Source: an uncultured bacterium
Lineage (GTDB): Bacteria > Verrucomicrobiota > Verrucomicrobiia > CAIQCK01
Reading direction: 5' to 3'
DNA length: 55,229 nt
NCBI GenBank assembly: GCA_903870275.1
Contig: CAIQCK010000024.1
Coordinates: forward strand, 1 to 55,229
Shown: in pieces, positions 1 to 55,229 of the stretch
Layout: every line of letters begins with the position of its first letter
How positions within the stretch are numbered: the first letter of the stretch is position 1
Made by a program: the position numbers and the translations under genes
The notes under the pieces: generated by a model
Seen by the model: only the letters and a program-made list of their open reading frames with translations
Told to the model about the DNA's origin: nothing
Databases searched by the model: none

Positions 1-52
1 ACAGTTGCGGGCGCGTTGACAGCGCCGAAGCGGCAGCGTAGCCTGAGCAGCC

Positions 53-829
53 ATGAGCGGATCGCGCGGAACATGGTGGTTGAGCCTGTGGCTGGCGGCG
101 GTGTGCGGTGCCGGCGCGCTGGCCGATGAGTTCCGGCTCAACGACGTGTTTTACCTCGACGAAGCGGGGCTGAAACTCATTCCGCTCAAAATTCTCCGGC
201 CAACGCAGATCACTTTTTCACGCGACTCATCGCCCGTGCTCATCTCGCTCCGGGCCGGCCAGGTGGTTTACCTCGTCGGCTACGGCGAGAAGCGGTATTA
301 CGTCGAAACGCGGCTGACTCTCGGCACGGCGCGCGGCTGGGTGGACGCGGGCGCCTTGGAGCCGTTGTCGCTGGAGCAGCGCGCAGTGCTGGATCAACAA
401 CGCGAGCGCACGAAGATCGTCAAAGCCGCGATTGCCCGCCATGAAGTGCTCATCGGCATGACGCAGCCGGAGGTGATCGCCGCGCTCGGCCCGCCGACGG
501 AAAAGAGCGGCACGACCACGGCGCAGGGTGCCGAGGAAACGTGGACTTACGTCGCTTATCGCAGCGAACCTTACACGCAAACGTCGTTCGTCAACGGCCT
601 GTATGTGACGCAAACGCTCACGCGGAAAGTGCCCGCCGGCGGCAGGGAAATTGTTTTTCGCAACGGCGCGGTCACCGTCGTTCGCGCCAAGGAAGGCAAC
701 GCGTCGCAACCGCAACCGGAGCCTGCGCCAACGATCATCGTCCCCGTTCCCGTGCCGGTCGTTGTGCCGCCGCATCCGACGCCGCCCAAACCGCCGCCCA
801 AGAATCCTCCGATGCCGAAGTCCCAGTAA
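53..829 (+). CDS. Secreted protein with BamE/SmpA-like motif and proline-rich tail
   Basis: 258 residues. The N-terminus has a basic start and a hydrophobic stretch to about residue 24 ending in GALA, so it is probably exported by Sec. A middle segment (about residues 133-170) reads GMTQPEVIAALGPP followed by an ETWTY strand. This is the pattern of SmpA/OmlA (BamE-like) domains, in which a GMT-x-EV-x-x-ALG-x-P turn precedes a beta strand. The last 40 residues are rich in proline and valine, and the protein ends in a PPKPPPKNPP-type tail, perhaps a periplasmic spacer. The 40-110 region may be an SH3-like beta domain. Function is unknown, and a role in outer-membrane assembly is only suggested. 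It converges with efp. Confidence 0.72.
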   Translation: MSGSRGTWWLSLWLAAVCGAGALADEFRLNDVFYLDEAGLKLIPLKILRPTQITFSRDSSPVLISLRAGQVVYLVGYGEKRYYVETRLTLGTARGWVDAGALEPLSLEQRAVLDQQRERTKIVKAAIARHEVLIGMTQPEVIAALGPPTEKSGTTTAQGAEETWTYVAYRSEPYTQTSFVNGLYVTQTLTRKVPAGGREIVFRNGAVTVVRAKEGNASQPQPEPAPTIIVPVPVPVVVPPHPTPPKPPPKNPPMPKSQ

Positions 830-844
830 CCCGCGCCGTCGCCG

Positions 845-1402
845 CTACGCGCGGCTCATATAGGCGCCGTCGCTGGTGCGGACTTTGATCTTCTCGCCCT
901 CTTTGATGAAAAGCGGCACTTGGACCATCAGGCCTGTCTCGAGTTTGGCCGGCTTCATCACATTGCTCGAGCTATCGCCCCTGATGCCCTCGGCGGACTC
1001 CACGATTTCGAGTTCCACCGTCGCGGGCAATTCCACCAGGGCCGGCAGGTTCTCGACAAACACCACCTCCACCTGCTGGTTCTCCACCAGAAAATCCTTC
1101 GCGTGGCCGACGAGATCCTCCTGCAACACCGTCTCCTCGTAGGTCTGCGAGTCACTGAAATGATAACCGGTCTGGTCCTTGTAGCTGTATTCGAGTTTTC
1201 GGGTCTCCATCGGCACCACCTCGACCTTTTCGGTCGAGCTGAACCGCACGTCGCTGGTGCGCCCGTGGCGGAGACTGCGCAGGCTCGCCTGCACGAAGGC
1301 GCGCAGATTGCCCGGCGTGCGGTGCTGCGTCTCCAGCACGACGCACACGTCGTTGTTGTATTTGATCGCCATTCCTTTGCGAAGATCGTTTGCTGACGCC
1401 AT
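845..1402 (-). CDS. efp: Translation elongation factor P
   Basis: 185 residues, the normal EF-P length. EF-P binds between the P and E sites of the ribosome and rescues stalling at proline runs. The KOW-like N-domain (MASANDLRKG...), the central OB domain and the C-terminal OB domain (ending VRTSDGAYMSRA) are all recognisable. The start was taken at MASANDLRKG because an upstream in-frame ATG would add 53 residues unlike any EF-P. An odd point is that the loop tip that normally carries the modified Lys (PGKG) or Arg reads TPGNLRAF here, with Asn at residue 32. It lies 73 bases downstream of kdsD on the same strand, so the two are probably co-transcribed. Confidence 0.95.
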   Translation of the reverse strand: MASANDLRKGMAIKYNNDVCVVLETQHRTPGNLRAFVQASLRSLRHGRTSDVRFSSTEKVEVVPMETRKLEYSYKDQTGYHFSDSQTYEETVLQEDLVGHAKDFLVENQQVEVVFVENLPALVELPATVELEIVESAEGIRGDSSSNVMKPAKLETGLMVQVPLFIKEGEKIKVRTSDGAYMSRA

Positions 1403-1475
1403 ACGACTTGTTCTTTCTTTGTCTCTTGTTCTTTTCGGTTGATGCGGCGGCGCACATCGCGCGCCGCCACTACGT

Positions 1476-2462
1476 TTACATGATTTTGAACTTCGGCAAG
1501 TCCTGTGAATCCACCAGCCCGACCGGCCGAAACTTTTTGTCCACCGCCACCAAATCGTCAATCTCGCGGTTGTTGAAAATCTTCACCGCTTCGGCGGCCA
1601 ACTGGTCCTCGCGCACCACCGTCGGCTGGCGCGTCATCACTTCGTCAATCTTCCGGCTCAACAGGTTTCCGTCCCGCTCGATGTGCCGGCGGAAATCGCC
1701 GTCCGTGAAAATGCCGGCCAGTCGGCCGCGCTTGTCCACGATGCTGATCGAGCCGCTCTTGGCGCGCGTCATGGCCATGATCGCTTCCTTGACCGTGCCG
1801 CCGGCTTGCATTATGGCGTTGCGCTCGCCGGTGCGCATGATGTCCTTGACCTGCAAGAACAGGCTGCGGCCGATCGTGCCGCCCGGATGCAACCGGGCGA
1901 AGTCGCGCCGCTTGAACCCGCGCGCTTCCAACAGCACCATCGCCAGCGCGTCACCCATCGCGAGCATGGCCGTCGTGCTCGCCGTCGGGGCGAGATTCAA
2001 CGGACACGCCTCGCGGTCCACCGCCACGTTCAGCACCACGTCGCAGTGGCGCGCCAGGCGGCTCTTCGGCCCGCCGGTCACCGCGATGAGCTGCACGTCG
2101 AACCGCTTCACCGCCGGCAGCATGTTGATCAATTCCTCGGTTTCGCCGGCGTAGCTGAACACCAGCACCACGTCGCCGTCGGTCACCATGCCGAGATCGC
2201 CGTGGAGCGCGTCCACCGAGTCCAGCACCACGCTCGTGGCGCCCGTGCTGGTGAGCGTCGCCGCCACTTTGTGGCCGATGATGCCGCTCTTGCCGATGCC
2301 GGTGACGACGATCTTGCTGCGCCGTTTCAGGCATGCCAGCAGCATCTCCACCGCGCGCTCAAATTGCCGGCCCGCCACGGCGTCGCCGAGCCGCGTGCGC
2401 AGCTTGCGCAACGCCGCGATCTCCAGGTCCACGACCCGCCGGGCACTGTCCACAACATTCAT
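1476..2462 (-). CDS. kdsD: Arabinose-5-phosphate isomerase (KpsF/GutQ family)
   Basis: 328 residues. Family members interconvert ribulose-5-phosphate and arabinose-5-phosphate, the first step of KDO synthesis for lipopolysaccharide. An N-terminal SIS sugar-isomerase domain shows GIGKSGIIGHK and DALHGDLGMV; the His in the latter fits the catalytic His. Two CBS repeats follow (about residues 205-325, containing the ...IFTDGDFRRH pattern). The start at MNVVDSARRVV was chosen over an upstream ATG 36 codons earlier because family members begin close to the ...VVDLEIAAL helix. It lies upstream of efp on the same strand. A KDO pathway implies an LPS-bearing outer membrane. Confidence 0.93.
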   Translation of the reverse strand: MNVVDSARRVVDLEIAALRKLRTRLGDAVAGRQFERAVEMLLACLKRRSKIVVTGIGKSGIIGHKVAATLTSTGATSVVLDSVDALHGDLGMVTDGDVVLVFSYAGETEELINMLPAVKRFDVQLIAVTGGPKSRLARHCDVVLNVAVDREACPLNLAPTASTTAMLAMGDALAMVLLEARGFKRRDFARLHPGGTIGRSLFLQVKDIMRTGERNAIMQAGGTVKEAIMAMTRAKSGSISIVDKRGRLAGIFTDGDFRRHIERDGNLLSRKIDEVMTRQPTVVREDQLAAEAVKIFNNREIDDLVAVDKKFRPVGLVDSQDLPKFKIM

Positions 2463-2579
2463 AAATCTACGCTTCGCTCGAAACGAGCCGCGCATCGTGC
2501 CAGTGGCAACAGCGGTTGTCAAGGTGGGCATTTTTAACACAAAGACGCTATTTGCCCCACGCCGCTGCATGGGATGAGG

Positions 2580-3491
2580 TCATTGTTCCGCAGGAGCGTC
2601 TTTGACGGGAAGCCGGCCGCTGACGACCAGAAACAGAATCCACAGCACGGGCAGAATCCAGCCCGTCCAGCCGGTGATGCCGGCATGGATGGCGTCGAAG
2701 CTCGTGCCGGCTTTTACGAAAAGGAACATCGCTCCCGCGGAACCGTTGAGCGCGCCATGCGCAATCACCGCCGGCCAGATGCTGCCTGTTGCCAGGCGGG
2801 TCCAGCCGAAAAGGATGCCGAAGATGACGCAGAACAACACCATCATCCACGCGCCCAAAACGGGATGGCCGGGATAGTTGTAACCCAGCAGGATCACCGG
2901 CGCGTGCCACAAACCCCAGATTGCGCCGCTGAGGATCAGCGCCGGCCATTGGCCCAACGGCAACAGCCGCGGCAGCAAGTAACCTCGCCAGCCCAGTTCT
3001 TCGCCGAATGCAAAGATCGCGTTCAATATCGGCGCCAACAGCACCGATAGAAGCTGGCCGAGGACTATGACCTGAATCGGCACCGCCTTGAGTGCCGCTT
3101 CGCCGCCAGCGGCCACCAGCATCTTGCGGAAGCCCGAAAACTCCCGCACGTCCAGCGTGTAGCAACCGAAGGCGGCGCTGACAAACGGCGCGGCGATGGC
3201 AAACGCCGGCACCACCAACCAGGCAAACAGCCAATACCGCCACCATCCGCGTTGTCCCAGGCCGACGCCGAGCAACCGCCGCTTGTCCGGCTCCGGGTGG
3301 ATGATCCAAACCATCAGCGCGGTGATGGCTGCCGGAATAAGCATCATGGCGGGCAGCAGGATTCTGGCCGACCAATGCTTCAGTCCGGCAGGGTTCAACC
3401 AGAGCGGCAGGGAAAACAGCCATGCCCCTGCCACACAAAGCGCCAGATACACGGCCACACCGCGGCCATCAATTTGACCGACGTTCTTCAT
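2580..3491 (-). CDS. CPBP-family intramembrane metalloprotease
   Basis: 303 residues with about eight hydrophobic segments. The CPBP/Abi (Rce1-like) signature is clear: EELGWRGYLLPRL, then GLWHAPVILLG, then IAHGALNGS. Together these give the paired Glu and two His of the presumed metal-dependent active site in the membrane. Substrates of bacterial members are mostly unknown; some act in bacteriocin immunity or prenyl-protein processing. The start at MKNVGQIDG was chosen because an AAGG ribosome-binding site lies about 9 bases upstream, while the next upstream ATG (8 codons earlier) falls inside that site. It sits downstream of the DUF3592 gene on the same strand. Confidence 0.88.
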   Translation of the reverse strand: MKNVGQIDGRGVAVYLALCVAGAWLFSLPLWLNPAGLKHWSARILLPAMMLIPAAITALMVWIIHPEPDKRRLLGVGLGQRGWWRYWLFAWLVVPAFAIAAPFVSAAFGCYTLDVREFSGFRKMLVAAGGEAALKAVPIQVIVLGQLLSVLLAPILNAIFAFGEELGWRGYLLPRLLPLGQWPALILSGAIWGLWHAPVILLGYNYPGHPVLGAWMMVLFCVIFGILFGWTRLATGSIWPAVIAHGALNGSAGAMFLFVKAGTSFDAIHAGITGWTGWILPVLWILFLVVSGRLPVKDAPAEQ

Positions 3492-3559
3492 GATGTGAAA
3501 CCTTCCGCACAACACTCCTTGCGCCGCAAGGAACTCACGTTAGGCAGTGGGTTCATGGG

Positions 3560-4123
3560 CTACTGTCCTTTCACCCATCCGACAATTCTCCACCGGGAAA
3601 TCGCGATGAGGCCGAACAGCAAACAGCCGCTGCCAATGATCCCTTCCACACATGGAGCTCCCCAAACCTGCCCAAAACTGTCAATTCGGGCCGTTTGTGG
3701 ATTGGCACTGAGATAAAGGATGGGGACAGTGTCTCCGACATGAAACGCACCTCGCCCCTGATAAACATTCGATGTCATGACGTGCTCAATGCCCGCGGCA
3801 TCCCGAAAGCGGAACGTCGGCGCATAGGTAGTTGTATTCGCGGTGGTAGAGTCGCCTGCGCTGGATGTCTCTTCGCGCATCGCAATCACCGTCCCGTTTG
3901 TGTGCAGAGCGGCATGGGTGAAACGCAATGTGAAGAGCCATGTGCCAAGAGCGACCATCAAGCCGACACAACCGATGACGGCAAGAACCCATCCAAGAAT
4001 GGGATGTCTCGCGCTGGAAACCTGCCGGGGCGTCCCTCGCATCATGAAGCGGCCAATAACTAATCCGATCTCAACAACGGCTATCAGAAGAGCGCCGATG
4101 ATAATGATCGTGGTGGTGCTCAT
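3560..4123 (-). CDS. DUF3592-domain membrane protein
   Basis: 187 residues. Two N-terminal transmembrane segments (about 4-24 and 42-66) are followed by a soluble beta-rich part containing YAPTFRFRDAAG and VGDTVPILYLSANPQTARID, the typical DUF3592 pattern of a Y-x-P-x-F-x-F strand followed by a G-x-x-V-x-V-x-Y-x-x-x-x-P motif. A third hydrophobic segment lies near the C-terminus. A good AGGAGG-type ribosome-binding site precedes the ATG. The biochemical role of DUF3592 proteins is not known. It is followed by the CPBP protease gene at a short distance on the same strand, so the two may be co-transcribed. Confidence 0.8.
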   Translation of the reverse strand: MSTTTIIIIGALLIAVVEIGLVIGRFMMRGTPRQVSSARHPILGWVLAVIGCVGLMVALGTWLFTLRFTHAALHTNGTVIAMREETSSAGDSTTANTTTYAPTFRFRDAAGIEHVMTSNVYQGRGAFHVGDTVPILYLSANPQTARIDSFGQVWGAPCVEGIIGSGCLLFGLIAISRWRIVGWVKGQ

Positions 4124-4170
4124 AAGCTCCTTGCCTCCTGCGTTCTAAACCGCTCTTTCTTGTGTCCGGA

Positions 4171-4359
4171 CTACGCGTCCTTCGAGGGCGGTTTTTCTGC
4201 CGCCTGGCTGCCCGCGCCTCCTTTGCGTTTCAACACGGCCTGTTTCAGCAGGTATTCGATCTGTCCGTTGACGCTGCGCAGTTCGTCCTGCGCCCAGGAC
4301 TCCAATTCGGTCCAGAGCGCCGGGTCCATCCGCAATAAAAACGATTTTCGCGGTTCCAT
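4171..4359 (-). CDS. Small ribbon-helix-helix (Arc-like) DNA-binding protein
   Basis: 62 residues. The first half, [19 protein letters not shown] followed by [12 protein letters not shown], matches the ribbon-helix-helix fold of Arc/MetJ-type regulators: a short beta strand that binds DNA as a dimer and two helices with the NGQIEYLL signature in helix B. The tail is Lys/Ser/Pro rich. The gene starts 6 bases after the SPFH gene stops, so it is almost certainly in the same operon. Small Arc-like genes are often found next to SPFH genes. It could autoregulate this pair, or be an antitoxin-like protein, but no toxin gene is visible. Confidence 0.78.
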
Positions 4360-4365
4360 TCAGGA

Positions 4366-5397
4366 TCAGGTGTAAAGCGTGCCGGTGTTGACGACCGGAT
4401 GCACCTCGGCCTCGCCGCAAAGCACGACCATCAGGTTGCTCACCATCGCCGCTTTGCGCTCGTCGTCCAGTTGCACGATGTGCTTCTCCGCCAACTCGCG
4501 CAGCGCCATGTCCACCATGCTAACGGCGCCGTGCACGATTTTCTGGCGCGCGGCGATCACGGCCTCCGCCTGTTGCCGGCGCAACATCGCCTGTGCGATC
4601 TCCGGCGCGTAGGCGAGGTGCGTCAGCCGCGCTTCCTCCACCTGCACGCCGGCCTTCGCCAGCCGCTCCTGCAGTTCTGCGCGCAACGCCTGCGAAACCT
4701 CCTCCATGCCGCTGCGAAGCGTTACCTCGTTCTCCTCGCCGTAGTCGTAGGCGTAGGCGCTGGCCAGATGGCGCAGCGCGGATTCGCTTTGGATGCGGAT
4801 GTAGCTTTCGTAGTCATCCACGTCGAACGTCGCCTGCGCGGTGTCCCGCACGCGCCAGACGATCACCGCGCCGATCTCAATGGGATTGCCGCGCTTGTCG
4901 TTGACCTTGAGTTTGTCGCTGTTGAGATTGCGCGCGCGCAGCGAGATCTTCTGCCGCGAGGGCGTTTTGGATTGGGGCGTCCGCTGGGACATGGGTGTCC
5001 CGGCTTTGGCAGCGAGAGCCTGGGCCTGCGCTTCCGCCACCTGTGCGGCAAAACCGCCTCCCCGCTGGTTCCCGTTGGAATAGAACGGATTTCCCCAGTG
5101 GAAACCGCTGGTGCGCACCGTGCCGCGGTAGGCGCCGAACAGAATCAAAACCCGCGCCTCGTTGGGTTGCAGCGTGAATAAGCCGCACAGTGTGATGATG
5201 CTCGTGGGAATCAATAGCAACCCCGGCACGAACAAGCCCCACACCGGCGGACCCTGGCTTTCGACCCCCAGCACGATCGAATACACGACCATGGCAATAC
5301 TGCCCAACAACAACGCAATGCCGACCGGCAGCATCAGCCAGCCGTTAAACACGTTCACTTCCCGCTCCTTGCTTGCAGTCAACAATTCCGCATTCAT
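4366..5397 (-). CDS. SPFH/Band 7 domain membrane protein
   Basis: 343 residues. Two hydrophobic segments lie near the N-terminus (about 20-40 and 52-73). The sequence then shows the SPFH start ([19 protein letters not shown]), a variable Gln/Ala-rich insertion at about 115-150, and the core ([21 protein letters not shown], then [15 protein letters not shown]). The long Ala/Glu-rich helix near 250-300 ([20 protein letters not shown]) is the usual flotillin-like coiled coil. Such proteins form membrane-associated cages or scaffolds that organise membrane proteases and lipid domains. The start is supported by a GGAAAG ribosome-binding site. It is followed directly by the small ribbon-helix-helix gene. 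Confidence 0.9.
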
Positions 5398-5444
5398 CTG
5401 GACTTTCCTTTCTTCGCTAGAGTTTCGTAAGTTATCAATATGAT

Positions 5445-5472
5445 ATCATAATGCAATCATGTTGCCGCGCAA
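5445..5472 (-). promoter_or_regulatory. Possible sigma-70-type promoter of the SPFH gene
   Basis: On the minus strand a TTGCGC box (5467-5472) and a TATGAT box (5445-5450) are separated by 16 bases, about 50 bases upstream of the SPFH start codon. The -10 box overlaps the 10-base palindrome ATGATATCAT (5440-5449), which could be an operator for the neighbouring ribbon-helix-helix protein. The surroundings are clearly more AT-rich than the flanking genes. This is a motif match by eye only. Confidence 0.35.
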
Positions 5473-5588
5473 GCGAAAAAGCAAAAAATGCGCGCCCCGC
5501 CAGAAAAGGAGAAAATCGTCGCCCGCAGGCGATGCCCGCAGAACTTCGCTGTGCTCGGACCGCCGGCGCAAACCGCCGGGCTGCGCCG

Positions 5589-6002
5589 TTACTCGCCCAT
5601 GACCTTGATGATGACCCGCTTACGGCGCTGACCGTCGAACTCGCAATAAAACACCTCCTGCCACGGGCCGAGGTCGAGCTTGCCGTCCGTCACCGGGACG
5701 ATCACCTGATGGTGGACGAGGATGTTTTTCAGATGACTGTCGCCGTTGGTCTCGCCGGTGCGGTGGTGCTCGTAGTCCTCGCGGAACGGCGCGAGCGACT
5801 CCAGCCAGCGGTCAATGTCCTTCCAGATGCCCGGCTCGTTGTCGTTCACCGCCACGCCGGCGGTGATGTGCATGGCCGACACCAGCGCCATGCCCTCGCG
5901 GATGCCGCTCTTGTGCACGGCGGTCTCCACCTTGTCGGTCATCCGCACGTATTCGCGGTGTTTCTGTGTCTGGAACCAGAGGTATTCGGTGTGGAATTTC
6001 AT
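5589..6002 (-). CDS. yjbQ: YjbQ/UPF0047 family protein
   Basis: 137 residues, the full family length. Conserved features are visible in order: the [21 protein letters not shown] segment, [34 protein letters not shown], and the final [19 protein letters not shown]. The clustered His and Glu residues fit the metal-like pocket of this small beta-barrel fold. Members have weak thiamine-phosphate synthase activity, but their true role is unsettled. It is divergent from the HAD gene, with 76 bases between the two starts, so that gap should hold both promoters. Confidence 0.92.
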
Positions 6003-6078
6003 GACCCCGCCATCATAAGCCGGCGGGCGCTCGAGTCGAAGTTGATTTTTGGCTCCCGAAGCCTTTTACTCACCGCAA

Positions 6079-6915
6079 ATGTCTTCGACAAAAAACTTCA
6101 AGGGTCTGGTGGAATTTACGCCGGCCTTCAAACCGCGGCCGTCGGTCAGCCACGTGCTGTTCGACTTCGACGGCACGCTCTCGCTCATCCGGCAAGGCTG
6201 GCCGGAGGTGATGATCCCGATGTTCGTGGAAATGCTCCCGCGCCTGCCCGGCGAATCCGACGAGGCCGCCCGGCAGCTCGTTACCGACGACATCATGCGG
6301 CTCAACGGCAAGCAGACCATCTACCAGATGATGCAGCTCGCCGAGCGCATTCAGGAACGCGGCGGCCAGCCGCGCGAGCCGCTCTGGTATAAGCACGAGT
6401 ATCTCCGCCGTCTCGACGAGCGCATCCACTCGCGCCTTGACGCGCTTCGCAGCGGCGCGGCGCGGCCGGACGATTTTCTCGTCTACGGCTCGCGGGCGCT
6501 GCTGGACACGTTGCGGGAGCGCGGCCTGACGGTTTACCTCGCCAGCGGCACCGACGAGCCGTTTGTGCTCGAGGAATCGAAGATGCTCGACCTGACGCGC
6601 GATTTCGGCCGGCACATCTACGGCGCGAAAGACGACTACAAAACCTTTTCGAAGAAAATGGTGATCGAACGCATCCTGCGCGAGAACAAGATCCCCGGCG
6701 ACCGCCTGCTCTCTTTCGGCGACGGTTACGTCGAAATCGAAAACACGAAGGAAGTCGGCGGCCTCGCCGTCGCCGTCGCCAGCGACGAAGCCCACAACGG
6801 CTCCGGCCGCATGGACGAATGGAAACGCCAGCGGTTGCTCGGCGTCGGCGCGGACGTGGTCATTCCGGATTTTCGCGACGCCGCAGCGCTACTGGACATC
6901 ATCCTCGAAAAATGA
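6079..6915 (+). CDS. HAD-superfamily hydrolase
   Basis: 278 residues. HAD motif I is VLFDFDGTLSLI near residue 30, with a helical cap in the 60-140 region. Motif II is VYLASGTDEP and motif IV is LLSFGDGYVEIENTKE, with the motif III Lys probably in the KTFSKK segment. The expected reaction is phosphate ester hydrolysis, most likely on a sugar phosphate. The start at MSSTKNFKG was preferred to an ATG 10 codons upstream because it lies near the conserved core; the choice is not certain. Its stop overlaps the next start as ATGA, so it is translationally coupled to the two genes that follow, which suggests a shared sugar-phosphate pathway. Confidence 0.88.
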   Translation: MSSTKNFKGLVEFTPAFKPRPSVSHVLFDFDGTLSLIRQGWPEVMIPMFVEMLPRLPGESDEAARQLVTDDIMRLNGKQTIYQMMQLAERIQERGGQPREPLWYKHEYLRRLDERIHSRLDALRSGAARPDDFLVYGSRALLDTLRERGLTVYLASGTDEPFVLEESKMLDLTRDFGRHIYGAKDDYKTFSKKMVIERILRENKIPGDRLLSFGDGYVEIENTKEVGGLAVAVASDEAHNGSGRMDEWKRQRLLGVGADVVIPDFRDAAALLDIILEK

Positions 6916-8021
6916 ATCCTCCCACGCCACTCGACTTGTCGAAACTGAAAGTGTATCCGCTGGCCCAGCGGAAAAGCCTGAGCCAGATTCACGACATCCT
7001 CGTGAATCCCGACACCCCGCCGCCGGCGTGCGATGCCGCTGCGGCGGCCGCCGTGGAGAGTTGCGCGCGGCAGATCGCGGCGGCGCGGAAGAAGAATGCC
7101 AGCGTCATGTTGATGTATGGTGCGCACCTGGTGAAGAACGGCGGCGGCGCCGTCGTCGAGCGGCTGATGGCCGGCGGCTGGATCACGCACCTAGCCACCA
7201 ACGGCGCCGGCACGATCCACGACTGGGAGTTTGCGTTTCAGGCGTGGTCCACCGAGAGCGTGCGCGAGAACGTGGCCACCGGCACGTTCGGCACGTGGGA
7301 CGAAACCGGCCGCAACATCCAACTCGCGCTGATGGCGGGCGCGTTGCGCAGCGAAGGTTACGGCGCGGCGCTGGGCCGGTTCATTCATGAGGATGGCGTT
7401 GCGCTGCCGACCACGGAATCCCTGGAGCAGGCGTTGCGCACCGACCCGGCGCATCCGCTCTCGTCCGCGTGCGCCGACCTGCTCGTGGCGATGCGGCAGC
7501 ACAAGCTCGCCGCCGGTCGTATCGAGGTGAAGCATCCGTGGAAACACACCTCCATCCTCGCCAACGCGTTCCGCCACGGCGTCCCGATGACTGTTCATCC
7601 CGGCATCGGTTACGACATCATCACCAACCATCCGATGTATAACGGCGCGGTCGTCGGCCGGGCGGCGGCGTTGGATTTCCGGCTCTTCGGCCGGGCGGTG
7701 GAAGGACTCGACGACGGCGTGGCGATGTCGGTCGGCTCGGCCATCATGGCGCCGCAGGTGTTTGAGAAAAGCCTGAGTTGCGTCAACAACCTCCGGTTGC
7801 AAGCCGGCCGGCCGATTGTGCGCAACCACGCCATCTACGTCGTGGACCTGCAGGACGGCGGCAATTGGGATTGGACACGCGGCGAGCCGCCGCGGACCAA
7901 CCCGGCCTACTATCTGCGCTTCTGCAAGAGCTTCTCGCGGATGGGCGGCGCGATGCGCTACGTCCAGTGCGACAACGTCGCCTTTCTGCACAACCTCTGC
8001 CACCAACTGCGACGCTCATGA
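6912..8021 (+). CDS. Conserved protein of unknown function, possibly deoxyhypusine-synthase-like
   Basis: 369 residues. Recognisable conserved blocks are MLMYGAHLVKNGGGAVVE, WITHLATNGAGTIHDWE, GTFGTWDETGRNIQL, HGVPMTVHPGIGYDIITNH and MSVGSAIMAPQVFEKSLS. The glycine-rich blocks and the order (GG, then TNGAG-IHD, then ET, then TVH-GIG-DI, then GSAI-P) resemble a dinucleotide-binding fold like that of deoxyhypusine synthase, but this is from memory of pattern only and bacteria lack hypusine. The start at MNPPTPLD is fixed by the ATGA overlap with the HAD gene. It also overlaps the kinase gene by ATGA. The context suggests a role in making or editing an activated sugar. Confidence 0.8.
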   Translation: MNPPTPLDLSKLKVYPLAQRKSLSQIHDILVNPDTPPPACDAAAAAAVESCARQIAAARKKNASVMLMYGAHLVKNGGGAVVERLMAGGWITHLATNGAGTIHDWEFAFQAWSTESVRENVATGTFGTWDETGRNIQLALMAGALRSEGYGAALGRFIHEDGVALPTTESLEQALRTDPAHPLSSACADLLVAMRQHKLAAGRIEVKHPWKHTSILANAFRHGVPMTVHPGIGYDIITNHPMYNGAVVGRAAALDFRLFGRAVEGLDDGVAMSVGSAIMAPQVFEKSLSCVNNLRLQAGRPIVRNHAIYVVDLQDGGNWDWTRGEPPRTNPAYYLRFCKSFSRMGGAMRYVQCDNVAFLHNLCHQLRRS

Positions 8022-9049
8022 ATCGACAACGCTTCGACGCCATCACGACCGCCTATCCCCGGCTCCGCATCGCCATCGTCGGCGACTTCTGCCTCGACCG
8101 CTATCTGGAAATTGACCCGGCGCGGCAGGAGACGTCGCTCGAAACCGGCCTGCCCGTCCACAATGTCGTCAACGTCCGCAGCCAGCCCGGCGCGGCGGGC
8201 ACGATCCTCAACAATCTGGTCGCGCTCGGCATCGGGGAGATTTTCCCCGTCGGTTTCGCCGGCGCCGACGGCGAAGGCTTCGAGTTGCGCCGCGCGCTGC
8301 AAGCGAAGGCCGGCGTGAAGCTCGATCATTTTCTGCAGACCGCCGAGCGCCGCACGTTCACCTACTGCAAGCCGCTCGTGCTCGAACCCGGCCAGCCGCC
8401 GGTGGAGTTGAACCGGCTCGACAGCAAGAACTGGACGCCCACGCCGAGCGGCGTTCAGGACCAACTCATCCGGTCGGTCCGCGACCTCGCCGAGAACGCG
8501 AACGCCATCATTCTCATGGATCAGGTGGACGTTGCGGAAACCGGCGTCGTCACCACCGCGCTCTTGAAGGCCATCGCCGACATCGCCGCGAAGCGACCCG
8601 ACCTGCTCGTCATCGCCGACAGCCGGCGCGGATTGAAAGGCTACCCGTCCGTCACTTTTAAGATGAACGCCGCCGAACTGAGCGCGCTGACCGGCGCGGC
8701 GGACAAGCTGACGCTCGAGGAAATCGAACTGCTGTCCGCCTCGCTCGCGCGGCGGCAGGACCGCCATGTTTTCGTGACGCTCGCCGAGCGCGGCCTGCTG
8801 GGCGCGTCGCAGCGCGGCCAGGTGGAACACGTGCCGGCGCTGCCGTTGCGCGGGCCGATTGACATCGTCGGCGCCGGGGATTCCGTCACCGCCAACCTCG
8901 CGTGCGCGCTGGCGGCCGGCGCGAGTCTGCGCGAGTCGCTCACAATCGCCGCCATCGCCTCGTCCATCGTCATTCACCAGCTCGGCACCACGGGCGTCGC
9001 CACCGTCGGCGAGATTCGCGACTTCGTGCCGGGCGCGGCCCGTGCGTAG
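8018..9049 (+). CDS. PfkB/RfaE-like carbohydrate kinase
   Basis: 343 residues. The PfkB pattern is present: an N-terminal IAIVGDFCLDRYLEID strand, the SQPGAAGTILNNLVALG region that replaces the usual GGA-N-A substrate-binding block, and the C-terminal anion-hole signature DIVGAGDSVTANLACAL with catalytic Asp. The layout resembles the kinase domain of RfaE/HldE, which phosphorylates heptose-7-phosphate, but the substrate cannot be told from sequence. The start is set by the ATGA overlap with the preceding gene. It is the third gene of a coupled operon (HAD phosphatase, unknown protein, sugar kinase). Confidence 0.9.
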   Translation: MNRQRFDAITTAYPRLRIAIVGDFCLDRYLEIDPARQETSLETGLPVHNVVNVRSQPGAAGTILNNLVALGIGEIFPVGFAGADGEGFELRRALQAKAGVKLDHFLQTAERRTFTYCKPLVLEPGQPPVELNRLDSKNWTPTPSGVQDQLIRSVRDLAENANAIILMDQVDVAETGVVTTALLKAIADIAAKRPDLLVIADSRRGLKGYPSVTFKMNAAELSALTGAADKLTLEEIELLSASLARRQDRHVFVTLAERGLLGASQRGQVEHVPALPLRGPIDIVGAGDSVTANLACALAAGASLRESLTIAAIASSIVIHQLGTTGVATVGEIRDFVPGAARA

Positions 9050-9124
9050 CGCGCCGCCGGTGGCGGTGATTTGAAGTTGTGCCGGGGTTTGCCGGTCGAA
9101 CGTTTTGGAAAAAGGAGACGAGCC

Positions 9125-9328
9125 ATGGAATGCAAGAAACAGCGCAACGCCACGCGGTGCAATTGCAGCTACGCCGGCTGTCCCCGGCAGGGGACTTGCT
9201 GCGATTGCCTCAACTACCATCTCGGCATGCGACAGCTTCCGGCCTGCTGTTTTCCCTCCGCCGCGGAACGCACCTATGACCGCAGCTTCGAGCATTTTGC
9301 GCGGCTCGTGCAGACGGGCGCGGTTTAA
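9125..9328 (+). CDS. DUF6485-type cysteine-rich small protein
   Basis: 67 residues with eight cysteines (MECKK, RCNCSYAGC, GTCCDCLNYH, ACCFP). The spacing, with CC-x-C and a following NYH and PACCFP block, fits the small family named DUF6485 and suggests a bound metal such as zinc or an iron-sulfur centre. The ATG is preceded by a good AGGAG ribosome-binding site, which decides against two longer in-frame starts. Function is unknown. It lies just before the DUF3267 gene (6 bases apart), and the two may be expressed together. Confidence 0.8.
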   Translation: MECKKQRNATRCNCSYAGCPRQGTCCDCLNYHLGMRQLPACCFPSAAERTYDRSFEHFARLVQTGAV

Positions 9329-9334
9329 CCGGTC

Positions 9335-9982
9335 ATGCGAGTTCATTGGGGCGCCATTCCTGCGGCGGCGGATTTCCATCCGGAGGCGGACGGCTGGTCG
9401 CCGATCCGCGAGCCGTCGCCGGTGCTTATGCAGTTCATCGCCGTGCCTTTGGGCGTGATCGTGGCCGGCCTGATGGCCGGCGTTCTGTATTTCATCGCGC
9501 CACGCGGCATGTGCGGCAATGGAAACGGCGCGAGCCTTCAAAGCTCGGAGATCACCGTTGTATTCGGCAGCATGATGGCCGTTCTTGTCTTCTTCATTCC
9601 AGCGCATGAAATCATACACGCGCTGGTCCATCCAGCGCGCGGCCGCACGGACAAGACCGTCATCGGCATCTGGCTGAGCCGGTTGCTGTTTTACGCGCAC
9701 TACGAAGGTGTGCTCTCGCGGACACGGTTTCTGGCGGTGCTTGCCGCGCCGTTCGTCGTGCTGTCGCTCTGTCCCATCCCGCTGATCGTGCTGATGGATG
9801 TGTGGGGAAAGTGGGCGGCCGTCGAAATGAGCCTGACCGTGCTGGCATTGGTCAACGCGCTCGCCTCGGCCGGCGACGTGCTTGGCATGCTGCTGAGTGC
9901 ATGGCAAGTGCCCGCGGCCGCGGTCGTGCGCAACCGCGGCTGGCGCACTTATTGGAAACTGCCGGTGGATGGCTCGCGCTGA
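9335..9982 (+). CDS. DUF3267 putative membrane metalloprotease
   Basis: 215 residues with four to five hydrophobic segments. The segment FFIPAHEIIHALVHP contains a HExxH zinc-protease motif inside a membrane segment, as expected of the DUF3267 group of putative intramembrane metallopeptidases. A later Asp/Asn-bearing helix (about 165-185, LVNALASAGDVLGML) could give a third ligand, as NxxxSxxD does in related proteases. No substrate is known. It is convergent with the oxidoreductase gene, 9 bases away. Confidence 0.78.
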   Translation: MRVHWGAIPAAADFHPEADGWSPIREPSPVLMQFIAVPLGVIVAGLMAGVLYFIAPRGMCGNGNGASLQSSEITVVFGSMMAVLVFFIPAHEIIHALVHPARGRTDKTVIGIWLSRLLFYAHYEGVLSRTRFLAVLAAPFVVLSLCPIPLIVLMDVWGKWAAVEMSLTVLALVNALASAGDVLGMLLSAWQVPAAAVVRNRGWRTYWKLPVDGSR

Positions 9983-9991
9983 GCCGTCCGC

Positions 9992-11242
9992 CTACGCCTT
10001 CACGTCGCCGAGTTTGGGATCCAACCTCTTGTTCGACTTCATCACCTCGTCCCACGTCACCGTGCGGCCACCGTAGGCGGCCATGCGGCCCATGATGGCG
10101 ATGAGATTGCTCATCACGCTCACATCCACGGTCGTGTTGGAGGCGTCCTTCTTACCGACCAACTCGTGGAAACTCTTGATGTTGGTCTGCGCGCCTTCCT
10201 TGTAAATCGCGTTGGTCCGGCCGCCACGATAGAACGCGTCGCCGGCGCCGCGGATCATCACGCTGCCGCCGTATTCGGTCAGCAGCGCGCCTTTGGAGCC
10301 ATACATCTTGTTGATGATGCCGCCCGGCGCGTCGCAATCGAATTGCCGCGAGCAGAACGCGATGCCGACCTTGTTCGGATATTCGTAAGTGAGCTGGAAA
10401 TTGTCCCAGCAATCGCCCACGTCCACGCGGACCTTGCGCCCGCCGGTGCCGGTGCAACGCACGGGCGGCACGTGGTTCATCGCCCAGTTCATCACGTCAA
10501 GCGTATGGATGTTCTGCTCGACGATGATGTCGCCGGAGAGCGCGATGTCGAACGGCCAGTTGCGCAGCCGCGCCTCCGGGGTGTTACCGGCCGGCCCCTT
10601 CAAGCCGAGCCGGCCGCACTGGTAGCTCGACTCGCCAAACGCGATCTCGCCGATGGCGCCGGCATGCACGCGCTTCATCGCCTCGATGAAGAACTCGTTG
10701 GCGCGCGTCTGGAAATCCACGAGGAACACCTGCCCCTTCTTGGTCGCGAGATGGCCGCTCTCCTTGATGGACTTGGCGCCCGGCACGTCCACTGCGATGG
10801 GCTTGGCGAGATAAACGTTCAGGCCCGCTTCGACCGCCGCGTGCGCCTGTTCGGGATGGAAATATGGCGGGCTGATGATCGCCACCGCGTCGAGGCCGCC
10901 CTTGGCAATGAGCTTCTGGGCGCACTTCAGTCCCGTGAACGTCTGCTCCGGCTTCAACTGAAACTTCGCGGCGACGGTGTCCACGCGGTCCTGGAAGAAA
11001 TCCGCCGCGCCGACGATCTCGTAGCCGCCGTGTTCGGCGAACAGCCCGGCGATCCACGATCCGCGTCCGCCGCAGCCGATGAGGCCGAGGCGAATTTTGG
11101 CCCCAGCGTCGGCGCCGAGCACCGCGGGTGCGCCCAGGGCGGAGGCAGCCGCGAGGCCGAGGCCGGTTTGCTCAAGAAACCGGCGGCGCGTGATGGAAGT
11201 GGTGGACGGGCTTTCGATGGCGGATTCGAGAGAAGAGTTCAT
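9992..11242 (-). CDS. Tat-exported Gfo/Idh/MocA-family oxidoreductase
   Basis: 416 residues. The N-terminus shows a twin-arginine signal, ITRRRFLEQTGLGLAAASAL, ending near APAVLGA, so the folded enzyme with bound NAD(P) is exported. A Rossmann motif follows (IRLGLIGCGGRGSW), with further family blocks AIISPPYFHPEQAHAAVEAG and VYLAKPIAVDVPGAK (the EKP/AKP motif region). The C-terminal alpha/beta domain binds the sugar substrate. Exported members are abundant in Verrucomicrobia and Planctomycetes and are thought to oxidise or reduce sugars or inositols. The start at MNSSLESA was chosen for the Tat signal; an ATG 3 codons upstream is equally possible. Confidence 0.92.
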   Translation of the reverse strand: MNSSLESAIESPSTTSITRRRFLEQTGLGLAAASALGAPAVLGADAGAKIRLGLIGCGGRGSWIAGLFAEHGGYEIVGAADFFQDRVDTVAAKFQLKPEQTFTGLKCAQKLIAKGGLDAVAIISPPYFHPEQAHAAVEAGLNVYLAKPIAVDVPGAKSIKESGHLATKKGQVFLVDFQTRANEFFIEAMKRVHAGAIGEIAFGESSYQCGRLGLKGPAGNTPEARLRNWPFDIALSGDIIVEQNIHTLDVMNWAMNHVPPVRCTGTGGRKVRVDVGDCWDNFQLTYEYPNKVGIAFCSRQFDCDAPGGIINKMYGSKGALLTEYGGSVMIRGAGDAFYRGGRTNAIYKEGAQTNIKSFHELVGKKDASNTTVDVSVMSNLIAIMGRMAAYGGRTVTWDEVMKSNKRLDPKLGDVKA

Positions 11243-11451
11243 GGCCGGCATTCTAAGAACCGCCCGCTGTGAAGCAATCAGGAAATTACTGAAAAACCGG
11301 GCGCGCGCATCGGGCGGTATGGACGCCCGCTCCACCTCGTCCTTATGTGAGCGCAGCCAGCAAAGAGGCGATACCAATGATGAGTATGGCCATGCGGCTC
11401 CGCCGCGCCGGGTCCCGCCCAAGCCCTGCCAAAAATAATAGCAATTTTCTC

Positions 11452-11478
11452 TTGACAGGATCGTCAATTCTCTATACT
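11452..11478 (+). promoter_or_regulatory. Sigma-70-type promoter
   Basis: A perfect TTGACA (11452-11457) and a TATACT (11473-11478) with a 15-base spacer, or 16 if the -35 box is read one base earlier. The local sequence is AT-rich against GC-rich flanks. Transcription would start near 11485 and run into a structured GC-rich stretch, then, if not terminated, into the DUF4832 gene 600 bases later. The short spacer lowers confidence. Confidence 0.5.
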
Positions 11479-11593
11479 TTGTGCCCTGCAATGAAGCCAG
11501 CGGTCATGCAAGCAGAGGCCGTCCCGCCGGAACCCCCCAAGGGCAACCGGAGGCGACCCGCGGATTGCGCGGAAACGCCCCCAATGCCGTCCA

Positions 11594-11637
11594 GCCGCCA
11601 GACCTGGGTGGAGCGGATCGTGGCCGGGTCTGGCGGC
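11594..11637 (+). ncRNA. Strong stem-loop in a candidate structured RNA
   Basis: The arms GCCGCCAGACC (11594-11604) and GGTCTGGCGGC (11627-11637) are perfectly complementary over 11 bases around a 22-base loop. Neighbouring weaker hairpins are CCGCG/CGCGG (about 11559-11573) and GGCG-AAAC-CGCC (11664-11675), the latter enclosed by GTCGG (11652-11656) and CCGAC (11678-11682). With the promoter just upstream, this may be a small structured RNA or a long leader. I do not recognise a known RNA family. GC-rich DNA readily forms chance hairpins, so this is tentative. Confidence 0.3.
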
Positions 11638-12074
11638 CACGCCGCATCCAGGTCGGCGAAAGTGGCGAAACCGCCCCCCGACGCGGGCGGCGGCGGCCAG
11701 TGGCGGAACGATCATTTTCCCCCTCAACCATATAAGTTTGTTTTTCAAAACGAACCCATATGATGGCCCCGGTCAAAACTGAAAACATCGTTTTCCCTAG
11801 GAAAAATGATAATCGATGTCCAAGGGAGGGCAAATCAAAAACGTTTTTTTACCAAACGAACCCAAATGATTTAGCCCCGCCCATCGGTGTTTCACCGGTT
11901 GCTACAATGTCGAAGGATCGCGCATTTCCAACCGCATGTTCAAGCCGCCACCGCCCGGTCAGCGCCCTGCTTGTGGTTGCGGCTCCGCCGCGCTGGATTC
12001 ATCGTTTGTTGAGGCGGCCGGTGTGGATGAATTGCGTGGCTTCGGCTTCCGTTCCGTGGCAGAAACAATTCCGT

Positions 12075-13883
12075 ATGAAGCCACTGTCACTGGTGCTGTT
12101 TCTGGTTGCCTCTGTCTGCTGCGGGGCGTTCGGCGCGGAGGAGCGCGCGACGGTCCGGCCCGCGGACAACGACGCGGCGCTGGATAATCCCGGCATGGGC
12201 TGGGTGTTTCATTTTTACGACAACCACGTAAAAAACTACGGCTCGCAGCTCGCGCCGTCGGACACGGTGGACGATTTCCCCGGCCTCACCGTCGTCTATC
12301 TGCGCCTGCCGTGGTCGCTCGTCGAGCCGGAGGAAGGCCGCTTCAACTGGTCGGTGGTGGACACGCCGGCGCAGCGCTGGATCGCGCGCGGCAAACAGGT
12401 CGCCTTCCGGTTCACGTGCTGCGAGTCGTTCATGCGTTACGCGACGCCGGAGTGGGTGGCGAAGGCCGGCGCGAAAGGCCACAACTTCAAACCCGGCAAA
12501 GGCGCGACCGACGACGGGCCGTTCTGGGAGCCGGACTACGACGACCCGGTGTTTCTGGAAAAGCTCGACCATTTTCTCGCCGCCGCCGCGGCGCGCTATG
12601 ACGGCAACCCGGAGGTGGCGTTTGTGGATGTCGGTTCGTTCGGCGTCTGGGGTGAGGGCCACACGCATTCCAGTTCGAAGCTGCCGTTCTCGGCGGCGAC
12701 GGTGCGGCGGCACGTGGACCTTTATTGCAAACATTTTAAACGCACGCTGCTCGCCGCCAACGACGACCTCGCCAACCAGGGCCGCGGTCAGGAGGCGATT
12801 GATGATGCGCGCGCGCACGGCCTGACGCTGCGCGACGACAGCATCCTCGTGCAGGGCGGCAAGCACGCGTATTTCAGCGCGGCGATGGCGCAGGCGTTCT
12901 GGCCGGCGACGCCGGTGATTTTGGAATCCGAGCACTACGGCGGTTCGCGCGACCGCGGCCACTGGAAGGACGGCAGCCTTTACCTGCAAGCGGTGGAGGA
13001 TTATCACGCCAGCTACGTTTCGATTCACTGGTGGCCGCGCGAGTTTCTCGCCGGGAACCGCGAGCTGGTCGCGCGCATCAACCGCCGGCTCGGCTACCGG
13101 CTCCAACTCGCGGAGGCGTCGTGGCCGCGGCAATTGCAGGTCGAGTCGCGGTTTCGTTTCAGCGCGCGCTGGCGCAACGCCGGCGTCGCTCCATGCTACG
13201 GCGGCGGCTGGCCGGCGCTGACGTTGAAGGACGCGAAAGGCGGCATTGCCGGCGTGTTTGTGGACGGGAAGTTCGACGCACGCGCGTTGCCGGTCGGCGC
13301 ACCGGACAAAGTTGAAGCGCACGCGGAGGAGGCGGAATTCACACTACCGTTCAACCTGCGGGCCGGCCCATACGACGTGTTCATCTCGGTCGGCACGCGG
13401 ACCGGCACGCCGAAGATCGCACTGCCGCTGCCCGACGGCGACGGAGCGCGGCGCTACCGGCTCGGCGCGCTGCAAGTGACGGGAGACTACGCGGTGCGCG
13501 TGCAACCGTTGCAGTCACGCGGCGACAAGTGGCTGTTGCCGGTGACCTGGAGCATCCACCGGCCGTTGCCCGACGGCGTGACGCCGTTCTTTCACTTCGA
13601 CAGCGACGGCAAGATCGCGTTCACGGCGTGGCACGATCCGGGCGCGCGGCTCGCGGCGCTGGCGCAGCCGGGCGAGGTCGAAGCCGGTTGTTTGTTCGCG
13701 CCGCCGGAATCGGGGCGCGGCAAGAGTTTCACGGTGCGCGCCGGGTTGTGGCTGCCGCAACAGATCGGCCGGCCGAACGAGCGACTGCTGCCCGACGACG
13801 ATGAGGGCGATCACCGTGTCACGCTCGGCCAGTTGCGCGTTGGCGCGGATGGAACGGTGACGTTTGAAGCCGACAAAAAATAA
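12075..13883 (+). CDS. Secreted DUF4832-type glycoside-hydrolase-like protein
   Basis: 602 residues with a signal peptide (MKPLSLVLFLVASVCCGAFG). The mature protein begins with an ADNDAALDNPGMGW block typical of DUF4832/DUF4874-related proteins. It then looks like a TIM barrel: LTVVYLRLPWSLVEPEEGRF (Glu after a beta strand, as in clan GH-A), VAFRFTC, and VDVGSFGVWGEGHTHSSS with a Glu that could be the acid/base. The C-terminal 230 residues are beta-rich (RFRFSARWRNAGVAPCYG). The start was chosen for the signal peptide; the open frame extends 105 codons upstream without coding character. The substrate is unknown, probably a polysaccharide or glycoside. Confidence 0.82.
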   Translation: MKPLSLVLFLVASVCCGAFGAEERATVRPADNDAALDNPGMGWVFHFYDNHVKNYGSQLAPSDTVDDFPGLTVVYLRLPWSLVEPEEGRFNWSVVDTPAQRWIARGKQVAFRFTCCESFMRYATPEWVAKAGAKGHNFKPGKGATDDGPFWEPDYDDPVFLEKLDHFLAAAAARYDGNPEVAFVDVGSFGVWGEGHTHSSSKLPFSAATVRRHVDLYCKHFKRTLLAANDDLANQGRGQEAIDDARAHGLTLRDDSILVQGGKHAYFSAAMAQAFWPATPVILESEHYGGSRDRGHWKDGSLYLQAVEDYHASYVSIHWWPREFLAGNRELVARINRRLGYRLQLAEASWPRQLQVESRFRFSARWRNAGVAPCYGGGWPALTLKDAKGGIAGVFVDGKFDARALPVGAPDKVEAHAEEAEFTLPFNLRAGPYDVFISVGTRTGTPKIALPLPDGDGARRYRLGALQVTGDYAVRVQPLQSRGDKWLLPVTWSIHRPLPDGVTPFFHFDSDGKIAFTAWHDPGARLAALAQPGEVEAGCLFAPPESGRGKSFTVRAGLWLPQQIGRPNERLLPDDDEGDHRVTLGQLRVGADGTVTFEADKK

Positions 13884-13904
13884 GGAAGCACCCTCACCGC
13901 CCGG

Positions 13905-15020
13905 CTATGGTACCGGGCGTTCGGTGGGCAACTTCAGGGGGATGTGCACGTTGAACGAATGGGAGTAATGGACTGAGTCGTCCGCGGCGCAGAAGAGAAT
14001 CGCGGGGAGGCCATGGTCCAGCCATACCTGCGGGCGTTCCAACTGCGCCAGCGTCTCATGCCAGCCGTCCTCCCACATGACTTCCGGCGTTGTGATGAAG
14101 GGGTGTTTTGCCAGCGTCCACTGCAAGCCGTCGGGCGACTCGAAGAGGACAAGCGATTTTCCTTTGCCGCCCTGGTCGGTGTAGTAGCCGCCCTGATCCT
14201 TGATGATCGCCCTGCATTGCCGGCCATCGCTCCAGATGAACGGGTCTTCGGCGGCGAAGTGTACGCCGGCCTTGTGGAACACCAGCGCCGACATTTTTTC
14301 AAACGGCCCGGTCGGGCTCTGGCTGGTCGCCGCCACGAGCACGACCGGCCCGCCAAAAGGCATCGCCCCATGGTCGCCCACCGCCTTGTATACCATCACG
14401 AAACCGCCCCCTGGCCGCGCGGTGACGGTAGGGTCGGTGCAACACAGCGCGTCAAAAAAACCCGGCGTCGGCGCAATCAGCGGCTGGCCCAAGCGCTGCC
14501 ACGGTCCGTCGGGGTGGTCGGCCACCGCGACGCCAATGCGCTGATTGTTGCGCTGAATCCAACGCCGCGTCTTCATCACGGCGGGGTCGGGCGCGTCGCC
14601 CATGGCGCGATCCGCGGTGTTGCCCATGTAATAGAGGTAATACTTGGAGCCGAATCGCATCACCGTGGGATCGTGCGTGCAGAGGCCGTCCCAAAACTCC
14701 TTGCCGCGCGCCGGCAGAGCCACGTCCTTGTGCCGATACGGGCCGAGGGGATGCTCGCTCACCGCATGGGCGATTTCCGAATGGGAAACCCACGCATAGA
14801 AACCCAGCCGCCGCGGCCACCGCGAGTAAAACAGATGGCACCGCCCCGCGTCGTCGCGCACCATCGAGCCGCACCAGATGTAATAATCCGGATCACTGAA
14901 TCTCGCCGACAGAGGCACCGGTTGAATCCATGCGCGCAGGTCCAGGTCGGGCAATTCGGCGGCACGCAACGTAGCCGACGGCACCAGCAGCAGGGCGGCG
15001 AGGATGAAGATGAATTTCAT
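13905..15020 (-). CDS. Secreted GH43-like five-bladed propeller protein
   Basis: 371 residues with a signal peptide (MKFIFILAALLLVPSATLRA). The rest shows repeated propeller blades with motifs seen in GH43 and related glycosidases: FSDPDYYIWCGSMV near the N-terminus (first acidic site), THDPTVMRFGSKYYLYYMG, CCTDPTVTARPGGGFVMVY and AEDPFIWSDG. Such enzymes cleave arabinosides or xylosides or act as phosphorylases. Which catalytic acids are kept cannot be fixed by eye, so a non-catalytic carbohydrate-binding role remains possible. It converges with the DUF4832 gene. A perfect 12-base palindrome lies 40 bases upstream of the start codon. Confidence 0.84.
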   Translation of the reverse strand: MKFIFILAALLLVPSATLRAAELPDLDLRAWIQPVPLSARFSDPDYYIWCGSMVRDDAGRCHLFYSRWPRRLGFYAWVSHSEIAHAVSEHPLGPYRHKDVALPARGKEFWDGLCTHDPTVMRFGSKYYLYYMGNTADRAMGDAPDPAVMKTRRWIQRNNQRIGVAVADHPDGPWQRLGQPLIAPTPGFFDALCCTDPTVTARPGGGFVMVYKAVGDHGAMPFGGPVVLVAATSQSPTGPFEKMSALVFHKAGVHFAAEDPFIWSDGRQCRAIIKDQGGYYTDQGGKGKSLVLFESPDGLQWTLAKHPFITTPEVMWEDGWHETLAQLERPQVWLDHGLPAILFCAADDSVHYSHSFNVHIPLKLPTERPVP

Positions 15021-15059
15021 GGCCCGGAAAAGCATGCATAAATACACTCGAAACAAATA

Positions 15060-15071
15060 CTACGATCGTAG
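15060..15071. promoter_or_regulatory. Perfect 12-base palindrome, possible operator
   Basis: CTACGATCGTAG reads the same on both strands and lies 40 bases upstream of the GH43-like start codon, roughly where the -35 box of its promoter would be if the AT-rich TATTTA further in is the -10. A short central-CG palindrome in this place is typical of a dimeric repressor site (for example the LacI family), but no regulator gene is adjacent. Confidence 0.35.
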
Positions 15072-15169
15072 CATGGCCCAATTCGAGCGTTCTTATTTAG
15101 CAAGCCACAAGAACAGAAGAAACCACTGTTTACAAATAGCGAGTATTAAGTCAGATTCGATTGTCTCAA

Positions 15170-16756
15170 TTAAAAATCTCTAAGGTCATCCGAATTAAGA
15201 TCGGAGCCAACCGGCAATATCGGTTTCTGTGTTTTTCGATCCTCAATTTTCGCACTATACACGTAGCTGAACACCGGGTGTAAACAAAGCGTGTCGCTAG
15301 AGCTAAATGCTAACGAATGATCGGTTGAATACTCAAATTCGCCCTGTATATATCTTTCGGTCTCAGCATTTGGGTTGACTTTCCCAATTATACCCATACG
15401 AAATAGCATTCTTACAAATTCGTCAAACTCTATAGACTCCAGCGCCTTTTTCCCTCGATAGTTAAATACTTTCTGTAATTGGCCAAAATCAAAGGTCAGC
15501 GGCAATTCGGGAATACACAACTCACACACTTGCTGGCCTTTCGGATAGGGATATCGGTACGCAGCAAATATTTCATGGCAAATCGTCTCCTCGGTGCGCA
15601 TAATACCGGAGCGAACCGCATATGAATCGATTTTCTGGTGAGATCCACCCCTCTCAATATTCACGCGACAAATACTATTCAAAATCAATAGCAAGTGGCG
15701 GGGGAGCAGTTGGGTGTGCCTCATGATATAGCTGATCGTATCTTCAGTTTGGTTTAAACCGTTCTGCACAGTTGTTCCAAATATTTCGTTGAACAGCAAT
15801 GCGGCGTCTTTTCTGCTTTCACCATCAAGGTGTTCAATATTGTGCCGGTAGTATCCGTCATAGTGAGTTTTATAAAATAGACTCAAGCGGTGAGCAGCTA
15901 AACAGAGCAGCTCAGATGCGTGCCAATAAAGGGAGACTTTTCCGGCAAAATCCTTTGCCGGATTGCTTGATATATTACGAAAGAAAGGAAATAACTCTGC
16001 AGGCAAACAGAATCGAACTTCATAAACTGGGTTTCCCGCCGAAAATCTTCCAAGGCATTTCAGAAGCCCCTTGATGGCTGACCCTGCATACTCACCACCC
16101 ATCTGGAAATCATCCAACGAATCTATCAGTAACAACCCACGCACCCGGCGGGCAACGAACGAATTGATAACGTGCTGTTTAACCTCATTAAATGTGTAAC
16201 CGCCCTGTTCCGTTGTCCAAATTCGTTCCGGCAAACCTTCGAGTGAACGAGTCTCTAAAAGACTGGTGAACATCGGGAAAAAGTTCTCAACAAGATCTGC
16301 AGGGCTGCAGCAATAGGCGGGTGTAACCGATTCCAAGTAGCACTTGATCGCTGTAAATGCTTCAGGATCAAGCTCCTTCTTTGCCTCAGCACGAAGATGC
16401 CACGCACCAGTTAGCCAAAACGCGATGGACCATAATTCCGCGACCGTTTCAGGAAAAGTCTCATGTTCACAAGTGCGAAGTATAGTTCTTATCATGCTTG
16501 AGAACGCAGCCGATGTATTAATCTCATGGATGAATCTATAAACAGGCTCTTCTTGCTTCGCATTTTGCAGAAAGGCCGTTTTGCCTGATCCCTTCCTCCC
16601 AACGATCAGTGTTGGATGCTGAGACATATTCTTGAAGATCCTGTTCTGGGTTTGAAACAACATGCGCTTACAGAACAGATCTATTATGTTTGATGCGTCT
16701 TCGGGGCCAAACGGTTTGGAGTGTGTTAAATGATCACTGAGTTTATCTTGGTTCAT
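15170..16756 (-). CDS. P-loop ATPase of unknown function
   Basis: 528 residues. A Walker A motif, VGRKGSGKTAF, lies at residues 52-62 and a Walker B, GLLLIDSLDD, near 207-216, so it is an AAA/STAND-like NTPase. The rest is helical with no recognised domain; a cysteine pair (QQVCELCIPE) near residue 440 might be a small metal site. The start at MNQDKLSD is supported by an AGGA ribosome-binding site; a longer frame starting 39 codons earlier looks non-coding. The gene is clearly more AT-rich than its neighbours and stands alone, which suggests horizontal transfer. A defence or signalling role is possible but nothing in the window proves it. Confidence 0.8.
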   Translation of the reverse strand: MNQDKLSDHLTHSKPFGPEDASNIIDLFCKRMLFQTQNRIFKNMSQHPTLIVGRKGSGKTAFLQNAKQEEPVYRFIHEINTSAAFSSMIRTILRTCEHETFPETVAELWSIAFWLTGAWHLRAEAKKELDPEAFTAIKCYLESVTPAYCCSPADLVENFFPMFTSLLETRSLEGLPERIWTTEQGGYTFNEVKQHVINSFVARRVRGLLLIDSLDDFQMGGEYAGSAIKGLLKCLGRFSAGNPVYEVRFCLPAELFPFFRNISSNPAKDFAGKVSLYWHASELLCLAAHRLSLFYKTHYDGYYRHNIEHLDGESRKDAALLFNEIFGTTVQNGLNQTEDTISYIMRHTQLLPRHLLLILNSICRVNIERGGSHQKIDSYAVRSGIMRTEETICHEIFAAYRYPYPKGQQVCELCIPELPLTFDFGQLQKVFNYRGKKALESIEFDEFVRMLFRMGIIGKVNPNAETERYIQGEFEYSTDHSLAFSSSDTLCLHPVFSYVYSAKIEDRKTQKPILPVGSDLNSDDLRDF

Positions 16757-17339
16757 TGTAGTCCTGTGTTTGAGGCGCCGGGGATTGGCCTTGTGATTTG
16801 CGTCGACAATTACCACCCTTAAAGGAGTTAACTGGATGGGCTTTGTAATCGGCGATGGAGAAAGGTCTGCCATCGCCCCTGTCTAAAACATGAGTCAAAC
16901 CAACGATGCGGTGCCATTCCGAGAGTGGATAGACATTGGGAAAACAGGGTTCAACCGATGAGGACAATTGTCTTGGCTGGGCGCCATGCCAAGGTGCGGT
17001 CAGATTTAAAACAAAAGACAGAATCGCCCTCTTTGAGTTCGCCGCCAGCAGAAACTCTGCCGAGTCACGAACTCCAACCCTGAAGCCTGCGTGATGCTTA
17101 AATTGCAATTAGCACCTCCGGTCAACGTTCCGCAACAGCGGCTGACAAATATAGGAAAGCTCGCCACGGGTCAATACTATTTGACCCATCAGTCTGAGTC
17201 GCTTGTCGAATTGTGTGGTGCGGTGAAGCAACTGGTTTGAGGCGATTGAATGGCGCGAACGGACCGGGAATGGCAAAGGCGCATCACGGGTAAGAGATGC
17301 TGGAAAGCCGGTTTTACCCCGATTCCAACCTGGCCGGCG
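16757..17339. other. Intergenic region without a convincing gene
   Basis: About 580 bases upstream of the P-loop ATPase. A 121-codon minus-strand frame crosses it (16743-17108) but has no ribosome-binding site and no recognisable motif, and it overlaps the ATPase start. Base composition shifts from AT-richer at the ATPase end to the GC-rich background by about 17240, marking the edge of the presumed island. No terminal repeats or tRNA-like sequence were seen. Confidence 0.5.
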
Positions 17340-18698
17340 CTACGGTCCCGGTTTCTGGAATCGTTGCAGTTTATACAGCAGCGTGCGGCGGCTGATGCCG
17401 AGGGCTTTCGCGGTCTCGGTACGATTGAATTTGTGTTTGCGAAGCGCCAGCAGGATCGCCTCGCGTTCGATGTCCTGGAGTTGGCCGCTGATGGCGGGCG
17501 CCGCGGGAGCCCGCTCCGCGGCCGCGCGCACGCATGAGGGAAGATGCTCGGGCAGGATGAGTTCGCTGCGAGACAACAGCACGGCGCGCTCCATCGCGTT
17601 GCGCAGTTCGCGCACGTTGCCGGGCCATGCATAGTTCTCCAGGCACGCCGCCACCGTCTCAGAAAAACGCGCGCGGCCGTCGGCGAACTTCCCGATGAAC
17701 AGTCCCGCGAGCGGCAGAATGTCTTCGCGCCGCTCGCGCAACGGCAGCACGTTCAGTTCGATGACGTTCAGGCGGTAGAACAAATCCTCCCGAAACCGGC
17801 CGGTCTTGATTTCCTCCTCCAGGTTGCGATTGGTCGTGGCCAGGATGCGCGCGTTGGTCTGGATCTCGCGATTCGAGCCGATCCGGTGGAAACGCCCGTC
17901 CTGTGTGACGCGCAGCAGCTTGGCTTGAAGCCCCGGCGACATTTCCGCGATCTCGTCCAGCAAGATCGTGCCATTATTGGCCTCCTCGAAACGGCCGATG
18001 CGTTGCGCGTGCGCGCCGGTAAACGCGCCGCGCTCGTGGCCAAACAGCTCGCTCTCCAGCAGCGTTTCGGGAATGGCCGCGCAATTGACCTTCACCAGCG
18101 GACCCGCCGCGCGGTTGCTCCATTGATGAATCACGTCCGCCAACACTTCCTTGCCGACGCCGCTTTCGCCGGTGATCAGCACCCGCGTTTCGGACGGCGC
18201 CACCAACGACGCGTCGCGGAACAATGCCTGCATCAACGCGCTTTGCGCAACGACATGGGGCGGCAGCTCTTTGTCCTCGTCATAACGCGGCGGAGCGGAC
18301 TCGGCGATGCCCGTGGCTTGTCTCACGCACGCCAGCAACTCATCGAGGTCAATCGGCTTTGCCAGATAATTCACCGCGCCGTCGCGCATTGCCCCGACGG
18401 CGTCGCGGATGTCGGCGTAAGCGGTCACCAACAGCACCGGCAACTGGCCGTGCTCGGCGCGCACCCGGTGCAGCGTCTCCAAGCCGGATATCCCTGGCAT
18501 CCGGACGTCGGAAATCATCATGCCGACTTGTTCCGTTCGCAACGTCTCCAGCGCTCGCTCGCCCGAATCCACCACGAGCGTATCGAAGCCCTGGCTTCGC
18601 AAAAACGAATCCAACAGACTGCGCTGGCCCGCGTCGTCATCCACGATCAGGATGCGCTGCGGTGAGGGTCGCGCGTTATCCGGGGGCGATGTCTTCAA
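17340..18698 (-). CDS. NtrC/PilR-type sigma-54-dependent response regulator
   Basis: 452 residues. It has a receiver domain (RILIVDDDAGQ; phospho-acceptor Asp in MMISDVRMPG near residue 64; conserved Lys in NYLAKPIDL), an AAA+ domain with Walker A TGESGVGKEV, the sigma-54-contacting GAFTGA loop and Walker B GTILLDEIAEM, then a Fis-type helix-turn-helix (TETAKALGISRRTLLYKL). It activates sigma-54 promoters when phosphorylated. The start is taken as TTG because TTGA overlaps the histidine kinase stop; the only ATG (18764) would extend it 66 bases into that gene. It is the last gene of the secretion operon and the partner of the adjacent kinase. Confidence 0.92.
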   Translation of the reverse strand: MKTSPPDNARPSPQRILIVDDDAGQRSLLDSFLRSQGFDTLVVDSGERALETLRTEQVGMMISDVRMPGISGLETLHRVRAEHGQLPVLLVTAYADIRDAVGAMRDGAVNYLAKPIDLDELLACVRQATGIAESAPPRYDEDKELPPHVVAQSALMQALFRDASLVAPSETRVLITGESGVGKEVLADVIHQWSNRAAGPLVKVNCAAIPETLLESELFGHERGAFTGAHAQRIGRFEEANNGTILLDEIAEMSPGLQAKLLRVTQDGRFHRIGSNREIQTNARILATTNRNLEEEIKTGRFREDLFYRLNVIELNVLPLRERREDILPLAGLFIGKFADGRARFSETVAACLENYAWPGNVRELRNAMERAVLLSRSELILPEHLPSCVRAAAERAPAAPAISGQLQDIEREAILLALRKHKFNRTETAKALGISRRTLLYKLQRFQKPGP

Positions 18699-20209
18699 TG
18701 TTTGGCCGCAAGTTTCAAGTGCGTGATGCGAAATATAGCACCCCGCGTCTCGTTGGGAAGACATTCAATTTCCCAACCGTGCGCCAGCATGATCTGCTGC
18801 ACGACTGCCAGACCCAGGCCCGTGCCTTTTTGTTGCGTCGTGAAATACGGCTTGAAAACTTCCTTCCGATGTTCCGGGGGCACGCCGGGGCCGTTGTCGC
18901 GGATCTCCAGAAAACCCTCGTTGTTCAGCTTGCCCGCGACAATCTGAATCTGGCCACCGGTGTCCAAGGCCTGGATACCGTTGATCAGCAGGTTGAAAAG
19001 CGCCTGACGGAGCAGTTGTTCGTCGGCTTCGATGATCAGTGGTTCGCCCTGGATGTCCACTCGCACCTTTTTTTCATCAATGTCGTAGCTCAACGTGTGA
19101 ACGACTTCGTTGATCGCCTCGTGCAGCGGCAAGGGCGTTCGGCGGACCTCGCGCGGACGGGAATAGTTGATGAACTCGTTCAATTGCGCGGTGACCTTGT
19201 CCGTCTCGTCCACAATGGCGCGCGATTGCTCCCGGATTTGCCCCGGCGCGTCCGCCTGCTTGGAAATCATCTGGGCCAGACCGCGGATGATGTTGAGCGG
19301 ATTGCGGGTTTCGTGCGCGAGACCGGCGGCGGCAAGGTTCATCTCTTTCAAATGGGACGTCAGTTCGCTCGCCCGCACCAGGCGGAGTTGCAACTCCGAG
19401 GATTTGTTGATATTGCGCCACGCCAGGCCCGAACCAACCGCCGACAAGGTCGCCAGTAACATGATGATGGCCCTGAGCCAAAGATCTTGAACACTCGCGG
19501 CAACGAGCGATTGGGTGGACATGACCATGACAAAACCATGCACGCCTGCTTTGGTGAGCACCGCCTTGTATTCCTTCTCAGTCATCCAAGGCGGCCGGCC
19601 GAAGCGTGGTCTGCCGGACCCCGGCGGCGGCGGTTTTACGCCCGCAGCGGTGTTGGTTGAAGCTCCCGTTGGCGGCGGGGGCGGCCCAAACGGACGGTAG
19701 AACCAGTTGGTTCCCGCGGAGCGGTTGGTCGCGGACTTGAAGAACTCCTCTCGCGGCATGACAATCGGGGGATTGATTGCTTCAGCGTTTTGGGCTGCAT
19801 TGGTCCCGACGTTCGCGGGACCTAAGTCAACCAGGTTCACCAAGGTTACCGAATGTATTCCCCAATGTTCCACCGGGCCGGCCACCGCCCGGGCTTGAAA
19901 CTCCGGCGATGCGCCCGCTGAAGCTACGACGTCGCCCGCGGTGTTCAGCAGCGCAATGCCAATCAACTCTTCGGGCTTCACCAGATCGGTCAACGCGGAC
20001 TCCACGCGATCCTTGTAGATCACGCCGAAACGGTGCTGCGTCCGCAGCACAATGCCCAGCGTCGTCGAGATGTCCTTCGCGCGGTACATCAGTTGTGCCC
20101 GTGCGGCTTCTTGAACCCGAAAATGTTCGGCCGTCTGCCAAACGGCGATCAGCACCCAGGCGACCGCCAGGAGCGCGTAGATCAATGTGCCGCGTCGGAA
20201 TCGTCTCAT
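18695..20209 (-). CDS. NtrB/PilS-type membrane sensor histidine kinase
   Basis: 504 residues. The first transmembrane segment is about 9-25 and the second about 246-263, enclosing a periplasmic sensor domain. That domain holds an unusual Pro/Gly-rich stretch (about 176-208, GPPPPPTGAST then KPPPPGSGR). The phosphorylated His is in GLAHETRNPLNII (His about 299). The ATPase part shows the N box NLLINGIQAL, G1 DNGPGVP and G2 GTGLGLAVV. The start at MRRFRRGTLIYALL is 7 bases after the secretin gene. The stop overlaps the start of the sigma-54 regulator. Its position at the end of the secretion operon suggests it senses the state of the machine or the envelope. Confidence 0.92.
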   Translation of the reverse strand: MRRFRRGTLIYALLAVAWVLIAVWQTAEHFRVQEAARAQLMYRAKDISTTLGIVLRTQHRFGVIYKDRVESALTDLVKPEELIGIALLNTAGDVVASAGASPEFQARAVAGPVEHWGIHSVTLVNLVDLGPANVGTNAAQNAEAINPPIVMPREEFFKSATNRSAGTNWFYRPFGPPPPPTGASTNTAAGVKPPPPGSGRPRFGRPPWMTEKEYKAVLTKAGVHGFVMVMSTQSLVAASVQDLWLRAIIMLLATLSAVGSGLAWRNINKSSELQLRLVRASELTSHLKEMNLAAAGLAHETRNPLNIIRGLAQMISKQADAPGQIREQSRAIVDETDKVTAQLNEFINYSRPREVRRTPLPLHEAINEVVHTLSYDIDEKKVRVDIQGEPLIIEADEQLLRQALFNLLINGIQALDTGGQIQIVAGKLNNEGFLEIRDNGPGVPPEHRKEVFKPYFTTQQKGTGLGLAVVQQIMLAHGWEIECLPNETRGAIFRITHLKLAAKH

Positions 20210-20216
20210 GGCAGCC

Positions 20217-21491
20217 TTACGGTTGCGGTTTCGCCGGCTGGCTCTTGCCGTCCGACTTTTGTTTTTTGACCGGCATCTTATCCAGGAAACGGTCAAGCAT
20301 CTCCTCCGAGTCGGATTTCGGCGGCACAAGTTGAATGCGTTCCTTGTCCGCCATGGCTGTCAACGCCGTCGGCGCCTGGACGATATGGGGTGTCAGAAAA
20401 ATCAGCAATTCGTTCTTATCGTCGGTTTTGACGGTCCGTTTGAAGAGAGCGCCCAGCCAGGGAATGTCGCCCAAGACCGGGATCTTGATGTCCGTGGTGT
20501 TTTTGTCGTGCTGGATCATGCCGCCGATCACCACGGGTTGCGCGTCGGGCGTCACCACCACCGTATCCGCTTGCCGCAGGTCAAGATACGGGGCCGTGAC
20601 CGGATTGCCGCCGTTCGGGCTGACGGCGATGGTCTGCGACAGCGATGGATCCACCGAAGAGATGGTGGGCGAGACGATCATCTGAACCATGCCACCGGAA
20701 GCAATGAACGGCGTTACTTTGAGAATAATACCCACGTTCTGGTAACTGATATTTACGATCGGGAAGCTGGTCAGGCCGGACGAACTGTAGCTGACGCTGG
20801 TGACCAGCGGGACGCTTTGGCCGACAACGACGGTGGCCGGCTGGCCGTCGCGGCTCAGGACGGACGGTCGCGAGAGCAACGTCGCCTTGCCCGCCTGCGC
20901 AATGGCCCTCAAGGTCGCCTGGAAATCCTTCCCCAGAACCTGATAGAGGCCCGCGCCGGGTCCGGCCGCATAGGGAGCGATTTGTTGAAAGCTGGAGAGC
21001 GGCTGGCCCAGGAAATTGTTGGAACCCGCTCCGGTGCTTAACGCGGACAGGCCAAACCCGTTGACTCCGGCGAACGAGTTTCCGATTTTGACACCGCCTT
21101 CAACACCGATGTCGGAGTCATCCGAATGCTGGAGTTCGAGAAACACCACTTTGATGAGGACTTGCGGCCTGGGTTTATCCAGGGTGGTGATGACTTGGGT
21201 GACCGTTTTCATCGTTTCCTCATCGGCGATGACGGTGATGCTGCGAGTGTCCGAATCCATCGAGATGGTGGCACTGCCGACGCTGCCGTTGGGATTATAC
21301 TGGTTGCCGGCGCCACTGCTGCCGCCCATGCCGCCCATGCCGCCTGACCGGCCGCCTCCAAATCCGCTGCTGCCGCCAGAGCCGCCGAAGCCGGAGGAGG
21401 GACGCATCTGGGCGCAGACTTCGATTGCGGCGCAGAGACAGAGACTCGCCAGGATGGCCGCGTATTTTTTCCAACTCGAATGTGTTTTCAT
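20217..21491 (-). CDS. gspD: Secretin, C-terminal half (N3-like and pore domain)
   Basis: 424 residues with a signal peptide (MKTHSSWKKYAAILASLCLC...). A Gly/Ser/Met-rich spacer (about 30-65) is followed by one N3-type ring domain (SITVIADEETMKTVTQVITT, then VLIKVVFLELQHSDD) and the secretin pore (LLSRPSVLSRDGQPATVVVG, VGIILKVTPFI, QPVVIGGMIQHDK, PVLGDIPWLGALFK). It forms the outer-membrane exit channel. The more N-terminal N0-N2 rings sit in a separate upstream gene, so the secretin is divided in two. An alternative start at 21593 overlaps the previous stop as ATGA but would put 34 residues before the signal peptide. Confidence 0.9.
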   Translation of the reverse strand: MKTHSSWKKYAAILASLCLCAAIEVCAQMRPSSGFGGSGGSSGFGGGRSGGMGGMGGSSGAGNQYNPNGSVGSATISMDSDTRSITVIADEETMKTVTQVITTLDKPRPQVLIKVVFLELQHSDDSDIGVEGGVKIGNSFAGVNGFGLSALSTGAGSNNFLGQPLSSFQQIAPYAAGPGAGLYQVLGKDFQATLRAIAQAGKATLLSRPSVLSRDGQPATVVVGQSVPLVTSVSYSSSGLTSFPIVNISYQNVGIILKVTPFIASGGMVQMIVSPTISSVDPSLSQTIAVSPNGGNPVTAPYLDLRQADTVVVTPDAQPVVIGGMIQHDKNTTDIKIPVLGDIPWLGALFKRTVKTDDKNELLIFLTPHIVQAPTALTAMADKERIQLVPPKSDSEEMLDRFLDKMPVKKQKSDGKSQPAKPQP

Positions 21492-21589
21492 AGGATCTTT
21501 AACCGGTTGTGCTTCAAAGGTTTTTTCGCTGGTAGACAGGACGCCGACTTGGGTCCGGTTCCTGTTTCGCCAAGATTTGAGAGGAAGTT

Positions 21590-23164
21590 TCATGAGCCGG
21601 CTCCAAATGCGCCGCCGCCGCCGACTCCGCCGCCGATGTTCATGGTCGGCACGGTGCTTGTGTTTTGATACTGCTGGAGCCGCTGCATCAACGGGCTGTT
21701 CTGGTTTTGCATATTCTGGCTGCTGCGACTCGAGCTGTTGTTTTGGAACATGGACTGCAACATCGGGAACACTTCCTGTGCGTCGGCGTTATCCAGGTGA
21801 AAGACCTGCACCGAAGTCTCTTTCGGCGAGCGATGATCCAGGTCCTCAACCACCTGCGCGATTTGCTCAATCAGATCCTTCGTGGCGGTGACCACCACCG
21901 AGGAGGTGCGCGGGTCGGCCACGGCGGCCACTTGTGTCCGCTTCTTGATGCGCTGGCTTTGGTTGCTGTTGGCGCCGGTGCCCCCGCTCGAAGGCGCCGG
22001 CGGCCGGCCGCCGCCCATCATCGCCATAAACCGGCCAAACCCGCCGCCGCCGCCGAATTGGAAGGGCGCCTGACTGGTGTTCGAACTGCCTTGGGGCGAG
22101 AACAAGCTGGTCAGTAAATTGGCCGTCTCGAAAGCATCGGCATATTTCAAATGAAACACGCGGATTTCCGTCGAGTCCTCGGCGCTGGTATCAATCGCCT
22201 TGATGATCTCGGCAAGGTGGCGGATGTTGGCCTGCGTGTCTGTGACGGCGATCGCGTTGCCGTCGTCATTGGACATAATCGTCGCCTTCGGCGAGACCAT
22301 GGGGTTGAGGTCCTTGATTAACTGGCCAGCCTCGACGAAACGCAGCGGAATGATCTGTGTGATCATCTCGTCGTTCTGCGGAATCTTGTCCGGGTCGTTG
22401 CCGATCTTTACCGGGATGTTGGCGTGGAGCGCGTCGGCTTTGTTGAGAATGGTCAGCTTGCGGCCGTTGCGGATTGCAGCATAACCATTTTTGTTGAGGA
22501 TCGAGTTGAGCAAATCCACTGCTTCCTCTTTGGTGACCGGCTGGCTGCTCCAGACGTCCACCGTGCCTTGCACCGGCGTTTGGATTTCGATGATGAAACC
22601 CGCGGCGTCGCTCATGTAATTCAGCACGAGCGCGATCGGCGCGTTGTGGAAGTTCATGCGCAGCTCGCCGGGCTTGAGCGGCGGCAACTCCGGCATGGCG
22701 ACGTTGGTGGCGGTCATTTCCGGCACCGGCGGCGGAGTCGTGGAGAGCGGCGGCAGGTTTGTGGCGGGCGGCAGCGCCGCCGGCGTCATGGCGTCGGTGG
22801 TGTTTGTAGCGGGCGTTAACGCGGCCGGCGTCATGGCGTCGGTGGCGTTAGTGGCGGGCGTTAACGCGGCCGGCGTCATGGCGTCGGTGGTGTTTGTAGC
22901 GGGCGTTAACGCGGCCGGCGTCATGGCGTCGGTGGCGTTAGTGGCGGGCGTTAACGCGGCCGGCATCATGGCGTCGGCGGCGTTTGTGGCGGGCGGCGCC
23001 GTTGGCGCGACCGGCGGCGCGTTGGTGGCCGCGGCTTGCGCGGCCGCGGGCGGCGCGTTCGTGTCCGGGGCCGGCGGCGCCGATGGTGTTGCAGGTTGTT
23101 GAGCGACAGCCGGCAGAACAATTGCGCCGGCAATACATAGTGCTTTGAATAGACAAGTTTTCAT
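21590..23164 (-). CDS. Secretin N-terminal half (N0-N1-N2 domains) with Ala/Pro repeats
   Basis: 524 residues. A signal peptide (to about residue 21) is followed by an Ala/Pro/Thr linker containing five 15-residue repeats (residues 59-133), then an N0 domain (LRMNFHNAPIALVLNYMSDA, near 165-235). N1 includes IIPLRFVEAGQLIKDLNPM and N2 includes EIRVFHLKYADAFETANLL; another copy of the N-domain pattern follows (VQVFHLDNADAQEVFPML, about 445-465), and the protein ends Gly-rich. No pore domain is present. It probably forms the periplasmic rings under the separate pore protein. Starts and stops overlap with the PilP-like gene (ATGA) and the pore gene. Confidence 0.88.
   Translation of the reverse strand: MKTCLFKALCIAGAIVLPAVAQQPATPSAPPAPDTNAPPAAAQAAATNAPPVAPTAPPATNAADAMMPAALTPATNATDAMTPAALTPATNTTDAMTPAALTPATNATDAMTPAALTPATNTTDAMTPAALPPATNLPPLSTTPPPVPEMTATNVAMPELPPLKPGELRMNFHNAPIALVLNYMSDAAGFIIEIQTPVQGTVDVWSSQPVTKEEAVDLLNSILNKNGYAAIRNGRKLTILNKADALHANIPVKIGNDPDKIPQNDEMITQIIPLRFVEAGQLIKDLNPMVSPKATIMSNDDGNAIAVTDTQANIRHLAEIIKAIDTSAEDSTEIRVFHLKYADAFETANLLTSLFSPQGSSNTSQAPFQFGGGGGFGRFMAMMGGGRPPAPSSGGTGANSNQSQRIKKRTQVAAVADPRTSSVVVTATKDLIEQIAQVVEDLDHRSPKETSVQVFHLDNADAQEVFPMLQSMFQNNSSSRSSQNMQNQNSPLMQRLQQYQNTSTVPTMNIGGGVGGGGAFGAGS
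22766..22990 (-). repeat. 45-base tandem repeat, five copies, inside the secretin N-terminal gene
   Basis: Five head-to-tail 45-base units encode the 15-residue unit AT-N-(A/T)-TDAMTPAALTP. Copies alternate between NATDA and NTTDA, so the DNA also shows a 90-base higher-order period; the outer copies are slightly degenerate (MMPAALTP, AALPP). The near-identity of inner copies points to recent expansion by slippage or recombination, and the number of units may differ between strains. Confidence 0.9.
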
Positions 23165-23733
23165 TTCAACTCCTGTTCCCGTTTTTGCATGAGACGTTTG
23201 AGAATCTCGCTCGCTGCCGGACTGGCATCGCCGCCGGATGTGCTCGCCGCCGAACTGGTCGAAAGCATCGGGGTGGCGTTGGTGGCCGCGGCGGAGGCGC
23301 TGTCATAGGTGGTGGCACCGAAGCTGTCGGCGTAGAGGTGCGCGCTCTTTTCGTCGCGGCGCAGTTGCATGCCGAGTTTCATTTCGAACTGCGTGCCGCG
23401 GGTCTCCAGCCGCACACTCGTTGGCAACACGGCCACGAGTTTGTAACCACCAATGGAGTTGGTGGGCTGGAGCGCTTTTTGGTACTCGGGCCGTGTGCCG
23501 TCGAAAAACGCAAACTCGCCTTTTTCGTAAGTCAACGTGCCGACCAGCGAAAACGCGTCTACGAAATTCGGCGCTGGAACAGCAACCGTCTGGTTGGAGC
23601 GCAGTGGCACGCGGGTGAGGTTGAAAATATTTCGCTGGCTGATGATCCGGAAGCCGGAGAAATCCGCGGTTTGCGCCGGCGCTACGACCGGCAGCAACAA
23701 GAGGAAAGCGAGTGCGATGATGTTTCGTTTCAT
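23161..23733 (-). CDS. PilP/GspC-like periplasmic protein of the secretion operon
   Basis: 190 residues with a signal peptide (MKRNIIALAFLLLLPVVAPA). The mature part starts FSGFRIISQRNIFNLTR, the RNIF-type motif common at the start of the homology region of GspC and PilP-like proteins, followed by beta strands (FSLVGTLTYEKGEFAFFDG). Such proteins link the inner-membrane complex to the secretin N0 domain. The C-terminal third is Ala/Ser/Thr-rich and ends in a charged helix. It sits between the PilO-like gene and the secretin gene, with ATGA overlaps on both sides. The assignment is from context plus the short motif. Confidence 0.72.
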   Translation of the reverse strand: MKRNIIALAFLLLLPVVAPAQTADFSGFRIISQRNIFNLTRVPLRSNQTVAVPAPNFVDAFSLVGTLTYEKGEFAFFDGTRPEYQKALQPTNSIGGYKLVAVLPTSVRLETRGTQFEMKLGMQLRRDEKSAHLYADSFGATTYDSASAAATNATPMLSTSSAASTSGGDASPAASEILKRLMQKREQELK

Positions 23734-24263
23734 GGCGCCGAGGGAGAAAGAACCAATCCGCTGACTTGCAATGCGAGCGTCATTTGCTGGCCGTTGTCGC
23801 TATGCGAGCTGAGCTCGAGCGACTGCAGCTTCAGGGCCATCGGGTCCTTTTCGATGTCGTAGAGAAACCGGCTGAGCGTTTCAAGATCGCCCGACGCGTC
23901 CACGCGGCATTCGAGCGTCATGTAATCGTCCGAATCGTGTTTCCACTGTGGTGTGATGGCCATGATCGTGGCGCGGCTGTCACGCGACCACGCGTCGAAC
24001 GCCTTGAGGATTTGCTGCTCCGCGAGCGAGGTGTTTTCCGGCAGCGTGTTCTTTTGCATTTCCTGCCAATGCCGGCGAATCGTCTGCTCGCGCTGGATCA
24101 ACGCCGCGCCGTCGTCCACCTGTTTGCGCAGGTCGGCGATTTTCACGGAGCTGGATTTCCAGAGACTGGTCAGCGGTGTGAACACCAAATGATCGGCGAT
24201 GAAGAGTGCGACGACGCCGATGGCGACGACCACCAGCAGTTGTTGGCGATTGTCAATTTTCAT
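23730..24263 (-). CDS. PilO/GspM-like inner-membrane protein
   Basis: 177 residues. One transmembrane segment near the N-terminus (about 9-27, LLVVVAIGVVALFIADHLV) is followed by a coiled-coil-like helix (about 40-70) and a ferredoxin-like alpha/beta domain ending in SRFLYDIEKDPMALKLQSLELSS, the characteristic PilO/GspM tail. It should pair with the PilM/N-like protein to form the inner-membrane platform. The start at MKIDNRQQL overlaps the stop of the upstream gene (ATGA); a longer frame extending 52 codons upstream is a shadow of that gene. Confidence 0.82.
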   Translation of the reverse strand: MKIDNRQQLLVVVAIGVVALFIADHLVFTPLTSLWKSSSVKIADLRKQVDDGAALIQREQTIRRHWQEMQKNTLPENTSLAEQQILKAFDAWSRDSRATIMAITPQWKHDSDDYMTLECRVDASGDLETLSRFLYDIEKDPMALKLQSLELSSHSDNGQQMTLALQVSGLVLSPSAP

Positions 24264-25705
24264 GGCTTGGCCCCGTCCTGCCAGTGGAATTCGAATGTGA
24301 ACTGCACTGTCTGACGCCCGCGAATCTGGTCCACCTTCAAGTCGGTCACGCCGTTGGCGGCGCGCAACGCGGTCAGCGTTCGCAGCAAGGCGGTGTTGTC
24401 GCGCGCCACGCCGGAACAAGTCACGACGTTGCCGTCGCGAATCTCAATCGTCTTCGCCGAGACCGCGGGGTCTTCGGGAAACGCCAGCGTCAATTGCCGC
24501 AGGATCGTCAGCGCGCGGCAGGAGTTGTCGAACCACGGCCGGTATTGGTGAATTTGCTGCTGGATCGTGTCGAGGTCCTTAACCTTCGCCGACATCTCGG
24601 TCCAGCGCGAACGCAGGCTCATGAGTTGGATTTGCTGCACGATGAACGGGACGCCGACGAGCAGGACCAGCGCCGCGCCGGCGGCGCCGACCGCCCGCAG
24701 GCGGCCCGACGAGTAACGCGTCGCGAGTCGCTGCCACGTCGTGATTTTCGGCGGCAAAAACTCAAACGGCGCCGACCGCCGCGCCAGCACGCGCGCCGCG
24801 AGGCTGAACGCCGGCGAAACCGGCGCGCCAGCCGGAAGCTGCACGCCGAAGTCGCGCGCAGAATACGCCGTGACCGATTCAATATCGAGGTCCGGTCCGA
24901 TGCGGCTCTGGAGTTCCGCGACGAGTTGCGCGGCTTGGTCGCGCGGGCCGAAGATGCGAATCTTGCGCATCGCCTGCCGGGATTCGGCGGAGAACTGGCC
25001 AAGCGTGATCCGGGTTTCGCGCGCCACCAACCCGGCGTTGAGGATCGGTTGGCCGGTTTCGTTTTCAAACGCGGCTTCGATCGTGCGCAACGCGGCCACG
25101 CCGCCACCGCCAGTGATCTGCAGGTCGAGATGTGTTTCGCCGATCGCCAGCGCGAGGACGCCGTCGGAAGATTCGGCGTCGGGCGGTTGCAGTGCGGCAA
25201 TGCCGAGCGAGAAACTGACCGGCTTCAGTTTCGCTTTCACCAGAGCCTGTTCCAGCCGCTCGACGTGACCGGCCGGGATGCCGATGAGCATCGCGTGTTG
25301 CTTGCCAGCCGCCTGGCTGCGCGAGGTCGCCATCCGCAGCGTCGCCACGTCGCACGGGAATTCGCGTTCAGCTTCGATTTGCAAGAAGCCCTCCATGTCG
25401 CTTTCCGCCAGCGGCGGCAGCTCGAAGCGCATGGCCAGCGCCCATTTCAACGGCAGGCAGACGGCGCAATGGCGCTCGCGCACGCCCGCGGCGTCGAGGT
25501 GATTGCGGATTTCCTGGCCGACAAGTTCGGGGTCGGCGGTCAGCGGATCGAGGGAGAGCGTGACGCTGAACGACTGCTGAAGCTGCAGCGCGCCGTTGGA
25601 GCGTTTGAGCACGACGCCGTCGAGCCGCGCGCCATCGAGCGCGAGGCCGAGCAACGCGGAGGAGCCTTGCCGCCGCAGTTTTTTGAGTTTTTGCAAATCA
25701 ATCAT
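24260..25705 (-). CDS. gspL: GspL-like protein, PilM-PilN fusion
   Basis: 481 residues. The N-terminal 300 residues look like the actin-like PilM/GspL cytoplasmic domain (LLGLALDGARLDGVVLKR, the AMRFELPPL block, VLALAIGETHLDLQI). A single transmembrane helix lies at about 337-357, followed by a periplasmic coiled coil and a PilN-like ferredoxin fold (TLAFPEDPAVSAKTIEI). PilM and PilN are separate proteins in type IV pili; the fused form is typical of GspL. It recruits the GspE ATPase to the inner-membrane platform. Start and stop both overlap neighbours as ATGA. Confidence 0.85.
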   Translation of the reverse strand: MIDLQKLKKLRRQGSSALLGLALDGARLDGVVLKRSNGALQLQQSFSVTLSLDPLTADPELVGQEIRNHLDAAGVRERHCAVCLPLKWALAMRFELPPLAESDMEGFLQIEAEREFPCDVATLRMATSRSQAAGKQHAMLIGIPAGHVERLEQALVKAKLKPVSFSLGIAALQPPDAESSDGVLALAIGETHLDLQITGGGGVAALRTIEAAFENETGQPILNAGLVARETRITLGQFSAESRQAMRKIRIFGPRDQAAQLVAELQSRIGPDLDIESVTAYSARDFGVQLPAGAPVSPAFSLAARVLARRSAPFEFLPPKITTWQRLATRYSSGRLRAVGAAGAALVLLVGVPFIVQQIQLMSLRSRWTEMSAKVKDLDTIQQQIHQYRPWFDNSCRALTILRQLTLAFPEDPAVSAKTIEIRDGNVVTCSGVARDNTALLRTLTALRAANGVTDLKVDQIRGRQTVQFTFEFHWQDGAKP

Positions 25706-27057
25706 GGCGTGTTTTGTGCGAGCACGGCGCGCCGGACATCTTCGCCGAGCGCCCATCCAAGATGGGTGAGGTCCTGGCGATACAAAACTTTCGGCGCGCC
25801 GTCGCTGACATCGAAGATGAATTTCACGCGCCGGTAGCCGCGCCCGTACGGGCCGACGGCGGCGATGTCGGCGGTGCATTGGTAACTGAGCGTGGTGATG
25901 TAGTCGCCGCCGGCCAGCGATTGCAGCGCGGTGCTGCTCGAACCAAGCGCGTCCACGATCCAGGCGATTGAATTGAGATTGCCTGGGTTGTTCAGGCGAT
26001 AGCTGACGACCTGCTGCGCGCTGCCATAGTCGCCGCCGAGCAGGCAGGTGAGCACGGTGAGGCTGGCGCTGTTGATGTTAACGCGGCCTTGCTTGTATGC
26101 CGAGGTGCTGACGGTGACGTTGGTGTAGATTTGCGCGAACTCGATGGAGGTCATGCCGCTCTTCATGTAGAAAGCCAGCAGTCCCGGGAGCGTCAACGTC
26201 GTCACCTGCCGGCTGTAGCCGAGCCGCGACATGATCTGGCTGGCGCGGCCGGAGCCAAACACCGACTGCAACAGCGGCCGGAGCGTGACGGATTTGTTGA
26301 CGTTGGTGCGCATCGAGCCGTCGCTGTTAAAATTGGGCTCGCGGCTGTAGATGGTGAGGTATTCGAGGAGGCCAGGATCGCACTGGCCGTTGCCGTTCAC
26401 GTCTTTCTCGTTCTGGTCGAGGATGCCATTGCGGTTGATGTCTTCGCCGACGAGAATGTCCATCGAGCTGCCATAGACGAGCCGCAATTCGTCTACGGTT
26501 TCGAACGGCGCGCTCTTGCACTGATACGGCGGCTGGGCCATGGGGTAAGAGAGCTGGGTGCCGTTGTTGCTATTGGTGCTGCGCCAGTCGGGGATCGCAA
26601 GGAGCAGATCCATGGTCATATTCGGCAGCCACTGCAACAAGTTGGTCGAGGTGGTGTTGAGGTTGAATTTCGAGGCCTCGTCAATCAGCCCGAACGTGAC
26701 GCGGTCGGACTGCACGGACGAGGGAACCGCGTTTGTTTCGCGGCCGATGATCCAGAAGCGCGAGTCGCCGATGGGCACACCCGCGCAAAGTTCCGTGGGC
26801 AGGCCCGGCATGACGCCGTTGGTGGAGTAGTTGGAAAGGATGTAGCTGACGTAGCGCGCCGCGCCTTCGATGGCTTGATCGGCGGCGATGCCCGCGGCGC
26901 GATTGTCCGCGGCGCGCAGTTCCATCCGCATGGAGTCGGCGAAATACAACGCCATGCCGACCATGCCGATGGCAATCCAAAGCACCACGATGAGCACCGA
27001 GCCGCGCCGGGTGGCGAGGCGGGCTGTCGTGCGCTGGCGATGGAGAGTCGGTTTCAT
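25702..27057 (-). CDS. gspK: GspK-type minor pseudopilin
   Basis: 451 residues. The N-terminus (RRGSVLIVVLWIAIGMVGMA) is the GspK-style prepilin leader with a hydrophobic helix and an RMELRAADNRAAG stretch, which is typical of the family. The large globular part includes the SAM-like helical region (SASLTVLTCLLGGDYGSAQQ) and FNLNTTSTNLLQWL. A calcium-type sequence (DINRNGILDQNEKDVNGNG, EF-hand-like) is visible near 225. GspK caps the tip of the pseudopilus together with GspI and GspJ. It starts directly after the GspJ stop. Confidence 0.9.
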   Translation of the reverse strand: MKPTLHRQRTTARLATRRGSVLIVVLWIAIGMVGMALYFADSMRMELRAADNRAAGIAADQAIEGAARYVSYILSNYSTNGVMPGLPTELCAGVPIGDSRFWIIGRETNAVPSSVQSDRVTFGLIDEASKFNLNTTSTNLLQWLPNMTMDLLLAIPDWRSTNSNNGTQLSYPMAQPPYQCKSAPFETVDELRLVYGSSMDILVGEDINRNGILDQNEKDVNGNGQCDPGLLEYLTIYSREPNFNSDGSMRTNVNKSVTLRPLLQSVFGSGRASQIMSRLGYSRQVTTLTLPGLLAFYMKSGMTSIEFAQIYTNVTVSTSAYKQGRVNINSASLTVLTCLLGGDYGSAQQVVSYRLNNPGNLNSIAWIVDALGSSSTALQSLAGGDYITTLSYQCTADIAAVGPYGRGYRRVKFIFDVSDGAPKVLYRQDLTHLGWALGEDVRRAVLAQNTP

Positions 27058-27798
27058 CTAACTGCTGCTCATGGTGACGCTGGTGGGCAATTGGTTGGTG
27101 CGCACCTGCACGTCGAGCGGAACGACGAGCACAATCGGCTGCCGGTCCAGCGACGCGGTGTTCGGGGTATCCATTTCAATCTGCACGCGCACGGCCACGG
27201 GCAGATTCGTGTCGCCAAGCGTCGTGTCCCATGTGTTGCGCCACTGGCCGCTGTCCCGGTCGAGACAATCAATGTTCACCCGGGCCACGTTCGCGAGCAA
27301 AACCTGGTCCTGGGGCGTCTGCATGACTGTCGCGAGCACATCGCGCGTGACGCTGCGGACGAGGTTCTGGCCGGAGCGGGCCGGTTGCAGTTCGTAGGTC
27401 ACGCGCTGGACATCGGCCTGCGGCTGGTTGTCCCGCAGCACGCCCGTGGTCGTGTAGAGTTCGAGCGCCACGGTTTGGCTGATGCCGGGACTGTTCAAGG
27501 AACCGACGCGGAAGTCGCCGGAGAAAATGCCGTTGAGGCTGCCGGAGGCCACGCCGGAGAATACGCCGTTGGTCGTCGGCGCCATCGCGCCTTTCAAGTC
27601 GCGCTCCAACAAATCCAGCGCCTGCTGAATCGGCAATGATTCGCCGACGGCTTGCAGCGTTGTTTCGCGCAAACGCACCGCGGCGAAGAACACGGCGGTG
27701 ACCGCCGAAAGCACGATGACGCACACGCCGACGGCCAGCACCATTTCCATCAGGGTGAAACCGCGGCGGGCGCGTGGAGTTGGCAGAAGCGCGTTCAT
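27058..27798 (-). CDS. gspJ: GspJ-type minor pseudopilin
   Basis: 246 residues. The leader RRGFTLMEMVLAVGVCVIVL contains the prepilin-peptidase cleavage site after Gly and the conserved Glu at mature position 5. Downstream are the family helix (ESLPIQQALDLLERDLKGAM) and a beta-rich domain. It probably forms part of the tip complex with GspI and GspK. Its start overlaps the GspI stop as ATGA, and its stop abuts the GspK start. Confidence 0.86.
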   Translation of the reverse strand: MNALLPTPRARRGFTLMEMVLAVGVCVIVLSAVTAVFFAAVRLRETTLQAVGESLPIQQALDLLERDLKGAMAPTTNGVFSGVASGSLNGIFSGDFRVGSLNSPGISQTVALELYTTTGVLRDNQPQADVQRVTYELQPARSGQNLVRSVTRDVLATVMQTPQDQVLLANVARVNIDCLDRDSGQWRNTWDTTLGDTNLPVAVRVQIEMDTPNTASLDRQPIVLVVPLDVQVRTNQLPTSVTMSSS

Positions 27799-28262
27799 GG
27801 TTGCGGCGGACCCGCCAGCGCGCTCAAGCGCAGGGAATTATCCCAGGGAATGGACACGGTTGAGATGGTGGCGTTGGTGGGATTCACCAGCGTGCTCAGG
27901 CGCACGGAACCACTGCGGTCGCCCGCGGAAAAAGTCACTTCAATGGTCACGAGCTGCATCGCGTCCCGCTGCCAGGTTTCGTTGCGCAGCCGCCATGGAA
28001 AGTCGTGGCCGTTTCGCCGGGTCGTGCCCTGCGTGGTCTGGCTCCAGTTTCCCGTCAGCACGCTTTCGTTCAACACCGTCTGCGCGACGCGGGAAGCTTC
28101 GTCTTTGCGTTGCGCCATCGAGCCGGCCACGCTGGCGATGTGCAGCGCCTCCACTGCCACCGGGATGACCAGGGCCATGAAAAACAGCGCGGCGAGCACT
28201 TCGGCGAGCGTGAAGCCCGCCTCGCGCCCACGCCGGTTAGCGGCCGGTGTTGAGAATCTCAT
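27795..28262 (-). CDS. gspI: GspI-type minor pseudopilin
   Basis: 155 residues. The prepilin leader EAGFTLAEVLAALFFMALVI has the expected Glu at mature position 5. The following helix and the RKDEASRVAQTVLNE region resemble GspI, which often has a conserved A-x-x-L-A-x-x-x-L-E-like helix. It overlaps the end of the GspH gene by 26 bases. It is the nucleus of the pseudopilus tip with GspJ and GspK. Confidence 0.82.
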   Translation of the reverse strand: MRFSTPAANRRGREAGFTLAEVLAALFFMALVIPVAVEALHIASVAGSMAQRKDEASRVAQTVLNESVLTGNWSQTTQGTTRRNGHDFPWRLRNETWQRDAMQLVTIEVTFSAGDRSGSVRLSTLVNPTNATISTVSIPWDNSLRLSALAGPPQP

Positions 28263-28767
28263 AAGTCAAACGATTGGCCGATTGCCCCACCCACGCCTGC
28301 GAGCCGTCCGCGCTCGCCAGCCGCAGCACTGGTGGACTGGATTCGTCTATCGTGCCGTCCGGCAAAAACCGGATCGCCGGCAAACGGCGGCCGGCCACGA
28401 GCACGGGCGCGGAGTTGGGTGCCTCGATCATCACGTTGTCGTCGGCGATAAACTCCTGCGCCTTCGGGTCGACGTTGTTGCCGCTGCGGGTCGAGGTCTC
28501 CTGCAACAGCCCGTAGGCGCGCGCGGGCGAGTCCACCCAAAGCAGCATCGGCATGCCTTCGGACACCGCGCGGCTCTGGCCCGCGTGCGTCAGCGACAGC
28601 AAACGCACCGCCTCCGAGTTCAGCGCGCGCCCGCGGAAAAAACTGGAGAGCGCCGGCGCCGCGTAGGAGATCGCCACCACGATGATCGTCATCACGAGGA
28701 TCAATTCGATCAGCGTGAAGCCGCGCGCAAACCTTCGGCTGCGCACATGGTCGGACCGCTGGTTCAT
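28237..28767 (-). CDS. gspH: GspH-type minor pseudopilin
   Basis: 176 residues. The leader RRFARGFTLIELILVMTIIV has the prepilin cleavage site and Glu5. The beta-rich C-terminal domain (AGRRLPAIRFLPDGTIDESS) matches the GspH/FimT pattern. The start at MNQRSDHV was chosen because its ATG overlaps the GspG stop as ATGA; an ATG 6 codons upstream lies inside GspG. It links the tip complex to the GspG helical filament. Confidence 0.86.
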   Translation of the reverse strand: MNQRSDHVRSRRFARGFTLIELILVMTIIVVAISYAAPALSSFFRGRALNSEAVRLLSLTHAGQSRAVSEGMPMLLWVDSPARAYGLLQETSTRSGNNVDPKAQEFIADDNVMIEAPNSAPVLVAGRRLPAIRFLPDGTIDESSPPVLRLASADGSQAWVGQSANRLTYEILNTGR

Positions 28768-29213
28768 CGTTTCGTCCAGTTGCACACGTCATCTTCGGTG
28801 CCGAGGCGCCCGTCGGCGCCGGGCGACGACAAATCGTAGAAACTCGGGTTGTGCCGGCCGGGGCACTCGTACACGTAGTCGTTGCCCCACGGGTCCTTGG
28901 GCAACGCGTCGCTTTGCATGTAAGGCCCGTGCCAGTTGACGCCGTCGCGCGGACGCACAATCAAGTCGAGCAGCCCGTTGTGACCGCTTGGATAGTGGCC
29001 CATGTCCACTTCAAAAGCGTCGAGCGCGGTTTTGAACGTCGAGATTTGCGTTTGCGCCGCCGTGACCCGGCCGCGCTCGGAAACACCCGAAAACTTCGGC
29101 AACACAATCCCCGCCAGGATGGCGAGAATGACCAGCACCAGCATCAATTCCACGAGCGTGAAACCGCTCTGGCTCTGGCGCAAAAGGTTGATTGAATGGA
29201 GTTTGTTTTTCAT
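28764..29213 (-). CDS. gspG: GspG major pseudopilin
   Basis: 149 residues. The leader QSGFTLVELMLVLVILAILA is classic, with Glu5. The C-terminal part shows the GspG calcium-site and fold blocks: HYPSGHNGLLDLIVRP, LPKDPWGNDYVYECPG and SSPGADGRLGTEDD. It polymerises into the periplasmic pseudopilus that pushes substrates through the secretin. It is followed by gspH with an ATGA overlap and preceded by gspF by 12 bases. These motifs make this the strongest evidence that the cluster is T2SS rather than type IV pilus. Confidence 0.95.
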   Translation of the reverse strand: MKNKLHSINLLRQSQSGFTLVELMLVLVILAILAGIVLPKFSGVSERGRVTAAQTQISTFKTALDAFEVDMGHYPSGHNGLLDLIVRPRDGVNWHGPYMQSDALPKDPWGNDYVYECPGRHNPSFYDLSSPGADGRLGTEDDVCNWTKR

Positions 29214-29225
29214 GAGTTGTCCCGG

Positions 29226-30470
29226 TTATTTGATGTATTGTTGGAGAGTGAAAATGGGCAGCAGCATGCCGATGAAAATCGCGCCGATGAATCCCGCCAC
29301 GAGCAACAGCAGCATCGGCTCGGCGAACGCGACCACGGTCTTGAGCTGGCGGTCGAGGTCGCCTTCGGTGACGTTCGCGATGCGGATCAGCTCGCCGTCG
29401 AGCCGGCCGCTCTCCTCGGCGACGGACACCATTTCCAGCACCGATTTGGGAAACAGCCTGCGGCATTCCGCCAGACTCTGGCCGAGTCGGCCGCCTTCCT
29501 GCACGCGCTCGATCGAAGTCGAAACGGCGTCCACGAGAATCTGGTTGCCGATGGACTTCTGGGCCACGCGCAGGCCCTGCACGAGCGGCACGCCGGCGCC
29601 GAGCAGCGTGCCGAGCATCCGGCAAAAACGCGCCATCGCGAACTGCGCCACCAACGGCCCGACGCCCGGCGACCGCAGCATCAACCCTTCCCACGCGCGC
29701 CGGCCTTGCTCGGACAGAAACCACGTCCGCAGCAGGTAGCTCCCAATGAACACGCCGGCCAGAACGAACAGGCCGTAGGACCGTGTAAACTCGCTCACGA
29801 CGATGATTGCTTGCGTGATGGCCGGCAGCGCGCCGCCGAAACTGGCGAAAAGTTTTTGGAAGCGCGGAATGAAAAACACCAGCAGGAACACCAGCACCCC
29901 CAGCGCCAGCACCACCAGGATGCACGGATAAAGCATCGCGCTCATGACTTTCGAGCGCAGTTCTTTTTCGCGCGTCTGGAAATCGGCGATCTGCGCCAGC
30001 ACCACGTCGAGAAACCCGCCCGTCTCGCCCGCCTGGACCATCGCGACATAGACGCGCGGGAACACGTCCGGCGACTTCGCCATCGCGTCGGCCAGCGACA
30101 TGCCGTCAATGACCAGATCGTGGACCTCCTTCCACTTGGCCGAGGCCACGGGCGTGGAGGCTTCGGTGAACAGAATCACCAGCGCGCGGCTCAAGGCGAC
30201 GCCGGCAGCCAGCAGGCTCGACAACAGCCGCGTGAAATTCTCCAGCGCCTTCGCCGTGACCTTCTGCGATTCGAACTTGAAGGAAAAACCTCCGAACGCG
30301 AGCGATCCGTTCGCGGGCTTGGATTCGGCGGCGACGTTTTCCACAAGCCGGACCGGACGCAGCCCGCGGCCTTCCATCTGGCGGAGCGCGTCGGGCCGTC
30401 CCGGGGCGTCCAGACGGCCCTCGGTCATCGTGCCGTCGGCTTGCAGCGCTTTGTATTGAAACGTCGGCAT
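29226..30470 (-). CDS. gspF: GspF inner-membrane platform protein
   Basis: 414 residues. The start MPTFQYKALQADGTMTEG is the typical GspF opening. Two copies of the GspF domain are visible, each with the FTRLLSSLLAAGVALSRAL or ARFCRMLGTLLGAGVPLVQ type of motif, and three transmembrane helices lie around 210-240, 260-280 and 385-405. It sits in the inner membrane and links the ATPase GspE to the pseudopilus. The start is 5 bases from the GspE stop. Confidence 0.95.
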   Translation of the reverse strand: MPTFQYKALQADGTMTEGRLDAPGRPDALRQMEGRGLRPVRLVENVAAESKPANGSLAFGGFSFKFESQKVTAKALENFTRLLSSLLAAGVALSRALVILFTEASTPVASAKWKEVHDLVIDGMSLADAMAKSPDVFPRVYVAMVQAGETGGFLDVVLAQIADFQTREKELRSKVMSAMLYPCILVVLALGVLVFLLVFFIPRFQKLFASFGGALPAITQAIIVVSEFTRSYGLFVLAGVFIGSYLLRTWFLSEQGRRAWEGLMLRSPGVGPLVAQFAMARFCRMLGTLLGAGVPLVQGLRVAQKSIGNQILVDAVSTSIERVQEGGRLGQSLAECRRLFPKSVLEMVSVAEESGRLDGELIRIANVTEGDLDRQLKTVVAFAEPMLLLLVAGFIGAIFIGMLLPIFTLQQYIK

Positions 30471-30475
30471 GGGAA

Positions 30476-32191
30476 TTATTGCTGAGCGGGCGCCGCGGCG
30501 GGCTGGGTCGTGCGCTCGACTTCCTTGGCCGTTGTCACGCTCAGCACCTCGTCCACCGTCGTGATGCCGAGCCGCACAAGCCGCCAGCCGTCTTCGGCCA
30601 GGGTGCGCATTCCCTTGCGACGGGCCGCGTCGCGGATCTGGTCGGTCGAGACGTTCTTCAAAATCAGTTCGCGGATTTCGTTGTCGGCGTCCATCCACTC
30701 GAAGATCGCGTGGCGCCCGTGAAACCCGGTGTTGCGGCAGGCCCGGCAGCCGACGGAACGATAGACCACCGCGTTCGGCGGCAGGCCGAGGCGCTCTTTG
30801 AAACTCAGCATGGCCGGCGAACGGTCCTCTTCCTTGCACTGCTCGCACAGCACGCGCACGAGCCGTTGCGCGAGCACCGCTTCGAGCGAGGACGCGACGA
30901 GATACGGCTCGACACCCATGTCCACCAGCCGCGTCAGCGCGCCGGGGGCGTCGTTGGTGTGCAGCGTCGAAAAAACCAGGTGGCCGGTGAGCGACGCCTG
31001 CACGGCGATCTGCGCGGTTTCCTGGTCGCGAATTTCGCCGATCAGGATCACGTCGGGGTCGTGGCGCAAAATCGAGCGCAGGCCGCGCCCGAACGTCAGG
31101 CCGGCTTTTTCGGAGACCTGAATTTGGTTGACGCCTTTGAGCTGGTATTCCACCGGGTCTTCGATGGTGATGATCTTGCGCACGGCGTCGTTGATTTCGT
31201 TGAGCGCGGTGTAGAGCGTGGACGTCTTGCCGCTGCCGGTCGGGCCGGTGACGAGAATGATGCCGTGGGGCATTTCGAGCACGCGCTGGAAGCCGTCGAA
31301 CTCGCGCTTGTCCATGCCCAGTTCGTTCAAGCCGCGCAACGTGGAGTTTTGGCGGAGCAGGCGCATGACGACCGCCTCGCCGTGCAGCATGGGGATGACC
31401 GAGACGCGGATGTCCACCTCGGCGTCGTCAATGCGGATTTTGATGCGCCCGTCCTGCGGCAACCGTTTCTCGGCGATGTTGAGGTGGCTGAGGATCTTGA
31501 CGCGCGAGACGATGGCGGGTTGAAAGCGCTTGAGCTGCGCGGGCACCGACGTCTCCTGCAATACGCCGTCAATCCGGTAGCGGATGCGGAACTCGTCCTC
31601 GAACGGTTCGAGGTGAATGTCGGAGGCGCGCAGTTCGATGGCGTCGCGCAAGACCTGGTTGACGAAACGAATGATGGACGCTTCGTCCCCGGCGGCGGTG
31701 TCGAGGTTGGTGTCCTCGAAATTCTCGTCAACGACCTGGAGGCCCTTTTCCTGATCGAGCGTGCCGATGGTATCGGCACCGACGCCGAGGCGGCGTTTGA
31801 TTTCGCGCTGGAGCGATTCGGAGGAGGCCAGGACCGGCTTGAGGTTGAGGCCGGTGAGTGTTTTGAGCGCGTCGAGACCCTGCGTGGCGAAAAGACGGCT
31901 GGTGGCGATCTCGACGGTGCCGTTGACGCGCTTGAGCGGCAGCAGCTCCTCTTTCAGCAGAATGCGGGCGGGGAATAACGAGAGAAGCTGGCGATCGGGT
32001 TCCAAATCTTCGAGCGTGGTGAAGTCGAGGCCGTATTCCCTGGCCAGCCACCGCAACACGTCCTCTTCGCTCGCCGGCGGCGGCTGGACGCGCCGCAGCG
32101 CCGCCGTGTCCGCCACGGAGAGTTGATGGGCCGCCACCATGCGGTCGAACAACTGCGCAGCTACGGTTTCGGGAGCAAAAGTCTCACCCAT
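30476..32191 (-). CDS. gspE: GspE secretion ATPase
   Basis: 571 residues. An N-terminal GspE domain (about 10-140) is followed by the ATPase core with Walker A VTGPTGSGKTSTL, the Asp box RASDIHLEP, Walker B ILIGEIRDQETA and the His box TLHTNDAPGAL. A tetracysteine zinc motif is present (LCEQCKEE ... GCRACRNTG), as in GspE. It powers pseudopilus assembly. It is the first recognised machine gene of the operon, after the small secreted protein gene, which stands upstream on the same strand. Confidence 0.96.
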   Translation of the reverse strand: MGETFAPETVAAQLFDRMVAAHQLSVADTAALRRVQPPPASEEDVLRWLAREYGLDFTTLEDLEPDRQLLSLFPARILLKEELLPLKRVNGTVEIATSRLFATQGLDALKTLTGLNLKPVLASSESLQREIKRRLGVGADTIGTLDQEKGLQVVDENFEDTNLDTAAGDEASIIRFVNQVLRDAIELRASDIHLEPFEDEFRIRYRIDGVLQETSVPAQLKRFQPAIVSRVKILSHLNIAEKRLPQDGRIKIRIDDAEVDIRVSVIPMLHGEAVVMRLLRQNSTLRGLNELGMDKREFDGFQRVLEMPHGIILVTGPTGSGKTSTLYTALNEINDAVRKIITIEDPVEYQLKGVNQIQVSEKAGLTFGRGLRSILRHDPDVILIGEIRDQETAQIAVQASLTGHLVFSTLHTNDAPGALTRLVDMGVEPYLVASSLEAVLAQRLVRVLCEQCKEEDRSPAMLSFKERLGLPPNAVVYRSVGCRACRNTGFHGRHAIFEWMDADNEIRELILKNVSTDQIRDAARRKGMRTLAEDGWRLVRLGITTVDEVLSVTTAKEVERTTQPAAAPAQQ

Positions 32192-32226
32192 GTCGCCAGC
32201 TTCTCTGTGTTCTTGTTCCGGGTTGG

Positions 32227-32811
32227 TTACGGCAGCAAGCCCAGCAACGTGGCTTGCGCCTCTTGAGTGGCGGTGAGAACCTTGCGGAGGTCTTCCTGCG
32301 CCGCGGCGAGTTTGGCTTCCTTGTCCTTCTTCGATTCGTGGAATTTGTCGAGGGCGGCCTTGACCTGTCCGGCGGGTGCCTTGTCGTCAAGGGCCTTTTG
32401 GAGCGCCTCGGCTTCGGGGCTTGGCGTGCCGAAGAAGCTCGGCCGGTTGCCGCTGGGCCGGTTGGCCTGATCACCGCCGCCGCGGTTGCTGTCACTGCTG
32501 CGGCTGCGGCCCAAACGCCCCATGCTCATGCGGCCGGCCATGGCCTCGCGGCCCGTTTCGATAACTTTCACCACGAGCGGTTGCACGGCGCTCCAATCGG
32601 CGTCCGAAAACCCGAGCTTTTCCTTGACGTTATCGAGGATTCGCTGTTGGAACTGAGCCGGGTCGAAGTTGCCGCGGCGGTTGGTGTCGCCTGGAGCCGG
32701 AGCGCCCGGCGCCGGCGCTGGCGGCGTGGTGTTTTGAGCCGACAAAGGTCCCGCGCACAAGCCGAACGCGGCGGCAAGCCCACAAGCAGCGAACAGGTGT
32801 TTGACTTTCAT
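32227..32811 (-). CDS. Small secreted helical protein upstream of the secretion operon
   Basis: 194 residues with a signal peptide (MKVKHLFAACGLAAAFGLCA). A Pro/Ala linker is followed by a helical part (FQQRILDNVKEKLGFSDADW ... PLVVKVIETGREAM), a Gly/Ser/Arg/Asn-rich loop (about 105-130) and a long charged helix (ALDKFHESKKDKEAKLAAAQ). The layout is faintly like Spy/CpxP periplasmic chaperones, but no clear signature is seen. A GGGAG ribosome-binding site supports the start. It is 35 bases upstream of gspE, so it is probably the first gene of that operon. Confidence 0.75.
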   Translation of the reverse strand: MKVKHLFAACGLAAAFGLCAGPLSAQNTTPPAPAPGAPAPGDTNRRGNFDPAQFQQRILDNVKEKLGFSDADWSAVQPLVVKVIETGREAMAGRMSMGRLGRSRSSDSNRGGGDQANRPSGNRPSFFGTPSPEAEALQKALDDKAPAGQVKAALDKFHESKKDKEAKLAAAQEDLRKVLTATQEAQATLLGLLP

Positions 32812-33064
32812 CTTTACGATCTCCCTATAGCGAACATTTTTTGAGTTTGACTGGCTGATTGCGGGCCGCCACGGAAGCACGGCGCGCAAATCGGAAATCA
32901 TAATCATGCACAGACGATGCCAACGCCTCATGCGCAGACGTCACAAGGGAAGCCGGCGATGGTTGCGCAAATCTTGCGCAACAAAACAATGGCGTTGCGC
33001 AAAAGTTGCGCGCGGCGTGGTCCGGAGGAACAGCCATAGAATGACTATGGCCGTGTCTCATGAC

Positions 33065-34282
33065 TCACAAGCACACACGCATCAGAGAAAAGTCATCGTC
33101 GAAAGAGTTGGTCCCGTGGATAGCGCTGATGCTGGCCACAATGTGGTCCAGATCGGAGACGCCTGGAGGCGCTGGCGATTCCAGAAGCTGCACAAATTCT
33201 TCATAGGTCCACAGAGAGCCGTCTGGACGGAAGATCTCATAGGCGCCGTCGCTGAAGAGATACATTCTGGCGTAAGGCTGAATGTCGCAGGAGGCGCTCT
33301 TAAACGTCTCCTCCTGGGTGGCGCCGATGATGGTCCCGCCTGTCTCCAACAGGACTGGCCGCGCCGAGGAGGCATCAGGACCGGTGATCAGCACGGCCGG
33401 CGGATGACCGCCGGAGGAGTATGAAAGCCGCCGCCGTTTCTTGTCGTAAACCCCATACCAGATCGTGAAATACATATTATTATGTTTTTCCATCTGGAAA
33501 CTGGCGTTCAAGGCCGTCAGCACTTCGCCGGGCTCGAGGAAATCCGTGTGCGGGAGGGTGCGGGAACGTATGACGTTCATGGCGGAGATGGAGAGCAAGG
33601 CCGCGCCAACACCGTGTCCGCAGACGTCGAGGATATACATGACCAAGTGGTCATCGTCTATCCAGTGATACCCGAGGGCGTCGCCACCGAGCTCCGTTGA
33701 AGGGACAAAACGCCATTCAGCCTTTTGCTCGCCCATCAGCGGCGCGGGCAGAAGCGACCGCACATAGGCGGCAGCCTCCGCCAGCTCGGCGGCCAGCTTC
33801 CTCTGGCTCTCCATCAGCGCGCGATATGCCTCATTGCGCTGGAGTTGGGCGATGTAGCCGGCCGAGTGGTATCGAATCCGGGCGATCAACTCCACTTTGT
33901 CCGGCAGCTTGACCAGATAGTCGTTGGCGCCCAGGGCAAATGCTTCGGCCTTGGTCTCAGGTTCTTCCTTGGTCGAGAGCACGATCAGGGGGATGTCGCG
34001 GGTCTTGGGATTGGCGCGGTAAAACTTGACCAACGTGAGGCCGTCCACCTCCGGCATGACCAGGTCTTGGAGAATGACTGTGGGCTGGAGCTCCGTTGCC
34101 ATCTTCACCGCCTGGGTCGGATCGCTGCAGTAGTAGAAGTTGATGTCCTTGTCCGTCGCCAACATGCGGCGCACCGCCTCCCCGATCATGGCCTGATCAT
34201 CCACAAGGAGAACCTTGATGGCGTGTTGGGTAAGCGGGCTTACCGATGGATCATTTATCGCGGGAGGGGCAGGCTGTGTCAT
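33065..34282 (-). CDS. WspR-like receiver fused to SpoIIE/PP2C phosphatase
   Basis: 405 residues. The receiver (residues about 22-150) is strikingly like that of WspR: VLLVDDQAMIGEAVRRML, VILQDLVMPEVDGL (phospho-acceptor Asp73), GANDYLVKLPDKVELIARIR and EAYRALMESQRKL at the linker. Where WspR has GGDEF, this protein has a SpoIIE-type Ser/Thr phosphatase domain: ELGGDALGYHW, LDVCGHGVGAALL, LFSDGAYE and FDDDFSLM, so metal-binding Asp residues are kept. It probably dephosphorylates an anti-sigma antagonist or similar protein when phosphorylated by the CheA. No such partner gene is in the window. Its start overlaps cheB by ATGA. Confidence 0.95.
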   Translation of the reverse strand: MTQPAPPAINDPSVSPLTQHAIKVLLVDDQAMIGEAVRRMLATDKDINFYYCSDPTQAVKMATELQPTVILQDLVMPEVDGLTLVKFYRANPKTRDIPLIVLSTKEEPETKAEAFALGANDYLVKLPDKVELIARIRYHSAGYIAQLQRNEAYRALMESQRKLAAELAEAAAYVRSLLPAPLMGEQKAEWRFVPSTELGGDALGYHWIDDDHLVMYILDVCGHGVGAALLSISAMNVIRSRTLPHTDFLEPGEVLTALNASFQMEKHNNMYFTIWYGVYDKKRRRLSYSSGGHPPAVLITGPDASSARPVLLETGGTIIGATQEETFKSASCDIQPYARMYLFSDGAYEIFRPDGSLWTYEEFVQLLESPAPPGVSDLDHIVASISAIHGTNSFDDDFSLMRVCL

Positions 34283-35346
34283 GGGATGCTCTCTTTCATG
34301 CTCTGGGGCCGTTGATTGAGCACATGGTTAACAATGGCGGTGGCGATACTGGGCAGCGGCAACACCCGATCCACCGCGTCGAGGTCCTTCGCCGCCTTGG
34401 GCATGCCGTAGACGATGCTGGTCTGTTCGTCCTGGGCGATCGTGAGCCAGCCGGCCTTTCTCAGACGGAGCAGTCCTTCGGCGCCATCGCGGCCCATGCC
34501 GGTGAGCAACGCGGCTATGCCGGTGAGGGGCCAACAGGCGGCGGCGCTCTTGAAGAAGACATCCACCGAAGGGCGATAAAAAGTTTCAACGGGGTCGCGG
34601 CTGTAGTCGAGAGTCAGGTCCGGCGCCATGAGGAGGTGGTCGTTAGTGGCGGCCAGCCAGGCCGTGCCCGGCTCGGGGCGGCATCCGGGGACGGCGGGCC
34701 GGACATGAAGTTGCGTCCGTCCATCCAGCCATCTCGCAAAATCGGTCGCGAACTGCACGTCCACATGTTGAATGAGGACAAAGGCCGCCGGCAGGTCCTT
34801 CGGAATTTGGGACAGGATTTCGGCCAAGGCTGTGGGTCCTCCCGTCGAGGCACCGATCACAACGAGGTGCATGCGGTTTTGAAGAAGCCCTTTGGCTGCC
34901 GGAGTTCTCGACGCGCCGGACTTCCAGACAACGGTCGCCGACGAGGTGCTCTTGCCAATCAAGTGGCCGATGCTCTCGATCTTGGCGAGCAGTTCCCTGG
35001 CGCCGCTCAGATTCCCATTGGCTCCGAGGACGGGTGTGTTGACGGCATCCAGCGCGCCGTGGCCCATGGCCTCGAATACGAGGGAGACATTTCCTTCAAC
35101 CGTTGCCGTGACAACAAGAATCGCGCATGGCGAGTGAGCCATGATCCGGCGGGTCGCCTCCACGCCGTTCATCACCGGCATGATGAGGTCCATGAGGATG
35201 ACGTCGGGCCGGTCCGACTCGCACTTGCTCACGGCCTCTGCGCCGTCGCGGGCGATCCAGGCGACGGTGTGCGTTGGGCAACTCGTCACCGCACGCCGGA
35301 GGGCTTCCACCGCCATCAGCAGGTCATTGACAATGGCGATCCTCAT
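34279..35346 (-). CDS. cheB: CheB methylesterase (WspF-like)
   Basis: 355 residues. A receiver domain begins MRIAIVNDLLMAVEALRR, with the IVND variant of the acidic pocket that is also seen in WspF, and the phospho-acceptor Asp53 (LMDLIMPVMNG). The C-terminal methylesterase shows the active-site Ser in VIGASTGGPTALAEIL, His in LIQHVDVQF and Asp in TGMGRDGAEGL. It removes methyl groups from the receptors to reset the pathway. It overlaps neighbours by ATGA on both sides. Confidence 0.96.
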   Translation of the reverse strand: MRIAIVNDLLMAVEALRRAVTSCPTHTVAWIARDGAEAVSKCESDRPDVILMDLIMPVMNGVEATRRIMAHSPCAILVVTATVEGNVSLVFEAMGHGALDAVNTPVLGANGNLSGARELLAKIESIGHLIGKSTSSATVVWKSGASRTPAAKGLLQNRMHLVVIGASTGGPTALAEILSQIPKDLPAAFVLIQHVDVQFATDFARWLDGRTQLHVRPAVPGCRPEPGTAWLAATNDHLLMAPDLTLDYSRDPVETFYRPSVDVFFKSAAACWPLTGIAALLTGMGRDGAEGLLRLRKAGWLTIAQDEQTSIVYGMPKAAKDLDAVDRVLPLPSIATAIVNHVLNQRPQSMKESIP

Positions 35347-37676
35347 GATTGTGACGCCCCGATCAAGTCCACAACGGCCTCCAGAAATGTTTCATCGTGA
35401 AATCCGCTCTTGGTGAAGTAGTAGTTTGCGCCGACCTCCAGGCCTCTCATGCGGTCTTCTTTGCGTTCCTTGTATGAAACCAGCATGACCGGCAGGGCGC
35501 TGAGCCGGCGATCCTGGCGGATGCGCTGCACCAGATCAAAGCCGTTCATTCGGGGCATGTCCACATCGCTGATGACCAGGCTGTATTGGCCCGAATAGAG
35601 GCTGTTCCAACCGTCCATGCCGTCCACGGCGACATCCACCTCATACCCGCGGTTTTGGAGGAGGCGCCGCTCCATTTCACGAACCGTGATGGAATCGTCC
35701 ACGACGAGGATGCGCTTCTGCTTCTTCTGGCCGGATTCGCCGGAGCCGGACCGGATCCTTTCGAGCCGCCGGCCGGAAAGCAGGTTCTGGATGGAGCGCA
35801 GCAGGTCCTCCACGTCCAGGATGAGCACGGGCGAACCGTCCTCCATCAGGGACACGGCACTGATGTCCTGCACCTTGCCCAAACGCGCATCCATGGCCCT
35901 GACGACCAATTCCCGCTCTCCGAGAAAACGGTCCACCTTGATCCCGTAACACGCCTGTTCGTCGCCAATGACGACGACGGGCCACTTCTTGCCTTGGGCG
36001 GCCTGCCCGGCCAGCCCCAAGACCTGCCGGGCATCCACCAGCCCGATATTCTTTTCGTTCAGGCTGATGTATTGACGGCCCTCGACCGTCTTCACTTCGG
36101 ATGGCACCACGTCAATCAGCCTCTCAATCCTGCCGAGCGGGAAGGCGAACGGGTCGCCCGAAATCTCGACAACGAGCGCGCGCATCACCGACCGCGTTAC
36201 CGGCATCTCGAGATGGAACTGGATGCCGCGGCCGGGACGGTTTTCGACACGCACCGAGCCGCTCACCTCGTGCAGGTAGGTCCGGACGACATCCAGCCCG
36301 ACGCCGCGGCCCGACACCTCGGTCACCCGTTCGGCCGTGGAGAAGCCCGGCAGAAACAGAAAGTCCAGGATCTCGGCCTCGGAAAGACGGCGGGCCGTGT
36401 CCTCGGGCGCGAGGCCCTTGCTCACGATCTTCTTCCGCAGCCGCTCGATGTCAATGCCCCGTCCATCGTCCGACACCGTGACCGTCAGGCGCCCGGCACG
36501 ATGCCGCGCCTCCAGTTTCAGCGATCCCTCGGCGCTCTTGCCCGCGGCCAGGCGTTCCGCTGGAGGTTCCAGACCATGATCCACGGCGTTCTGAAGGAGG
36601 TGCGTCAACGGCGCTTCGAGCTTGCTCAGAATGTCCCGGTCCACCTGGGTGTTCTTGCCGAGAATCTCAAACTTCACCATCTTGCTCTGTTGCTTGGACA
36701 GGTCGCGGATCAAGCGGGGAAACCCCGTGACCCCGTCGGCAAAGGGGCGCATTCGGCTGGCAATAGCCTCACGGTAGAGCCGGTCGGCCACGTCCGTGAG
36801 CTGGCGCGCGATCAGGTCAAACTCCTCGATCCGGCGCATCATCGTTTGATGGAACGACTTGGCTTTTTCGGACGCCTCGCGCAGTGTTTGGGACCGGCTG
36901 TTTGGTGATGAAGTTGTCTGGGCCGTGTCAGCATTCTTCATCAGGCGAAGCATCTCGACGTGGCGGCTTTTCAACGCCGCAAGGGCGGTCGTGAAGGCCT
37001 CGAGGCGATGCGCCTGCACGGCCGATTCCCCGGCGAGGCCCATCATGCGGCTCAGGTGCTCGGCCGAGATCCTGACGCCCCGGTCTTGCGCGTCCGCGTG
37101 CGCAGTCCCGGGAGCCGCCGGAGGTTGGGCCGCGGGAGCTGCTGGCCCCGCCTGGGCTTCGGGTTTCGGCGGCGGGGGAGTGACTGACGGCAAGGTCGTC
37201 GCGGCGGGCACTGCGGGCGGAGGTGGCTCGGCTTTCGGGGCCGGAGAGCTTGCCGCCGCCGGGACCTTCACGGCCTCCAAGCTGCCCAACAGACTGTCAA
37301 TCTCCGCCTGGTGGCTCGCGGTCCACTTCTCAAGTTCGTCATCGGGGAGCTTCGACATCCGGGCGAGCATGTCCACGCCCTTCAACAGGATGTCAGTCTG
37401 GTCCGGGCCGATGATTATCTGTCCCTTCTGCGCAGCGACAAAACAATCCTCCAGGGCGTGTGCCACCTTGACAATCTGGGTCAGTCCCACGATCCGGGCG
37501 GCGCCTTTGATGGAGTGTGCGGCTCTCATCAGACGCTCCAGCCACTGCTTGGATGTCGGGTCCTTCTCGATCTCCAGAAGGCCCTCGTTGAGTGTGGTCG
37601 TTTGCGTCTCGGCCTCCGAACGGAACAAGTCCATCATCGAGAAGTCGCTGAGGTTCTGGTTGCCGGCGGCCGTCAT
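35343..37676 (-). CDS. cheA: CheA-receiver hybrid histidine kinase (WspE-like)
   Basis: 777 residues. An Hpt domain with phosphorylated His54 (AAHSIKGAARIVG) is followed by a Pro/Ala linker (135-190), a dimerisation helix pair, the ATPase (VDHGLEPPAERLAAGKSAEG, VSDDGRGIDIERL, GRGVGLDVVRTYL), a CheW-like P5 domain and a C-terminal receiver (ILVVDDSITVRE, VISDVDMPRMNGFDLV). No CheY-binding P2 domain is seen. The fused receiver is standard for WspE and may act as a phosphate sink. It phosphorylates CheB and the receiver-phosphatase. It overlaps cheB and the CheW gene by ATGA. Confidence 0.96.
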   Translation of the reverse strand: MTAAGNQNLSDFSMMDLFRSEAETQTTTLNEGLLEIEKDPTSKQWLERLMRAAHSIKGAARIVGLTQIVKVAHALEDCFVAAQKGQIIIGPDQTDILLKGVDMLARMSKLPDDELEKWTASHQAEIDSLLGSLEAVKVPAAASSPAPKAEPPPPAVPAATTLPSVTPPPPKPEAQAGPAAPAAQPPAAPGTAHADAQDRGVRISAEHLSRMMGLAGESAVQAHRLEAFTTALAALKSRHVEMLRLMKNADTAQTTSSPNSRSQTLREASEKAKSFHQTMMRRIEEFDLIARQLTDVADRLYREAIASRMRPFADGVTGFPRLIRDLSKQQSKMVKFEILGKNTQVDRDILSKLEAPLTHLLQNAVDHGLEPPAERLAAGKSAEGSLKLEARHRAGRLTVTVSDDGRGIDIERLRKKIVSKGLAPEDTARRLSEAEILDFLFLPGFSTAERVTEVSGRGVGLDVVRTYLHEVSGSVRVENRPGRGIQFHLEMPVTRSVMRALVVEISGDPFAFPLGRIERLIDVVPSEVKTVEGRQYISLNEKNIGLVDARQVLGLAGQAAQGKKWPVVVIGDEQACYGIKVDRFLGERELVVRAMDARLGKVQDISAVSLMEDGSPVLILDVEDLLRSIQNLLSGRRLERIRSGSGESGQKKQKRILVVDDSITVREMERRLLQNRGYEVDVAVDGMDGWNSLYSGQYSLVISDVDMPRMNGFDLVQRIRQDRRLSALPVMLVSYKERKEDRMRGLEVGANYYFTKSGFHDETFLEAVVDLIGASQS

Positions 37677-38329
37677 ATGACACTCCTTGCCAGGCCGTCA
37701 AAAACCCGGGTCTCGTCAAGCAATCCGATCTTTCTCCCGGCGATGTTCAGCAACCCTCGCGTGAATTTCTGAAAGGATTTGGTCACGGTGGAGGGGACGC
37801 CACCCACGTCTTTTTCGGTGTAGGAAACCAGGCCGTGCATTTCATCCACGGGGAAGACCCAACTGATATTGTCCCTCTTGACGACGCAGAACCGGCGGCT
37901 CGCTCTTCGAGATTCCGCGCTCTCAGGTTCTTCGCTCTTTTCGACGCCCAGCAGGCTGCTCAGGGATACGCAAAGTTGTATCTCCCCGCGCACGCTCACC
38001 TGTCCCAAAAGAATCTGGTTGCTGCGATGGGGGATGTGTCTGACCGGCCGCACCCCGATAACCTCCACCCAGCAGTGCGCCGGCAGCGCGAGCCACTCCG
38101 ACATCAGCCGGAAGACATGGACGTACTTCGCGTCGCGGCTGGCGGCTTCCCGTTCCTGTGCCAGCAGCGACGCCCACTCGGCCAGGTATTCTTGTGGCGC
38201 CTCACGATTGAGCAGGGCCCGCCCTTCCTCGGAGAAGGTCTCGCAGTCGCGGCAATGCCCCAACTCGCTCAGCTTGGGGCACGAGCGGTCGCCTCTTACT
38301 CCTATGTTGTTCCAACACAAGTTTCTCAC
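37673..38329 (-). CDS. cheW: CheW adaptor (WspD-like)
   Basis: 218 residues. It starts with VRNLCWNNIGVRGDRSCP and DCETFSEEGRALLNR, a cysteine-bearing N-terminal extension typical of WspD, followed by the CheW beta-barrel fold (NQILLGQVSVRGEIQLCVSL, ISWVFPVDEMHGLVS). The start is a GTG whose last two bases and the next A form the stop of the CheR gene (GTGA), so it was preferred to an ATG 38 codons upstream within cheR. It couples the receptors to CheA. Confidence 0.93.
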   Translation of the reverse strand: MRNLCWNNIGVRGDRSCPKLSELGHCRDCETFSEEGRALLNREAPQEYLAEWASLLAQEREAASRDAKYVHVFRLMSEWLALPAHCWVEVIGVRPVRHIPHRSNQILLGQVSVRGEIQLCVSLSSLLGVEKSEEPESAESRRASRRFCVVKRDNISWVFPVDEMHGLVSYTEKDVGGVPSTVTKSFQKFTRGLLNIAGRKIGLLDETRVFDGLARSVI

Positions 38330-39570
38330 AGCGCCCTCGCTTGCTGTTGAATTCGTGCCGCCCTGCGCCGCAACACCTCGGCGCCCGCCGAATCTCCACT
38401 GCGCTCCCTGATCAACGACAAATGGACAATTGCATCGTAGCATCGCTCGTCAAGATAGATTGCCCGGTTAAAGCACTCTTCCGCTCGCGGAAGTTTTCCC
38501 AGCCCTTGCAGAACGATCCCCAACAGGCAATAGGCGCCGGCGTTTGTGCCGTCCTCCCGGAGCATCCGTTCGCATATAGCCGCCGCCTCCGGCAATTGCC
38601 CCAAGTCGGCCAGTTGCCGCGCCGCTTCCACAGAATCCTTGGATTTGGGGATTTCACGCGGCGGCTGTTCCGTGATTTGAGGCGCGCCCGGCTTCTTCGG
38701 TGTAATCTGAACCGGTGGAGGGAAAGAAACCATCGAAGGAATGGCGGCCACCGCGCCGAATCCCGACGCCACTGGGCCGGGTTCGATCTTTCGAAAATGA
38801 AAGGCCGCGCGAGGATTCAACGGCACAAACCGCGCTGCCGGGAAACAGGATGTCTCCGCATGGCCCACGAAAAGCAAACCGTTCCGGGCCATGAGCCGCT
38901 CAATGACGCTCACGACACACGCGCGCGCCTCCTCGCCAAGATAGATCAGCAAGTTTCGACAGAACACGACATCATAGGGTAGCTTGCTCGCAAGGATATG
39001 CCCATCCAGAAGATTTCCCCGGGTGAAACTCACTCCTTGTCGAACCTGGTCTTTCAGCACGAACTCGTTCCCCACAGACTCAAAGTAACGGTTGCGCAAC
39101 GACACCGGGACGCCGCGAAAAGAATACTGGGTATACGCCGCGCGTTCCGCCTTGCGCAGCAAGGCGCGGCTGATATCCAGCGCATCTATTTCATACTCGC
39201 CCGACTTCAGGCCCGCCTCCATGAGCGCCATCGCAATCGAGTAAGGTTCCTCACCGCTGGAACAAGGGGCGCTCAGAATCCGCAGCGGCGCGGCATGCCG
39301 TGCCGGCATCCATTCATCGCGAGCATACTGACCGAGAGTGGCGAAAGGACCCTTGTCGCGAAAGAAAGAGGTCTCCGGTATCACCACGATGTCGACAAGG
39401 ACCTCCATTTCCTGCGGGGAAGACCGGAGCTTCTCAAGATACCGTTCCTCATTCTCCAGCTTGCAGACGGACATTCTCTCGCGGACAGCGCGGGCAAGGC
39501 TCTTGTCGCCCAGCACCTCGGGGCTCATCCCGATCGTCTCTTCCAGTAGTTTTCCAAACTGCGGCATCAT
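38326..39570 (-). CDS. cheR: CheR methyltransferase with TPR repeats (WspC-like)
   Basis: 414 residues. A CheR methyltransferase domain (VIPETSFFRDKGPFATLG, ILSAPCSSGEEPYSIAMAL, VVFCRNLLIYLGEEARA) is followed by a linker and TPR motifs (GAYCLLGIVLQGLGKLPRAE, near 340-400). The fusion of CheR with TPRs is diagnostic for WspC. It methylates Glu residues of the receptors with S-adenosylmethionine. Its ATG overlaps the CheW stop (ATGA); two adjacent ATG codons are possible starts. Confidence 0.95.
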   Translation of the reverse strand: MMPQFGKLLEETIGMSPEVLGDKSLARAVRERMSVCKLENEERYLEKLRSSPQEMEVLVDIVVIPETSFFRDKGPFATLGQYARDEWMPARHAAPLRILSAPCSSGEEPYSIAMALMEAGLKSGEYEIDALDISRALLRKAERAAYTQYSFRGVPVSLRNRYFESVGNEFVLKDQVRQGVSFTRGNLLDGHILASKLPYDVVFCRNLLIYLGEEARACVVSVIERLMARNGLLFVGHAETSCFPAARFVPLNPRAAFHFRKIEPGPVASGFGAVAAIPSMVSFPPPVQITPKKPGAPQITEQPPREIPKSKDSVEAARQLADLGQLPEAAAICERMLREDGTNAGAYCLLGIVLQGLGKLPRAEECFNRAIYLDERCYDAIVHLSLIRERSGDSAGAEVLRRRAARIQQQARAL

Positions 39571-40040
39571 TTCGCGCTTTCAACAGGCGGATTCCCGGCG
39601 AACAGCAGCCGCTCGACCTCGACGGGCAGCAGGTGCTTGGGAAGAACGCACTGAACCATGCCGCCCTCGTCGATGGCAATCTTCCCAAGATAGGGAGACT
39701 GCCCGGTCTCCACGCCCGCAGCGACAAAGTCCGATGGCTTTTTCTTGACCGCGTCGGTTACCGCTTCGGCGATGAGGCCCAACACTTTCCTGGCGCCGTT
39801 TTCGAGGGTGTAGTCAACCAGGATAATCCGTGTGCTCAACCGTTCCAGGCAGGGGGCGCCCAAAGTGAGCGTGCCAAGATTCAAGACGGGAACCACGACG
39901 CCGTGATAATTGAAGATGCCGGCCACGTAATCGGGCGTGCCCGGTTGCGGCCTGAGCGGAAGGCGCGGGATCACTTCGAGGACGTGCGCGGCCTCCAGCG
40001 CGTAACGTTCCTTGCCCAGTTTGAAGAGGATGAAAAGCAT
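39567..40040 (-). CDS. cheW: CheW adaptor (WspB-like)
   Basis: 157 residues, a single CheW domain: LFILFKLGKERYALEAAHVL, then YVAGIFNYHGVVVPVLNLG, then KVLGLIAEAVTDAV. It has the start position of WspB in the Wsp order (WspA-B-C-D-E-F). It bridges the receptor tips and CheA. It is 39 bases downstream of the second receptor gene and overlaps the cheR start. Confidence 0.94.
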   Translation of the reverse strand: MLFILFKLGKERYALEAAHVLEVIPRLPLRPQPGTPDYVAGIFNYHGVVVPVLNLGTLTLGAPCLERLSTRIILVDYTLENGARKVLGLIAEAVTDAVKKKPSDFVAAGVETGQSPYLGKIAIDEGGMVQCVLPKHLLPVEVERLLFAGNPPVESAK

Positions 40041-40079
40041 AATGTGTTGCGGGAAAGTCCTGTCGCCGTTCCTGGGTCC

Positions 40080-42179
40080 TTAGAGGTTGAACCTCGCCAC
40101 TTCCACCTGCAAAGACCTCGCAGCTTCGCGCAACTGCTCCGTCGCCACGTTCGACTGTTTCACCGATTCACTGGTCTGCTTTGCCCCCTCGCTTAAGTGC
40201 ACCATGGCCTCGCTGATTTGTTCGGCACCCTGCGATTGCGTCTTCATCCCATCGTTCAGCTTCTCGAACTGGCCCGTCACCTCTTTCACTCCCTCGATGA
40301 CCTGTCCTAACTGTCCGCTAATCTCTCCCACCGTCCTTACGCCGCGCTTCACCTCCTCGCTGAACTTGTCCATCTCCATCACGCCCACTGTTACCGAGCT
40401 TTGCATCTCCTTCACCATCGCCTCGATGTCCAACGTCGCCGCGGCGGTTTGGTCCGCCAGCCGCCGAATCTCGCGCGCGACCACCGCGAAGCCGAGCCCG
40501 TATTCGCCCGCCTTCGTCGCCTCAATGGCCGCGTTCAATGAAAGCAGGTTCGTTTGGTCCGCCACCTTGGTGATCGTCGTCACCACGCTGTTGATGTTCC
40601 CGGCCTTCTCGCTGATCACCGAGAGCTTCGACGAAATGGACGACGTCGCATCGACCAACTGCTTCATCGTCCCCTCCATGTTGCCAAGGCCTGTCCGGCC
40701 GCTGTCCGCCAGTTTCCGGGTCCCTTCCGCAGTGCCTTTAACGCCTTCCATCGTTCGGGCAAGCTCCTGCGCCGTCGCTGAGATTTCCTTCACCGCCGCC
40801 ACGATCCGGACTGTGGACGTCTCGAATTCCCCGACGGTCGCCTCCTGCTCCTTCGACGTGGCTGCAATCTCGACCGAAGCAGACGCCAACTGCGCGCACG
40901 ACTTCTGCACCTGCTCCAAGAGCGAAGCGAGGTTTGAGGTCATGGTGGAGATGGAACTCAGCAACTGCCCGCTTTCGTTGTAGTGCAGGGCGGCGTCCGC
41001 CGAAGACCGCGGCGACTTCCGGTTCATCGCCGCCAGTTCCTTCTCGATGGCGGGAATGGCTTGCTTCGCTTCGGAGATATTGCCCCGCGCGATCAAGTCG
41101 GCAACCCGGACGGCGCGGCTGATCGGCCTGGCGATCGCACCTGCAATCGCCGTGAGACTGAGCAACACGCCCACGGCAAACGCCACGCCGATGGCAATCT
41201 GTCTCCACATCATCGTCGAGGCATTCGCGAAAACTTCTTTCTCCGGGACTTGGATGATCACAAACCAGGGAGTGCCGGTCAAACCGAGGGTGATGGGCGC
41301 AAAAGCCGTCACCATCTTCTCGGCTGTCCTGGTGGTTTCCTTTGCTCCCTGCATCGTTCTCAGGTATTCGTCCGACGCATCGCCGAACGCCGCTTTCAAA
41401 GGCTTCCCCACGATTCCGGGATTCCCACTGGCCGCCGCGACCAGTCCCTTGTGACTGACGATGAAAATCCTGCCGGTCTTTCCGAAGACTTCCTTCTTGT
41501 CCACCAGGCTCTGCAGGAAATCCAGTGCCATGTCCACTGCCGTCATCCCGTAGTGCGTGCCACCAGCCATGATCGGCGCGACCAGCGTAGTCATGAGTGT
41601 TGGTTTGCCCTGTACCGGATAGATGTAGGGCTCGATGATACATTCCCGCTTCGTCTCGCGGGGCAGCAGGTAGTAGTCGCCCTTGCGCGCACCGGTTTCG
41701 TCTCGCGTCGTGTCCTCATAACCCACCATGGGTTCCACCACGATTTTGCCTTCCTTGTTCCGGCACCAATACGGGATATACCGGCCGCTGGAGTCGGAGC
41801 CGGGACTGTTCACGAACTTCGCATCCTGCCCGTCGAACGCGTTGGGCTCCCAACCGGTATAGGCGGCCACGAAGTCCGAGTTCCGTTCCAGAATCGCCTG
41901 CAGCATGGAATCCACGGTCTCTCGCGTTAGCTCCGCGCGTGCCGACTTGACGGTGGAGAGCGCGTTCGCCAGCGTCCGCGCTGTGTTCAGGGCGCCGCCG
42001 ATTACGAGGGCAATCTCATTGGCATCCTCCCTGGCCATGCTGGAAACGCTCTGCTTCGCGCTGTCCAAAGCAATGCCGCGGGTGGTGATGGACGTGTAGG
42101 CCACGACAATGCCCAGCGTGATGAACATGCAGAGCCCGACCCACAAGAGAATCTTGTTTCTGATGGACTTACGACGCAT
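40080..42179 (-). CDS. Methyl-accepting chemotaxis protein with dCache sensor
   Basis: 699 residues. A first transmembrane helix (about 10-30) is followed by a large periplasmic double-Cache-like domain (SDFVAAYTGWEPNAFDGQDA, PYIYPVQGKPTLMTTLVAPI, GMTAVDMALDFLQSLV) and a second transmembrane helix near 325-350. A short HAMP-like segment and a signalling domain with the hairpin tip ([20 protein letters not shown]) follow. No C-terminal pentapeptide for CheR tethering is visible. Its signalling domain is very close to that of the adjacent receptor, so both likely feed the same CheA. Its genomic place matches WspA. Confidence 0.95.
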   Translation of the reverse strand: MRRKSIRNKILLWVGLCMFITLGIVVAYTSITTRGIALDSAKQSVSSMAREDANEIALVIGGALNTARTLANALSTVKSARAELTRETVDSMLQAILERNSDFVAAYTGWEPNAFDGQDAKFVNSPGSDSSGRYIPYWCRNKEGKIVVEPMVGYEDTTRDETGARKGDYYLLPRETKRECIIEPYIYPVQGKPTLMTTLVAPIMAGGTHYGMTAVDMALDFLQSLVDKKEVFGKTGRIFIVSHKGLVAAASGNPGIVGKPLKAAFGDASDEYLRTMQGAKETTRTAEKMVTAFAPITLGLTGTPWFVIIQVPEKEVFANASTMMWRQIAIGVAFAVGVLLSLTAIAGAIARPISRAVRVADLIARGNISEAKQAIPAIEKELAAMNRKSPRSSADAALHYNESGQLLSSISTMTSNLASLLEQVQKSCAQLASASVEIAATSKEQEATVGEFETSTVRIVAAVKEISATAQELARTMEGVKGTAEGTRKLADSGRTGLGNMEGTMKQLVDATSSISSKLSVISEKAGNINSVVTTITKVADQTNLLSLNAAIEATKAGEYGLGFAVVAREIRRLADQTAAATLDIEAMVKEMQSSVTVGVMEMDKFSEEVKRGVRTVGEISGQLGQVIEGVKEVTGQFEKLNDGMKTQSQGAEQISEAMVHLSEGAKQTSESVKQSNVATEQLREAARSLQVEVARFNL

Positions 42180-42200
42180 AGAACTCCTCTTCCGTCCGGC

Positions 42201-44423
42201 CTAGACCTTGAAGCGCGAGGTCTCCGTCTGCAATGCCCGCGCGGCCTCGCGTAATTGCTCCGTGGCTTCGTTCGATTGTTTCACGGATTCGTTCGTCTGC
42301 TTTGCCCCCACGCTCAATTGCACCATGGCCTCGCTGATTTGCTCGGCCCCTAGCGACTGTGCCTTCATCCCCTCATTCACTCTCTCAAACTGCCCCGTCA
42401 CCTCTTTCACGCTCTTGATGATCTGGCCCAACTGTCCGCTGATTTCATCCACCTCCTTCACTCCTCGCTTCACATCTTCGCTGAACTTGTCCATCTCCAT
42501 CACCCCCACGGTCACCGAACTCTGCATCTCCTTCACCATCGCCTCGATGTCCAGAGTCGCCACCGCCGTCTGATCCGCCAGCCGCCGTATCTCCCGCGCC
42601 ACCACCGCAAATCCCAATCCGTATTCCCCCGCTTTTTCCGCCTCGATCGCCGCGTTCAGCGACAGCAGGTTTGTCTGGTCCGCCACCTTGGTGATCGTTG
42701 TCACTACGCTGTTAATGTTCCCCGCCTTCTCGCTGATCACCGAGAGCTTCGATGAGATGGACGTTGTGGCTTCAGCCAACTGTTTCATGGTCCCTTCCAT
42801 GTTTCCCAGCCCGGCCCGCCCGCTGTCGGCCAGGTGCCCCGTCCCTTCCGCCACGCCTTTGACTCCTTCCATCGTCTTGGCCAGTTCCTGCGCCGTCGCG
42901 GAAATCTCCTTTACGGCCGTCACGATCCGGGCCGTCAACGCCTCGAACTCTCCGACGGTTGCCTCTTGTTCCTTCGACGTCGCCGCAATCTCCGTCGAGG
43001 CGGATACCAACTGCACGCACGATTTCTGAACCTGCCCCACCAGCGAGCATAGATGCGACGTCATCGCCGCAATGGCCGACGACAACATGGCTGTCTCATC
43101 GCCTCCAAACCGGGCTCCCGGCGATTCCGCCGCCCCTGTATGCGATATCCCCATGGCCGCCACCTCGCGTTTTGCCGCGGCCAGGTCCCCTCGCGCAATG
43201 ATTTGAGCCACATCGGCTATCTTCCGGATGGGCTTGGCTACAGCGCCGCCCAAGAAGAGGGCAAGGACGACCGCGGCAATCATGAACAGGCCGCCGGCGA
43301 TGGCGGTGTTGGTGATCAGCCTGCCAATCGCGATCTCAATGTTCTCGCAAATCGCGTGGTATTCGTCATCGTAAACTCCCGCATTGATAATCCAATCCCA
43401 AGGCTCGTAATAAACCAGGGCGACGCGCTTGGTCCTCGCCGTCGCCTCCCCCTTGTTCTTCCACGGATACTGGTCAAAGAAGACCGTCCCTGGCGGGGTC
43501 GTCAGGGCTCTGTCCACGACATCCTTGATGATGGTTCGACCGTTCGCATCCTTCGTATCTAGGATATTCTCTCCGTTGCGTTCGCCGTCCTTGGAGAGAA
43601 CGTAACACCCCCGCTGGTCTCCCTTGGCTCCGATGACGCACACGTAGCCCGTCTTTCCCACGACGATGGACTGAATGGCGTCGCGAAGCTCCTTGAGCAC
43701 GTCGCTCATGTCCATGCCGACGTAGACCATGCCAACGATTTCTTTCTTGTCCGTGCCTTTCCAGATTGGCTCATACGCGGTTTCCTGGAACTTGCCGACG
43801 ACCTGTGCCATGCCGGAGTAGGTCTCTCCCTTCAGCACCTTCGCCAAAACCGGATTGTCCGTGCCGTCCGCCATCTTGGAGGGAATGTAGGTTCCAATGG
43901 TCCGCTTGCCCTCCTCGTTCCGAACGGTGGTGCATACGCGGAGCATGTCCCCTTCGGCGTTCATGCGCTGGAAGATGGTGCAATACTTTTGAGTGTATTT
44001 GGTGACCGCATCCACCACGGGCGACTCGACGCCCAATTCGACATTCTGTCCCAGCCAGACCTCTCCCACCATCATCTTCGGGAGAGAAACTTCCATCACC
44101 TTCTGCGTGAACTGATTACGCGCCTTCCAGGTCACGAGATCCTTGCCGAGGTTGATGCCGCCTGAGTGGCCAATCTCTTCCTTCGCCACGTTGAGCGTCG
44201 CCAGAAGGTGCCGGGCGGTCCCATCCCGAACCGTTTTGCACATGAGGTAGACTTGTTTGGCTGTCTTTTCGACCTCGCCTTGAGCAAAGGTGTCCATGTA
44301 ACTCAGAACCCGCTCCTGTAGCGGCCGCTTCTCAATCATCGTCAGGGTGACGGTCGCGGCCAGAGGCACCAAGGCCGCCAGCACAGCCAATCCAACCACC
44401 TTGTTTCTCAGCGAGAGTTTCAT
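42201..44423 (-). CDS. Methyl-accepting chemotaxis protein with Cache_3-Cache_2-type sensor
   Basis: 740 residues. An N-terminal transmembrane helix (about 7-27) is followed by a periplasmic sensor of about 340 residues ending in a single-Cache fold ([39 protein letters not shown]), a second transmembrane helix, and the HAMP-like and signalling regions. The tip region reads [20 protein letters not shown]. The start at [15 protein letters not shown] is supported by an AAGGAC ribosome-binding site. It is the first gene of the Wsp-like operon. The different sensor from its neighbour means that the pathway can integrate two inputs. Confidence 0.95.
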
Positions 44424-44775
44424 GGCTTTGTCCTTCAGGTTGTCGCGGTGCGACCATAAAGACCGTATCATGCAGGTCGGAGTCCTTGAAAGGACAAAAA
44501 CCGGCATCCACGGCATGAACTATAAAGAACCTGTGAACGCGTTCGTTGACGACGGCTTCAGTGCATCCGCCTGTAGACCGAAACGAACGCCCCAAGTTCC
44601 GTTTGTTGATCTTTGGGTGAATCCGCATTTGCGGAATTCCAAATCTGTGTTAGGATTCAAATGCGTAGAAGGGAAATAGCGGTGTGAGTGCAAATGCAGT
44701 GGCAGCTCAATAATCCCTTCACGCTATTTTTTTGCCCTCAACAACCCCCGGTTGCTTCTTCTTGAACTGGATCGC
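44424..44775. other. Intergenic region with no gene seen
   Basis: About 350 bases between the first receptor gene and the ComM gene. No ribosome-binding site with a plausible frame was found. The region should contain the Wsp-like operon promoter. An AAATAGCG/CGCTATTT pair (44674-44681 and 44722-44729) is 40 bases apart and is probably chance. Confidence 0.5.
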
Positions 44776-46332
44776 CTAGCCGAGAAACTGACGGTCGAGG
44801 GAGCGATACTGGATCGCCTCGCTGACGTGGTGGGACTGGACGATCTCGCTGTCGGCGAGATCGGCGATGGTGCGGGCCACCTTCAGAATGCGGTCGTAGG
44901 CGCGGGCGCTGAAGTTGAGTTGTGTCATCGCCATCTGGAGGAGTTGATGGCAGGCGTCATCGAGTTTGCAGAACAGCTTCAACTCACGCGGACCCATGCG
45001 GGCGTTGCAGTAAACCTTCCGGCGGCCGGCAAAACGTTTCGCCTGAATCTCTCGCGCAGCGAGGATGCGGCCACGAATCTTCTCACTTGGTTCTCCAGCG
45101 ATGTCGGAAGCCATCGCCTTGTAAGGCACGTCCGGCACTTCGACGTGCAGGTCAATGCGGTCCAGCAGCGGCCCGGAGACGCGCGAGCGGTAACGTTGGA
45201 TGGCGAGCGGCCCGCACCGGCACTCGCGGCGCGAATTTCCCCACTGGCCACACGGACACGGGTTCATCGCCGCCACGAGCATGAATTCGCTGGGAAACGT
45301 CATCGAGCCGACGGCGCGGGAAATGGTGACGCGGCCTTCCTCGATCGGCTGGCGCAACACCTCGAGGGTTTTGCGGTGGAACTCCGGCAGTTCGTCGAGG
45401 AAAAGCACGCCGTGATGCGCGAGGCTGACTTCGCCGGGCGTAGGGTTCGCGCCGCCGCCGATGAGGCCCGCGTCGCTGACGGTGTGGTGCGGCGAACGGA
45501 AGGGCCGCGTGGCCACGAGCGATTGGCCGGGCGCGATGAGACCCATGATGCTGTGGATGCGCGTGGTCTCCAGCGCCTCCTCGAGCGAGAGCGGCGGCAG
45601 AATCGTGGCGATGCGCTTGGCGAGCATGCTCTTGCCGGTGCCGGGCGGGCCGAGCATCAGGATGTTGTGGCCGCCGGCGACAGCGACTTCGAGCGCGCGC
45701 TTGACGCTCTCCTGTCCCTTCACGTCGGCGAAGTCCACGTCGTAGGCGGCGTGCTCGCGGAACAAGGCCTCCAGGTCCACCGTGTGCCGCGGGATCGCCG
45801 CGTCGCCGGCGAGAAACTCCATCGTCTCTCGCAAGCTGCGCACGGGAATGATCTCGATGCCGCGCACGACGGCGGCTTCGGCGGCATTGGCGGCGGGCAC
45901 GATGAGGCCACGCAGTTTCATCGCGCGGGCCTGGAGCGCGACGCTCAGCGCGCCTTTGACGGCGCGCACGCCGCCGTCGAGCGCCAGTTCGCCGATGAGC
46001 GCGTAATGGTTAAGCGTGTCGGCGATGCGGATGTCGTCGAGTTTCACCTGGCCGTCGCCGGCGAGGATGCCGACGGCGATGGGCAGTTCAAAACTCGGCC
46101 CCTCCTTCTGCACGTCGGCGGGCGCGAGGTTGATGGTGACACGTCCTTTGTGGTAGCGGAAGCCGCTGTTCTGGATGGCGGTATAAACGCGGTCGCGGCT
46201 CTCGCGCACGGCGACGTCGGGCAGGCCGACGATGAGCGTCTTGATCTCGCCGTAACCGGGACAGTTCACCTCGATCTCGACGGGAATCGCATCAATGCCG
46301 TAAACCGCCACAGAACGGATTTTCGCGAGCAT
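44776..46332 (-). CDS. comM: ComM/YifB-type Mg-chelatase-like AAA ATPase
   Basis: 518 residues. It opens [15 protein letters not shown], continues [20 protein letters not shown] (Lon-protease-like N-domain), and holds Walker [17 protein letters not shown], a Walker B at [10 protein letters not shown], and a MNPCPCG block with cysteines (about 390-410) followed by [17 protein letters not shown]. YifB/ComM is a hexameric branch-migration helicase for DNA recombination in natural transformation. The start was taken at MLAKIR, the common family opening; an ATG 4 codons upstream is possible. Confidence 0.94.
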
Positions 46333-46437
46333 GACGCGGCGCATTTAGGCCGCCAACGGCACGGGAGTCAAACGGAATCGTTGGCTTGAAAGCGGCTTCC
46401 CCGAAACAAGACGAAACGGTGACAAAAACCCGCGGGA

Positions 46438-47076
46438 TTACCGAATACTGCCGTCATTCAAGAAGTTTTTGTATGGCATCAACTTGTTTCGTTCCCCGTC
46501 GATCTTGTCCGTGGTTTCGCCCATCATCTCCAAGAGGCCGGGATGACTGACGCCGCGCGCGCGCATGGCCCGCAGCATGTAATCCAGGGAATCGAGCGAG
46601 GAAAGCCTCTGTTGAAACTCCCGTTTCCACTCGCCCATTTCCCGGAACGAGGGATTTCTCACAAGCGCTACCTCGATGTTGTTGCGCTTGATGATGGTAT
46701 AGAGTACCGGTGAGCGGTTCTTGATGTTCAGATTAATGTAATTCAATTCTGCGAGAGTACGACTTGGATCTCTGAGGTACTTGCTCCAAAGCGCCATCCA
46801 AGCACGCGTGGCCTCCACGCGTTCACTCCCACGAAGAGAGGTTTGCACTTCAACATACCGGATGCGCGCTTGATCGGGCAGTCCTTGAACCCAGTCTGTC
46901 GGTTTCAGTTGCCGCAGCCCCGCAGAGACGGCGGACGGCTGGGTGGTCACAATCTCGGACTCCTCGGAGGCGGGCGGCTCATTCACTGCGGGTGCGGTGT
47001 CGAGTTTCTGGTAGAGGACATAAGCGCTTGGGGCGGCAACCAGAAGCGTCAGCAAGTGGGTCAGTTTCATCGTCAT
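46438..47076 (-). CDS. Small anchored protein of unknown function
   Basis: 212 residues. An N-terminal hydrophobic segment (MTMKLTHLLTLLVAAPSAYV) is likely an uncleaved anchor or signal. The rest is helical, with no known motif: LPDQARIRYVEVQTSLRGSE, then LWSKYLRDPSRTLAELNY, then EFQQRLSSLDSLDYMLRAM. A strong AGGAGGAGGA ribosome-binding site sits directly before the chosen ATG, and a second ATG two codons later could be used. It is divergent from dnaG, with a short gap. I do not recognise a family. Confidence 0.72.
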   Translation of the reverse strand: MTMKLTHLLTLLVAAPSAYVLYQKLDTAPAVNEPPASEESEIVTTQPSAVSAGLRQLKPTDWVQGLPDQARIRYVEVQTSLRGSERVEATRAWMALWSKYLRDPSRTLAELNYINLNIKNRSPVLYTIIKRNNIEVALVRNPSFREMGEWKREFQQRLSSLDSLDYMLRAMRARGVSHPGLLEMMGETTDKIDGERNKLMPYKNFLNDGSIR

Positions 47077-47267
47077 TCCTCCTCCTTGAGAGTTCCGGAT
47101 AAACTCTAACCAATCCTCACCGTTCGATGCAATATTCATTTACGGGTTGATCGGCATGGCACCGGTGGAGGAGTCGTTGTTTACGGAACGCGTTGTCTGC
47201 CGGCAGAGTTGTCTGTCCAATGCAGAGCAGGCTTGCCGCTCGCGACGGCGCGTCGCATAATCACGCC

Positions 47268-49034
47268 GTGCCTGGGCTGATTCCCGATCACGTGCTCGAC
47301 CAGATCCGCCATGCCAACGACATCGTTGACGTGATCGGCTCGTATTTGCCCAATCTCAAGCGCACTGGCTCGACGTTCAAAACGCTCTGCCCGTTCCACA
47401 AGGAGAAGACGCCGTCGTTTAACGTGAACCCGCAGATGCAGCTCTTCAAATGCTTCGGCTGCGGCGTCGGCGGCGACGTGATCAAGTTCGTCATGCTCTG
47501 GGACCGGCTGGAGTTCCGCGAGGCGGTGGAACTGCTGGCCAAACGCGCGAACGTCCCGCTGGAACTCGGTTCCGACCGCGACCGCGGCGCCGCGCCGCAG
47601 AAGGCAGTGCTCTACAAGCTGCACGACGAGGCGGCGGATTTTTTCCACCGGCAGTTGATGAAGGAGCCGGCGGCGCAGATTGCGCGCGATTACCTGAAGA
47701 AGCGGAAGGTGACGATGGATGCGGCGCGCGAGTTCATGCTCGGCTACGCGCCGGACGCGTGGGACGCGACGTTGCAGTGGGGTGCGTCGCGGAAACACCC
47801 GCCGCAACTGCTGGCGCTGGCCGGCCTCGTCATCGAGCGCGACGGCGGCGGCTACTACGACCGGTTCCGCGGGCGGCTGATGTTCCCGATTCGCGACGAG
47901 CAGGGGCGCGTCATTGGCTTCAGCGGCCGCGTGCTCACCGGCGACGAGAAGACGGCGAAGTATGTGAACTCGCCGGAGTCGCCGCTCTTCACCAAGGGCC
48001 GCGTGCTCTACGGCCTCGACAAGACCAAGCGCACGCTGGTGGACGCGAAGCAGGCCATTGTTTGCGAAGGCCAGCTCGACTTGATCGCCTGCTACATGGG
48101 CGGTGTGCAGAACATCGTCGCGTCGCAAGGCACGGCGTTCACGGGCGACCACGGGCGCATCCTGCGGCGCTACGTGGACGAGGTGGTGTTGTGCTTCGAC
48201 TCCGACGCCGCCGGTCAGGGCGCGGCGGTGCGTAGTGTGGATGAACTGCTGGCCGCCGGTCTCGTGGTATGCGTTGCCACGATGCCCGCTGGCCACGACC
48301 CCGACAGCCTGGTGCGCGACGAAGGCCCGGACAAACTCCGCGCCGTGATCTCGGAGGCGCGGCCGTTCTTCGACTTTTATCTCGATTATCTTTGCGCGCG
48401 GCACGATCCGCAGTCGGACACCGGCAAGGTGCAGATCAGTCGCGGGCTGGCGGAGTCGTTGATGAAAGTGTCCAACGCCGTTCTGCGCGCCACCTACCTC
48501 CAGCGCAGCGTCTTGCAACTCGGCGTGCCGGAATCGGCGTTGGTGGAGGAGATGAACAAACTGCGCCGTGGCCGTGATCGCACTGCTGCGCCAGCGCCAG
48601 TCGCCAAAACTCCAACCGGACCACCGCCGCGACCGGCGCCGTTGCCATGGGAGAAAACGTTGCTGCAACTCGTGATCGGTTGCAAAGGTGTCGCCACGCC
48701 GGCTTGTGAGGCGCTCGATCCGCAATGGCTCACCAGCAGCGCCGCCGGCGAGATGCTCATGGCGATTCACCAGCTTCACACCGCAGGCCAGTGGCGCGGC
48801 CCGGATCAGTTGCTTGACGAGTTTCCCGATGCGCAAGAATTGCTGGCGGATTTGCTCGTGGGTTTCCGCGAGCCGCCCTCGCCGCAACAGGCGGCGCTGG
48901 ATTGCGTGCAAAAGTTACAGCGGGGGTGGATTCAGAGCCGGATCGAAGCGCTAACCAGCCAATTGCAGCAGCCCCGCCTCACACCTGAACAAATTCTCGC
49001 CATCCAAAAGCAAATCCTTGACTTAAAGAAGTGA
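47268..49034 (+). CDS. dnaG: DNA primase DnaG
   Basis: 588 residues. A CHC2 zinc finger (CPFH at 41-44 and CFGC at 62-65), a TOPRIM domain with VCEGQLDLIA and VVLCFDSDAAGQ, and a C-terminal helicase-binding region are present. It synthesises RNA primers at the replication fork. The start is a GTG (VPGLIPDHVLDQI) chosen because the family begins near I-P-x-x-x-x-x-I; ATGs at 47193 and 47220 are in frame but no ribosome-binding site is clear for any. It is followed by rpoD, forming the usual primase-sigma factor pair. Confidence 0.94.
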   Translation: MPGLIPDHVLDQIRHANDIVDVIGSYLPNLKRTGSTFKTLCPFHKEKTPSFNVNPQMQLFKCFGCGVGGDVIKFVMLWDRLEFREAVELLAKRANVPLELGSDRDRGAAPQKAVLYKLHDEAADFFHRQLMKEPAAQIARDYLKKRKVTMDAAREFMLGYAPDAWDATLQWGASRKHPPQLLALAGLVIERDGGGYYDRFRGRLMFPIRDEQGRVIGFSGRVLTGDEKTAKYVNSPESPLFTKGRVLYGLDKTKRTLVDAKQAIVCEGQLDLIACYMGGVQNIVASQGTAFTGDHGRILRRYVDEVVLCFDSDAAGQGAAVRSVDELLAAGLVVCVATMPAGHDPDSLVRDEGPDKLRAVISEARPFFDFYLDYLCARHDPQSDTGKVQISRGLAESLMKVSNAVLRATYLQRSVLQLGVPESALVEEMNKLRRGRDRTAAPAPVAKTPTGPPPRPAPLPWEKTLLQLVIGCKGVATPACEALDPQWLTSSAAGEMLMAIHQLHTAGQWRGPDQLLDEFPDAQELLADLLVGFREPPSPQQAALDCVQKLQRGWIQSRIEALTSQLQQPRLTPEQILAIQKQILDLKK

Positions 49035-49095
49035 GCCGTTCATATTGCCCGGCTTTCGGCCCGCAAGGGCTTGACGTGACCATAATGGGATTACT

Positions 49096-50856
<1,761 letters not shown>

Positions 50857-50907
50857 CCGCCGACGGCAACGCGGCGGTCTCGATCGGGAAAGCGCGAGGT
50901 TAGCTTT

Positions 50908-51639
50908 ATGCCATTTCGAGTTCTCAGCCAGCAAGAGGTGGCGGATTATCTGCACCTGACCGCTGCGGACATCGAACGGCTCATAAAGAACCGCGACATT
51001 CCATTCGAAATGCGCGGCAGCCGTCTCGTGTTCCGCAAGCGGGACATTGACGCGTGGGCCTCGCAACGCATCCTCAAGCTCGCCGACAAGCCGCTGGCGG
51101 AGTATCACCGGAAAACCACCCGCGCTACCCAGGCCTCGTTCCCGACCGCGGCCATCATGCCGGAAATGGTCCAGCCCGCGTTCATCGAGCCCCGGATGAC
51201 GGCCAAGACGAAAGCCTCCGGCATTCGCGACATGGTGGCGCTGGCCGTGAGCACCGGCCGGGTTTACGACGAGCGCGCCCTGCTCGAAAGCGTTCAGGCG
51301 CGCGAAGAACTCTGCTCTACGGCATTTCCCGGCGGCTTGGCGCTGCTGCACTCGCGCTACCAGCAACTCGCCCTTTCCGAGGAGCCGTTCGTCGTCCTCG
51401 GCCGCGCCCTTCAACCCATCCACTTCGGCTCGCCCGACGGCCAGCCCACCGATCTTTTCTTTCTGATCTGCTGCCAGGACGTGAAAATCCACCTCCACAC
51501 CCTGGCGCGCCTCTGCTTGATGGCGCAGAAATCCACGTTGCTCGGCCACCTCCGCGAAGCCGAAGACGCCAACTCCATGTATGACTGCCTCGTGAACGCC
51601 GAGAAGGAAGTGCTGGAGAAGCAGAACGCCGCCACCTGA
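50908..51639 (+). CDS. Excisionase-type HTH fused to PTS EIIA domain
   Basis: 243 residues. An N-terminal MerR/excisionase-like helix-turn-helix (LSQQEVADYLHLTAADIERL, ending RLVFRKRDIDAW) is joined by a linker to a PTS EIIA type-2 (mannitol/fructose or nitrogen-type) domain at about 95-235. The latter has FPGGLALLHSRY with the phosphorylatable His148 and ICCQDVKIHLHTLARLC. Such fusions read a phosphotransferase signal into DNA binding. No other PTS genes are in the window. It begins 51 bases after rpoD and may share its transcript. Confidence 0.88.
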   Translation: MPFRVLSQQEVADYLHLTAADIERLIKNRDIPFEMRGSRLVFRKRDIDAWASQRILKLADKPLAEYHRKTTRATQASFPTAAIMPEMVQPAFIEPRMTAKTKASGIRDMVALAVSTGRVYDERALLESVQAREELCSTAFPGGLALLHSRYQQLALSEEPFVVLGRALQPIHFGSPDGQPTDLFFLICCQDVKIHLHTLARLCLMAQKSTLLGHLREAEDANSMYDCLVNAEKEVLEKQNAAT

Positions 51640-51656
51640 TTCACGTTTTCGCGATG

Positions 51657-51680
51657 CGTTTGTGGTTCGAATCGCAAACG
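51657..51680 (+). terminator. Imperfect inverted repeat after the HTH-EIIA gene
   Basis: A 24-base nearly perfect palindrome (outer arms CGTTTG and CAAACG) forms in RNA a 10-base-pair stem with a UCGA loop, counting two G-U pairs. It lies 17 bases after the stop codon of the HTH-EIIA gene. There is no T-run after it, so if it is a terminator it is not a classic intrinsic one. It could instead be a 3' stability hairpin. Confidence 0.35.
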
Positions 51681-51863
51681 ATTGCCGATTGAAGCCGGGA
51701 CTCCGAACACCAGCCCATGACGCGCGCTCGCACCCAGTGGTGGTTGGAAGATTTGGATCGTCTCCCCCCCTGTTTTGGGGTATACAAACGAATACCAAGT
51801 CGCGAGTGAGCCGGAGCGAGGTTGAGAAACCGGTCCGGTGAACCAAGGGTGCAAAACAAAACC

Positions 51864-52376
51864 ATGAAACGTCTAATCCTGCTTGCTGTTGTAGTTGCCT
51901 TGGCCATCCCCATTCACGCTCAGAATGGCCCCATCCCCGTGCAACTCAACATGACGCTGAACAAAAAGAAGAAACAAGTCAGTTCCGGCTATGGAAATGC
52001 AGCCGAGTATTTCATCAACTCCAGCCTGCACATTGCGGTGAACAACGTCAGTGCGCGACCACTCACAGGCGTCAAAGTCCGATGGGGCATGGTGCAGCAC
52101 AGCTCTTACAGCTCGAAGCAAATGGCCACCTACGGCGCCGAGGAGACCCTCGATATCCCGCCCCTCAAAGAAAAGATTATCGAAACGCAGCCAATCGAAA
52201 CACGCGGCACGGAATATGAATTTCTTGGCAAGCGCGGGGAATCCATCATGGCTTACGGTGCGCAGGTCTTGATTGATGGCAAGGTGGTCGCCCAGAAGAT
52301 TGTTCCCGCAAACTACAACATCGACTTCGACAAGCTGACATCGGTTGAGGCGGAGTCCCGCTCCAAACGCCGATAG
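51864..52376 (+). CDS. Small secreted protein of unknown function
   Basis: 170 residues with a signal peptide (MKRLILLAVVVALAIPIHA). The mature part is predominantly beta: VQLNMTLNKKKKQVSSGYGN, LHIAVNNVSARPLTGVKVRW, and a C-terminal LIDGKVVAQKIVPANYN. It looks like a single Ig-like or transthyretin-like domain, which suits a periplasmic or secreted protein, possibly a T2SS cargo. The start at MKRLILL was chosen for the signal; an ATG 14 codons upstream lacks one. It is 30 bases from the convergent hydrolase gene. Confidence 0.76.
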   Translation: MKRLILLAVVVALAIPIHAQNGPIPVQLNMTLNKKKKQVSSGYGNAAEYFINSSLHIAVNNVSARPLTGVKVRWGMVQHSSYSSKQMATYGAEETLDIPPLKEKIIETQPIETRGTEYEFLGKRGESIMAYGAQVLIDGKVVAQKIVPANYNIDFDKLTSVEAESRSKRR

Positions 52377-52406
52377 ACGCCGGGCCACCGCTTGCTCTGG
52401 TGACGG

Positions 52407-53588
52407 TCACTGTGTTTTCCGTCCGAGGAAGTGTTCGAAGAACGCGTAGAGTTGGGCGTTGGATTCCTCCGTGGGCGTGTGGGCCGGGCGGTTGGTCATG
52501 CCGACGCGATTTGTGAAGCCGAGCAACTTGTTCACGGCAACGGTGTGACTGAGCGCGGCCCAGCGCGCGGGCGTGTCCTCCGCGCCGCCTGAAACGAGGA
52601 ACGGGCGCGGCGCGATCAGCGCGTGCAACTCGTGCAGGTCGCGGCCGGTTTCCACCATCTTCTTGTAAGCGCCCGTGCGCGGGTTTTCCGGCGTGATGAG
52701 GCCGCGCGCCGGACGCGGATGATCGGGGTCGAGGCCGAGATACCACGGCTCCCAATAGTTTATGCTCGGCCGTTTCTCGTCAAACACGATGCCCGGATCG
52801 CTCACGGCGACGCAGGCGAATTTCTCCCACAGCGCGCCGCCGAACAACGACCACTTGCCGCCGTAGGAATGGCCCACGATGCCGATTCGCCGGGCGTCCA
52901 CGTCGCGCCGGCTCGCGAGCGCGTTCCAGCCGTTGGCCGCGACGTAGGCGTGGAACGACAACGGCTGGCAGCGCGCGCTACCGATGTCCGGCTTGTAAGC
53001 GTTGCCGCCGGGCGTGCCGATGGAGAGCGTGACGAAGCCGCGGCGCGTGAGCTGGTAGGCGAAGTCGCGCAACGGCTGCTTGCCGAGGCCGACGCTCGTC
53101 TCCGGCTCGTAATAGACGACGAGCACGGCGGGAAACGGCCCCGCGCCCTCCGGCACCAGCAGCCAGCCCTCGCCCGTCTGCCCCGGCGCGATGTCGAGCC
53201 GGACGCGGTGCTGCGTGAAGTTGTCGCGATGCGTGGTCGCGAGTGTTTCCACGTTCGGCCGCTCGATCACCGCCGGCCACGGTCCCATCAGGTCGTGCCA
53301 CTGCTTCAGGATTTCCGCGCGACGGCGCGGCCAATCCGCGGCGCTGGCCACCGGCTGGCCGTCGTTGAACCGCAGCGGCGAGCGGTAAGCTTCGGAGGGA
53401 GTGGTGTAATCCGCCGGCGGTTGGAAAAACGGCGCGATTATTTTCCAAGCCGGATCGTCTTCAGCAGCGGCGCGTGCTGGAACTGCGTTTTGGCCTTGCC
53501 GATGGCTACAGCCGCACAACGCGCAGATGCAAGCGAGGCAGAGGAAGAAAAGGTTGGCGAGAACGACACAATTGCCGCGGCCCCTCAC
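52407..53588 (-). CDS. Secreted alpha/beta hydrolase, acetyl-xylan-esterase-like
   Basis: 393 residues. A hydrophobic N-terminal segment (LANLFFLCLACICALCGC) ends in a lipobox-like LCGC, so it may be a lipoprotein. The core alpha/beta hydrolase fold shows the nucleophile elbow IGIVGHSYGGKWSLF (Ser in GHSYGG), VAVSDPGIV and ALIAPRPFLVSGGAED, and a likely catalytic His in HTVAVNKLL or a later loop. The start is uncertain: upstream in-frame codons belong to REP-like palindromes. The nearest is a GTG at 53588, with a GGGAGAGGG purine run (ribosome-binding-like) upstream, itself inside the repeat. An alternative GTG lies at 53639. It converges with the small secreted protein. Confidence 0.82.
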   Translation of the reverse strand: MRGRGNCVVLANLFFLCLACICALCGCSHRQGQNAVPARAAAEDDPAWKIIAPFFQPPADYTTPSEAYRSPLRFNDGQPVASAADWPRRRAEILKQWHDLMGPWPAVIERPNVETLATTHRDNFTQHRVRLDIAPGQTGEGWLLVPEGAGPFPAVLVVYYEPETSVGLGKQPLRDFAYQLTRRGFVTLSIGTPGGNAYKPDIGSARCQPLSFHAYVAANGWNALASRRDVDARRIGIVGHSYGGKWSLFGGALWEKFACVAVSDPGIVFDEKRPSINYWEPWYLGLDPDHPRPARGLITPENPRTGAYKKMVETGRDLHELHALIAPRPFLVSGGAEDTPARWAALSHTVAVNKLLGFTNRVGMTNRPAHTPTEESNAQLYAFFEHFLGRKTQ

Positions 53589-53593
53589 CCCGG

Positions 53594-53621
53594 CCCTCTC
53601 CCCGCTAACGCGGGGAGAGGG
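53594..53621 (-). repeat. REP-like palindrome, copy A
   Basis: Perfect 12-base arms CCCTCTCCCCGC and GCGGGGAGAGGG around a 4-base loop. On the minus strand it is followed by GGGGTGAGGGG, the conserved tail of the repeat, which supplies the proposed GTG start of the hydrolase. Confidence 0.85.
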
Positions 53622-53659
53622 AGAGGCAAGGCGCTTCACGACGTTGGCGGTCGCTCCGG

Positions 53660-53687
53660 CTCTTTCCCTGCTGACGCGGGGAGAGGG
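53660..53687. repeat. REP-like palindrome, copy B (degenerate)
   Basis: One arm (GCGGGGAGAGGG) is identical to copy A; the other (CTCTTTCCCTGC) differs at three positions, and the same 4-base loop size is kept. Confidence 0.75.
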
Positions 53688-53749
53688 ATAGATTCGCCAC
53701 AACGTCGAATGAAAAACATCGTGCAATTGGAGACCCGTGCGCCAAATTT

Positions 53750-53779
53750 CCCTCTCCCCTCGCGCGCGAGGGGAGAGGG
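53750..53779 (+). repeat. REP-like palindrome, copy C
   Basis: A perfect 30-base palindrome, with arms beginning CCCTCTCCCCTCGC, followed on the plus strand by TCAGGGTGAGGGG. It is in inverse orientation to copy A, so the outer copies face each other, as in a BIME-like arrangement. Confidence 0.88.
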
Positions 53780-53915
53780 TCAGGGTGAGGGGAGATCGTT
53801 GTTGCCGCCCGCCGCTATGTTCGCGATATCGGACGGCGTCCGCCTCCTTACGTCGGCGGCTACAAACTATTGCGAGCAGTTCGGGTTTCATTTTCCTACC
53901 GCCGCGAGCCGGCGG

Positions 53916-55010
53916 CTATTCCAAAACAGCCTTCAGTGCCCGGATGAACCGCCGGTTCTCCGGCATGGTGCCGACGGTGACGCGGACCCACTCCGGCATC
54001 TTATAGCCCGCCAGCGGCCGGACGATCACGCCGCGGCGCTGCAGCGCGTCGAAGACCGCGCGGCCGTCGCCGACGCGGATGCAGATGAAGTTGGCCACGG
54101 AGGGGATGAACTCCAGTTTCATTTTCCGGAACTCGCCGCCCAGGTAAGCCAATCCCTGCTTGTTCAACCGCCGCGTCCGCGCGATGTGCGCGCGGTCGCC
54201 GAGCGAGGCCAGCGCGCCGGCTTGGGCGATGGAGTTGACGTTGAAGGGCTGGCGCACCCTGTTCAGGAGGTCGACCATCTCCGGGCTGGTGACGCCGTAG
54301 CCGACGCGCAGGCCGGCGAGGCCGACGATCTTGGAGAACGTCCGCATCACGATGATGTTCGGCACGCGCTTGACGGTGATGTAACGGATCGCGTCGGGCG
54401 GATCGTTCAGGAACTCGAAGTAAGCCTCGTCGAGCGCGATGATGGTGTGGTTCGGCACGCGGTCGAGGAATCGGTAGAGCGTGGCGTTGTCCACGCGCGT
54501 GCCGGTCGGGTTGTTCGGGTTGGCCACGAAGACGATCTTGGTGCGGCCGTTGCACGCCGCCAGCATCGCGTCGAGGTCGTGCGTGTGGTTGCGGAACGGC
54601 ACCTCCACGGCGTGGGCCTGAAACGTCGCCGCGCAGAGCTTGTAGATGACAAACGCGCGGTCGCCGCAGACGATTTCCTCTCCGGGCGCGACGAACGCGT
54701 GGAAGAGAAACTCGATGAGCTCGTTGGAACCGGCGCAGAGGATGATGTTGTCCGGGCCGACGCCGAGATGTTTCGCCAGGCCCTTCCGCAAATAATAGCC
54801 GCCGCCGTCGGGGTAAAGGTGCGCGGTGGCGAGCGCGCGGCGCATCGCCGCGACGGCTTTCGGCGACGGGCCGAGCGCGTTTTCGTTCGACGCGAGCTTG
54901 ATGATGGACGAGGGGCGCAGCTTCAACTCCCGCGCGACTTCCTCGATGGGGCGGCCCGGTTCGTAGGACGCCAGGCTTTCGATGTGTGGCAATGCGATGT
55001 TTCTGGGCAT
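53916..55010 (-). CDS. hisC: Histidinol-phosphate aminotransferase
   Basis: 364 residues, the family length. It has the N-terminal IKLASNENALGPSP block, FVANPNNPTGT, IIALDEAYFEF and the PLP-lysine motif MRTFSKIVGLAGLRVGYG, with a C-terminal GMPEN-like NRRFIRAL. HisC converts imidazole-acetol phosphate to histidinol phosphate, and some members act on aromatic amino acids. The start at MPRNIALPHIESL is the normal opening and has a promoter-like sequence upstream (55041-55069); an ATG 46 codons earlier would add a non-homologous stretch. No other his genes are visible. Confidence 0.95.
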   Translation of the reverse strand: MPRNIALPHIESLASYEPGRPIEEVARELKLRPSSIIKLASNENALGPSPKAVAAMRRALATAHLYPDGGGYYLRKGLAKHLGVGPDNIILCAGSNELIEFLFHAFVAPGEEIVCGDRAFVIYKLCAATFQAHAVEVPFRNHTHDLDAMLAACNGRTKIVFVANPNNPTGTRVDNATLYRFLDRVPNHTIIALDEAYFEFLNDPPDAIRYITVKRVPNIIVMRTFSKIVGLAGLRVGYGVTSPEMVDLLNRVRQPFNVNSIAQAGALASLGDRAHIARTRRLNKQGLAYLGGEFRKMKLEFIPSVANFICIRVGDGRAVFDALQRRGVIVRPLAGYKMPEWVRVTVGTMPENRRFIRALKAVLE

Positions 55011-55040
55011 AAGACCTTCAATCTCCAAGAGAGGCGGCGG

Positions 55041-55069
55041 AGTATAGCGGCGGCCCGCCGGGTGTCGAA
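55041..55069 (-). promoter_or_regulatory. Sigma-70-type promoter of hisC
   Basis: On the minus strand TTCGAC (55064-55069) and TATACT (55041-55046) are separated by exactly 17 bases. The -10 ends 30 bases before the hisC start codon, and a GGAG/AAGG pair lies between the -10 and the ATG. Spacing and position are both good. Confidence 0.6.
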
Positions 55070-55229
55070 TCGTTTTTACGAGGCGGGTTTCCGAACCCTC
55101 GTCGCCAAAGCAGGAAGGGCATCCCGCCTGCCCGGCTTTGCAACGCAACGCTGCAGGTGCTGGTAGGGCGCGACCGCCGGGCGCGCCGCAACAACGGATT
55201 CGGCGGACGGTCAGCCCGGCGGTCTGACC

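Follow-up and report, generated by a model that had tools for sequence, protein, structure and literature searches.

Eight genes on the minus strand of the window (the whole 55,229-nucleotide stretch of DNA analysed here), which comes from what is likely a Verrucomicrobia genome, are confirmed as a Wsp-type operon (Table 1). Their order of MCP, MCP, CheW, CheR-TPR, CheW, CheA-REC, CheB and REC-PP2C is that given in the original prediction, and Pfam domains agree with it, comprising Cache sensors in the MCPs, two CheW proteins, a CheR with TPR, a CheA of Hpt-HATPase-CheW-REC type, REC-CheB and REC-SpoIIE. The further claim that the genes mostly overlap by four bases holds at five of seven junctions: CheW1/CheR, CheW2/CheA, CheA/CheB and CheB/REC-PP2C by coordinates, and CheR/CheW2 only if CheW2 begins at GTG 38329 and not at the mechanically assigned ATG 38443. 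At the two junctions that involve an MCP, the genes are separated by 21 and 39 bases, and MCP 1 may begin at 44423 or at an in-frame ATG further upstream at 44516. This gene order is not due to chance, because 24 of 80 named loci, fetched through their output proteins, hold the complete set with REC-PP2C. Also as described beforehand, the array has no GGDEF domain, its output being a SpoIIE/PP2C protein (REC-SpoIIE Pfam match of 131 bits, cut-off 25).

Table 1. Features of the Wsp-type operon and of its output protein
Feature	Position in window	Strand	Basis and remarks
MCP 1, Cache_3-Cache_2 sensor	42201..44423	-	Pfam; mechanical ORF start 44516
MCP 2, double-Cache-like sensor	40080..42179	-	MCP-like_PDC_1 above cut-off, dCache_1 below its cut-off
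CheW 1, WspB position	39567..40040	-	Pfam
CheR-TPR, WspC-like	38326..39570	-	Pfam
CheW 2, WspD position	37673..38329	-	Likely GTG start 38329, overlapping the cheR stop
CheA-REC, WspE-like hybrid kinase	35343..37676	-	Pfam, CheA trees
CheB, WspF-like	34279..35346	-	Pfam
REC-PP2C output response regulator, 405 aa	33065..34282	-	Pfam, alignment, receiver comparison
WspR-type receiver domain, residues 22-137, likely phospho-acceptor D73	33872..34219	-	
Single predicted helix, residues 129-177, receiver-to-phosphatase joint	33752..33898	-	AlphaFold2
SpoIIE/PP2C phosphatase domain, residues 187-405; invariant D201, D219, D345, D396, D397	33068..33724	-	

The operon possesses the features of the Wsp core (WspA-F), that is, syntenic MCP, CheW, CheR, CheW, CheA and CheB genes (with two MCPs here), a CheR-TPR protein and a CheA-REC fusion, and also the combination of CheR-TPR with a multidomain response regulator that marks the ACF chemosensory class. 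A phylogeny of CheA against Wsp systems had been proposed beforehand as a check, and CheA did not fall outside the class: quick trees place it in a Wsp clade of 69 rows (support 100), together with the CheA of REC-GGDEF arrays. Its two nearest sisters in these trees likewise belong to PP2C arrays, and the branch holding 13 of the 14 GGDEF arrays excludes it. Its identity to the corresponding proteins from REC-GGDEF arrays of Cupriavidus, Azoarcus and Mesorhizobium is 49-51%, with 87-91% of the CheA covered. Three short matches (L077, L132 and L136) were left out of the first tree and five long-branch rows out of the second. PP2C as the older output was sought in the CheA trees, whose backbone the quick analyses do not settle; a tree constrained to place PP2C on one side and GGDEF, kinase and outgroup rows on the other was not rejected (p-AU 0.94) and scored 24 log units above the free quick tree. 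The quick tree is therefore not the best one, and we make no claim of ancestry.

Judged by sequence comparison, the receiver of the output protein is of the WspR type and not of the RssB type, sharing 69-71% identity with Pseudomonas and Cupriavidus WspR and matching the WspR receiver structure 3bre at 213 bits, compared with 102 bits over the whole protein for RssB. Identity to GGDEF-type proteins is 72%, and then 32% and 15% beyond residue 159; given this drop near residue 160, the WspR-type receiver here carries PP2C in place of GGDEF. The joint between the two domains is modelled by AlphaFold2 as one helix, a stalk within which the swap point falls, and the best PDB fold matches of the predicted structure are RssB, followed by WspR. 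The five phosphatase-domain aspartates in Table 1 are invariant across 19 aligned members and are presumably the metal-site residues; on that reading of their roles, the output retains the intact metal residues of SpoIIE-type PP2C, a trait of the partner-switch family. Since the best full-length fold is Pseudomonas RssB, which combines REC, helical linker and PP2C, REC-PP2C could be an RssB-like adaptor, not an enzyme, that binds a sigma factor or other target under control of the array; we consider this unlikely given the invariant aspartates, the WspR-type receiver and the kinase or STAS genes that are repeatedly linked to such proteins. According to the accessible text of PMC12143880, Pseudomonas RssB is a sigma-S adaptor and is catalytically active beside an rsbV homologue, and the adaptor and enzyme readings can therefore overlap.

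Eight named phyla contain complete REC-PP2C arrays, a count that leaves out four loci (L096, L098, L118 and L150) where cheB alone was seen beside REC-PP2C. Among 63 named REC-PP2C loci, the gene directly follows cheB in 34 and directly precedes the array in six; CheA lies in the locus at 36 of the 40 that are array-adjacent, while 17 loci contain no che gene. Other loci combine the Wsp core and a WspR-type receiver with cyclase or kinase outputs, and GGDEF arrays extend beyond the beta- and gammaproteobacteria, for example to loci of alphaproteobacteria, deltaproteobacteria and cyanobacteria. A survey covering 794 systems, in the part accessible to us, describes Wsp as confined to the beta- and gammaproteobacteria, its output being either WspR or WspH (PMC8552884).

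Ten of the 63 named loci have genes for an RsbW-like kinase and/or a STAS protein linked to the REC-PP2C or to the array, compared with none of 14 GGDEF arrays; this difference is not significant (p 0.19). We also sampled 387 genomes of the same phylum, 23 of them with REC-PP2C. In six of these 23 a kinase lies directly beside REC-PP2C, which is there located away from the array. A kinase adjoins REC-PP2C in six of the seven genomes where it has no cheB neighbour (a group that takes in L205, from G314) but in one of 16 where it has one (p 4.6e-4), and all seven of the former encode a Wsp-like CheA elsewhere. Array-adjacent REC-PP2C genes, the class to which that of the window belongs, have a local kinase in 0 of 16 cases within 3.4-kb loci. 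The kinase family is present in 23 of 23 REC-PP2C genomes and in 94 of 364 others, with a p value (2e-13) that overstates the evidence since the 23 genomes span 12 families; the kinase query had 14 rows, five of them from REC-PP2C genomes, and without those genomes the count is 18 of 18. A lack of local phosphatases at the kinase loci of REC-PP2C genomes was considered separately (2/13 versus 7/12, p 0.04, leaving out G205, G367, G314 and seven genomes with a WspR-type REC-PP2C beside the kinase); this comparison was post hoc and is not relied on.

The original prediction of partner switching in place of c-di-GMP signalling, which had only the output domain to go on, hence gains comparative support from linkage and co-occurrence in relatives. 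In the window, neither a kinase nor a STAS gene stands beside the array, and we continue to infer the mechanism. That absence of a linked STAS gene would also suit a phosphatase acting on phosphoproteins of eukaryote-type Ser/Thr kinases, on chemoreceptors or on Che proteins, as would 11 REC-PP2C loci with at least 3 kb upstream that contain no che gene, 10 of them lacking a local kinase or STAS gene as well. Such non-STAS substrates are improbable, however, in view of the SpoIIE-type domain and of the repeated linkage to, and co-occurrence with, RsbW-like kinases.

Candidates for a partner in the same genome were sought by comparing the STAS and kinase genes of contigs C13, C28, C30 and C34 with ten kinases and six STAS proteins linked to arrays or to REC-PP2C. 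The C34 kinase is the only own-genome kinase to enter the best-eight lists, appearing in seven of ten at 31-45% identity; those of L112, L119 and L130 contain no own-genome kinase. It is also the sole own-genome match to a profile of array-linked kinases at E 1e-22, with 10 of 38 candidates scored. Against linked STAS proteins, those of C13 and C34 score about alike, while the STAS of L094 prefers C13 and that of L105 prefers C28. On these similarities, the chances that the STAS and kinase pair at 36.9-37.8 kb of C34 is the partner appear evenly balanced. The true phosphatase of this pair may instead be a cyclic-nucleotide-binding PP2C encoded approximately 2 kb away.

The assembly (7.13 Mb, 93% complete) contains a single GGDEF match, on contig C35 and outside the array, and the protein, which by eye is PAS-PAS-GGDEF-REC, has no N-terminal WspR-like receiver. 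Its gene adjoins one resembling HD-GYP by eye. With 10 of 89 first-look candidates scored, the array's own receiver is the only WspR-type receiver in the assembly at E 1e-25 or better, and hence the search for a WspR-like GGDEF gene elsewhere, which would have spoken for c-di-GMP, returned only the unrelated GGDEF protein. A GGDEF output making c-di-GMP, as in Wsp systems with WspR, is absent here. The array might nonetheless feed c-di-GMP indirectly, through a STAS switch that controls a diguanylate cyclase in the manner of SiaABCD or HsbRAD; in the accessible parts of PMC6482189 and PMC9239204, the Pseudomonas proteins HsbA and SiaC link PP2C signalling with diguanylate cyclases, and the genome does encode one GGDEF protein with its HD-GYP-like neighbour. 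We regard this route as improbable, since that protein reads by eye as PAS-PAS-GGDEF-REC and lies on another contig, and no PilZ match was found in the assembly.

The response regulator of this Wsp-type array carries a PP2C phosphatase domain on a WspR-type receiver, and of these readings we think it quite likely that the signal passes from CheA through the receiver to an active phosphatase and thence to a dephosphorylated STAS switch. CheA-REC would pass phosphate to D73; the phosphorylated receiver would activate PP2C, by dimerisation through the helical stalk; the active phosphatase would dephosphorylate a STAS protein kept phosphorylated by an RsbW-like kinase; and the dephosphorylated STAS protein would act, by partner switching, on a further target. 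Relatives in at least eight phyla suggest that arrays of this kind are likely to signal by dephosphorylating a protein switch. More broadly, we lean towards a phosphatase-output branch of Wsp in at least eight phyla, possibly one clade sister to the GGDEF/kinase branch, that connects chemoreceptor arrays with STAS partner switches, in which case the WspR receiver and helical stalk would be a general output socket for a diguanylate cyclase, PP2C phosphatase, class III nucleotide cyclase or hybrid histidine kinase.

Among chemosensory routes to c-di-GMP, Wsp is the best known, and work on it has mainly treated it as a c-di-GMP pathway. Phosphatase signalling, if true, would extend it beyond c-di-GMP, and receptor arrays with methylation-based adaptation would control protein partner switches if the mechanism is as proposed. 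In the accessible text of mostly open-access papers, we found no description of a Wsp array that has a partner switch as its output, although phosphatase outputs in such clusters are already listed by a 2012 survey (PMC3447774, accessible text). The accessible portion of PMC12143880 proposes that, thanks to coiled-coil linkers, receivers can be exchanged among phosphatases, cyclases and kinases; with a single type of receiver, four different outputs and a swappable fusion point near residue 160, these arrays offer a natural test of that proposal.

Compared with the Wsp pathway of Pseudomonas and Betaproteobacteria (WspA-F and WspR), the operon has the same order, CheR-TPR, CheA-REC, two CheW proteins, a WspR-type receiver and the start of the stalk, and differs in having PP2C for GGDEF, two Cache MCPs and a CheA outside the main GGDEF-array branch. 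Surface sensing is the role of WspA in that pathway; the sensor domains here are of the Cache type. Pseudomonas RssB shares the REC, helical linker and PP2C layout and is the best fold match but scores below the WspR receiver, and it is not known to be linked to an array. WspH, another Wsp output, is of the kinase type. Burkholderia WspH systems have in common with the window a Wsp core without a GGDEF output, but wspH lies 5' of the cluster, whereas the output here is a 3' REC-PP2C (PMC8552884, as far as its accessible text describes). The 2012 survey includes PP2C-type phosphatases among the response-regulator output domains of ACF clusters with CheR-TPR, its accessible main text giving no mechanism, partner genes or link to a WspR receiver (PMC3447774). 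In the HsbR-HsbA and CrsR-CrsA systems, as described in the accessible part of PMC6482189, a receiver-controlled PP2C sets the phosphorylation of an anti-sigma-antagonist, as proposed here; HsbR is set apart by its description, being fed by HptB and not by a chemoreceptor array, with the kinase fused to the regulator.

The output protein that closes the window's array is a domain swap on a WspR receiver. Its receiver and the start of its stalk score 213 bits against WspR of P. aeruginosa (3bre) and 202 bits against that of P. syringae (3i5a), whereas RssB reaches 102 bits over the whole protein. The receiver shares 69% of its residues with WspR of two Pseudomonas loci and 70–71% with that of two Cupriavidus loci, within a range of 52–71% over 16 GGDEF rows; two further REC-PP2C proteins (receiver plus SpoIIE/PP2C phosphatase) of the same genome reach 35% and 28%. 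Receiver scores are bimodal among the fetched loci, with 98 at 145 bits or more, 120 at 47 or fewer and none in between, and among the phylum loci the high-scoring receivers start at 124 bits while the low-scoring ones stop at 49. Compared in 12-residue blocks with five GGDEF-type proteins (18 rows selected from the 98), residues 28–159 show 58–90% block identity, two blocks excepted (45 and 53%), and beyond residue 159 the values are 32, 15, 22 and 12%, with 43% in the final block. Residues 129–177 form one helix in an AlphaFold2 model built from 19 sequences (mean pLDDT 88, pTM 0.68), and no internal gap interrupts the receiver-stalk region across the 19 aligned members. Receiver residues D28, D29, D73 and K125 and phosphatase residues D201, D219, D345, D396 and D397 are invariant in these members; the functional roles that we give to the receiver residues and the phosphatase aspartates are presumed.

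All eight genes of the operon stand on one strand in the order originally predicted, and the last does encode a SpoIIE/PP2C output, of 405 residues. The 4-base overlaps said to join most of them are present at five of the seven junctions, provided that the second CheW begins at GTG 38329. The closest named homologues of the output are from Verrucomicrobia MAGs (85–87% identity), which makes the genome a probable member of the Verrucomicrobia. Just downstream of the array lie genes that we take, by eye, to be GspF- and GspE-like, and a small secreted-looking ORF to which no Pfam family matched.

Coordinates of the array and of other features discussed in the text
Feature	Location	Strand	Basis
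Two MCPs, CheW, CheR-TPR, CheW, CheA-REC, CheB, REC-SpoIIE/PP2C	window 44423 to 33065	minus	gene order and domains
Downstream flank of the array	window 29226-32191 and 32227-32931	minus	
RsbW-like kinase, own genome	C34:37324-37722		array-linked kinase profile
499-aa protein, RsbW-like kinase domain and weak acetyltransferase match below cut-off, STAS gene adjoining	L171:6450-7949 (own genome, contig C13)		
Additional short protein with a WspR-type receiver (267-273 aa), 3' of REC-PP2C	L110:11222-12025; G370:C130:2489-2911		

Membership of the Wsp class, which the original prediction had left to a CheA phylogeny, was borne out. The best rows of at least 5000 records, on Cupriavidus, Azoarcus and Mesorhizobium replicons, match the window CheA at 49–51% identity over 87–91% of its length; two annotated loci that were opened read MCP, CheW, CheR, CheW, hybrid CheA, CheB and then a diguanylate cyclase or PleD-type regulator, and our domain scan found REC-GGDEF in all five plasmid loci of this kind (L049–L053). 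In a quick tree of 83 kinase cores, including 14 GGDEF arrays and 14 other CheA as outgroup, the window CheA falls inside a clade of 69 rows (support 100) that contains all 14 GGDEF arrays. The outgroup, which includes the second CheA of the window's own genome (contig C30), lies outside it, and removal of five long branches left the placement unchanged. The sisters of the window CheA are two same-phylum arrays, both with PP2C output, at supports of 99 and 97. Both trees come from quick searches, and a better-scoring one exists. Separately, the C30 che cluster (L174, L175) lies less than 20 kb from a block of STAS-STAS, kinase-PP2C fusion and STAS genes.

A scan of the named collection with 19 aligned homologues matched at least 594 stretches, of which 557 were confirmed and the best 80 kept. 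By neighbourhood these comprise 63 REC-PP2C, nine REC-GGDEF only and eight other loci, counts which describe PP2C arrays and not a ratio of outputs, since the query favours PP2C. Among the 63, REC-PP2C is directly 3' of cheB in 34, directly before the MCP-to-CheB array in six and divergent from it in four; che genes are farther away in two, and none is found in 17, six of which have less than 3 kb upstream. CheA is visible within the locus for 36 of the 40 array-adjacent proteins, and the gene set is complete in 24 loci, from eight named phyla plus three loci without a phylum. Two of the divergent arrays (L100 and L105, from methanotroph-type MAGs) are full Wsp arrays with their own REC-GGDEF; in L105 a STAS gene begins 10 bases past REC-PP2C. 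Pfam was applied to the other-output loci except L157 and L166: L153, L155 and L158 carry class III nucleotide cyclases, L160 and L161 hybrid histidine kinases, and L156 proved to be PP2C. L099 has a cyclase regulator in addition to PP2C, and kinase outputs are seen in two arrays of the window's phylum (L180 and L184). On one cyanobacterial CheA branch (L156, L158, L162; support 98–99), the three WspR-type outputs are PP2C, class III cyclase and GGDEF. In the short second protein of L110 Pfam recognises a receiver and nothing else, and in two Elusimicrobia MAGs and Zavarzinella (L095, L101, L122) CheR and the second CheW share one ORF.

RsbW-like kinase and STAS genes were sought with own-genome seeds, and then with profiles built from the resulting matches and own-genome proteins. 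One or both are linked in 10 of the 63 REC-PP2C loci (a weak L122 match 7.8 kb away being excluded): eight have the linkage within 1.3 kb of REC-PP2C, and in two Alphaproteobacteria it is upstream of the MCP that heads the array. L123 and L130, both among the ten, show no che gene in the locus. L091, whose output is the closest to the window's among loci with context (82% receiver identity, top phosphatase score), reads REC-PP2C, kinase, STAS. Neither gene was found in the 14 GGDEF arrays (nine named, five plasmid), a difference that by itself does not reach significance (p = 0.19).

Stronger evidence comes from the phylum sample. A WspR-type receiver occurs in 30 of its 387 genomes, with 23 PP2C outputs and seven other or unassigned; no locus gave a GGDEF match (one extra receiver in G370 being left out). 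cheB adjoins REC-PP2C in 16 of the 23. The remaining seven all encode a Wsp-like CheA elsewhere (41–54% identity, E 1e-144 or better), on the same contig at about 11 kb in G228 and 31 kb in G128, and on other contigs in five; tree placement covers three (L179, L181, L183). A kinase adjoins REC-PP2C in six of these seven (G148, G128, G163, G228, G336, G342), and in G314 there is none. No kinase was found in the 16 cheB-adjacent 3.4-kb loci, which extend less than 1 kb beyond the REC-PP2C gene, and a longer stretch of one, G162, has a kinase 1 kb downstream, giving six of seven without a cheB neighbour vs one of 16 with it (p = 4.6e-4). At E 1e-22 the kinase family is present in 23/23 REC-PP2C genomes vs 94/364 others (p = 2e-13), although the 23 belong to 12 families and so represent fewer independent events than genomes; it is found in 18/18 once the five genomes that supplied queries are excluded. 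Among the 18 genomes whose kinase matches are strongest, 15 have REC-PP2C, with the five query genomes counted. The family is absent from G018 and G045 (kinase outputs), G271 (kinase-size output) and G243, and present in G217, G313 and G202, whose output class is not assigned.

The window's own assembly (7.13 Mb, 93% complete) agrees with the absence of a c-di-GMP output originally predicted, containing one GGDEF and no PilZ match. For families of candidate partner-switching components it gives 15 STAS matches, 24 HATPase_c_2 matches, four of which score distinctly higher than the others at 67–101 bits, and eight SpoIIE matches, seven of them above the cut-off. The C34 kinase is the sole match in this assembly to the array-linked kinase profile at E 1e-22. 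A STAS gene follows 132 bases after it, and we give this predicted pair a roughly even chance of being the partner of the window's REC-PP2C. The same block holds a cyclic-nucleotide-binding PP2C, past a TPP enzyme gene, so that the switch may be fed by two phosphatases, or by that one only. No phosphatase was recognised within the 15-kb C13 stretch that holds the 499-aa kinase-domain protein.

The combination of such a cluster and a PP2C output is on record: PP2C-type phosphatases are listed among output domains of CheR-TPR clusters in the available text of PMC3447774. In the portions available, PMC8552884 reports Wsp systems solely in beta- and gammaproteobacteria, their output being WspR or WspH, and PMC6461901 mentions Wsp gene names in Planctomycetes; the literature searched, available in part, gave no link between a Wsp array and a STAS partner switch. 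We propose that Cache-sensor receptors, adapted by CheR-TPR and CheB, would set the activity of CheA, which would phosphorylate the WspR-type receiver. The phosphorylated receiver dimer may then activate PP2C via the stalk; PP2C would in turn dephosphorylate a STAS protein, and the kinase or another target would switch partners. RsbU is reported to be activated through a coiled-coil linker, a mechanism also proposed for exchange among phosphatases, cyclases and kinases, in the available part of PMC12143880; HsbR, as described in the accessible text of PMC6482189, is a studied example of a receiver-controlled PP2C within a partner switch.
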